A stretch of 36,239 nucleotides of DNA, taken from Candidatus Parcubacteria bacterium (GTDB lineage Bacteria > Patescibacteriota > Patescibacteriia > Magasanikbacterales > UBA922). The notes under the pieces are model-generated. The model worked only from the letters and a program-made list of their open reading frames with translations, did not search any database and had not been told where the DNA came from. The translations under genes and the position numbers were made by a program. Below are positions 1-36,239 of this stretch, piece after piece (positions within the stretch are counted from its first letter, which is position 1; the number at the start of each line of letters is the position of its first letter). The stretch is from contig JABGUG010000048.1 in NCBI GenBank assembly GCA_018646705.1, forward strand, positions 1 to 36,239, written 5' to 3'.

Positions 1-2011
1 GACCATACGATGCATCAAGAATTTTTTCCAAACGTGGATCCAAATAACTTACGGCCTCTGAATTATATTTACGATGAATATATTCAGGAATTGATTCCAT
101 CGGTCCCGGACGATACAATGCCACCATAGCCATAATGTCCTCTATTCTATTTGGTTTAAGTTCTTTTACCCATCGTGTCATACCAGCACCAGCGAGTTGG
201 AATACACCCATAGTCTCACCACGTGCAAGCATCTCAAATGTTTTTGTATCATTGAGAGGGAGATTATAAATATCTATTTCGTCCCCAGTAGTTTTCTTTA
301 CAATTACAACTGAATTTCCTAAAATAGCTAGATTTCTAATTCCTAAAAAATCATTTTTGAGAACACCAGCACTTTCAACAGCATGCATTTCATATTGAGT
401 TAATATCTTTTCTCCACCAGTTTCACATTGTACTGGAGAAAAATCTGTCAAAGGTGTTGGTGATACCACAAGACCAGCAGCATGAATTGATGTATGTCGT
501 GCACACCCCTCTACTTGTTGTGCCAAATCTAAAAGACGTTTTAGATCTTCATTTGTTTCATACAATTTTTTGAGGTCTGGCTCTTCTTTTAGTGCTCGTT
601 CAATCGTCATAGGAAAACCCTGTGCGCCTTGTGGAATTAGCTTAGCTACTTGGTCACAAAAACTATATGAAAGTCCAAGTGCACGACCAACATCACGCAC
701 ACTTGCACGCGCTGCCATAGTTCCAAATGTAATAATTTGAGCTACCCTATCTTTACCATATTTTTTTGTCATGTATTCAATCATCTCATCTCGACGATCA
801 TCAGCAAAATCAGTATCAATATCTGGAGGACTTGGACGATATGGATTCAAGAAACGTTCAAACGGTAATTTGAATCGCATAGGATCAACCGTTGTAATAC
901 CAAGCACATACGATACAAGAGAGCCAGCAGCAGATCCACGAGTAGATTCTACAATACCATTGCGCTTTGCATAACCCACATAGTCTGCAACAGAAATAAA
1001 ATATGGTGAATAACCTTTTGTTTTGATAATATCGAGCTCATACTCAATACGATCTTTTATTTCTTGTGTAACTTCTTCATAAAAATTCACAACATATTTA
1101 TATGCTTCATCACGCAAGTGTTCATCTGCATTTTTTCCTTCTGGTAAATCAACTGGTGCAAAATGCCAATTATCTAAAGGTATTTCAATATTAATTCTAT
1201 CTGCAATTTTAACTGTGTTTTCAATCGCTTCAGGCACATGCTTAAAACGAGAAATTATATCCTTAGCTGTATTAAATGAACGATCAACATGTCTAAAATC
1301 TTCTCTATCTGTCTGCCCTACTTTCCATCCATTTGAAATGCAACGCAAAATATCTTGCGCTTCGGCTTCATTAAAATCTAGATAATGTACATCTCGTGTA
1401 ACGACAAGTGGTATATCAATGTCCTTTGATAATTGAATAAGTTTTGTATTCACTTGCATCTGCCCCTCAATAGCGGGATGGTCTTGAAGTTCAAGATAAA
1501 AATTTCCCTTACCAAATATTTCTTCAAACTCATGAACAACCTTTTTTGCGTCATCGTCTTTATTATTTTTCAAAAGTTGCGGAACCTCACCTTCTATTGG
1601 ACCAGACAAAGCAATAATTCCTTTTCCATATTCTTTTAATAGATCTTTATCAATACGAGGCTTATCATTAAAAAATCCTTCTACATGACCAAGAGAAGAA
1701 AGACGCATTAAATTTTGATATCCTTCAAAATTTTCAGCCAAAAGCATAAGGTGATACACACCTTTGTCTTTTTCTGGATCCTTATCATGTCTACTATGTG
1801 GAGCCACGTACGCTTCAAAACCTATTATTGGCTTAATATCCTCAGCAAGGCATGCTTGATAAAATTCTATGGCTCCGTACATTGAGCCATAATCAGTAAG
1901 TGCCAGAGCCTTAAACCCACGTTTTTTTGCAGCCTTAACAAGTGGTTTTACCTTTGGTAAACCATTCAAAAGTGAATAATGCGAATGTACATGCAAATGT
2001 ACAAAATCCAT
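1..2011 (-). CDS. dnaE: DNA polymerase III alpha subunit, 5' part (runs off left edge)
   Basis: Replicative polymerase subunit; 670 codons are visible from the ATG at 2011 and the frame stays open to base 1, so the C-terminal part lies outside. The protein opens with a PHP domain (HLHVHS at residues 5-10) followed by the polymerase palm. Residues D397 and D399 in PPDIDTDF and D554 in NDFLGIRNL sit almost exactly where the E. coli catalytic aspartates are (401, 403, 555). The last visible residues, LDASYG, fit the usual motif that precedes VIVYQEQ. One oddity: the PHP motif normally written TDHG reads TDYG (Y41), losing a histidine that binds metal in PHP domains that keep exonuclease activity. 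It is transcribed divergently from the gene at 2078. A minus-strand TTGATT (2064-2059) with TAAACT (2041-2036) is a weak promoter candidate. The family call is secure. Confidence 0.97.
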   Translation of the reverse strand, partial: MDFVHLHVHSHYSLLNGLPKVKPLVKAAKKRGFKALALTDYGSMYGAIEFYQACLAEDIKPIIGFEAYVAPHSRHDKDPEKDKGVYHLMLLAENFEGYQNLMRLSSLGHVEGFFNDKPRIDKDLLKEYGKGIIALSGPIEGEVPQLLKNNKDDDAKKVVHEFEEIFGKGNFYLELQDHPAIEGQMQVNTKLIQLSKDIDIPLVVTRDVHYLDFNEAEAQDILRCISNGWKVGQTDREDFRHVDRSFNTAKDIISRFKHVPEAIENTVKIADRINIEIPLDNWHFAPVDLPEGKNADEHLRDEAYKYVVNFYEEVTQEIKDRIEYELDIIKTKGYSPYFISVADYVGYAKRNGIVESTRGSAAGSLVSYVLGITTVDPMRFKLPFERFLNPYRPSPPDIDTDFADDRRDEMIEYMTKKYGKDRVAQIITFGTMAARASVRDVGRALGLSYSFCDQVAKLIPQGAQGFPMTIERALKEEPDLKKLYETNEDLKRLLDLAQQVEGCARHTSIHAAGLVVSPTPLTDFSPVQCETGGEKILTQYEMHAVESAGVLKNDFLGIRNLAILGNSVVIVKKTTGDEIDIYNLPLNDTKTFEMLARGETMGVFQLAGAGMTRWVKELKPNRIEDIMAMVALYRPGPMESIPEYIHRKYNSEAVSYLDPRLEKILDASYG

Positions 2012-2016
2012 AGTAT

Positions 2017-2045
2017 TTGGCTAAAAGCTTCCACTAGTTTATAAT
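2017..2045 (+). promoter_or_regulatory. sigma70-type promoter for the spermidine-synthase-like gene
   Basis: The -35-like TTGGCT (2017-2022) is 17 bp from a perfect TATAAT (2040-2045). Initiation near 2052 would give a leader of about 26 nt before the ATG at 2078. It lies in the 66-bp divergent spacer shared with dnaE. Confidence 0.55.
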
Positions 2046-2077
2046 ATATCCATTACAAAATCAAATTATTCAAATTT

Positions 2078-3559
2078 ATGAAAAAATACATACTAGAGTT
2101 AGTCGTCTTTGTAAGTGGTGCAGTAGTCATGGTTTTTGAAATTGTAGGGTCTAGAGTGCTCTCACCATATATTGGTAATTCTGTCTTTGTATGGACCAGT
2201 CTCATAGGTATTATCCTAGGAAGTCTTAGCTTGGGATATTGGCTTGGTGGAAAATTGTCAGACAAAAAAGCAAATTACAAGACATTGTCATGGATTATTT
2301 TTATTTCGGCAATCCTCATTAGTGTAGTTACACTGGTCAAAGAACCTACTCTTATTTTTTTACAACAGATCATTGAAAATTTTAAATTACGATCTATCCT
2401 AAGTACCATAACTCTTTTTTCATTACCAAGTATATTTTTGGGAATGGTATCTCCATATGCAGTAAAATTAAAAATAAATTCTCTAGAGACATCTGGATCT
2501 ACTGTTGGAAACCTTTATGCTATATCTACTATTGGTAGCATAGTGGGTACGTTTGGTGCAGGATTTTGGCTTATCCCAATCTTTGGTACAACAAAAATAC
2601 TTCTCTTATTATCTATTATTCTAGCATTGGTTTCGATTCTTTTGTTTACCAAAAAAGGAGTTCCTGCTAAATTATACTTTTTGGCTATTATAATTTCTTC
2701 ACTTTTGATCACTAATATAGTTGACGCAGCAAAGATAGCAAATGATTTTATCGATGTGGACACACAATACAGCCGTATTATTATTCATAATGCCACAGAC
2801 AGTACAACAAAACAAAGAATTAAGCGTATGAGCATTGACGGAAATGCAAGTTCTGCTATGTTCTTAGAAAATGATGATTTGGTGTTTGAATATACAAAAT
2901 ATTATGATTTGGCAAAACATTTCAATCCTGATTTTAAAACAAGCTTACTCTTAGGAGGTGCTGCATTTTCTTATCCAAAATATTATCTGAGAGAATATCC
3001 AGATGCATCCATAGACGTAGTAGAAATAGACCCAAAGGTTACAAAACTTGCAAAAGAATATTTTCGTCTAGAAGAAGACTCTCGGTTACAAATTTTTCAT
3101 GAGGATGGAAGAACTTTTCTAAACACGACAAACAAAAAATATGATGTAGTGTTTGGAGATGCTTTTTCTTCATTTTATTCACTACCCTACCAACTAACCA
3201 CTAAGGAAGCTGTACAAAAAACATATGACGTGCTAAATGATAATGGCGTCGCACTAGTAAATATAATCTCTGCTATTGAGGGTGATAAGGGAAAATTTCT
3301 CCGTGCTGAGTATGCAACATACAAAAGTATTTTTCCTCATGTATATATCGTGCCTGTCGCAAATCCAGGAGATGCATTTCATATACAAAACATTATGCTT
3401 ATTGCACTGAAAGGAGATGTGCCACCATCTTTTGAATCAGAAGATTCTGAAATAAATTCACGATTAGATCATGTCTGGAAAAAAGAAATACCTGATGACA
3501 TTCCAATACTAACTGACGAATATGCTCCTGTAGACTATTATATTTATCAACTCATGTAA
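2078..3559 (+). CDS. Fused membrane / spermidine-synthase-like protein
   Basis: A 493-residue protein with two parts. Residues 1 to about 215 hold six or seven hydrophobic membrane segments, beginning with the motif EIVGSRVLSPYIG typical of fused MFS/spermidine synthases. The C-terminal half is a Rossmann-fold, SAM-dependent-type domain: a glycine turn LGGAAFSYPKYY (from residue 292), VVEIDP with E316 in the usual ribose-binding place, HEDGRTF, and VFGDAFSSF with D361. Soluble spermidine synthases use decarboxylated SAM and putrescine. Whether the fused forms make polyamines is not settled, so substrate is left open. It is a single-gene unit with its own promoter at 2017-2045 and a hairpin terminator right after its stop. 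Confidence 0.88.
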   Translation: MKKYILELVVFVSGAVVMVFEIVGSRVLSPYIGNSVFVWTSLIGIILGSLSLGYWLGGKLSDKKANYKTLSWIIFISAILISVVTLVKEPTLIFLQQIIENFKLRSILSTITLFSLPSIFLGMVSPYAVKLKINSLETSGSTVGNLYAISTIGSIVGTFGAGFWLIPIFGTTKILLLLSIILALVSILLFTKKGVPAKLYFLAIIISSLLITNIVDAAKIANDFIDVDTQYSRIIIHNATDSTTKQRIKRMSIDGNASSAMFLENDDLVFEYTKYYDLAKHFNPDFKTSLLLGGAAFSYPKYYLREYPDASIDVVEIDPKVTKLAKEYFRLEEDSRLQIFHEDGRTFLNTTNKKYDVVFGDAFSSFYSLPYQLTTKEAVQKTYDVLNDNGVALVNIISAIEGDKGKFLRAEYATYKSIFPHVYIVPVANPGDAFHIQNIMLIALKGDVPPSFESEDSEINSRLDHVWKKEIPDDIPILTDEYAPVDYYIYQLM

Positions 3560-3560
3560 T

Positions 3561-3595
3561 AAAAAACTACCTCGATCAAGTCGGGGTAGTTTTTT
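3561..3595. terminator. Bidirectional hairpin terminator
   Basis: AAAAAACTACC (3561-3571) pairs perfectly with GGTAGTTTTTT (3585-3595). The stem extends inward through a T-G wobble and CGA/TCG to a 5-nt loop (3576-3580). The A-tract and T-tract flanks make it work in both directions, serving the gene ending at 3559 (+) and the one ending at 3605 (-). Confidence 0.9.
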
Positions 3596-3604
3596 ATTAT
3601 ATTA

Positions 3605-4231
3605 TTATTTTAGAAAACCTCGTATTACATCTTCCAAACTTCTCATATCCTCTCTACTATACTCGACCCAATCCACAAAAACATTCGTCATATCTGTACC
3701 TCGTATTAACTGAGGATTCCACACTGTCTTATTATTAATTTCTAATTCCAAATAGGCTCCTGCTCCTCTTATACTACCCACGGCCATTGCCCCTGTTATT
3801 ATTTTCCACGGTATAAATGTAATTTTTTTATTATCCTGTCTTATGATCCCCTCTTTGCCAACATAAATAAAATATTTATCTATATTTTTATTGAGCCACC
3901 ACGGGGCTATCCAATATGTAAAAAAACTATAATAAAATAAAATAAAAAATACAAAAAGGATCATAGGAATAAACCACCAAGGACTATTAACAATCATGTA
4001 AGTAAAACCAAGCCCACCAAATACAACGAAAACAAAGAATAAAGTAAACAAACCCATTACAACAGTCATTATTTTACTACCCTCTGAGGTAGGTCGAAAA
4101 ATTTGACCTTCAACCACACCATTATTATCTATGCCACTAACTACATCTTTTATCTCTCCTGATAAATTTTTCTTTTTTATAATCTTTATTTCCTTATGGA
4201 AATAACTATAAAATCTCAAACTATTCATCAT
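3605..4231 (-). CDS. Two-helix membrane protein of unknown function
   Basis: 208 residues, not recognised as a named family. Residues 1-50 are hydrophilic and start with two methionines (MMNSLRF), so the start is uncertain by one codon. Two strong hydrophobic helices follow at about 56-80 and 86-110, rich in Phe and Trp. The C-terminal hundred residues are predicted cytoplasmic with a beta-rich look (GIIRQDNKKITFIPWKII), resembling the layout of bacterial PH-like membrane proteins; that resemblance is impressionistic. It appears to be transcribed alone, between the terminators at 3561-3595 and 4286-4303. The other small membrane protein of this window at 28244 has a similar layout. Confidence 0.7.
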   Translation of the reverse strand: MMNSLRFYSYFHKEIKIIKKKNLSGEIKDVVSGIDNNGVVEGQIFRPTSEGSKIMTVVMGLFTLFFVFVVFGGLGFTYMIVNSPWWFIPMILFVFFILFYYSFFTYWIAPWWLNKNIDKYFIYVGKEGIIRQDNKKITFIPWKIITGAMAVGSIRGAGAYLELEINNKTVWNPQLIRGTDMTNVFVDWVEYSREDMRSLEDVIRGFLK

Positions 4232-4285
4232 ATATTAGTTTTTACTAAATTAACATATATATTGTAACATACTGTTCAAAAAAAC

Positions 4286-4303
4286 CACTAGCCCAAGCTA
4301 GTG
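4286..4303 (-). terminator. Hairpin terminator after the 115-residue membrane protein
   Basis: CACTAGC (4286-4292) and GCTAGTG (4297-4303) pair perfectly around a 4-nt loop. On the minus strand a GTTTTTTTG tract follows, so it terminates the gene at 4331-4678. A shorter T-rich tract on the other side could give weak plus-strand activity. Confidence 0.85.
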
Positions 4304-4330
4304 ATTTTATTTATATAAAACAATCTATTC

Positions 4331-4678
4331 TTATTTTTTCTTCTTTGTAGTCTTTTTCTTTGTCTTTTTCTTAGTCTTTCGTTCACTCATCTTCTCATCA
4401 AGTTTGTCTGATATCTTTCCCAGAACAAATTTGTTGACAAGACTTGATGCCACACCACTTACTGCACCCATGTGACTCGACATATTGTCCACTTTTTTGC
4501 GAATAAATTCTACTGCTTCTGTGATGAGCTCAAGCTTTTGTGTAAGTGTCTCAACAATCTTATTTACATTACGAAGAGCTCTGGCTGCTTGATACAAAAG
4601 CCAGCACAAAAATACTGTAAACCAGAGTATTGAAAGGGACAAGACTACGTAAAGTAAATCTTTACTTGATTCAAACAT
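4331..4678 (-). CDS. Small membrane-anchored coiled-coil protein with lysine-rich tail
   Basis: 115 residues. One hydrophobic helix lies at residues 8-33 (LLYVVLSLSILWFTVFLCWL) and is followed by an amphipathic, probably coiled-coil stretch to about residue 68 (VNKIVETLTQKLELITEAVEF). The C-terminus is almost pure lysine and threonine (ERKTKKKTKKKTTKKKK), a strongly basic tail that could bind nucleic acid or acidic lipid. The arrangement resembles small DUF948-like envelope proteins, but no family is claimed. It lies downstream of pheT on the same strand, separated by a 141-bp spacer containing a repeat element, and has its own terminator. Confidence 0.75.
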   Translation of the reverse strand: MFESSKDLLYVVLSLSILWFTVFLCWLLYQAARALRNVNKIVETLTQKLELITEAVEFIRKKVDNMSSHMGAVSGVASSLVNKFVLGKISDKLDEKMSERKTKKKTKKKTTKKKK

Positions 4679-4699
4679 ATGACAGGCGGATTAAGTTTA

Positions 4700-4774
4700 A
4701 AGTTTGTAAAGTTAGAAAGTTAAAAAGTATATACAAGCAAAATTCTTTATAGGCTTTACAAACTTTTTAACTTT
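4700..4774. repeat. Inverted AT-rich repeat in the pheT 3' spacer
   Basis: AAGTTTGTAAAG (4700-4711) is the exact reverse complement of CTTTACAAACTT (4754-4765), and AAAGTTAAAAAGT (4716-4728) that of ACTTTTTAACTTT (4762-4774). The two right arms overlap by 4 bp, so the pairings compete; the pattern looks like permuted copies of one short unit in opposite orientation. The 14-mer AACTTTTTAACTTT recurs at 28189-28202. It may also act as the 3' processing or termination site of pheT. Confidence 0.75.
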
Positions 4775-4819
4775 ATGAACTATATCTGTATTATAACACA
4801 CTTTCCTATAAGACAAAAA

Positions 4820-7249
4820 CTATTTTCGTACCTCAGCTTTAAATTCCTTCTCCAAAGCCTTTACAACTTCATCATGAATTTTATCTACATCTACAGCTTC
4901 GAGTGTTTTTTCTTTTGACAAATATGTAATATGATATGCCACACTCTTCTTATCCTTCCCTAATTTCTCTCCTTCAAACACATCAAACAATTCAACATGA
5001 TTAATAAGATTATCAACAGACTTAATTATTTTTACCATGTCTTGATTCATAACATTACTATCAACCACAAAAGCTATATCACGTAAAACCGGTGGGTATT
5101 CTGGGACGCCAATATAGTTGGCACGTTCTTTGGTATATTCTAAAAGTCTTGTTAGGTTAATTTCTGCAAAACCAACCCTCACATCAATACCAAATTTTTT
5201 CTGAACAGAAGGATGAAGCTCTGCAACTATACCGACCTTAACGCCACTTACACTCAAATAAGCAACACGCCCTGGATGAATATAAGATTCATTTGTCTCA
5301 CCTACCACTTCAAGCCCTACGTCAACACCAAGATTACGAATCATATCACCAACTGATTGTGATATTTCATAAAACGGGGTCTTATCTTGTTTTGAAGAAT
5401 AAACACAAGCAAACTCTACATCTTGGTTAGGCAAAAGATCATCACTATTATTACTCACACGTTCTCCGGATTCTTCTCCCTTGAATACTTTACCTACTTC
5501 AAATAAATACAAATCGTCTCGATCATGAGTATTTTTTTCTATATTTTCAAATAAATTTGGTAATAAAGTTCTACGTAAATATGGACGATCTTTGGCAATT
5601 GGATTGTCGAGTTCAATATGCTTGTTAATTTCTAAACCAACTTTATTCAAAAGATCGGGAGAAACAAATGAATAGTTAATACTCTCTGTGTAACCATACT
5701 CCTTTGACATAAGTTCTTTTACTTTTCTTTCCAAAAGACGAAGCTCATTTCTCTCTGGTGGCGTTACTGAAAATGATGGTAATACTGTTTCAATATTTCC
5801 ATATCCATATACACGAGAAACTTCCTCTACCAAATCTTCTGGAATAGAAATATCTTTTGTTGCTCGCCATGTAGGCACAGTTACAAACAAAATATCTTTC
5901 TTATCTTTAACCCCAAAACCGAGATCTTCTAAAATTTTTATAACTTGTTTCTTTTCAATTACTTTCCCAATTTTTTTGTTAAGAAAATCCAATGATAATT
6001 CAATAGGCCCTTGATTGAGACTAAAATTCTTTTCATCAGCTACATTGCTTACAACTTTTGCATCTGGACAAATTTCAAGTGTGAGTTCAGCTGCACGACG
6101 AAGTGCAAGTTCTGCATTGTTTGGATCAAGACTCTTTTCAAACCTAGCTGATGAATCAGTTCTCAAACCCAATTTTGTAGCAGTACGTCGGACATTTGTC
6201 GCATCAAAGTTTGCACTTTCAAATATGATGGTCGTGGTATCATCTGAAATCTCACTATTCATTCCACCCATCACACCAGCAAGCGCCACAGGTTTTTCAC
6301 TGTCAGCAATTACCAACATATCACTTGTCAATTCATGTTCCTGCTCATCAAGCGTAATAAATTTTTCATCATTCTCTGCACGTCGCACAGTGATAATATC
6401 ACCAGACAAATGTTTCTTATCAAATGCATGCATTGGCTGACCTAGATCTAGCAAAATAAAATTTGTAATATCTACAATATTATTTATTGGTCTCAAACCC
6501 ACAGCTAATAATAATTTTTGCATCCATTCTGGAGATGGACCAACTTTGATACCATCTATTGCAACTGCCATATACCTTGGGCATAATTCTTTATCCTTTA
6601 CCAGTACGGACAACTCTAGAGTTGTCCCTTCGGTCTTTTTTGCCTTACCTATCTCAGGCGGATCATATTTCTTCAACTTTTTATTATATGCAGCAGCAAC
6701 TTCTCGCGCCATACCATAATGACCCCAAAGATCTGGACGATGGGTCATTGATTTATTATCAATATCAAAAATAGTATCACCAAGCCCAAGCGCTTCTACA
6801 ATTCCAGTACCATTTTTCATGGTTTTATCAAAAAACCGAATGCTCACACCTTCTTTTGCAAGACCCATTTCTTGATCAAGACAAAGCATCCCTCTAGATT
6901 CTACCCCACGTAATTTTGATTTTTTAATTTTATTTCCTCCAGGCAGTACTGTTGGCGCAAGAGCAACAGGGACTTTTAATCCAACTTCCATATCTACCAT
7001 TTGTCCAAAAACAATTTGTCGAAGATTTTCTTCCCCAACATCAACTTGAGCAACACTGAGCTTGTCTGCATCAGGATGCTTTTTAATTTCCAAAATTTCT
7101 CCCACAACAACACCGTCTAGCATATCTCCTTGCTTTTCCACACCCTCCACCTCCACAGTTGTCATAGTCAATTTCAAACCCAACTCTTCTGACGTGAGAG
7201 AATCTGGAAGATCTACGTAATACTTTAACCAATTATAACTAACTAACAT
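4820..7249 (-). CDS. pheT: Phenylalanyl-tRNA synthetase beta subunit
   Basis: 809 residues, the usual length for the bacterial beta chain of the alpha2-beta2 enzyme that charges tRNA-Phe. The N-terminal EMAP/OB-like tRNA-binding domain is clear (VVGEILEIKKHPDADKLSVA). It is followed by the B3/B4 editing region (RPINNIVDITNFILLDLGQP), the B5 domain, and the C-terminal ferredoxin-fold anticodon-binding domain (YPPVLRDIAFVVD onwards to the end). It starts 11 bp after pheS stops. An apparent short in-frame palindromic insertion lies at about residues 206-214 (KKTEGTTLEL) in the linker before the editing domain, encoded by 6608-6633. Everything else is ordinary. Confidence 0.98.
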   Translation of the reverse strand: MLVSYNWLKYYVDLPDSLTSEELGLKLTMTTVEVEGVEKQGDMLDGVVVGEILEIKKHPDADKLSVAQVDVGEENLRQIVFGQMVDMEVGLKVPVALAPTVLPGGNKIKKSKLRGVESRGMLCLDQEMGLAKEGVSIRFFDKTMKNGTGIVEALGLGDTIFDIDNKSMTHRPDLWGHYGMAREVAAAYNKKLKKYDPPEIGKAKKTEGTTLELSVLVKDKELCPRYMAVAIDGIKVGPSPEWMQKLLLAVGLRPINNIVDITNFILLDLGQPMHAFDKKHLSGDIITVRRAENDEKFITLDEQEHELTSDMLVIADSEKPVALAGVMGGMNSEISDDTTTIIFESANFDATNVRRTATKLGLRTDSSARFEKSLDPNNAELALRRAAELTLEICPDAKVVSNVADEKNFSLNQGPIELSLDFLNKKIGKVIEKKQVIKILEDLGFGVKDKKDILFVTVPTWRATKDISIPEDLVEEVSRVYGYGNIETVLPSFSVTPPERNELRLLERKVKELMSKEYGYTESINYSFVSPDLLNKVGLEINKHIELDNPIAKDRPYLRRTLLPNLFENIEKNTHDRDDLYLFEVGKVFKGEESGERVSNNSDDLLPNQDVEFACVYSSKQDKTPFYEISQSVGDMIRNLGVDVGLEVVGETNESYIHPGRVAYLSVSGVKVGIVAELHPSVQKKFGIDVRVGFAEINLTRLLEYTKERANYIGVPEYPPVLRDIAFVVDSNVMNQDMVKIIKSVDNLINHVELFDVFEGEKLGKDKKSVAYHITYLSKEKTLEAVDVDKIHDEVVKALEKEFKAEVRK
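6608..6633 (-). repeat. Palindromic element in frame inside pheT
   Basis: A perfect 20-bp palindrome GGACAACTCTAGAGTTGTCC (6608-6627) followed by CTTCGG (6628-6633). On the coding strand it reads CCGAAGGGAC..TCTAGA..GTCC and encodes TEGTTLEL-like residues. The same architecture occurs in recG at 26462-26487. Confidence 0.8.
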
Positions 7250-7260
7250 ATTTCAAAAAT

Positions 7261-8292
7261 TTAAAATTGTTCAAGAAATTTAATATTCCCTGCATGCAAA
7301 TGCCTGATATCTTCTATACCATATTTTTGCATTGCAAGTCTCATGGATCCAAGACCAAATGCAAAACCTTTCCATTCTTTTGGATCTAGTCCACCAGCCT
7401 CTATAACAGACGGATGTGATAAACCACATGGTAATGTTTCAACCCAACCACTATGTTTACAAGCTCCACAACCTTGTCCTTCACATACAAGACATTTCAT
7501 ATCAAGTTCAAATCCTGGTTCGACAAATGGAAAATATCCAGGACGAAGTCTAATTTCTACCTCACGTTTAAGTACACCTTGTAACAACTCCTTCATTGTA
7601 CCAATAAGATTTGCTACTGATATTTCACGATCCACTACAATTCCTTCCATTTGATAAAATGTATGCTCATGACTCGCGTCAGTCGCTTCATTTCGAAAAC
7701 ATCGACCAGTCACAACTGATCTAAGTGGAGCACCGTATTTTTGCATTGCGCGCACTTGCAAAGGAGACGTATGTGTACGCATCACCCACTCTGGATGGTC
7801 TTTTATAAAAAAAGTATCTTGTGAATCCCGAGCAGGATGAGTTTTTTGAATATTTAGTGCTTCAAAATTATAATAATCACTTTCGAGCTCTGGTCCGTCA
7901 AGTACCATAAAGCCCATAGAAGTAAACAAATCTTCTAGCTCATTGTGAACAATAGTCATTGGATGCAAATGCCCTTTTCGTTTCTTTGGTAATTTTGGTT
8001 GAGAAATATCAATCTTTTCAGTTTGAGCTATTTTCTCCCATTTTTGATTTTCTAAACTTTCTTTCTTCTTACCATAAATATATTCTAGTTCACCCTTCAC
8101 TTCATTGGCAAGTTTACCAATTTCTTTTCGCGCATCACCAGTGAGTTCTTTCAAATTTTTCATGATATTTGTCATCTCACCAGACTTGCGTGAAAAAAAA
8201 CGTTGATACACTTCGTCAAGTTTCAAAACATCCTTTACATCATCAACAGATTTTTTAAAATCCTTTTGTAATTTTTCGAGTTCTTGTTTCAT
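7261..8292 (-). CDS. pheS: Phenylalanyl-tRNA synthetase alpha subunit
   Basis: 343 residues, the catalytic chain of PheRS. The N-terminal third is a coiled-coil tRNA-binding arm. The class II core follows: motif 2 as CFRNEATDASHEHTFYQMEG, a phenylalanine-site segment PFVEPGFELDMKC, and motif 3 as GFAFGLGSMRLAM. A cysteine cluster (CLVCEGQGCGACKHSGW) sits where many bacterial PheS carry a GCxxC turn; four cysteines in two CxxC pairs could bind a metal ion. It lies between the unknown gene at 8302 (9-bp gap) and pheT (11-bp gap), so it is co-transcribed with both. No T-box leader is seen, because the upstream DNA is coding. Confidence 0.98.
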   Translation of the reverse strand: MKQELEKLQKDFKKSVDDVKDVLKLDEVYQRFFSRKSGEMTNIMKNLKELTGDARKEIGKLANEVKGELEYIYGKKKESLENQKWEKIAQTEKIDISQPKLPKKRKGHLHPMTIVHNELEDLFTSMGFMVLDGPELESDYYNFEALNIQKTHPARDSQDTFFIKDHPEWVMRTHTSPLQVRAMQKYGAPLRSVVTGRCFRNEATDASHEHTFYQMEGIVVDREISVANLIGTMKELLQGVLKREVEIRLRPGYFPFVEPGFELDMKCLVCEGQGCGACKHSGWVETLPCGLSHPSVIEAGGLDPKEWKGFAFGLGSMRLAMQKYGIEDIRHLHAGNIKFLEQF

Positions 8293-8301
8293 AAAAATAT
8301 A

Positions 8302-8691
8302 TTATTTTCTACCCCAAGGCCCCACTTCCACATTGCTTGGAAGTTCTGAGGAGTCGTCTCTGACATCTCCTTCTGGAGGAAACAAAATATCACGACCCTC
8401 ATTTCTAAAAAATCTTTGAAAAATTCCTATAGCCCTTTGAGCACCTTCGCCAAATATAGCTTCAGAATCTACATAAAATAGTCTCTCTAATTCTTGAGCC
8501 ATTCTTGTCTCAAAGTCTTGAATATTCAACCCTTCTATCTTTAGAACATCTAGCATACGATTTAAAACTTCCTCAGCTTTTGATACATCTTGAACTTTCC
8601 CTTCCTGCATCAGCACCTTTCTAAATTCTCTTTCTAGTGCCTCGCTAAATTGTTGTTTTTGTCCATCTGACAAAGGTTCTTTTCTATTCAT
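8302..8691 (-). CDS. Hypothetical protein in the rseP-pheS operon
   Basis: 129 residues, not recognised. It is soluble, charged and mainly alpha-helical (EALEREFRKVLMQEGKVQ; AEEVLNRMLDVLKIEGLNIQ), with a more ordered FGEGAQRAIGIFQRFFRNEG stretch and a proline-rich acidic tail ending GPWGRK. No signal peptide or membrane segment is visible. Gaps of 6 bp to rseP and 9 bp to pheS place it firmly inside one operon, which supports it being a real gene. Confidence 0.75.
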   Translation of the reverse strand: MNRKEPLSDGQKQQFSEALEREFRKVLMQEGKVQDVSKAEEVLNRMLDVLKIEGLNIQDFETRMAQELERLFYVDSEAIFGEGAQRAIGIFQRFFRNEGRDILFPPEGDVRDDSSELPSNVEVGPWGRK

Positions 8692-8697
8692 AAATCC

Positions 8698-9942
8698 TTA
8701 AAATAACCCTACCACATCACGCCATGTTACTACAACCACAAGTAACATAAGTAACATAAATCCAATTGTATGTGCTAGTTGTTCGTACTTCATTGGAACT
8801 GGTCGACGAATTATTTTTTCTATAATAATAAATAATATACGACCACCATCTAGTGCCGGAATTGGCAAAATATTGATGGCTGCCAAACTAAGCGAAAGCA
8901 TTGCTGTAACATTCAAAAGATAGTTGATTCCAAGTTTTGCACTTTGTCCTACAATATTTGCAATACCAACCGGCCCTGCAACATCAAACAATAATCCTTG
9001 GCCCAAAACCAAATTCTTAACCAAGAAATAAAAAGCGACAAAAATATTTATGAGTCCAAAGATAGCAGCAACAAATCCTTTGTAAATAGCAATATGCCAT
9101 GGATAACGAATAATTCCAGCATCAGCAAGTGCAATACCTATCTTTGCAACCTGTTCTCCTTCAAATACTTCTGGTATTACCTTTGTCACAAATTCTTCAT
9201 CACCGCGAGCAATAATCATAGAAACCTCTTCTCCTTCGCGCTCATTTACAAACGCTACCAAAGAAAGTGAGTCAACAGACTCTCCACTCCATTCTTCTTC
9301 TTTGGTCCATTCTGTATTACCTTCGCCAATACGTAAAATCTTATCTCCAAATTTAATACCTGCCTCGTCTGCTGGTGTATCAACTTGAACCTGTTGAACA
9401 ATAACACTAGGGTTTTCTACAATCTCAGCATGTTTATCAACTCCTCTAGACATGTCTGTAGGCAATCCAATCATAAATCCTACACCAAGCACAATAGCTG
9501 CAAAAATAACATTCAAAGTTACTCCTGCAACCAGCACAACTACACGCTTCCAAGCTTTGTGAGCACCAAAACTATCAGGATCTTGTGCTTCTTCGCCATT
9601 CTCTCCTTTGATACGAACAAAACCACCGATTGGTAATAAATTTATAGAATAAAGCATTCCAGGAAATTCATCCTCTTCTCTCTCGCCACCACCAATCGTA
9701 TTTGTAAGCGTTGCTCCACTTTTTTTATCCGCCGAAGCTTTAGCGGAGGAGGATCCTTTTCCCCAAATAAATTTTATTTTTTTTGTTTTTGGATCTCTAT
9801 AAAAACTAAGAACACGTGGTGGATACCCGAAACCAAATTCATACACCTTCATACCACTCATACGTGCAGTAATAAAATGTCCGAACTCATGAACTATAAC
9901 TAAAACTCCCAATATGAGTATAAAAAGTAGTACAGTAACCAT
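8698..9942 (-). CDS. rseP: RIP (site-2-type) zinc metalloprotease RseP
   Basis: 414 residues. An intramembrane protease that cuts membrane-bound regulators or leftover signal peptides. Helix 1 carries the zinc motif HEFGH (residues 18-22) in VLVIVHEFGHF, and the C-terminal helix carries NILPIPALDGGR with the third ligand D365. A PDZ domain occupies about residues 165-260 (IVQQVQVDTPADEAGIKFGD). The cytoplasmic loop after helix 1 contains the apparent in-frame insertion SSSAKASADKKSG at about residues 64-76, encoded by a palindromic repeat at 9728-9750. First gene of the operon leading to pheST, with a promoter candidate at 9988-10016. Its promoter faces that of lemA. Confidence 0.96.
   Translation of the reverse strand: MVTVLLFILILGVLVIVHEFGHFITARMSGMKVYEFGFGYPPRVLSFYRDPKTKKIKFIWGKGSSSAKASADKKSGATLTNTIGGGEREEDEFPGMLYSINLLPIGGFVRIKGENGEEAQDPDSFGAHKAWKRVVVLVAGVTLNVIFAAIVLGVGFMIGLPTDMSRGVDKHAEIVENPSVIVQQVQVDTPADEAGIKFGDKILRIGEGNTEWTKEEEWSGESVDSLSLVAFVNEREGEEVSMIIARGDEEFVTKVIPEVFEGEQVAKIGIALADAGIIRYPWHIAIYKGFVAAIFGLINIFVAFYFLVKNLVLGQGLLFDVAGPVGIANIVGQSAKLGINYLLNVTAMLSLSLAAINILPIPALDGGRILFIIIEKIIRRPVPMKYEQLAHTIGFMLLMLLVVVVTWRDVVGLF
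9728..9750 (-). repeat. SAKASAD-type palindromic element in frame inside rseP
   Basis: TCCGC (9728-9732) and GCGGA (9743-9747) pair around an AAGCTT-containing centre, continuing as GGA. On the coding strand it encodes SSAKASAD. I recall similar SAKASADK stretches in many CPR proteins, as a dispersed repeat; that is memory, not a search. Confidence 0.7.
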
Positions 9943-9948
9943 AATATA

Positions 9949-9978
9949 TTGACTAAAAGCTATAAATTAGCGTAAAAT
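9949..9978 (+). promoter_or_regulatory. Promoter candidate for lemA-htpX operon
   Basis: TTGACT (9949-9954) is 18 bp from TAAAAT (9973-9978). Initiation near 9985 gives a 65-nt leader before the lemA ATG. A nearer TATACT (10044-10049) abuts the ATG and is too close to serve this start. Confidence 0.5.
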
Positions 9979-9987
9979 GACAGTATC

Positions 9988-10016
9988 ATTATCTCATAAT
10001 GTAGTATCTTAATCAA
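9988..10016 (-). promoter_or_regulatory. Promoter candidate for rseP-pheST operon
   Basis: On the minus strand TTGATT (10016-10011) is 17 bp from GATAAT (9993-9988). Initiation near 9981 gives a leader of about 38 nt to the rseP ATG. It faces the lemA promoter, so the two leaders would overlap as antisense. Confidence 0.5.
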
Positions 10017-10049
10017 TAGTGGAAACTTATCCACGTAACCGCTTATACT

Positions 10050-10616
10050 ATGCCAGTATTATTTGCGATTGCTATTGTTCTCGTCGTACTCCTTTTATGG
10101 ATTATTGGCGTGTACAATGTGCTTATCAAACTCCAAAATCGCACCAAAGAGTCTTGGAGTGACATCGACGTACAACTCAAACGCCGTCATGACCTAATAC
10201 CAAATTTGGTCAACAGTGTAAAAGGGTATATGAAACACGAGCGTGAATTGCTCGAAAACATTACAAAAGCTCGTGCTGATGCTATGAAAGCACAAGAAGC
10301 CAATGACACAGAAGGTTTAGCTAAATCAGAGACACAAATCAATTCAATGATGCGTGATTTGAAAGTTGCTATGGAAGCATACCCAGATTTGAAAGCAAAC
10401 CAAAATGTAATGCAGCTCATGGATGAACTTTCTGACACAGAAAACAAAATCATGGCTTCACGTAGATTTTATAATGGCAATGTTCGAGACTTTAATATCA
10501 AAATTGAATCATTCCCAAACAATATTATTGCTGGAATGTTCAAACGATTTGAAAAATTTGTATTCTTTGAAATTGAAGATGCAACTGAACGTGAGAATGT
10601 AGAAGTGGCACTGTAA
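10050..10616 (+). CDS. lemA: LemA family membrane protein
   Basis: 188 residues, full family length. One N-terminal membrane helix (residues 3-24, VLFAIAIVLVVLLLWIIGVYN) precedes the LemA core: NRTKESWSDIDVQLKRRHDLIPNL, a long helical bundle, and the ending RRFYNGNVRDFNIKIESFPNN. LemA is widespread and often paired with HtpX, as here; its biochemical role is not established. The start is well placed, since the helix begins directly after Met-Pro. Its stop codon abuts a structured repeat element that fills the spacer before htpX. Confidence 0.95.
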   Translation: MPVLFAIAIVLVVLLLWIIGVYNVLIKLQNRTKESWSDIDVQLKRRHDLIPNLVNSVKGYMKHERELLENITKARADAMKAQEANDTEGLAKSETQINSMMRDLKVAMEAYPDLKANQNVMQLMDELSDTENKIMASRRFYNGNVRDFNIKIESFPNNIIAGMFKRFEKFVFFEIEDATERENVEVAL

Positions 10617-10618
10617 GT

Positions 10619-10764
10619 GCCATCCCGACCGCAGCGCACTCCTCATCAGAGGAGTAAGCGAAGCGGAGGGATCTCTTTTTAATACAACGTGCGATGTACT
10701 AAAAAGAGATTCCTCCACTTCATTCATTCACCTTTACAGGCTCATTCATTCCGGTCGGAATGAC
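10619..10764. repeat. MITE-like palindromic element filling the lemA-htpX spacer
   Basis: Imperfect terminal inverted repeats GCCATCCCGACCG (10619-10631) and CGGTCGGAATGAC (10752-10764) match at 11 of 13 positions. Inside are a 7-bp hairpin ACTCCTC/GAGGAGT (10638-10644 with 10649-10655) and a 17-bp stem (10665-10681 with 10700-10716) with one G-T pair. It starts 2 bp after the lemA stop and ends 11 bp before the htpX ATG. No protein is encoded. Confidence 0.85.
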
Positions 10765-10775
10765 AACGACAAATT

Positions 10776-11645
10776 ATGTATTCTCAAATAGATTCAAACA
10801 AACGAAAAACAACTATTCTGATTTTGATTTTTGTTATGCTTATTATTGCGATTGGATGGGCACTAGATGTATATTATGGTGGTGGATACGCAATAGTTGT
10901 TGGTGCAATGGTTATTTCGATTATCATGACACTTGTGAGTTATTATAAGGGTGACAAAATTGCATTGCGCTCAACTGGTGCCAAAGAAACCACAAAAGAA
11001 GCAGACCCATATGTATATAGAATGGTCGAAAATATGGCTATAACCGCAGGAATTCCTACGCCAAAAGTTTATATCATCGACTCCCCTGCTATGAATGCAT
11101 TTGCAACTGGTCGAGATCCAGAACATGCATCTATTGCAGTAACAAAGGGAATTGTAAAAGCACTTGAAAATGAAGAATTGGAAGGTGTAATTGCACATGA
11201 AATGTCTCATATCAAAAATTTTGACATTAGGCTTATGACGATTGTAGTTGTCCTTGTTGGAACAATATCACTTATTAGTAACTGGTTTTTCCGTGCACGA
11301 TTTTATGGAGGAGGAAAAAGAGATAATAAAGCAGGCGGATGGATTGCACTCGTCGGTCTTGCCTTACTTATACTATCCCCAATAATTGCTAAACTTATCC
11401 AACTTGCTATTTCACGAAAACGCGAATATTTAGCAGATGCATCAGGATCCCTACTTACAAGATACCCAGAAGGACTTGCTCGAGCGCTCGAAAAAATTTC
11501 TAAATCCTCTGCACTTCCATCTGCAAGTAGAGCAACTGCACATTTGTTTATTTCAAACCCCCTAAAAGAAAAAAAGATCTCAAAATTCTTCTCAACACAT
11601 CCGCCTGCTGAAGATCGTATAAATAAATTGAGAGGAATGGCTTAA
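10776..11645 (+). CDS. htpX: HtpX-type M48 membrane metalloprotease
   Basis: 289 residues. A membrane zinc protease that degrades misfolded membrane proteins. Two N-terminal helices (about 13-35 and 38-56) lead to a cytoplasmic catalytic domain. Zinc ligands are H141 and H145 in HEMSH, with E142 catalytic and E217 in REYLADASG as third ligand. Another pair of hydrophobic segments lies at about 152-170 and 187-210. The C-terminal HPPAEDRINKLR is typical. It probably shares a transcript with lemA through the structured spacer, and the next gene starts 9 bp after its stop. With RseP next door, the region is rich in membrane quality control. Confidence 0.97.
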   Translation: MYSQIDSNKRKTTILILIFVMLIIAIGWALDVYYGGGYAIVVGAMVISIIMTLVSYYKGDKIALRSTGAKETTKEADPYVYRMVENMAITAGIPTPKVYIIDSPAMNAFATGRDPEHASIAVTKGIVKALENEELEGVIAHEMSHIKNFDIRLMTIVVVLVGTISLISNWFFRARFYGGGKRDNKAGGWIALVGLALLILSPIIAKLIQLAISRKREYLADASGSLLTRYPEGLARALEKISKSSALPSASRATAHLFISNPLKEKKISKFFSTHPPAEDRINKLRGMA

Positions 11646-11654
11646 ACAAGAAAG

Positions 11655-12314
11655 ATGAAAGCATACAAACATCATCTCATAAAAAATTTTGAAGAAAATG
11701 CTTCAATTTTTAAAAAAATATTTGCAAATATTATTTTTTTGATTGGTGTAACAAAAATTACATGGAGAAAAAATAATCTAACACCACAAGACTACAAAAA
11801 CTCTCTAAAAATAATACAAAAAGGAGATGTTCTACTATTAGGAAACCATAGACGAGCAAGCGGATTATTTATACGAGGTAGTGTTACTCATGCATCTCTA
11901 TATACTGGAGGCGGACGTGTCATTCATGCAATATCAGATGGCGTGGTCAGAGAAAAATTTAGAAACTTCTTTTCAGAATATGACACACTCGCAATTCTCA
12001 GACCTAAAATAAAGAAAGGTAAAAAAACATTTGTCAAAAAAGCAGTATCTTATGCAAGAAAACAAGTTGGTAAACCTTTTGATTTCTTTTTTGCATCAGA
12101 GCAAGAAGATTTTTTCTGTTCACAACTCGTAAATGATGCTTATCAATATGCAGAATTCCAAACTGGTCTTGCTAACCACAAAAAAGCACAGAATATTATA
12201 AATAAAAAAATAAAATTATTAGAAGTAAACCGTGCTCTTCACCCAAAAGAATTTTTTAATGGAAATTTTGACACTATATTTTTGTCAGAGTCTCTTAAAG
12301 ATATGGAATTATGA
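11655..12314 (+). CDS. YiiX-like (permuted NlpC/P60, papain-fold) cysteine hydrolase
   Basis: 219 residues. The motif order is that of the YiiX/permuted NlpC-P60 group: GDVLLLGNHRR, then the histidine in VTHASLYTGGGRVIHA (H79), then the nucleophile cysteine in FFCSQLVNDAYQYAE (C155). Members hydrolyse amide or thioester bonds in peptidoglycan or lipids. The N-terminus is basic with a short hydrophobic run (IFANIIFLIGVTKI, about residues 23-36), perhaps a membrane-associating helix rather than a cleaved signal. Its stop overlaps the start of the next gene (ATGA at 12311-12314), so it is translationally coupled to a phospholipid-synthesis-type enzyme; a lipid substrate is therefore conceivable, but this is inference. 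Confidence 0.8.
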   Translation: MKAYKHHLIKNFEENASIFKKIFANIIFLIGVTKITWRKNNLTPQDYKNSLKIIQKGDVLLLGNHRRASGLFIRGSVTHASLYTGGGRVIHAISDGVVREKFRNFFSEYDTLAILRPKIKKGKKTFVKKAVSYARKQVGKPFDFFFASEQEDFFCSQLVNDAYQYAEFQTGLANHKKAQNIINKKIKLLEVNRALHPKEFFNGNFDTIFLSESLKDMEL

Positions 12315-12985
12315 ATGAAAATAAAAAAGCATTCGCTGGAGATAAAAAAGTAGGAGAATCAATCCTACACAGTCCTGAAAAAAAATTTATCGACAAATAC
12401 ACACCGAGAGTTCCTAAATTTTTGGAAACGTATCATCTTACATATATGACCATCCCATGGTCAATACTTATAATCGCATTCGGGTTTCTCGCACAGTGGA
12501 ATATACACTGGCTCTGGGGAATGTCTATGTGTATTTTCTTGCAATGGCTAACCGATGCATTTGATGGAGCTGTGGGAAGATATAGAAACACTGGTCTTAT
12601 AAAATGGGGTTATTATATGGATCATTTTCTAGATTATATTTTCCTATGTTCTATTCTAATTGGATATTCCCTACTTTTACCAGATAATTTCAAATATCTT
12701 CACTTCTTTACCTTCGCGCTTCTTGGTGCGTTCATGGTAAACGCATATTTATCATTTGCAGCAACAAATGAATTTAAAATCACATACCTTGGCATAGGTC
12801 CGACAGAAATAAGGATTGTCTTTATACTCATAAACACTTTCCTCATTATTTTTGGAAAAACATACATGACATGGTCTATTCCATTTGTATTAATAGGCGC
12901 ATTACTCGGACTAGTTGTAGTAGTATATAGAACACAAAAATATATTTGGAAACTCGACATGAATATAAAGGCTAATCAAAAATAA
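12311..12985 (+). CDS. CDP-alcohol phosphatidyltransferase family membrane enzyme
   Basis: 224 residues. This family moves a phosphatidyl group from CDP-diacylglycerol to an alcohol, or related reactions. The signature D-x2-D-G-x2-[AG]-R-x9-G-x3-D-x3-D is complete: D82, D85, G86, G89, R90, G100, D104, D108, with glycine in place of the usual alanine before the arginine. About six hydrophobic helices surround it. A hydrophilic N-terminal extension of about 45 residues precedes the first helix. It overlaps the upstream hydrolase by 4 bp and lies 2 bp from the downstream dehydrogenase. The alcohol acceptor cannot be read from the sequence. Confidence 0.88.
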   Translation: MNENKKAFAGDKKVGESILHSPEKKFIDKYTPRVPKFLETYHLTYMTIPWSILIIAFGFLAQWNIHWLWGMSMCIFLQWLTDAFDGAVGRYRNTGLIKWGYYMDHFLDYIFLCSILIGYSLLLPDNFKYLHFFTFALLGAFMVNAYLSFAATNEFKITYLGIGPTEIRIVFILINTFLIIFGKTYMTWSIPFVLIGALLGLVVVVYRTQKYIWKLDMNIKANQK

Positions 12986-12987
12986 AT

Positions 12988-13755
12988 ATGCAAAAAACAG
13001 TACTTGTCACCGGAGCATCAAGCGGAATTGGATATGAGCTATGCAAACTCTTTGCGCAAGACAACAATAATATAGTACTTGTTGCAAGAGATGAAAAAAA
13101 GCTCAATACCATTGCAAACGAATTAAAGAATATATATGGTATTCAAACATATGTTTTCACGCATGACTTAACTGACGACGACGCACCTCAAAAATTATAC
13201 ACAAAACTTCAAGAAAAAAATATAAATATAGACATATTGGTAAACAATGCTGGTTTTGGTGTATATGGACATTTCAAAGAAACAAATCTAACAAAAGAAC
13301 TCGATATGATGAAGGTAAATATGTCTTCGCTTGTCGAACTTACCAAACTATTTTTACCACGAATGACAGATAGAAAAAATGGAAAAATAATGAATGTTGC
13401 ATCAACTGCCTCATTTCAGCCAGGTCCTGGTATGGCCATATATTATGCATCAAAAGCTTTTGTACTAAGTTTTTCAGAAGCCATCTCAGAAGAACTGCAG
13501 GATACCGGTGTGACAGTAACGACACTGTGCCCTGGACCAACAAAAACAGGGTTTGAAAACGTGGCAGATATGAAATTTTCAAAACATTTACAGCTTATGA
13601 CAGCAAAAGACGTAGCAGACATTGGATATCGTGCATTTATGAAAGGAAAACGAATTATTATACCAGGATTAAAAAATAAATTTGAAGTATTCATTCTCAG
13701 ATTTACTCCGCGGAAGATTGTAACAAAAATAGTTTGGATGATGCAAAAAGATTAA
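12988..13755 (+). CDS. Short-chain dehydrogenase/reductase
   Basis: 255 residues, classical SDR length. The NAD(P)-binding turn is TGASSGIG (8-15), with NNAG at 86-89 and the catalytic Y152-x3-K156 in YYASKAFVLSF. The catalytic serine lies in MNVASTASF about 13 residues earlier. R34 in VLVARDEKKL, just after the second strand, suggests NADP preference. The C-terminus is basic and hydrophobic (VFILRFTPRKIVTKIVW), possibly membrane-touching, like lipid-acting SDRs of the DltE/YqjQ type. Last gene of the run from lemA, ending directly in a palindromic terminator. Substrate unknown. Confidence 0.92.
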   Translation: MQKTVLVTGASSGIGYELCKLFAQDNNNIVLVARDEKKLNTIANELKNIYGIQTYVFTHDLTDDDAPQKLYTKLQEKNINIDILVNNAGFGVYGHFKETNLTKELDMMKVNMSSLVELTKLFLPRMTDRKNGKIMNVASTASFQPGPGMAIYYASKAFVLSFSEAISEELQDTGVTVTTLCPGPTKTGFENVADMKFSKHLQLMTAKDVADIGYRAFMKGKRIIIPGLKNKFEVFILRFTPRKIVTKIVWMMQKD

Positions 13756-13794
13756 AAAAAGTAGAGACGCAAAATTTTGCGTCTCTACTTTTTT
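13755..13794. terminator. 40-bp perfect palindrome, bidirectional terminator
   Basis: Bases 13755-13774 (AAAAAAGTAGAGACGCAAAA) are the exact reverse complement of 13775-13794, with no spacer at the centre. The stem ends in A6/T6 tracts. It overlaps the last base of the dehydrogenase stop codon and lies 18 bp from the phosphohexomutase stop, so it can end transcripts from both strands. Sixteen bases of its core recur inside radA. Confidence 0.92.
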
Positions 13795-13811
13795 ATTTTA
13801 ATTTAATTTTT

Positions 13812-15152
13812 CTAGCTCTCAATTATTTTTTTAATTTCTTCAACTTTTTCTTTCATAATATCCCCTGTCTTTGCCTCCAAATTCAAACGTAAGACAGGCT
13901 CTGTATTACTTGGACGCACGTTGAACCAATAATCTTCGAATTCAAAAGTAATACCATCAAAATCTTGCGTGATATTATTTTTATAGATTTCAGAAAATTT
14001 ATCCAAAATTATTTGCTTATTCTGGACTTCAAAATTTGTCTCCTCTATTTTTGAATACACTTCAAACTCTTTTACCAACTCGGACATCTTCTTTCCAGAT
14101 TCACTTAGAAGCTCCAGAACGTACAATGCAGCTATCATACCACTGTCAGCTCGATAATTATCTTTAAAATAATAATGTCCAGAATGTTCACCAGCAAATG
14201 AAGCATTATGATCTTTCATATCTTGTTTTATATAGGAATGACCAACCTTACTCATAAATAATTTTCCACCCATTTTCTCTACCAGCTCGGGCACGCTTTT
14301 ACTTACCACAACGTTGTATATTATTGTTGCTCCTGGATTTTTTTCTAATACTTTTTTAGAAACCATTGCTGTAATGAGAGAACTATCAACCATCTCACCA
14401 TTCTCATCTATAAAAAAAACTCTGTCTCCATCTCCATCAAACGCGAGACCTAGGTCAGCATGTTTTTCTTTTACACAAGCAATTAGATCCTCATTATTTT
14501 CCTTTTTGATTGGATTTGCCTCATGATTTGGAAAATTCCCATCTAATTCAAAATATAATGAGGTAACACTACATGGCATCTTTTCAAAAACTATTGGAAC
14601 TGTTTTTCCTGCCATTCCATTACCTGCATCGATCACCAAATTAAATGATTTTATTTTTTCCAAATTAATAAATCCATAGCAATGTTGTGCAAATTCTTCC
14701 AAGATATTCTTATTTTCTTCGACACCTCCTATATTTTCTGATTTTAAAAAAGCATCTTCTCGAACCATTTCTCTCATCTCCTCAATTCCTGTTTCCTTAC
14801 CAATAGGCTCTGCTTGAGCCTTACAAAACTTTACACCTGTATATTGTGCTGGATTATGTGACGCAGTAATCATCGCGCCTGGCAAATTATACTTTCCTGA
14901 CGCAAAATATATAACATCTGTACTAATCTGACCCAAATCAATCACACCTACACCCTGGCTATTAACCCCTCTAGCGAATGCCTTAGAAAGCTGAGGAGCC
15001 GACACCCTCATATCATACCCAAGCAAAACCTTGTCAGATTTCACAAAATCAGCAAAGGCTTTGCCTATTTTTTCCATTACATTTTCATCAATCTCTCCTG
15101 GATATACACCCCGAATATCATATGCTTTAAATACGTGTTCTGGAAAGCTCAT
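13812..15152 (-). CDS. Phosphomannomutase/phosphoglucomutase
   Basis: 446 residues, AlgC/ManB-like alpha-D-phosphohexomutase that interconverts hexose 6-phosphates and 1-phosphates for nucleotide-sugar and cell-surface glycan synthesis. The phosphoserine loop is TASHNPAQYTG with S98. The magnesium loop is DGDGDR (D239, D241, D243). The sugar-binding loop is GEHSGHYYF and the phosphate-binding loop RPSNTEPVLRL is near the C-terminus. It starts KAYDIRGVYPGEIDE, as usual. Transcribed divergently from the ClpC-like gene with overlapping promoters. Dual mannose/glucose specificity is common in this clade and cannot be decided here. Confidence 0.96.
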   Translation of the reverse strand: MSFPEHVFKAYDIRGVYPGEIDENVMEKIGKAFADFVKSDKVLLGYDMRVSAPQLSKAFARGVNSQGVGVIDLGQISTDVIYFASGKYNLPGAMITASHNPAQYTGVKFCKAQAEPIGKETGIEEMREMVREDAFLKSENIGGVEENKNILEEFAQHCYGFINLEKIKSFNLVIDAGNGMAGKTVPIVFEKMPCSVTSLYFELDGNFPNHEANPIKKENNEDLIACVKEKHADLGLAFDGDGDRVFFIDENGEMVDSSLITAMVSKKVLEKNPGATIIYNVVVSKSVPELVEKMGGKLFMSKVGHSYIKQDMKDHNASFAGEHSGHYYFKDNYRADSGMIAALYVLELLSESGKKMSELVKEFEVYSKIEETNFEVQNKQIILDKFSEIYKNNITQDFDGITFEFEDYWFNVRPSNTEPVLRLNLEAKTGDIMKEKVEEIKKIIES

Positions 15153-15168
15153 AAATAGCTAAAATTAA

Positions 15169-15197
15169 TTGATAAATAAGGATATTTATTATATAAT
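15169..15197 (+). promoter_or_regulatory. Strong sigma70-type promoter for the clpC-radA run
   Basis: TTGATA (15169-15174) is 17 bp from a perfect TATAAT (15192-15197). Initiation near 15204 leaves a 40-nt leader to the ATG at 15244. The -35 box coincides with a TTG codon that would otherwise extend the clpC frame upstream by 25 codons, which argues against that longer start. Confidence 0.75.
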
Positions 15198-15216
15198 AAG
15201 CCCAGTTCTAAAGCAA
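15188..15216 (-). promoter_or_regulatory. Promoter candidate for the phosphohexomutase
   Basis: On the minus strand TTGCTT (15216-15211) is 17 bp from TATAAT (15193-15188). The two divergent -10 boxes share the palindrome TTATTATATAATAA (15186-15199), so the two polymerases would compete for the same bases. Confidence 0.5.
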
Positions 15217-15243
15217 CTATTTGTTTTGATATATCAAGAAATT

Positions 15244-17766
15244 ATGGATGCACAAAAACTCATTGACAACTTCTCCACTCACCTCAAAAATGTAATTGCA
15301 CGAGCTATTTCTCTAGCTTCACATTATGATTTAAAAAATGTAGAGCCTATACACTTGTTTCTTGCCCTGTCAGAAGAACAGGGTTGTGTTGCAGGAGAAA
15401 TTTTAAATAAATTTGATATTACACCAGAACTTATAAAAAATATTGCTTCATTAGACTCTATCCCTGTAAAAAAACTCGAGCCTACAAATTTACCAGAACT
15501 GAGCCAGGTGTCACGAAAAGTACTTGAAAAAGGATTAGTACTTGCTCATGACCAAGAACATACTTATGTAGGTACTGAACACCTACTCTTTGGTCTCATA
15601 CATGCGCAAAACAAAGAAATAACTAATGTATTTGTATCTCTTAGTATTGAATACGAACATATCAAAGAACAACTCGACATTTCATTTCAAAATACTACTA
15701 GATTCTCGCAAATGGGAGATGTGACAGAAATATTTGATAATATGGGAGACGCGCCATTGTCTGGATCCATGCCACCTCCCCCACCAGAGATGATGATGCC
15801 ATCACAAACAAAAGGAAACAAAAAAATAAGTGCTATCACGCAATTTACAACAAACCTAACCTCAAAACAAAGTCAAAATCAAATTGATCCTGTTGTAGGT
15901 CGCAACGATGAGATTGAGCGTATTATAAATATCTTGGCACGCAGAACAAAAAATAATCCTATTCTTGTTGGAGAACCAGGCGTGGGCAAAACAGCAATTG
16001 TAGAAGGTCTGGCAAAAAAAATCGCAGCAGGCGATGTGCCAGATGTTTTGAAACGTAAAAAAATATTATCACTTGATCTTACACTTCTAGTCGCAGGTAC
16101 TATTTATCGTGGAGAATTTGAAGCGCGTCTCAAACAAATCGTGGATGAGTGTGCAAATAATCCAAATTATATTTTGTTTATTGATGAATTACACAATATC
16201 ATTGGTGCTGGATCAAACCAAGGAACTATGGATGCAGCAAATATTTTGAAACCTGCACTAGCACGTGGTCAATTGCGCTGTATTGGTGCGACAACATATG
16301 ATGAATACAAAAAATATATAACAAGTGATCCAGCGCTCGAACGACGATTCCAAATGATTGATGTGGAAGAACCAAGTAATAAAGAAACGTTAAAAATTTT
16401 ACAAGGTATAAAAAAATATTATGAATCATTTCATAATGTTTCAATTACAAAAGGAGCATTGGAAGAAGCGCTTAGATTAAGCAATAAATATATTCATGAT
16501 AATTTTCAGCCAGACAAAACAATAGATTTGATTGATGAGGCTGCTAGTTCTGTAAAGACAGGAAAACAGACTGATGCAAATGATGCTAAACTTTTTGCAC
16601 TTGAAAAAAAACTAGAAGAATATGAAGAAGACAAAGAAAAAGCAATTTTACAAGAACGCCTAAAAGATGCTCTTGATCTCAAGAACAAAATACAAAAACT
16701 AAGTGCAAAAATAACTAATCTGAAAAAAACAACCCAAACCGTGTCTGAGTCGAAACTTCGTGTGACAGAAAAACATGTACGTAGTGTTTTGAGCAAAAAA
16801 ATGCACATAGATGAAACAATCCTCTCACAAAACGAATGGGAAAATTTAAAAACACTAGAAAAGAGATTGGGTAAATATATTGTGGGACAAAATCCTTCCA
16901 TACGTAACGTCATTGCATCACTCAAACGTGCACAACTTGGTATACAAAATAACAATAAACCGTTTGGTTCATTTCTTTTTGTAGGACCAAGCGGTGTAGG
17001 AAAAACTGAGCTTGCCAAACGTCTTGCGCAAGAACTTTATCATGACAGTCTAGCACTCATAAAATTAGATATGGGAGAATTTAGCGAGAGCCACAGTGTA
17101 TCAAAAATCCTTGGCTCCCCTGCTGGATATATTGGATACAAGGACAGGAACCCTTTCATAGAAAAACTAAAAAAACGACCGTATTGTGTACTTCTATTTG
17201 ACGAGATCGACAAAGCACATCCTGATGTTTCCAAGCTCCTCTTACAAATGCTCGATGAAGGGGAAATCTCTGACAGTAATGGACGAAAAATAAGTCTAAA
17301 ACATACCACTATAATTCTCACAACCAATATAGGTAATGAATTGTTTAAATCTCATGGTATTGGATTTGGTAATGAACTATCCAAGAAAAAAACTTCTCAT
17401 ACAGAATTTACAAAAAATATAACCGATAAACTAAAAGAAGTGCTAGGTAATGCACTTTTGAGTAGGATTGGAACTTTATGCATATTTAATGTACTAGAAA
17501 AGAAAGATATTGAAAAAATAATAAAACAACATATCGAACAAGTAAGTAAGCATTTCAAAAAAACGCAACAATTTAGCATTACGGCTGATTCATCTGCGTT
17601 AAACTCAATTATAAAAGAAACATCAAGTATTGATCTAGGTGCAAGAAATGTAGAAAAAAAAGTACAAGAATTGTTGCATGAGCTTGCTGTTGATATTTTG
17701 CAAGATAAAACAAAAAAAGAAAACTACAAACTAAGTCATGAAAAAAATACTTACAAATTTATATGA
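15244..17766 (+). CDS. clpC: ClpC-like AAA+ unfoldase
   Basis: 840 residues from the ATG at 15244; the longer TTG start at 15169 is rejected because it lies in the promoter. Residues 1 to about 150 are a double Clp N domain, followed by a Pro/Met-rich linker. AAA1 has Walker A GEPGVGKT (243-250) and Walker B FIDE (D314, E315), with LERRFQ as arginine-finger region. A short middle domain includes a UVR-like KDALDLKNKIQKL, as in ClpC and unlike the long ClpB coil. AAA2 has Walker A GPSGVGKT (581-588) and Walker B LFDE (D653, E654). The loop HGIGFG (I706-G707-F708) matches the IGF/VGF tripeptide by which Clp ATPases dock on ClpP. The usual NRIDE after AAA2 reads SRIGT, a divergence. No clpP is in the window. 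It overlaps the next gene by 4 bp. Confidence 0.93.
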   Translation: MDAQKLIDNFSTHLKNVIARAISLASHYDLKNVEPIHLFLALSEEQGCVAGEILNKFDITPELIKNIASLDSIPVKKLEPTNLPELSQVSRKVLEKGLVLAHDQEHTYVGTEHLLFGLIHAQNKEITNVFVSLSIEYEHIKEQLDISFQNTTRFSQMGDVTEIFDNMGDAPLSGSMPPPPPEMMMPSQTKGNKKISAITQFTTNLTSKQSQNQIDPVVGRNDEIERIINILARRTKNNPILVGEPGVGKTAIVEGLAKKIAAGDVPDVLKRKKILSLDLTLLVAGTIYRGEFEARLKQIVDECANNPNYILFIDELHNIIGAGSNQGTMDAANILKPALARGQLRCIGATTYDEYKKYITSDPALERRFQMIDVEEPSNKETLKILQGIKKYYESFHNVSITKGALEEALRLSNKYIHDNFQPDKTIDLIDEAASSVKTGKQTDANDAKLFALEKKLEEYEEDKEKAILQERLKDALDLKNKIQKLSAKITNLKKTTQTVSESKLRVTEKHVRSVLSKKMHIDETILSQNEWENLKTLEKRLGKYIVGQNPSIRNVIASLKRAQLGIQNNNKPFGSFLFVGPSGVGKTELAKRLAQELYHDSLALIKLDMGEFSESHSVSKILGSPAGYIGYKDRNPFIEKLKKRPYCVLLFDEIDKAHPDVSKLLLQMLDEGEISDSNGRKISLKHTTIILTTNIGNELFKSHGIGFGNELSKKKTSHTEFTKNITDKLKEVLGNALLSRIGTLCIFNVLEKKDIEKIIKQHIEQVSKHFKKTQQFSITADSSALNSIIKETSSIDLGARNVEKKVQELLHELAVDILQDKTKKENYKLSHEKNTYKFI

Positions 17767-18107
17767 GTGACTTAACAAAACAAAAACAATGGGCAACGCA
17801 GATGAACAAAGCCCGACATGCACAAACAAAGAAACGTTTACCTTTTTCTAAACTTGAATTAAATAAAATTGAACAACAAATAAAAAAATCAGAAAGAGAT
17901 TTCAAAAAACTAATAAGATCCAAAAATATACAAGAAATTCGTACTACTCTAGACTATATTATTAGTTTGCATGCGGACAAAACAGCCCTATGTATAAAAC
18001 GAGATGCAGAACTCTTAAATACAGACAACCTCGAACTAGTTAGTAGATCACATACAGAAACATACATAGAAAATTGTCAGGATCTCATTCGTAGTATCGA
18101 AAAATAA
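17763..18107 (+). CDS. Small helical protein coupled to ClpC-like unfoldase
   Basis: 114 residues, not recognised. It is basic in the N-terminal half (KARHAQTKKRLPFSKLELNK), with predicted long helices (IEQQIKKSERDFKKLIRSKN; ENCQDLIRSIEK) and no membrane segment or signal. The single cysteine pattern is unremarkable. Its ATG overlaps the clpC stop (ATGA, 17763-17766), which usually means coupled translation and often a shared complex. An adaptor or substrate-delivery role for the unfoldase is a reasonable guess from position only. Confidence 0.75.
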   Translation: MSDLTKQKQWATQMNKARHAQTKKRLPFSKLELNKIEQQIKKSERDFKKLIRSKNIQEIRTTLDYIISLHADKTALCIKRDAELLNTDNLELVSRSHTETYIENCQDLIRSIEK

Positions 18108-18111
18108 TATT

Positions 18112-20256
18112 ATGACAGGACAAGATGCTTTAAAAATATCAGATGTAATTGGTTTGGATGAAATACCTGACATAGTTGGTAATAAACTAAAAAAGTCAAT
18201 TGAAAAAAAAGGGCCTACTGCAACTCCTGTAGAGATTGAACAAACGGGTGATGAAGCGGCTGATGCAATGTCGCAAAATCATGAACTAGACATAGAGGGT
18301 GAAGCAGAAGGTGGATCAAATGTAATAAACTTAGATGATCATAGAAAGAAAAAAGGTGCAAAAACAGATGATCCAAACATATCTTCTCAAGATAGTGGAG
18401 AATCTATCGGACAAGAGGATACAGAACAAAATTTATCTGATGAAGACGAAGATGATTCACCATTCGGAATAGAAGACCGAGATTTTGGTGGACTGGGTAC
18501 TGGATCAGAAGATGAAGAAGAAGCAGAAAGTGATGAATCCCCTACTCAAGATGATGAAGAATCTAAACCAGAAGAAGTATCTGTAGAACAAGCACCTACA
18601 CAAAATCAAGACACAGAAAAACCAGATGAAGCTGAGGATACTGATAAGCCCCGTGGTCCTGCAAGTATGTGGGGTGACAAAGGTTGGCAACAAGCTGCAG
18701 ACTCACTTGGAGATGAGGATGATAAAGACAAAGAATCCAAAAAAGGACCGGAAGAAAAAGAAGTAGAACAAAAACCAGGTGACGAAAAAACAGCTAACAA
18801 ACCAAGCTCACCAGATTCTGGTAATAAAGATGAAGCCAAAAAAGGAGAGGAAGACCCAAATGAAAAAAAATCCACTGAAGACTCAGCACCTGAGACAGAA
18901 GGACAAGACTCTGATGATACAAACACTGGAGCAGAAAACGAAGATGATGATGAAGAAGAAGCAGCAGCAGAAGATGAAGATGAAGCAGGAAGCGATGAAT
19001 CCTCTACTCAAGGTGATGATGAAGAACCTAAAACAGGAGGATCTCCAGAAGATCAGCGCGCTGCGCCAGGAGAGCAAGGTGCTACATCTGGAGAGCAAGG
19101 CTCTGCGCCAGGAGAACAACCCACTGAACAAGGTGATGGTAAAGAATCACAGTCAAAAAATGAAGGAGATTCACAGCAAAATAAACATGATAAACCCCGT
19201 GGTCCTGCAAGTATGTGGGGTGACAAAGGTTGGCAACAGGCAGCTGATTCACTTGGTGATACAGACAAACCAGAAGAAGAAAAACCAGAAGAAGAATCTC
19301 CTAAAGAAGATACTGGAGAAAGAGGTTATGAAAAAGACGAAGATGACTCATCCCATGGTGTAGAAGATCAAGATTTCGGTGGTATGAATATGGGACCACA
19401 AGATGACGAAGATGAAGATGATGGCTATGGTGATGGTGACGGTGATAGTGACGATGGCGGTGGCAGTGACGGTGATAGTGACGATGGCAGTGGCAGTGGC
19501 GGTGGAGGCGATAGTGAGGATGAGAATGATGAGGATTCATCATTTGGTGCTGAAGACAAAGATTTTGGTGGTATGAATATGGGACCACAAGACGAAGATG
19601 AGGAGCAAGAGGAGGAAGAACAAAAAGAGAAAGAACAGGAGGAAGAAGAAGAGGAAGAGAAAGAAAAAAAGGAGGAAGAGGAGGAAGAACAAAAACAACA
19701 AGAACAAAAACAAAAACAGCAAGAAGAAGAACAAAAAAAGATAAAAGAACGAGGTGGTTTAACACAAACAGTGAATAGTATTAGACATAGAAGAAAAATA
19801 AAGTCGCTTGAAAAAGATATAAAAGATCTAGAAAAAATAGTAAAGCGAGCAAATAGAGAAATAGCAATGCTAAAGATGGAGAAGCTACCGCTCGTTATAG
19901 CTAAACGAGCAATTGAATTGGCTATTTTAGCACTGATAATTTTACAACTTATACTATATATCATAGTATTTATATTGTTTGTAACAATAATATTTTATTT
20001 TATTATTCCAATAGGACCATTTATACAAACGTATGTGATAGGTTTTATATCAGTAATTCGAAAAACACTGATGCGAGCACGTAAGGTAATAAATTCAAAC
20101 ATAAAAAAAATAGATAAAAAAATAAAAAAAGTTGAAAAAGGAAAAAAAACAGCTCAAAAGATGATCAAAGAAAAATCAATGCAAATACGAAAATTAATAA
20201 ATCAAAGTCTATTAGCCCCAAGAGGTAGAAATAACAATCAAAATAATTCTAAATAA
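18112..20256 (+). CDS. Giant acidic repeat protein with C-terminal membrane anchor
   Basis: 714 residues, no named family recognised. Residues 1 to about 565 are an extremely acidic, disordered chain of Glu, Asp, Ser, Lys and Gln, with a Gly/Asp/Ser stretch around 440-470. Two conserved modules stand out. Module A (PRGPASMWGDKGWQQAADSL) occurs identically at about 179-201 and 361-383. Module B (S-x-x-G-x-E-D-x-D-F-G-G) occurs three times, starting at residues 116, 413 and 476, the last two continuing MNMGPQD. Residues 570-600 are coiled coil, about 600-650 hold two long hydrophobic helices, and the basic tail (KKIDKKIKKVEKGKKTAQK) is again helical. The gene starts 4 bp after the coiled-coil gene. 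A tethered scaffold or brush with short binding motifs is the likeliest reading. Confidence 0.85.
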   Translation: MTGQDALKISDVIGLDEIPDIVGNKLKKSIEKKGPTATPVEIEQTGDEAADAMSQNHELDIEGEAEGGSNVINLDDHRKKKGAKTDDPNISSQDSGESIGQEDTEQNLSDEDEDDSPFGIEDRDFGGLGTGSEDEEEAESDESPTQDDEESKPEEVSVEQAPTQNQDTEKPDEAEDTDKPRGPASMWGDKGWQQAADSLGDEDDKDKESKKGPEEKEVEQKPGDEKTANKPSSPDSGNKDEAKKGEEDPNEKKSTEDSAPETEGQDSDDTNTGAENEDDDEEEAAAEDEDEAGSDESSTQGDDEEPKTGGSPEDQRAAPGEQGATSGEQGSAPGEQPTEQGDGKESQSKNEGDSQQNKHDKPRGPASMWGDKGWQQAADSLGDTDKPEEEKPEEESPKEDTGERGYEKDEDDSSHGVEDQDFGGMNMGPQDDEDEDDGYGDGDGDSDDGGGSDGDSDDGSGSGGGGDSEDENDEDSSFGAEDKDFGGMNMGPQDEDEEQEEEEQKEKEQEEEEEEEKEKKEEEEEEQKQQEQKQKQQEEEQKKIKERGGLTQTVNSIRHRRKIKSLEKDIKDLEKIVKRANREIAMLKMEKLPLVIAKRAIELAILALIILQLILYIIVFILFVTIIFYFIIPIGPFIQTYVIGFISVIRKTLMRARKVINSNIKKIDKKIKKVEKGKKTAQKMIKEKSMQIRKLINQSLLAPRGRNNNQNNSK
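18646..18714 (+). repeat. Module A, copy 1, in the acidic protein
   Basis: Encodes residues 179-201. It is matched at 19192-19260 (residues 361-383) with identical protein sequence. The first 44 bases from the CCCCGTGG onward are identical in DNA and the remainder differs mainly at silent sites, which points to a fairly recent internal duplication plus selection on the peptide. Confidence 0.9.
19192..19260 (+). repeat. Module A, copy 2, in the acidic protein
   Basis: Second copy of the tryptophan-containing peptide GPASMWGDKGWQQAADSLGD, residues 361-383, set in otherwise low-complexity acidic sequence. Confidence 0.9.
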
Positions 20257-20276
20257 TAAAAAATTAATTTTATTCT

Positions 20277-21533
20277 ATGGACAAAAAACGTATCATATAC
20301 ATGGTGTTATTTATTCTCGTATGTATCTTACTTGGATTTGCCATATATCGAGTATTTTTTTATAAACCAAAACCTATTTTAATACCCCTACCTGGGGTTG
20401 GTGAACCAGGTGAATTTCCTTCTGTAGGAGAAGGTAAAATACCAGGACAAGTCGTAACTCCCCCAGGAGAACTTCCCCCAAGTGGTGAAAGACCTGGAGT
20501 TCCTGGAGTTCCTACTACTGACGAAACAGGAGTTACACCAGGAGAAACACTCATACCCACAGGAAAAGAATTAGTGAAACGAATTACAGATGTGGATGTA
20601 GCAAATCTTTCAGGAGATGACAATGGTGGTGCACGATTTTATAATAGTCAGGATGGAAAATTTTATCATGTGAATGCTGCCGGCAATGTGGAACTTATGA
20701 ATGACAAAGTATTTTTTGGTGTAGATGATGTAACATGGTCACCAGCAAATAATGAATCTATAATTGAATATCCAGATGGGGCTAATACATATTTTAATTT
20801 TGACACAGGTGAACAAGTTACCTTGCCTACACATTGGGAAGAATTTACTTTTTCAAATGAAGGACAACAAGTCGCAGCAAAAAGTATGGGGCTCGACCCA
20901 AAAAACCGTTGGCTTATTACAAGTGATCCAAAAGGAAATAACATAAAACTTATAGAACCGATGGGAGAAAATGCATCAAAAGTAATTGTGGACTGGTCCC
21001 CTGCCAGACAAGTAGTAGCGCTTTCTGCAACAGGTGAATCAATTGGATCTGATCGTCAAGAAATTCTTTTGATAGGATTAAATCATGAAAACTATAAGTC
21101 CCTAACAGTAGAAGGACGTGGACTACAGTCACAGTGGTCACCTGAAGGATCAAAATTACTTCATAGCGTATATAATGGTCGTAATGATTATAAACCAGAA
21201 TTATGGATTGTTGATTCAACACCAGACACAGTTGGACAAAACAGAAAGCCACTAAGTGTAAACACATGGGCAGATAAATGCACCATGACAAATGAAAGAT
21301 TTGTATATTGTGGTGTACCAGACACATTAGAAACTGGAGCAGGATTTGCACCACAACTTGCAGATAATACACGTGATGATATATTTAAAATAGATACAGT
21401 TACAGGAATAAAAACAAAAATTGCACTTAATACTTATCATACAGTTGAATCTATTTTTACAAGCCAAGACGGAAAAATGCTATACTTTACTGATAAAAAC
21501 AAAAGTGGTGTATTTCAAATACCTATAAAATAA
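20277..21533 (+). CDS. Membrane-anchored protein with TolB/WD40-like repeats
   Basis: 418 residues. A single N-terminal helix (about 6-28, IYMVLFILVCILLGFAIYRV) is followed by a Pro/Gly-rich stalk to about residue 90 (PGVGEPGEFPSVGEGKIPG). A beta-rich domain then carries repeated strand motifs of PD40/TolB type: DVTWSPANNESIIEY, IVDWSPARQVVALSA, LQSQWSPEGSKLLHSV, TSQDGKMLYFTDK. WSP-x-G turns are the mark of such propellers. Topology puts the propeller outside the membrane. Position between the acidic tethered protein and the DsbA-like oxidoreductase suggests an envelope complex. No enzyme motif was seen. Confidence 0.8.
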   Translation: MDKKRIIYMVLFILVCILLGFAIYRVFFYKPKPILIPLPGVGEPGEFPSVGEGKIPGQVVTPPGELPPSGERPGVPGVPTTDETGVTPGETLIPTGKELVKRITDVDVANLSGDDNGGARFYNSQDGKFYHVNAAGNVELMNDKVFFGVDDVTWSPANNESIIEYPDGANTYFNFDTGEQVTLPTHWEEFTFSNEGQQVAAKSMGLDPKNRWLITSDPKGNNIKLIEPMGENASKVIVDWSPARQVVALSATGESIGSDRQEILLIGLNHENYKSLTVEGRGLQSQWSPEGSKLLHSVYNGRNDYKPELWIVDSTPDTVGQNRKPLSVNTWADKCTMTNERFVYCGVPDTLETGAGFAPQLADNTRDDIFKIDTVTGIKTKIALNTYHTVESIFTSQDGKMLYFTDKNKSGVFQIPIK

Positions 21534-21537
21534 AATT

Positions 21538-22188
21538 ATGCTTTCATCCAAAAAAATTATACTTGTATTTATTCCCGCTCTACTTTTTGTCATACTGGTC
21601 CTCTTTGTTCGTATTGTCCAATACGAACCTCTATTTCCAGATATTGATACAGAAGAATTGGCAAAAAAAAATACAGGAGAATTTATTATACCTATTCTCT
21701 CCCAAGATCCGGTTCTTGGAGATAGAAAATCACCTGTGACTATTATTGCGTTTGAGGATTTTTCTTGTCCAGCATGCCAACAACAAACTGCCATACTTGA
21801 TAATATTTTAAATGATTACGAAGGAAAAGTAAAAATTATTTGGAAAGGTCTTCCTGTTTCACAATTTCCATATCCATCAAAACTTGTTCACACATACGCA
21901 TATTGTGCCAATAAACAAGGAAAGTTCGAGGGTTTTAAAAATTATGCATTTACAAACTTCGCTAATTTGTCTGAAGCATCACTGGAACACATTGCAGAAG
22001 AAATAGAGCTAGACAATAAAAAACTTACTGAATGTCTTGAGGCAAGTGAAACTGAATTATATATTGAAAACACAAAGCAAATTGCTCAAATTTTAAATAT
22101 TCAAGCAGTGCCTACGTTCTTCATTAACAATAGGCAAATAAACCAACCAAGTACACAAGATGGTTGGAAAACACTGCTAAATTTATAA
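21538..22188 (+). CDS. DsbA-like thiol-disulfide oxidoreductase, membrane anchored
   Basis: 216 residues. An uncleaved-looking N-terminal helix (about 7-28) precedes a thioredoxin fold of the DsbA/Thioredoxin_4 type. The active site is FSCPACQQQ with C77 and C80, and the cis-proline loop is AVPTFF with P192. The sequence between them fits the helical insertion of DsbA-like proteins. The CPAC dipeptide differs from the CPHC of E. coli DsbA. It starts 4 bp after the propeller gene and ends 1 bp before a secreted protein with eight cysteines near its N-terminus, a plausible direct substrate. Confidence 0.92.
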   Translation: MLSSKKIILVFIPALLFVILVLFVRIVQYEPLFPDIDTEELAKKNTGEFIIPILSQDPVLGDRKSPVTIIAFEDFSCPACQQQTAILDNILNDYEGKVKIIWKGLPVSQFPYPSKLVHTYAYCANKQGKFEGFKNYAFTNFANLSEASLEHIAEEIELDNKKLTECLEASETELYIENTKQIAQILNIQAVPTFFINNRQINQPSTQDGWKTLLNL

Positions 22189-22189
22189 T

Positions 22190-23875
22190 ATGTGTATGCG
22201 CATGTATCAAAAAAAAATAAAATCCTTACTCCTTGTCTTTTTCTCGATTGTTGTACTCTCACCTCAAGTCACACTTGCACTTACTGATATTGGTGGGGCA
22301 TGTTCTGATAATTCAGACTGCACAACAACATATTGTAAAGATAGTGCATTAGAAAACGTTTCTAATGACGACTTTTGTGTATGTAAAACAGCAGTCCATT
22401 GCTCAGACAAATACAGTGGAGATCCAAGTGATTGGAAATGCACAGACGAAGATGATGATGTATTTTATGATCTTGATTATTGTGTAAAATTATCTACCAA
22501 TAAAGCAGAAGATCCTTTGGCTGGCAATTCAGATCAGGCAGTAAAAGACGCTATTAAAAAAATTGGCGCACCAGGAGTGAAAGATGCCATAACAGATTCA
22601 GAAGGTTCTGTACAACAATTTCATAATGAAATTGGAGACCTTCTTAAAACACCTCAACCAAAAATTACCATTCCAGGACTTAATTTTTCTGAAATAGATA
22701 TAAAAAGCATGGTTACAAAAGATCCTTCAGGAAATACATGGCTCAACATCCCATTTCTTGGTGAATATCTAAGTGTCGTATATAGATACTCAGTAATTGC
22801 TGTTAGTATTCTTGCTGTTATAGCCATAATAAATGTAGGAATTATTTGGACCATTCGTGGCGGCGGTTCAGAAGGTAAGCAAGAAGCACAAAAAAAACTA
22901 GCAATGGCGTTTATAGGCCTCCTTATTGCATCAATATCATATGCCCTCCTATATACTATAAATCCAGAATTAGTAAACTTTAGAAGTCTAAAAGTTTTAT
23001 ATGTAAAAGAAGAAGGAGTGATCCATGACCCTTCTGCTGACTCCAATACATTTGATGATATAAAACCACCTCCGTGCAAAGGACCAAATGATCCTTCTAA
23101 ATTCGCAGGATTTGGTGTAGACAATACAGGACCTATGGATGAATATGCCTGCGGAACAAGAGATCTAAATAAAGTTAGATTTTTGGTACTACACGAAGGT
23201 GGAAGAAATAATACTACTGCGGGAATACTTATAAAAAGACATCTTTCCACACATTATATAATTAAACGGGATGGTACAGTTTTGCAAACCGCAGGACTTG
23301 AAAAACGCGCAAGGCACGCTGGTGCCATAAATGCAGAATCTATTGGTGTTGATATTGAGATTGCTTCCGGATGTAGCACTGCGTATAAATGCTCAAAAGA
23401 TCCTTCTTGTGTGGCAAATTGTGTCTACACACCTGCACAATATGAATCAATTGGTAAACTTATAGACTTTGTATCAGCAAGAACAGCCATAAGTAGAAGT
23501 GACGCCCGTATCATAGGTCACTGTCAAGTTTCAGGGACAACTCATGGAGACCCCAGAAACTTTGATTGGAAATCTCTTGGATTTGACCCATGTAAGCACA
23601 GAAAAGATTGTGGAAAAAGTGGTGTAGGAGCATGTATAAAGTCATGGGGCAAAGGAAATGCATACGCTGGAGAAGTGGAAGATGATTCAAATCCTGAAGG
23701 ATGCTGTGTTATTTCAGAAGAAGGAATAGTTGTTAAGGCTCCAAAAAAGAAAAAAGATTGTGAGGCTATGAGCAACTTTGTAGATTTTGAAGAAATGTCA
23801 TGTCCCCTTCAAAAGACTGACGATAAAATAGAGGCAAGTGAAGGAGGTGAATTTGAAATGCCATTTTCACCTTAA
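22190..23875 (+). CDS. Secreted Cys-rich protein fusing a pilin-like helix pair to a peptidoglycan amidase
   Basis: 561 residues; Met1, Met3 or Met5 could be the start. A signal peptide (KKIKSLLLVFFSIVVLS, cleavage probably near VTLA) is followed by a region with eight cysteines (GGACSDNSDCTTTYC onwards). Residues 200-222 and 237-258 are hydrophobic helices joined by a glycine-rich basic loop (RGGGSEGKQEAQKKL) and ending YTINPELVNFRSLKVLYV, the layout of VirB2/TrbC-like pilins of CPR bacteria. Residues 328-470 are an Amidase_2/PGRP domain: zinc ligands H335 (LVLHEGG), H444 (IIGHCQ) and D454, ten residues later as in AmpD, plus STHYIIKRDG. A Cys-rich tail follows. It would cut the N-acetylmuramoyl-L-alanine bond. 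The family calls are good; the role is inferred. Confidence 0.85.
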   Translation: MCMRMYQKKIKSLLLVFFSIVVLSPQVTLALTDIGGACSDNSDCTTTYCKDSALENVSNDDFCVCKTAVHCSDKYSGDPSDWKCTDEDDDVFYDLDYCVKLSTNKAEDPLAGNSDQAVKDAIKKIGAPGVKDAITDSEGSVQQFHNEIGDLLKTPQPKITIPGLNFSEIDIKSMVTKDPSGNTWLNIPFLGEYLSVVYRYSVIAVSILAVIAIINVGIIWTIRGGGSEGKQEAQKKLAMAFIGLLIASISYALLYTINPELVNFRSLKVLYVKEEGVIHDPSADSNTFDDIKPPPCKGPNDPSKFAGFGVDNTGPMDEYACGTRDLNKVRFLVLHEGGRNNTTAGILIKRHLSTHYIIKRDGTVLQTAGLEKRARHAGAINAESIGVDIEIASGCSTAYKCSKDPSCVANCVYTPAQYESIGKLIDFVSARTAISRSDARIIGHCQVSGTTHGDPRNFDWKSLGFDPCKHRKDCGKSGVGACIKSWGKGNAYAGEVEDDSNPEGCCVISEEGIVVKAPKKKKDCEAMSNFVDFEEMSCPLQKTDDKIEASEGGEFEMPFSP

Positions 23876-23914
23876 TAATAAAAACCCTCTAACAAGGCAC
23901 AAACAAAATGTATT

Positions 23915-25264
23915 ATGTCAAAAAATAATTCTACAATCTTCACATGTTCACATTGTGACGCTCAATTTACAAAATGGGCAGGTCGTTGTTTGGAATGTGG
24001 AAAATGGGGAACTATTGATGAAGGAAAAGTGGAAACTAAAAAATCAAAAGACAACGACTCTGTGCACACTCCAACAAAAACTCAAACACTTGGGAGCATT
24101 GAAGGAAAAAATGTAAGACGAACAACGTCTAATATTTCTGAACTTGACCGAGTACTTGGTGGTGGAATTGTTCCGGGAAGTCTAATATTACTTGGGGGTG
24201 AACCAGGAATTGGTAAATCTACCTTGGCTCTCCAACTTGCGGCATCTGTCTCCCCTACTTTGTATATTTCAGGAGAAGAATCAGTAGAACAAATAAAATT
24301 ACGCGCAGACAGAATTTCTACAAAGACGCAAAATTTTGCATCTCTTCGACTAGCAAACGAAACACAGGTAGAATCCTTATGTGCTACTATTAGAAAAGAA
24401 AAACCAAAAATGTGTGTTGTTGATTCCATTCAAACTATTTATTCAGATGAAGTACAGGGTGAATCTGGAAATATAAATCAAATTAAAGCATGTACAACAA
24501 AATTACTTGAATGCGCCAAATCTACTGGAACTGCCATTATTATAGTAGGACATGTAACAAAAGATGGAACGGTCGCCGGACCTCGCACACTCGAACATCT
24601 AGTAGACACAGTCCTCTACCTCGAAGGTGACAGATACCACCAACATAGAATCTTAAGAACAGTAAAAAATCGTTTTGGAGCAACTGACGAAGTTGGTATT
24701 TTTGAAATGAATGCATCGGGCCTACAGCCAGTAAAAAATCCAAGCGCAAGTTTTCTAGAAGAGCGCGAAGAAAATATACCTGGTTCTGTAGTAACATGCC
24801 TAATGGAAGGTACGCGCCCACTACTCGTAGAAATCCAGGCTCTGGTAAACAAAACTTCTTTTGGTTACCCCGTAAGAAAAGCAAGTGGATTTGATCTAAA
24901 CAGACTGCACGTCTTGGTAGCTGTACTACAAAAACGTGCGGGATTAGATCTGGGACAATACGATATTCATCTCAATGTTGTAGGAGGTATAAAAGCATCT
25001 GAACCAGCAGTAGACTTAGCTGTGTGTCTTGCCATAGCAAGTAGTTTTAAAGACAAAGCTCTTGGATCAGATTTAGTTGTTTTTGGTGAAGTAGGACTCG
25101 GTGGTGAAGTACGTTCTGTAAATCAAACAGAAAAAAGAATAAAAGAAAGTAAAGGGCTTGGAATGAAACGTGTAATAACCAACTCAAGTAAACAAGTTGA
25201 TAAGTTAACAGACTTAAAAATCATTAATGTAAAAAATATTGCAGAATTAATAACACATACATAA
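23915..25264 (+). CDS. radA: DNA repair ATPase RadA/Sms
   Basis: 449 residues, complete. Helps branch migration during recombination and transformation. A four-cysteine zinc finger opens the protein (CSHCDAQFTKWAGRCLECGKWGT). Walker A is GEPGIGKS (95-102), and the RadA signature KNRFG is at 251-255. The C-terminal Lon-like domain is intact (DIHLNVVGGIKASEPAVDLA). The segment STKTQNFASLRL is encoded by a palindrome (24324-24343) and may carry a few extra residues compared with the family. Last gene of the run from clpC, 39 bp after the amidase gene, ending at a hairpin terminator. Confidence 0.97.
   Translation: MSKNNSTIFTCSHCDAQFTKWAGRCLECGKWGTIDEGKVETKKSKDNDSVHTPTKTQTLGSIEGKNVRRTTSNISELDRVLGGGIVPGSLILLGGEPGIGKSTLALQLAASVSPTLYISGEESVEQIKLRADRISTKTQNFASLRLANETQVESLCATIRKEKPKMCVVDSIQTIYSDEVQGESGNINQIKACTTKLLECAKSTGTAIIIVGHVTKDGTVAGPRTLEHLVDTVLYLEGDRYHQHRILRTVKNRFGATDEVGIFEMNASGLQPVKNPSASFLEEREENIPGSVVTCLMEGTRPLLVEIQALVNKTSFGYPVRKASGFDLNRLHVLVAVLQKRAGLDLGQYDIHLNVVGGIKASEPAVDLAVCLAIASSFKDKALGSDLVVFGEVGLGGEVRSVNQTEKRIKESKGLGMKRVITNSSKQVDKLTDLKIINVKNIAELITHT
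24324..24343 (+). repeat. Palindrome inside radA matching the 13755-13794 terminator core
   Basis: AGACGCAAAATTTTGC (24324-24339) is identical to 16 bases of the terminator palindrome, and continues ATCT to make a 20-bp palindrome with one G-T pair. It encodes KTQNFAS-like residues in frame. Confidence 0.7.
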
Positions 25265-25277
25265 ATCCCAGACAAAT

Positions 25278-25307
25278 AAAAAGAACGGGTCGCAACCTGT
25301 TCTTTTT
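25278..25307 (+). terminator. Hairpin terminator after radA
   Basis: AAAAAGAAC (25278-25286) pairs with GTTCTTTTT (25299-25307). The stem continues through a G-T pair and GGT/ACC to a CGCA loop. The T-tract follows on the plus strand. Confidence 0.9.
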
Positions 25308-25333
25308 TATATACCGATTGTTATAAACCAAAA

Positions 25334-25396
25334 GACCGCCCTATCCTCCTCGCTTTACTTTCAAATTTATTGAAAACAAAGCGAGTTGTGGCGGTC
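25334..25396 (-). terminator. Long three-segment hairpin after the GC-rich gene
   Basis: GACCGCC (25334-25340) pairs with GGCGGTC (25390-25396), CTCGCTTT (25349-25356) with AAAGCGAG (25378-25385), and TTTCAA (25359-25364) with TTGAAA (25370-25375), in a nested array with small bulges. On the minus strand a TTTT follows, so it can end the transcript of the 68-codon gene. Between it and the gene stop (25397-25492) lies about 95 bp of GC-rich sequence in which no gene is seen. Confidence 0.75.
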
Positions 25397-25492
25397 TGTC
25401 GGTGTGCGACGTGTGAGTTGACCTCCGCTCGCATCCCGCATCGTATGGGGAGTGAAGATGAGAAACGGAAGGATCTACCCTTCTCGGCGCGA

Positions 25493-25699
25493 CTAGTGGG
25501 AGACGCAGTCCGGGTGGATGCTGCCACGCTGGGTCGCCTGGTAGTCCCCGGAGATCGTGGCGTACCAGCCGTCAGAGCCTTCGCCCACACGTCCCCAGAT
25601 GAACGACCCATCGCGCCTCTTGACGAGGACATCGACCTTGTTACCGTGTCCGTCGTATGCCTCGATGACCGCGTTTGCGCTCGAACTCTTTCCTGCCAT
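25493..25699 (-). CDS. GC-rich 68-residue protein of unknown function, probably foreign
   Basis: Not recognised. Small soluble protein beginning MAGKSSSANAVIEAYDGHGN, with a beta-rich middle (KVDVLVKRRDGSFIWGRVG, EGSDGWYATISGDYQ) and the ending IHPDCVSH; no signal or membrane helix. It is called real for four reasons: a GGAG Shine-Dalgarno (25710-25707) 7 nt before the ATG, whereas most genes here lack one; a consensus promoter at 25787-25815; a 3' hairpin; and coherent codon use. Of its 68 codons, 54 end in G or C, opposite to the AT-ending codons of radA and recG beside it. That suggests recent transfer from a GC-rich genome or element. The overlapping frames on the plus strand are by-products of the GC content. 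Confidence 0.72.
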   Translation of the reverse strand: MAGKSSSANAVIEAYDGHGNKVDVLVKRRDGSFIWGRVGEGSDGWYATISGDYQATQRGSIHPDCVSH

Positions 25700-25786
25700 T
25701 GTGACTCTCCGATATATTCCTGGTTGCGGAATCCGCTTAATTGTCGCCGACCGGCGAAGTTCAGCTAGACCCCTGTCGTTGCAACG

Positions 25787-25815
25787 AGAATATACTATTT
25801 TCTACACTCTGTCAA
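25787..25815 (-). promoter_or_regulatory. Consensus promoter of the GC-rich gene
   Basis: Minus strand: perfect TTGACA (25815-25810), 17-bp spacer, TATTCT (25792-25787). Initiation near 25780 gives a leader of about 80 nt containing the inverted repeat TCGCCG/CGGCGA (25744-25757), then the Shine-Dalgarno. Confidence 0.8.
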
Positions 25816-25827
25816 GATTAAGTTCAA

Positions 25828-25852
25828 AAAAAGAGCTAAAATTAGCTCTTTT
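25828..25852 (-). terminator. Hairpin terminator after recG
   Basis: AAAAGAGCTAA (25829-25839) pairs with TTAGCTCTTTT (25842-25852). On the minus strand a run of Ts follows, then GAAC. It separates recG from the GC-rich gene. Confidence 0.9.
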
Positions 25853-25873
25853 AAAAAAAATTTGTCCGATTTC

Positions 25874-27979
25874 TTATTCCAAATGAACTCTGTCTTCCCA
25901 CTCACCCACTTTGTCATACAATCCTGGATATTTTTCAAAATCAATCCCACGCGAAACCTCGCGTGCGAGTTTTATTAATTCTTTGTCACTAAGTGTAGCT
26001 AAACGTAAATGCATCATACCACTCTGAGCCATGCCATATACTTCTCCTGGCCCACGAAGTTCTAGATCATGCTCTGCAAGTTTAAATCCATCAGTAGTAC
26101 TTTCAAACAATTTCAAACGTTCTTGAGCTTTCTGAGTGTTACTATCAGTAAAAAGAAAACAATATGATTGATGTGAACTCCTACCTACACGTCCACGAAA
26201 TTGATGTAGCTGCGCGAGACCAAACCGCTCAGCACCCTCTATCATCATTACGCTAGCATTTGGAATATCCACCCCAACTTCCACAACCGATGTGGAAACC
26301 AAAATATTTGTTGATCCATTTTTAAATTGTTCCATTGCAGAATCTTTATCAGCACCTTTCATTTTTCCATGTAAATATCCAATCTTTAAATCAGGAAAAA
26401 TATGCTTTGAAAGTTTTTCATATTCAGCCATAACAGTCTTTTTCTCTGTGCCTGATGACGTGGGCAGGTCTAGACCCGTCCCTTCGGATTTTTCCTCGAT
26501 CAACGGGCATATTACAAAAACCTGCCTCCCCTGCTTAACCTGATCCTTGATAAACCTATACGCCTTGCTACGATTATGGGAATCAACAAGACGCGTCTTT
26601 ATTGATTTTCTTCCAGATGGCGTTTGTCTTATAATAGACAAATCCAGATCTCCATAGAGTGTCAGAGCAAATGACCGTGGAATTGGCGTAGCTGTCATGC
26701 TAAGAAAATGTGGCACAGTATCCGGATCTCCAGACTTTTCACGAATCGTCTTGCGCTGATCTACACCAAATCGATGTTGTTCATCCACAATCACAAGTCC
26801 AAGATTTTTAAACTCCAGATCATCAGTAAGAAGTGCGTGAGTTCCAACAATAATATCTACCTCTCCTTCACCAATTTGTTTTATAATTTCTTTCTTTTGA
26901 GAAGTTTTAGAATTATTTTCAAATTCAAAATTCAAAATTTTATATTCAGTCCGTGTCAAAATTCCAATCCTAACTTTTTCTCCAAATATTTCTTTCAATG
27001 TTTCAAAATGCTGTTTTGCAAGTATCTCCGTCGGTGCCATAATAATTCCTTGCGCACCATTTAAAAAAGTATTATACAATCCCATTGCTGCAACCACTGT
27101 CTTACCCGAACCAACATCCCCCTCAAGAAGTCTGTTCATTGGCTCTTCCTTTTCAATATCTTGAAAAATTTCCCATGCAGACACTTTTTGATCTTTTGTA
27201 AGAGTGAACGGAAGTGTCTCAACGAATTCTTTGACTTCTTTTTCTTTAAATTCAAGTTTGGGAGCACGTGAACTTTTGATTGACTGACGAATCATTTCAG
27301 CACGTAATTGCAATACAAAAAGTTCATCAAATTTGAGCCGGCGCTCAGCATGTTTAAACTCTTCCTCTGACTCAGGAAAGTGAATAGCCTTTATCGCCTC
27401 GCTTAGTCCCATCACATCCACCCTGTCTCGAATATCCTCTGGCAGCCAATCCACCAACTCCTCTGTAGCTTTTACAGCTTGTGCCATAAGGAATCGTAGC
27501 TGTTTTTGTGTTATACCTGACGTAAGAGGATACATTGGAACTATTCGAGCAGTATGAACCGTCCCACTATTTTTATTCACTTTTTCATATGATGGACTCA
27601 CCATTTGTACCCCGAACATGTCAGTCTTAACTTTGCCTGAAAAAAATACTTCGTCTCCCACTTTCAAAGTTTTTGTAATAAAAGGCTGACCAAACCACAC
27701 AATCCTCAGCTGTTCTGTTTCGTCTGTCACAACTGCCTCAGTAATTACTGTGCGTTTACGTGGACTACGCTTGCTCGCAATAAGTTCTATCTTGCCCCGC
27801 ACTGTCACTTCTTGTCCTTCTACCAAATTTGCTATATCGACAACCTGACTATAGTCTTCATAGCGAAAAGGGAAATAATACAAAAGATCCTCAACCATCT
27901 CTATCTTAAGATGTCTTAGTCGTTTTTCAAAAACACCACCCACACGATTCAATTGTGCAACCTTTGTATATAATTTCAT
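25874..27979 (-). CDS. recG: ATP-dependent DNA helicase RecG
   Basis: 701 residues, full length. Reverses stalled forks and migrates Holliday junctions. The N-terminal wedge/OB domain (VEGQEVTVRGKIELIASKR) is followed by the helicase core: Walker A GDVGSGKT (about 286-293), motif II VIVDEQHRFGVDQR, motif III SMTATPIPRSFALT, and motif VI QFRGRVGRSSHQSYC with the TRG region FKLAEHDLELRGPGEVYG. Two stretches look like short in-frame additions relative to the family. One is YKILNFEFENN (about 344-354), encoded by an AT-rich tandem repeat. The other is EKSEGTGLDLPTSSG (about 494-508), encoded by a TCTAGA-centred palindrome. Both lie in surface-loop positions between conserved motifs. It has its own terminator. 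Confidence 0.98.
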   Translation of the reverse strand: MKLYTKVAQLNRVGGVFEKRLRHLKIEMVEDLLYYFPFRYEDYSQVVDIANLVEGQEVTVRGKIELIASKRSPRKRTVITEAVVTDETEQLRIVWFGQPFITKTLKVGDEVFFSGKVKTDMFGVQMVSPSYEKVNKNSGTVHTARIVPMYPLTSGITQKQLRFLMAQAVKATEELVDWLPEDIRDRVDVMGLSEAIKAIHFPESEEEFKHAERRLKFDELFVLQLRAEMIRQSIKSSRAPKLEFKEKEVKEFVETLPFTLTKDQKVSAWEIFQDIEKEEPMNRLLEGDVGSGKTVVAAMGLYNTFLNGAQGIIMAPTEILAKQHFETLKEIFGEKVRIGILTRTEYKILNFEFENNSKTSQKKEIIKQIGEGEVDIIVGTHALLTDDLEFKNLGLVIVDEQHRFGVDQRKTIREKSGDPDTVPHFLSMTATPIPRSFALTLYGDLDLSIIRQTPSGRKSIKTRLVDSHNRSKAYRFIKDQVKQGRQVFVICPLIEEKSEGTGLDLPTSSGTEKKTVMAEYEKLSKHIFPDLKIGYLHGKMKGADKDSAMEQFKNGSTNILVSTSVVEVGVDIPNASVMMIEGAERFGLAQLHQFRGRVGRSSHQSYCFLFTDSNTQKAQERLKLFESTTDGFKLAEHDLELRGPGEVYGMAQSGMMHLRLATLSDKELIKLAREVSRGIDFEKYPGLYDKVGEWEDRVHLE
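26462..26487 (-). repeat. Palindromic element in frame inside recG
   Basis: GGGCAGGTCTAGACCCGTCC (26462-26481) is palindromic except for two position pairs, and is followed by CTTCGG (26482-26487). It shares the outline, TCTAGA centre and CTTCGG flank of the pheT element at 6608-6633, in the same orientation relative to coding, and encodes SEGTGLDLP. Confidence 0.8.
26921..26947 (-). repeat. AT-rich tandem repeat in frame inside recG
   Basis: AAATTCAAAATTCAAAATTTT with flanking TATATTC, a tandem AAATTC-type sequence encoding KILNFEFENN. Its composition resembles the intergenic stretch at 33431-33478. Confidence 0.55.
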
Positions 27980-28002
27980 AGTTACTCTATTGTAACAAAA
28001 AA

Positions 28003-28015
28003 CCCCTTATTGGGG
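28003..28015 (-). terminator. Terminator of the tRNA-Arg transcript
   Basis: CCCC (28003-28006) and GGGG (28012-28015) close a 5-nt loop. On the minus strand TTTTTT follows immediately. It lies between the tRNA 3' end and the recG start. Confidence 0.8.
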
Positions 28016-28023
28016 AATTTTTG

Positions 28024-28095
28024 TGCTCTCGGCAGGAATCGAACCTACATTCCCAGTTCCGCAAACTGGTGTCCTATCCGTTGAACGACGAGAGC
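28024..28095 (-). tRNA. tRNA-Arg, anticodon GCG
   Basis: The minus strand folds into a complete 72-nt cloverleaf: acceptor stem GCTCTCG/CGAGAGC, D stem GTTC/GGAC, anticodon stem CCAGT/ACTGG with loop TTGCGGA, a 4-nt variable region, and T stem GTAGG/CCTGC around TTCGAAT. The discriminator is A, and CCA is not encoded. Loop positions 34-36 read GCG, decoding arginine CGC and CGU. Most bacteria use an ACG anticodon edited to inosine for these codons, so this is unusual. It has its own promoter upstream and a terminator downstream. Confidence 0.95.
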
Positions 28096-28144
28096 CTACT
28101 CTGCTTATTTTTAATAGGCCAAAAAAACCTACAAAAGCGAAAAT

Positions 28145-28173
28145 ACTATACTACAAAAAAAAGAAACCGTCAA
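28145..28173 (-). promoter_or_regulatory. Promoter of tRNA-Arg
   Basis: Minus strand TTGACG (28173-28168), 17-bp spacer, TATAGT (28150-28145). Initiation near 28138 gives a 5' leader of about 43 nt to be trimmed by RNase P. Confidence 0.75.
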
Positions 28174-28188
28174 CAACGGATCCTTTAT

Positions 28189-28239
28189 AACTTTTTAACT
28201 TTCAGGGTACACTGATGCCCTGTGGGTATGTAAACTTTA
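28189..28239. repeat. AT-rich repeat remnant and small hairpin
   Basis: AACTTTTTAACTTT (28189-28202) repeats 14 bases found at 4761-4774. It is followed by the hairpin CAGGG/CCCTG (28203-28207 with 28218-28222) and a related AAACTTTAAAACTT. It lies just beyond the 3' end of the gene at 28244-28747, where it could also serve as a terminator. Confidence 0.6.
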
Positions 28240-28243
28240 AAAC

Positions 28244-28747
28244 TTAGTGAAGCTGCCACTTTCGTGCAAGCATGTCACTAAAAGGCTCTTCTTCTTTTTC
28301 CAAATCTTCATCCAAAAATTCTTTGAGTGTTGAGCGAACTTCATTTGGATCTTCATCCATAAAAGGAATCCTTAGGCGAGGTTTTGTACTACTAAGAGTT
28401 TCAATAAAAAGAGTTTTTACTTCTGGAGGATTATAAATGACATAAAATCCATCTAATTCTGAATAGCTATAAAAACGGTTATTTATCATGATACCAAGCT
28501 CTGTGATCTTAAATGGAATAACGATCGGATCTTGGTGTGTTTGCAAAAACATAATAATAGCAAACAAAATTATAACAAGAGCAAAAAGAAAATTATCTGT
28601 CATGAGTGCATAGGCAACAAATCCAACTCCTAAAAATGTCATGAGTATATACCATGCACGATTACGATTGTGTTGGTCATACTCAGAGACACTCCATTCA
28701 TGAAGAATATCGCCAATAAGCACTGAATCATCAATTAATTTTGGCAT
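28244..28747 (-). CDS. Two-helix membrane protein of unknown function
   Basis: 167 residues, unrecognised. A hydrophilic N-terminus (about 30 residues) leads to two adjacent helices (about 31-48 and 52-68) with almost no loop. A cytoplasmic beta-rich domain follows, including IPFKITELGIMINNRFYSYSEL and a FYVIYNPPEVKTLFIET strand region, and the acidic C-terminus is DEDLEKEEEPFSDML. The layout resembles small PH-like-domain membrane proteins and the 208-residue protein at 3605. It is a single-gene unit, transcribed divergently from the LCP gene. Confidence 0.75.
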   Translation of the reverse strand: MPKLIDDSVLIGDILHEWSVSEYDQHNRNRAWYILMTFLGVGFVAYALMTDNFLFALVIILFAIIMFLQTHQDPIVIPFKITELGIMINNRFYSYSELDGFYVIYNPPEVKTLFIETLSSTKPRLRIPFMDEDPNEVRSTLKEFLDEDLEKEEEPFSDMLARKWQLH

Positions 28748-28782
28748 ATAAAATTATTAATATTGCGTTAGTTCTTGTACAT

Positions 28783-28811
28783 ACTATACCATAGTTTTAA
28801 CCCACAAACAA
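28783..28811 (-). promoter_or_regulatory. Extended -10 promoter for the 167-residue membrane protein
   Basis: Minus strand TTGTTT (28811-28806), 17-bp spacer, TATAGT (28788-28783) preceded by TGG, an extended -10. The leader is about 29 nt. Confidence 0.65.
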
Positions 28812-28826
28812 CAAGATAATATGCAA

Positions 28827-28855
28827 TTGCAAAAAAGACTTTTTTCTAGTATACT
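28827..28855 (+). promoter_or_regulatory. Promoter of the LCP-der-pth run
   Basis: TTGCAA (28827-28832), 17-bp spacer, TATACT (28850-28855). Initiation near 28862 is only about 5 nt before the ATG at 28867, so the message may be nearly leaderless. Confidence 0.65.
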
Positions 28856-28866
28856 TATCTTCGTAT

Positions 28867-30303
28867 ATGAATACTAGACACATAAATTTTTTGCACAAAC
28901 AATTAGATGAAAAACCCCCTAAACGAGGCCGTACAAAATGGGTTTTTTTGTTGGTTATTATAGGAATTTTTGGTTTTCTCACCTATAGTTATGTATCTGC
29001 AAATAAAGACCGTTTTCTCAATCCTCTAGACTACGACCCAGTGACTCTGGAACCAAAGGAGCCTGAAGGATTCTTCAAAAAACTCACATACCTTGTCTTT
29101 CACAAAGAAACTAAACTTGAAGGTCAAAGAAATGACCGAATTAACATACTTATACTTGGTATGGGAGGGCTAGGTCACGATGGACCATACCTGACAGACA
29201 CAATCATGATCGCAAGTGTGCGACCTTCTGATAATGATGTTGCATTAGTATCTATTCCAAGAGATCTTGGCGTAAAAATAAAAGATTATGGTACTAGAAA
29301 GATAAACCATGCAAATCATTTTGGAGAGATGGAAAAAGAAAACTGGGGGGCTGCATTTGCTACAGAAGTAATCTCAGAAACATTTGATATTGACATACCC
29401 TACTATATTAGGGTAGATTTCCAAGCGTTTGAAGATATCATAGATGAAGTCGGCGGAGTACGTGTCAATGTAGATCGCACATTTACTGACTATATGTACC
29501 CAGCACCAAACGATAGATACCAAACAATTTCTTTTGAGACAGGCCCTCAAACCATGAACGGAAGCACAGCTCTCAAATTTGTCCGATCAAGACATGGTGG
29601 TAGTGGAGAAGGATCAGATTTTGCACGTGCAGCACGTCAACAAAAAGTAATCTTAGCACTCAAGGAAAAAGTTTTATCATTTGGAACACTTACAAATCCC
29701 GTACGAATCAAGAAGGTAATAGACGCTCTTGAACGACACATGACAACAAACATGGAATTCGATGAGATCCTTGAACTTGTGCGCGTTGTACGAAACTTAG
29801 ATACAGAAAAAATCACAACACTTGTGCTCGACAATGGTGTAAATGGATATTTGGTAAATAGCACGGGCGCAAATGGAGCATTTCTTCTCTTTCCACGAAC
29901 TGGAAATTATAATGAAATCAACAGTGCTATAAAAAATGTATTTGACCCAGAGGCTATTGTAGAATCTATTGATGATACGCCGGAACAAGAAAAGCCGACT
30001 CTCAATTGGGCAACAATTGAAATACAAAATGGTACATGGCGTGCAGGTCTAGCCGCTCGTGTAAAACAACGACTTGCAGATGAAGAATTTTATATAGAAG
30101 ATATTGGTAATACTGATCCAGAATTTAAACCGGTTATTAGTAGTGGCATTTACAAAATTTCAGACAAAGAATCTCTAGAGGTCGTGGAAGCGCTCCAAGA
30201 TGAACTACACATGCCAACCAAAGAAACACTGCCTGATGGAACACTCTCTCCAGCAACTAGCACAGATATATTAATAATTTTAGGAGACGATTTCATAGAA
30301 TAA
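28867..30303 (+). CDS. LytR-CpsA-Psr family cell-wall ligase
   Basis: 478 residues. LCP enzymes move polyprenyl-linked glycans onto peptidoglycan or another acceptor outside the membrane. A cytoplasmic basic head and one helix (about 25-43, WVFLLVIIGIFGFLTYSYV) precede the LCP domain: ILILGMGGLGHDGPYLTDTI, VSIPRDLGVKI with the conserved arginine-aspartate, NHANHFGEME, VGGVRVNVD, and MNGSTALKFVRSRHGG. A C-terminal LytR_C-type domain (WATIEIQNGTWRAGLAARV, about 378-475) follows. First gene of a run with der 2 bp downstream. With the phosphohexomutase it indicates a glycosylated envelope. Confidence 0.94.
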   Translation: MNTRHINFLHKQLDEKPPKRGRTKWVFLLVIIGIFGFLTYSYVSANKDRFLNPLDYDPVTLEPKEPEGFFKKLTYLVFHKETKLEGQRNDRINILILGMGGLGHDGPYLTDTIMIASVRPSDNDVALVSIPRDLGVKIKDYGTRKINHANHFGEMEKENWGAAFATEVISETFDIDIPYYIRVDFQAFEDIIDEVGGVRVNVDRTFTDYMYPAPNDRYQTISFETGPQTMNGSTALKFVRSRHGGSGEGSDFARAARQQKVILALKEKVLSFGTLTNPVRIKKVIDALERHMTTNMEFDEILELVRVVRNLDTEKITTLVLDNGVNGYLVNSTGANGAFLLFPRTGNYNEINSAIKNVFDPEAIVESIDDTPEQEKPTLNWATIEIQNGTWRAGLAARVKQRLADEEFYIEDIGNTDPEFKPVISSGIYKISDKESLEVVEALQDELHMPTKETLPDGTLSPATSTDILIILGDDFIE

Positions 30304-30305
30304 AT

Positions 30306-31685
30306 ATGATTGAAAATATAACACAAAATCTACCTACTGTTGTACTCGTGGGTCGAGCAAATGTCGGCAAGTCAACTCTCTTTAATACACTTATAGATGA
30401 ACACAAAGCACTTGTTTCAGACATTGCAGGCACAACGAGAACAAACAACGAAGGGGTTATAATCTGGCGAGGTAAAGAAATCTATGTCATTGACACAGGT
30501 GGTTTTGATAATGATGAAAACGAATCTTTTGCTGATGAAATTATAGACCAAGATGAACGTGCACTCGATAAGGCCGATATTATCATTATGGTATCTGATG
30601 TAAAAACAGGAATCCTACCACAAGAAAAAGAATTAGCACGTGATCTCAAGAAAAAATACAAAAAAACAAAAGTTCTTCTTGTGGGAAATAAGGTTGATAG
30701 TAAAAAAATCGAGCTCAATCTAGGAGAAAAAGAATGGCAAGGCCTAGGCCTTGGTGATCCTATACCACTCTCAGCTTCTAACGGACGAGGTGTTGGTGAT
30801 TTCTTGGATATTTTGTATAGTGAACTTAGAAAGATGCCCATACGTCCAAAAAAGATGAAAGAGGCAAAAAGAGATGATGTACGTATTGCACTCATAGGAA
30901 AACCAAATGTAGGAAAGTCATCACTTTTCAATAAAATTATTGGTGAAGAAAAAGTAATTGTGAGTGACATCGCACACACAACACGTGAACCGTTTGATAC
31001 AACACTTATATATACTCAAGGAAAGAAAAAACATAGACTCACCTTTGTAGATACCGCCGGTATCAGACGAAAAGCAAAAGTGAAGGGTAAACTAGAACAA
31101 GAAGGTATCGGACGTAGCATAAAAACAGTAGAAGAATCAGATATTGTACTCCTTACACTTGATGGTGCTGAAACGATCGCTTCACAAGACATGCAGCTCG
31201 GTGGACTTATTGAACGCAGAAGCAAAAGTGTTATTATTCTCATCAACAAGTGGGATTTGTCAGAAGACGTAAGTGACTCATATCGCAATGATGTAAAAAA
31301 GATGGTTTATGCTCATCTACCTCATCTCAAATTTGCTCCGATTCTATTTGTAAGTGGAAAAACAGGATACCGTGTAAATCAAATTTTGCCACTCATTACA
31401 CAAATCGCACATAGTAGAAAAACAATGATAGAACAAGATGTTCTGGACAAATTTATGCATCGAATCCTAAAACAGCATAAACCTGCTCGTGGAAAAGGAA
31501 CACGCCAACCAAAAGTTCTTGGGTTTAAGCAGCTAAGATGTGATCCACCTATATTTGAAATGAGAATAAAATACCGAACATCAATACATAGATCATATGT
31601 TAGCTATGTTGAAAATAGACTTCGCGAAGACTTTAACTTTACTGGTACTCCAATTGTTATCAAATTAACAAAAATGAGAAAATAA
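30306..31685 (+). CDS. der: Ribosome biogenesis GTPase Der (EngA)
   Basis: 459 residues. Tandem GTPase needed for 50S assembly. G domain 1: P-loop GRANVGKS (16-23), DTGGF, NKVD. G domain 2: GKPNVGKS, DTAGIRRKAKVKGKLEQ, NKWD. The C-terminal KH-like domain (FKQLRCDPPIFEMRIKYRTS, ending FTGTPIVIKLTK) binds RNA. The start is 2 bp after the LCP stop, with no room for a Shine-Dalgarno other than inside the upstream gene. Full length and intact. Confidence 0.98.
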   Translation: MIENITQNLPTVVLVGRANVGKSTLFNTLIDEHKALVSDIAGTTRTNNEGVIIWRGKEIYVIDTGGFDNDENESFADEIIDQDERALDKADIIIMVSDVKTGILPQEKELARDLKKKYKKTKVLLVGNKVDSKKIELNLGEKEWQGLGLGDPIPLSASNGRGVGDFLDILYSELRKMPIRPKKMKEAKRDDVRIALIGKPNVGKSSLFNKIIGEEKVIVSDIAHTTREPFDTTLIYTQGKKKHRLTFVDTAGIRRKAKVKGKLEQEGIGRSIKTVEESDIVLLTLDGAETIASQDMQLGGLIERRSKSVIILINKWDLSEDVSDSYRNDVKKMVYAHLPHLKFAPILFVSGKTGYRVNQILPLITQIAHSRKTMIEQDVLDKFMHRILKQHKPARGKGTRQPKVLGFKQLRCDPPIFEMRIKYRTSIHRSYVSYVENRLREDFNFTGTPIVIKLTKMRK

Positions 31686-31710
31686 TATTTATACAGTTCA
31701 AAATTCTTTT

Positions 31711-32253
31711 ATGAAACTTATAGTAGGTCTCGGCAATCCAGGAAAGCGATATGAACGCACACGCCACAATGTAGGTTTTATGTTACTAGATGAACTACAC
31801 AAAGAATTAAAACGATATAATATTAATGAATGGGAGCTAAGTAAAAAATTTAATGCAAAAATAAGTGGATGCACTATTAGTGGAGAAAAAATCATTCTTG
31901 CTAAACCAATGACTTACATGAATCATTCTGGTCAAACAGTACAGCTAATTATGCATTTTTACAAAATGACACACAATGACTTAATTGTGGTACATGATGA
32001 CAAAGATATATTACTTGGTGAAATAAAAATGCAAACAGACAAAAATCACGCAGGTCACAATGGTATCAAATCAATTATAGAACATATCGGAACAAAAGAT
32101 TTTATGCGTCTACGTGTAGGTGTGGCAAGTGAAAATAAACGAAAAATGAAAGACACTGCAAAATTTGTATTACATAAATTTGGCATGTTTGAGAAGAAAA
32201 AGTTGGAAGAGACAATACAAGAATCAATCACTGAAATTAAAAAACTCGTCTAA
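31711..32253 (+). CDS. pth: Peptidyl-tRNA hydrolase
   Basis: 180 residues. Releases peptides from dropped-off peptidyl-tRNA. The N-terminus IVGLGNPGKRYERTRHNVGF holds N9 and the catalytic H19. KPMTYMNHSGQ and VVHDDKDI (the aspartate that supports the histidine) follow, and then HAGHNGIKSI. It lies 25 bp after der. Its stop codon is inside the terminator hairpin, so the last codons and the terminator overlap. Confidence 0.97.
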   Translation: MKLIVGLGNPGKRYERTRHNVGFMLLDELHKELKRYNINEWELSKKFNAKISGCTISGEKIILAKPMTYMNHSGQTVQLIMHFYKMTHNDLIVVHDDKDILLGEIKMQTDKNHAGHNGIKSIIEHIGTKDFMRLRVGVASENKRKMKDTAKFVLHKFGMFEKKKLEETIQESITEIKKLV

Positions 32254-32266
32254 CAGACGAGTTTTT
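32240..32266 (+). terminator. Terminator overlapping the pth stop codon
   Basis: AAAAACTCGTCT (32240-32251) pairs perfectly with AGACGAGTTTTT (32255-32266) around AAC. The TAA stop (32251-32253) is split between stem and loop. Confidence 0.92.
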
Positions 32267-32293
32267 TGATATTATTTATATATGTGATATTAT
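32266..32293 (+). promoter_or_regulatory. Extended -10 promoter candidate for dprA
   Basis: TTGATA (32266-32271), 16-bp spacer, TATTAT (32288-32293) preceded by TGA (extended -10). The -35 box begins in the T-tract of the pth terminator. The leader contains a small hairpin ATGACT/AGTCAT (32308-32313 with 32324-32329). Confidence 0.5.
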
Positions 32294-32335
32294 ATATCTA
32301 TATAGGGATGACTGTGGGGATATAGTCATGTTTTC

Positions 32336-33415
32336 ATGAAAAAAGAAATCCTAATCTCATACTTCCCAAAAATAACTTTTAAACGCTACCAGCAACTACT
32401 GGCAGCTTTTTCAAACCTAGACACAGTGTGGAAAATGGGTTTTAACGAATTAAAAAAACTAAGCTGGGATGAGAATCTTATATCTGAATTTCTAACATGG
32501 AGAAAAAATCTTGATGAAGAAAAAATACAGCGTGTACTTGAACAAGAAAATATAACATGTGTAACACGAGATAACGAAAATTATCCAGAGTTATTAAAAC
32601 AAATTTATGATCCCCCGCTCTGTCTATTTGTACGCGGTGAATTAGATAATAGTGGATTTAATTTGGCAGTAGTAGGAACACGAAAATTTACAAAATATGG
32701 TAAGCAAGTTACTGAAGAGCTCGTTCTAGAACTTGCAAATCATGGTATCACAATTGTAAGTGGATTGGCATTTGGTATAGACAGCATCGCACACAGTACC
32801 ACATTGCGTGCAGGAGGTAAAACAATCGCAGTCCTTGGCTCTGGTGTAGACAAAAATCATGTACACCCATCAAGTCATAGAGAACTTGCCAACAATATAA
32901 TAGATTCTGGTGGTGCAATAATTTCTGAATATCCTCCAGGCGCACTTCCTACCAAATATACATTTCCTAAGCGAAATAGAATCGTCGCTGGCATGTCACT
33001 TGGAACTCTGGTGATCGAAGCCCCAGAAAAATCCGGCGCTCTCATCACAGCTGAATGTGCGATGGATAATAACCGAGAAGTGTTTGCTGTACCACAAAAT
33101 ATAACTTCACTAACTGCCGCAGGACCAAATAAACTTATACAAACTGGAGTGACATGTGTTACCAAATCGAAGGACATACTAGATGTACTAAACTTGCAGA
33201 ATGTCGCTGAATATGTTACAAATAAAGAAATTTTGCCAGACTCCCCTACAGAAGCCGAGCTCCTAAAGCATCTATCCCGCGAGGTCATACACGTCGATGA
33301 ACTTACGAAAAAAACACATATGAAAAGCCAGGAAGTGAATGCAATACTAACACTTATGGAAATGAAGGGTAAGGTAAAAAACTTAGGAAATATGAACTAT
33401 ATATTATCACGATAA
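32336..33415 (+). CDS. dprA: DNA-processing protein DprA
   Basis: 359 residues. Loads RecA on incoming single-stranded DNA during natural transformation. An N-terminal HhH/SAM-like region (residues 1-75) is followed by the Rossmann-like domain: VVGTRKFTKYG, SGLAFGIDSIAHSTTL, LGSGVDKNHVHPSSH, SEYPPGALPTKYTFPKRNRI, EAPEKSGALITAECA. A winged-helix C-terminus (about 300-359) completes it. Together with radA it hints at competence for DNA uptake, as proposed for other CPR bacteria. It appears to have its own promoter after the pth terminator. Confidence 0.97.
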   Translation: MKKEILISYFPKITFKRYQQLLAAFSNLDTVWKMGFNELKKLSWDENLISEFLTWRKNLDEEKIQRVLEQENITCVTRDNENYPELLKQIYDPPLCLFVRGELDNSGFNLAVVGTRKFTKYGKQVTEELVLELANHGITIVSGLAFGIDSIAHSTTLRAGGKTIAVLGSGVDKNHVHPSSHRELANNIIDSGGAIISEYPPGALPTKYTFPKRNRIVAGMSLGTLVIEAPEKSGALITAECAMDNNREVFAVPQNITSLTAAGPNKLIQTGVTCVTKSKDILDVLNLQNVAEYVTNKEILPDSPTEAELLKHLSREVIHVDELTKKTHMKSQEVNAILTLMEMKGKVKNLGNMNYILSR

Positions 33416-33430
33416 ATATATGTTGTAATT

Positions 33431-33478
33431 ATAAAATTAAAAATTGTTCTTAAATTTCAAATTAAAAATTTTAAATTA
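33431..33478. repeat. AT-only low-complexity spacer
   Basis: Nearly pure A/T sequence of TTAAATTTCAAATTAAAAATT type between dprA and the transporter, similar in character to the recG insertion at 26921-26947. A TTG at 33444 is in frame with the transporter, but it would encode this low-complexity stretch. Confidence 0.5.
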
Positions 33479-33485
33479 CTTATTT

Positions 33486-34151
33486 ATGTCTCAACATTTC
33501 AAACTTACTCTTCTTTCTTCAATATTTATTGCTGGCCTCTTAGGCGCAAACATGCTTGGCAGTAAGGTGACTACTCTTTTTGGTGTTGCTGTGTCTGTTG
33601 GCATTTTTGCATATCCACTTACTTTTCTAATGACAGATGCTATTGCAGAAGTATATGGAAAACAAAAAGCAAAACAATTGGTGTGGGCAGCATTAATCGC
33701 TCAAACACTTGTTCTTATCCTTACATTTGTGTCAATAAAACTTCCACCAGCAGGGCGCTATCATCTAAATAACGAATACGTAGCTGTATTTAGTGGAAGC
33801 CTTCGTATGATTATTGCTAGTATTATTGCATTTATAGTAAGTCAAACTCATGATATCTGGGCTTTTGAATTTTGGAAAAAGAAAATGAATGGCAAAGCAC
33901 TCTGGTTACGAAATAATCTTTCTACATTTGTAAGTCAAGCAATTGATACTCTACTGTTCATGTTCATTGCATTTTACGGAATCAATGATAAATTTACAGT
34001 AAGCTTCATACTGCACCTCTGTCTAACGTACTGGCTCTTCAAGATCACATTCGCAGCTCTCGACACACCATTTGTCTATTTGCTTGTTAAATGGCTACGC
34101 AAACCTGGAAAAGCAGATGATGTACCTGACACCGCTCCATTGCAAAAGTAG
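33486..34151 (+). CDS. VUT/YhhQ-family queuosine-precursor-type transporter
   Basis: 221 residues from the ATG at 33486 (MSQHFKLTLLS). A TTG start 14 codons earlier is rejected because those codons lie in the AT-rich spacer. About six membrane helices are seen, with the family signature GANMLGSKVTT and PLTFLMTDAIAEVYGKQKA, and the C-terminal LDTPFVYLLVKWL. Members such as YhhQ import 7-cyano-7-deazaguanine (preQ0) or relatives for queuosine; the substrate here is inferred from family. No preQ1 riboswitch was seen upstream. No queuosine gene is in the window. Confidence 0.88.
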   Translation: MSQHFKLTLLSSIFIAGLLGANMLGSKVTTLFGVAVSVGIFAYPLTFLMTDAIAEVYGKQKAKQLVWAALIAQTLVLILTFVSIKLPPAGRYHLNNEYVAVFSGSLRMIIASIIAFIVSQTHDIWAFEFWKKKMNGKALWLRNNLSTFVSQAIDTLLFMFIAFYGINDKFTVSFILHLCLTYWLFKITFAALDTPFVYLLVKWLRKPGKADDVPDTAPLQK

Positions 34152-34168
34152 AAATTAACCTATATAAT
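34140..34168 (+). promoter_or_regulatory. Promoter of folC, overlapping the end of the transporter gene
   Basis: TTGCAA (34140-34145), 17-bp spacer, perfect TATAAT (34163-34168). Initiation near 34175 falls inside the left arm of the hairpin below, leaving a leader of about 23 nt. Confidence 0.7.
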
Positions 34169-34169
34169 A

Positions 34170-34191
34170 AATCCCAGCCTTAACTGGGATT
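34170..34191 (+). terminator. Hairpin terminator placed over the folC start site
   Basis: AATCCCAG (34170-34177) pairs with CTGGGATT (34184-34191) around a 6-nt loop, followed by TTATTT and then the folC ATG at 34198. It would terminate transcripts arriving from the transporter gene. Confidence 0.8.
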
Positions 34192-34197
34192 TTATTT

Positions 34198-35466
34198 ATG
34201 ACTTTTGAAAACGCCTACAATTGGCTCCTCTCCCTATCTAGCATGCCACGCAAAGAGTATATGGATGACCCACGAAAGTGTGGTTGGTATTTGAAACGCC
34301 TGCAATTTTTCCTAGATATTCTAGAAAACCCTGAAAAAAAAATACCTCATTATATCCACGTAACAGGCACTAGTGGCAAAGGATCTACTGTATCGTTCTT
34401 GCATTCTATTCTAAATGTTTCTGGAAAAAAAGTTGCATCAACATACTCCCCTCACCCAACTACAATACTCGAACGCTGGAAAGTTGGAAATGCATATATG
34501 ACAAAACGTGAGTTTGTCGAACTTATTGAATTTATAAAACCAAAACTTGATGAATATATCCGTACCACTCCCTACGACATGCTCTCTTTTTTTGAATTAA
34601 CTGAAGCAATTGGTTTTGTATATTTTGTAAGAAAAAAGGTTGAGTGGTGTGTACTCGAAGTAGCATGTGGTGGGCGCTATGATGCAAGTAACATTATTCC
34701 ATACAAAGACATTGCGGTAATAACGAATATCGGACTGGATCATGTAGGAATTATTGGAAATAATAAGGAAGAAATCGCGCATGAAAAAGCAGGTATTATA
34801 AAAACAGGATGTGAAGTATTTACATCAGAAAAAAATAAAAAAATACTTGAAGTTATTGAGAGTGAATGTAAAAAGAAAAAAGTAAAATTACATACTCATA
34901 AATCTCTACCAAGACAAGAATTTAATTTAAAAGCTCTTGGAAAACATCAGATAAAAAATGCAGAACTTTGTTTTAATATTGCAAAATATTTAAACATCCC
35001 TGAAAATAAAATTAAGATTGGTTTAAGAAACGCACACCAACCACTGCGCATGGAAGTTGTGTCAAAAAACCCTACAATTATACTCGATGGTGCACACAAT
35101 CATGACAAAATAAAAAGTACAGTCGAAACTGTGACTCAAATCTTTAGACCTGATAAAAATAACTTACACTTAATCCTTGGTTTCTCTGCAGACAAAAATA
35201 TCTCAAAAATGTTAAAGAGTCTCAGCACTCTTAAACCAAAAACTATTGCTGTTACAAAAAATACTACCAATCCATTTAGAAAAGTTGCTGATCCACAAAT
35301 GATATCAAAACAATTAAAAAAACTTCTTCCAAAAACTAAAATTGAAATATTTCTAGACCCAAAAGATGCTCTCGAGTGGTCAAAAAAACAAAGTAAAAAA
35401 GAGGACATTATCCTCTCTACTGGTTCTATATTTGTAAGTGGCGAACTACATCTCAGCAAAATCTGA
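34198..35466 (+). CDS. folC: Folylpolyglutamate/dihydrofolate synthase-type Mur ligase
   Basis: 422 residues. ATP-dependent amide ligase adding glutamate to folates. P-loop GTSGKGST (57-64), the ligand region LEVACGGRYDASN, the TNIGLDHVGIIGNNKEEIAHEKAGIIK motif region typical of FolC, then the C-terminal domain with LRMEVVSKN and ILDGAHNHDKI. A full FolC layout, although no other folate gene is in the window. No Shine-Dalgarno can fit, since the terminator hairpin ends 6 bp before the ATG. The end overlaps the tail of the convergent gene at 35446 by 21 bp. Confidence 0.93.
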   Translation: MTFENAYNWLLSLSSMPRKEYMDDPRKCGWYLKRLQFFLDILENPEKKIPHYIHVTGTSGKGSTVSFLHSILNVSGKKVASTYSPHPTTILERWKVGNAYMTKREFVELIEFIKPKLDEYIRTTPYDMLSFFELTEAIGFVYFVRKKVEWCVLEVACGGRYDASNIIPYKDIAVITNIGLDHVGIIGNNKEEIAHEKAGIIKTGCEVFTSEKNKKILEVIESECKKKKVKLHTHKSLPRQEFNLKALGKHQIKNAELCFNIAKYLNIPENKIKIGLRNAHQPLRMEVVSKNPTIILDGAHNHDKIKSTVETVTQIFRPDKNNLHLILGFSADKNISKMLKSLSTLKPKTIAVTKNTTNPFRKVADPQMISKQLKKLLPKTKIEIFLDPKDALEWSKKQSKKEDIILSTGSIFVSGELHLSKI

Positions 35467-36239
35467 ATAATAGACTACTTGTCTACGATCACCTGTCTCA
35501 CCATCATCTCTAGTTCCAATAATTGTTTGAACAAATATATTTTTTTTAGTACCATCTTTAAGTATTACATCCCTTTCTATAGAACGATATGCTATTTTTC
35601 TAGATTCATCAAAAAAACTATGATCCATTACATAAAACATTTCCATCCCCCCTTTTTCTGTACAAAATTTTATCCAATTCCTTTGAACATCTTCAACCCG
35701 GCTAAAATTCCTACTTTCCACTCTACACCAATCAAAAAATCTTTTACGAAAAGCTGATTCCTTGCCACGAAGTTTTGACTCAGCCTGATATTCTTGTCTT
35801 TGCTCTGCCTGCTCACCTACCGCAGGATCAGAAGGTGGGGTCTCAACAACCTGATCCACAATCTTCCCCTTATCAATCTCAGATTGAACTATATCTTTAA
35901 GTAGGGATATCCACTCTTTACGAATTGATCCAGGGACCACAGCCACATACTGTTTATAATATCCACCATGTTCACCTCGTACACCTTCATCTAATATTCT
36001 TTTGTATAATGAAATCTGTTCATTTGTTCCAGTATCAATCCAACCTTTAAAAGTTGCGTAAAAAGAAACAAATGAATCTCTTATTTCTGCATCGCCTCTT
36101 CCAATATCAACAAATGCATCATATACTGCGAGCATACTCCTATACCTATCTTCAATTGAACCTTCTGTACTTAACAATTCCAAAGCCTCTGCTTCTGTCT
36201 CAGGCTTATCACCTTTTGTCTGTTCCGTTCCTCCAGCTA
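35446..36239 (-). CDS. Hypothetical protein, N-terminus beyond right edge
   Basis: At least 264 codons; the frame stays open on the minus strand to the end of the window (GGTEQTKGDKPETEAEA precedes residue LELLSTEG), so a TTG start at 36183 is not believed. Not recognised. The visible part has an acidic low-complexity N-terminal stretch and a helical region (RYRSMLAVYDAFVDIGRGDA). A Pro/Gln linker (ETPPSDPAVGEQAEQRQEYQ) leads to a compact C-terminal domain with SAFRKRFFDWCRVESRNFS and MFYVMDHSFFDESRKIAYRS, and an ending rich in beta strands (IERDVILKDGTKKNIFVQTI). No membrane helix is seen. It converges with folC and overlaps it by 21 bp. Confidence 0.75.
   Translation of the reverse strand, partial: AGGTEQTKGDKPETEAEALELLSTEGSIEDRYRSMLAVYDAFVDIGRGDAEIRDSFVSFYATFKGWIDTGTNEQISLYKRILDEGVRGEHGGYYKQYVAVVPGSIRKEWISLLKDIVQSEIDKGKIVDQVVETPPSDPAVGEQAEQRQEYQAESKLRGKESAFRKRFFDWCRVESRNFSRVEDVQRNWIKFCTEKGGMEMFYVMDHSFFDESRKIAYRSIERDVILKDGTKKNIFVQTIIGTRDDGETGDRRQVVYYSDFAEM

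Follow-up and report, generated by a model that had tools for sequence, protein, structure and literature searches.

Candidate moron-like single-gene units with a shared covarying 3' hairpin at the radA-recG junction and other loci of a Patescibacteria lineage

A GC-rich, predicted single-gene transcription unit lies between radA and recG in a Patescibacteria genome and ends in a composite hairpin of a covarying family, and units of this kind recur within the lineage. The unit was found in the window, by which the whole analysed stretch of 36,239 nucleotides is meant; the window is one contig of the 1.04-Mb genome G000 (97% complete) of a Candidatus Parcubacteria bacterium. The nearest named relatives of its radA belong to Candidatus Magasanikbacteria, which places the host near them, and relatives of radA with 46-85% identity occur in 37 of 44 genomes. 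In the typical unit, a sigma70-like promoter and a leader are evidently followed by a Shine-Dalgarno sequence (SD) and one small putative accessory gene, mostly orphan and often GC-rich. Many units evidently end in a composite hairpin of a single covarying family followed by a U-run. We favour, with a probability of about 0.6, the reading that these are lineage-wide, moron-like single-gene cassettes with a shared composite terminator, which would be moved mainly by homologous recombination.

The initial annotation had described a self-contained, expression-ready cassette consisting of promoter, leader, SD, 68-codon gene and compound hairpin. Every one of these parts was found in the sequence (Table 1), and the description is correct for the anatomy of the unit, in which promoter, terminator and translated gene are predicted features. 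The GC content of the unit is 55.8% compared to 35.9% in the window, and the GC-richest 200-bp stretch of the window (64%; runner-up 50%) falls in the unit. A GC-rich gene among AT-rich neighbours, as had also been claimed, is reflected in a GC3 of 0.80 for the ORF versus 0.21 for radA and 0.30 for recG. The claim that the neighbouring genes lack clear ribosome sites holds only loosely, as an SD of at least 5 nt was found at 6% but one of at least 4 nt at 34% of the AT-rich genes, percentages that rest on a crude ORF caller. A recent arrival of the unit is plausible.

Table 1. Predicted features of the radA-recG region in the window.
Feature	Position	Strand	Description or basis
radA, left core flank	23915..25264	+	449-aa ORF
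radA terminator hairpin and T-run, external to the unit	25274..25311	+	inverted repeat AAAGAACGGGT..ACCTGTTCTTTTTT
Whole unit	25333-25815	-	GC-rich single-gene transcription unit in the radA-recG gap
U-run	25330-25333	-
Composite 3' hairpin	25333..25397	-	-33.1 kcal/mol, fold z -6.6; model match 63 bits; covarying family, 26 aligned copies; GAGGAUAG unpaired on the 3' side
Outer stem of the hairpin, 8 bp	25390-25397 with 25333-25340	-
Inner stem of the hairpin, 16 bp	25370-25385 with 25349-25364	-
GC-rich trailer, stop codon to hairpin	25398..25492	-	GC ~0.58
Orphan 68-aa ORF (MAGKSSSANAVIEAYDG...)	25493..25699	-	ORF list, composition, homologue search
Structured leader, ~80 nt	25700..25780	-	sequence; start site estimated from the -10 element
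Shine-Dalgarno GGAG, 7-nt spacer to ATG	25707..25710	-	sequence
sigma70-type promoter TTGACA-17-TATTCT	25787..25815	-	sequence
recG terminator hairpin, external to the unit	25826..25858	-	sequence
recG, right core flank	25874..27979	-	701-aa ORF; 83-84% identity to same-genus relative

The 68-aa protein had been called unrecognised, and this was confirmed by searches of domain, structure, phage, plasmid and genome collections. No match was obtained in Pfam, PHROGs, PADLOC, PDB, plasmids, phages, IMG/VR, GTDB contigs or 95 related genomes, the best NCBIfam match was negligible, and a search for relatives of the unit's DNA gave chance-level matches at most. The single-sequence AlphaFold model was uninformative (pLDDT 47). 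That it plays an accessory role towards hosts, competitors or phages is conjecture. The length of the ORF is by itself no evidence of coding, since 44% of shuffles of the unit's GC-rich stretch yielded an ORF of at least 68 aa. This lack of significance would suit a structured noncoding RNA gene with an incidental ORF, as would the GC-rich and structured character of the unit (z -2.7 for its entire fold) within an AT-rich genome. However, the ORF has a strong codon-phase composition (GC of.58/.49/.80 at positions 1/2/3, with a G-rich position 1 and a C-rich position 3), which supports the prediction that it is truly coding, and the SD is appropriately placed. Moreover, recognised domains (for example PNP_UDP_1 and DIOX_N) are encoded in equivalent units, conservation is limited to the hairpin instead of extending over the entire unit, and a match in Rfam is absent. 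A noncoding RNA gene is therefore very improbable. Elsewhere in the window, 18112-20256(+) encodes a protein of 714 aa that combines long, acidic repeats rich in D/E with a membrane part at the C terminus.

The radA-recG junction evidently gains, loses and swaps units in this lineage, as judged by comparison of genomes. Among 20 related genomes with both genes in the fetched stretch, six have an empty gap of 16-67 bp between this convergent pair and 14 have a gap of 173-1141 bp; named relatives repeat the pattern with gaps of 16-85 bp (empty) versus up to 2.6 kb. The long gaps mostly harbor a promoter-SD-small ORF-hairpin unit on the strand of recG, typically with a TTGACW-17-TATWWT promoter, a leader and an SD. 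The ORFs at the junction range from 48 to 205 aa, and most do not resemble each other. The same-genus genome G001 shares a recG that is 83% identical, followed by a different unit with TTGACT-17-TATTCT, a GC-rich ORF of 124 aa and another large hairpin that is not of the window's type. Exceptions are REP-associated transposase genes (L017; in L194, as read from the sequence, one lies beside a unit) and opposite-strand or mixed cases (L038, L191). The question whether all relatives share the same gene is thus answered in favor of a cassette, as G001 carries a different GC-rich unit and the other junctions are empty or unrelated. Fixed core-gene flanks, variable content and some empty junctions are the marks of an integrase-less hotspot of horizontal gene transfer (HGT).

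An assembly artefact had also been considered by the initial annotation, and this proposal is contradicted by many independent assemblies with an equal arrangement at an equal junction and by the recurrence of the hairpin elsewhere. GC-rich islands are in fact enriched at contig ends of G000, as would be expected of chimeras or contaminating GC-rich fragments: 12 of 50 contig ends (contigs L052-L071 and L103-L112) lie in 200-bp windows with at least 53% GC, compared to 1.8 expected by rotation. Assembly appears to be interrupted at such units, whether through strain variation or through GC bias. The unit described here, however, is internal to the 36-kb contig with intact terminators on either side, and the independent genomes L020 and L176 harbor equivalent units at the equal junction with the window's hairpin family, so that a chimera is extremely unlikely.

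Hairpins resembling the 3' hairpin of the window were seen in three further relatives, in two cases at a different locus. A first covariance model, built from four sequences, matched 40 of 92 relatives. The refined model R2 gave matches in 23 of 39 relatives, some of them to sequences outside the training set, and across the phylum in six of 287 sampled genomes, all within families f1 and f8 of the host's order, which contain most hairpin copies; the E-values of these home-made models are rough. In an alignment of 26 sequences, double changes occurred in 20 of 22 pairs, with 93 such cells versus 27.6 in shuffles (0/500). Covariation was found at 15 pairs of the 16-bp inner stem, and the outer stem is variable yet paired. 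A GGAGGAU strand on the 3' side is conserved in most copies, and 33 of 37 hairpins carry at least six T within 8 nt at the 3' end. This structure together with the U-run suggests that the hairpin is an intrinsic terminator. The copies are dispersed, with up to ~12 per genome. G000 has four, located in the radA-recG unit, at a contig end (C60), in C32 and in C45, where the unit has a 106-aa ORF with a GC3 of.75; most other GC-rich islands sampled in G000 lack an R2-type hairpin. The family is absent from Rfam 15, and the sole Rfam match at gathering score over the window was a tRNA; matches at permissive E-values were dismissed as chance. The matches that a first hairpin pattern gave in G043 and G057 are apparently fortuitous and were likewise dismissed. 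Exact hairpin patterns had no match in IMG/VR, a weak null result given that the second pattern recovers just one of the known hairpins. The hairpin family evidently represents a structured element with strong covariation that is not in Rfam 15 and, among the sampled genomes, appears nearly confined to one lineage. A group I intron was observed beside or within a tRNA gene at 847-1207(-) of L064.

The units that end in family hairpins were analyzed with the hairpin as anchor. A strict promoter was located 100-900 nt upstream of 45% of 55 hairpins, compared to 7.4% for random positions and 7.3% for the opposite strand. A choice of ORFs favouring SD and promoter gave 63%, which is biased upward, and the hairpin-anchored control gives the fair figure. 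A greedy ORF caller detected no promoter signal for GC3-rich ORFs in G000 (4% vs 9%), a result that was set aside because the caller picked wrong overlapping ORFs, including at the site of the 68-aa ORF. The 250 nt upstream of the hairpins contain 50% GC versus 39-41% in controls, and in 38 of 47 hairpin units the GC3 of the ORF exceeds the GC of the locus by more than 0.05. GC-richness is frequent but not defining, since the ORFs of L117, L119, L120 and L123 are AT-rich. Most of the ORFs are orphans, and a few show DIOX_N, PNP_UDP_1, Pribosyltran or a weak AIRS domain. GC3-rich single genes with promoter-like sequence and SD but another hairpin type were observed in G000 at L053 9593-10150(+) and L064 4275-4742(-), for example a thioredoxin-like lipoprotein.

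In three orthologous sets of units, the promoter-leader region and the hairpin trailer are mostly 70-90% identical, and the ORFs are unalignable in most pairs. At locus A (radA-recG, genus g23), L178 and L180/L183 are 80-81% identical in the leader, 81-82% in the trailer (z 17-18) and, where alignable, 78-81% in the radA- and recG-side DNA, whereas the ORF reaches a z of 1.5-2.2 and the protein a z of ~0, with no residual similarity in any frame. At locus B (L084/L085/L086) good alignments were obtained for leader, trailer and the DNA on both sides but not for the ORFs, except for a weak protein similarity of L085 and L086 (z 7). At locus C (L076/L077) flanks and trailer align well, the leader less so (66%), and the ORFs are unalignable. 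Swapping is not universal, as the control locus D (L079/L082) holds an ordinary conserved ORF. The L084, L085, L086, L076 and L077 genes each encode a hypervariable, single-pass-membrane-like protein of 41-54 aa in a conserved leader-hairpin frame; these might possibly be toxin or host-interaction peptides.

This comparison is direct evidence that the gene can be replaced, or diverges extraordinarily fast, within a conserved predicted expression frame; the two are not cleanly separable because the relatives are ~80% identical at best. In the case of divergence, a resident, vertically inherited gene would have evolved at arms-race speed until homology was erased, while promoter, leader and hairpin were conserved. 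Place and direction of the units are indeed constant, and the ORFs of L085/L086 and L180/L183 retain homology yet outpace their own untranslated flanks (64% in the L180/L183 ORF vs 91% in the trailer). On the other hand, plainly different genes occupy the junction in L034/L193/L195 (a gene of 205 aa), in L023 (a group of three) and in L017 (a gene for a REP-associated transposase), L178 shows nil protein similarity to L180/L183, several genomes have an empty junction and some hairpin units elsewhere encode known enzyme domains. We regard hyper-divergence as a possible but doubtful explanation.

A hairpin behind a single gene is also reminiscent of integrons, and same-direction tandem arrays of hairpin units occur in L096/G053, L083/G022 and L101/G011. 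The hairpin would then be an attC-like folded single-strand recombination site at which a recombinase inserts and shuffles cassettes, and recognition by structure would account for the covariation. However, the attC boxes RYYYAAC and GTTRRRY (R/L boxes) were found neither in the unit nor in any of 26 family hairpins. G000 and G053 each have a single tyrosine recombinase, that of G000 being of the XerD/XerA type with 136 bits against TIGR02249, well below the integron-integrase cutoff of 265. Furthermore, the cassettes have their own predicted promoters and a terminator U-run, and copies are few and dispersed. An integron-like system is thus quite improbable. The gene of an integron cassette normally lacks its own promoter, which does not agree with TTGACA-17-TATTCT at 25815-25787 or with the family-wide promoter enrichment. 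Y1_Tnp was not detected in G000, G021 or G053, all of which contain hairpin copies. The unit shows no signs of a MITE or transposon, with a longest terminal inverted repeat of 5 bp and a longest edge direct repeat of 6 bp in A-rich DNA, and no prophage setting, being flanked by radA and recG and without match in the phage and IMG/VR searches. Interpretations as attC, MITE, RAYT or integron-integrase system were tested and rejected. As separate observations, the radA-recG gaps of L017/L172 and L194 harbor REP-associated (Y1_Tnp-like) transposase genes with palindromes, and G023 contains 27 incomplete stretches of Y1_Tnp, a large share of which lie where contigs end.

Phage morons are autonomous single genes with their own promoter and terminator and an atypical GC content. 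The unit equals them in anatomy and foreign composition, as a single gene is flanked by its own predicted promoter and intrinsic terminator and the GC content is atypical (56% vs 36%), and like them it is inserted between unrelated genes without disruption. In contrast to morons, the units are chromosomal and located among housekeeping genes, many have one covarying terminator family, and their genes appear to be exchanged within a conserved leader-trailer frame. Integron cassettes and CALIN arrays likewise consist of single small accessory genes, mostly orphan, with a structured 3' hairpin and occasional same-direction arrays, but the units lack integron integrase and attC boxes, are dispersed and carry promoters and a terminator U-run of their own. 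In Cluster K mycobacteriophages, repeated start-associated sequences reportedly form a conserved regulatory element beside small orphan genes; these resemble the hairpins in adjoining such genes, but they are 5' elements of phages, unlike a covarying 3' hairpin on a bacterial chromosome. DNA uptake sequences of Neisseria and Haemophilus double as terminators and are fixed words with hundreds to thousands of copies. They share with the hairpins that they are repeated terminator hairpins, and they are tied to natural transformation, whereas the hairpin copies are few and their stems are kept by pairing, not by sequence.

For the moron-like cassettes favoured here, promoter and terminator hairpin would make a gene readable wherever it is inserted and would insulate radA and recG, and the 68-aa protein would be translated. 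Homologous recombination would swap imported DNA by way of the core genes on either side and of the conserved leaders and trailers, and movement would need no dedicated recombinase. Import with homologous recombination is probably the least demanding route of exchange. Competence has been demonstrated in Saccharibacteria, and com genes are conserved across CPR phyla (PMC10633639). Oliveira et al. 2017 (PMC5635113) describe hotspots that lack mobile elements and in which recombination takes place at the neighbouring core genes, often repair genes. The radA-recG junction shares with these integrase-less HGT hotspots a fast turnover between fixed core genes without recognisable mobile elements; it differs in the shared hairpin and one-gene frame, which the passages of that study on such hotspots do not mention, and recombination is here a proposal. 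The leader and the covarying hairpin might even act as an exchange frame, in which the folded hairpin DNA or RNA aids capture and swapping of single genes without an integron integrase, but we consider this rather unlikely.

Patescibacteria have small genomes and yet many unexplained orphan genes. The recognisable 3' hairpin and the fixed hotspot provide a handle for collecting orphan genes across genomes, and the pattern of a conserved frame with a changed gene makes their origin directly testable. If the exchange frame were true, it would supply a lineage of reduced genome size with orphan proteins that are strongly expressed and change in rotation.
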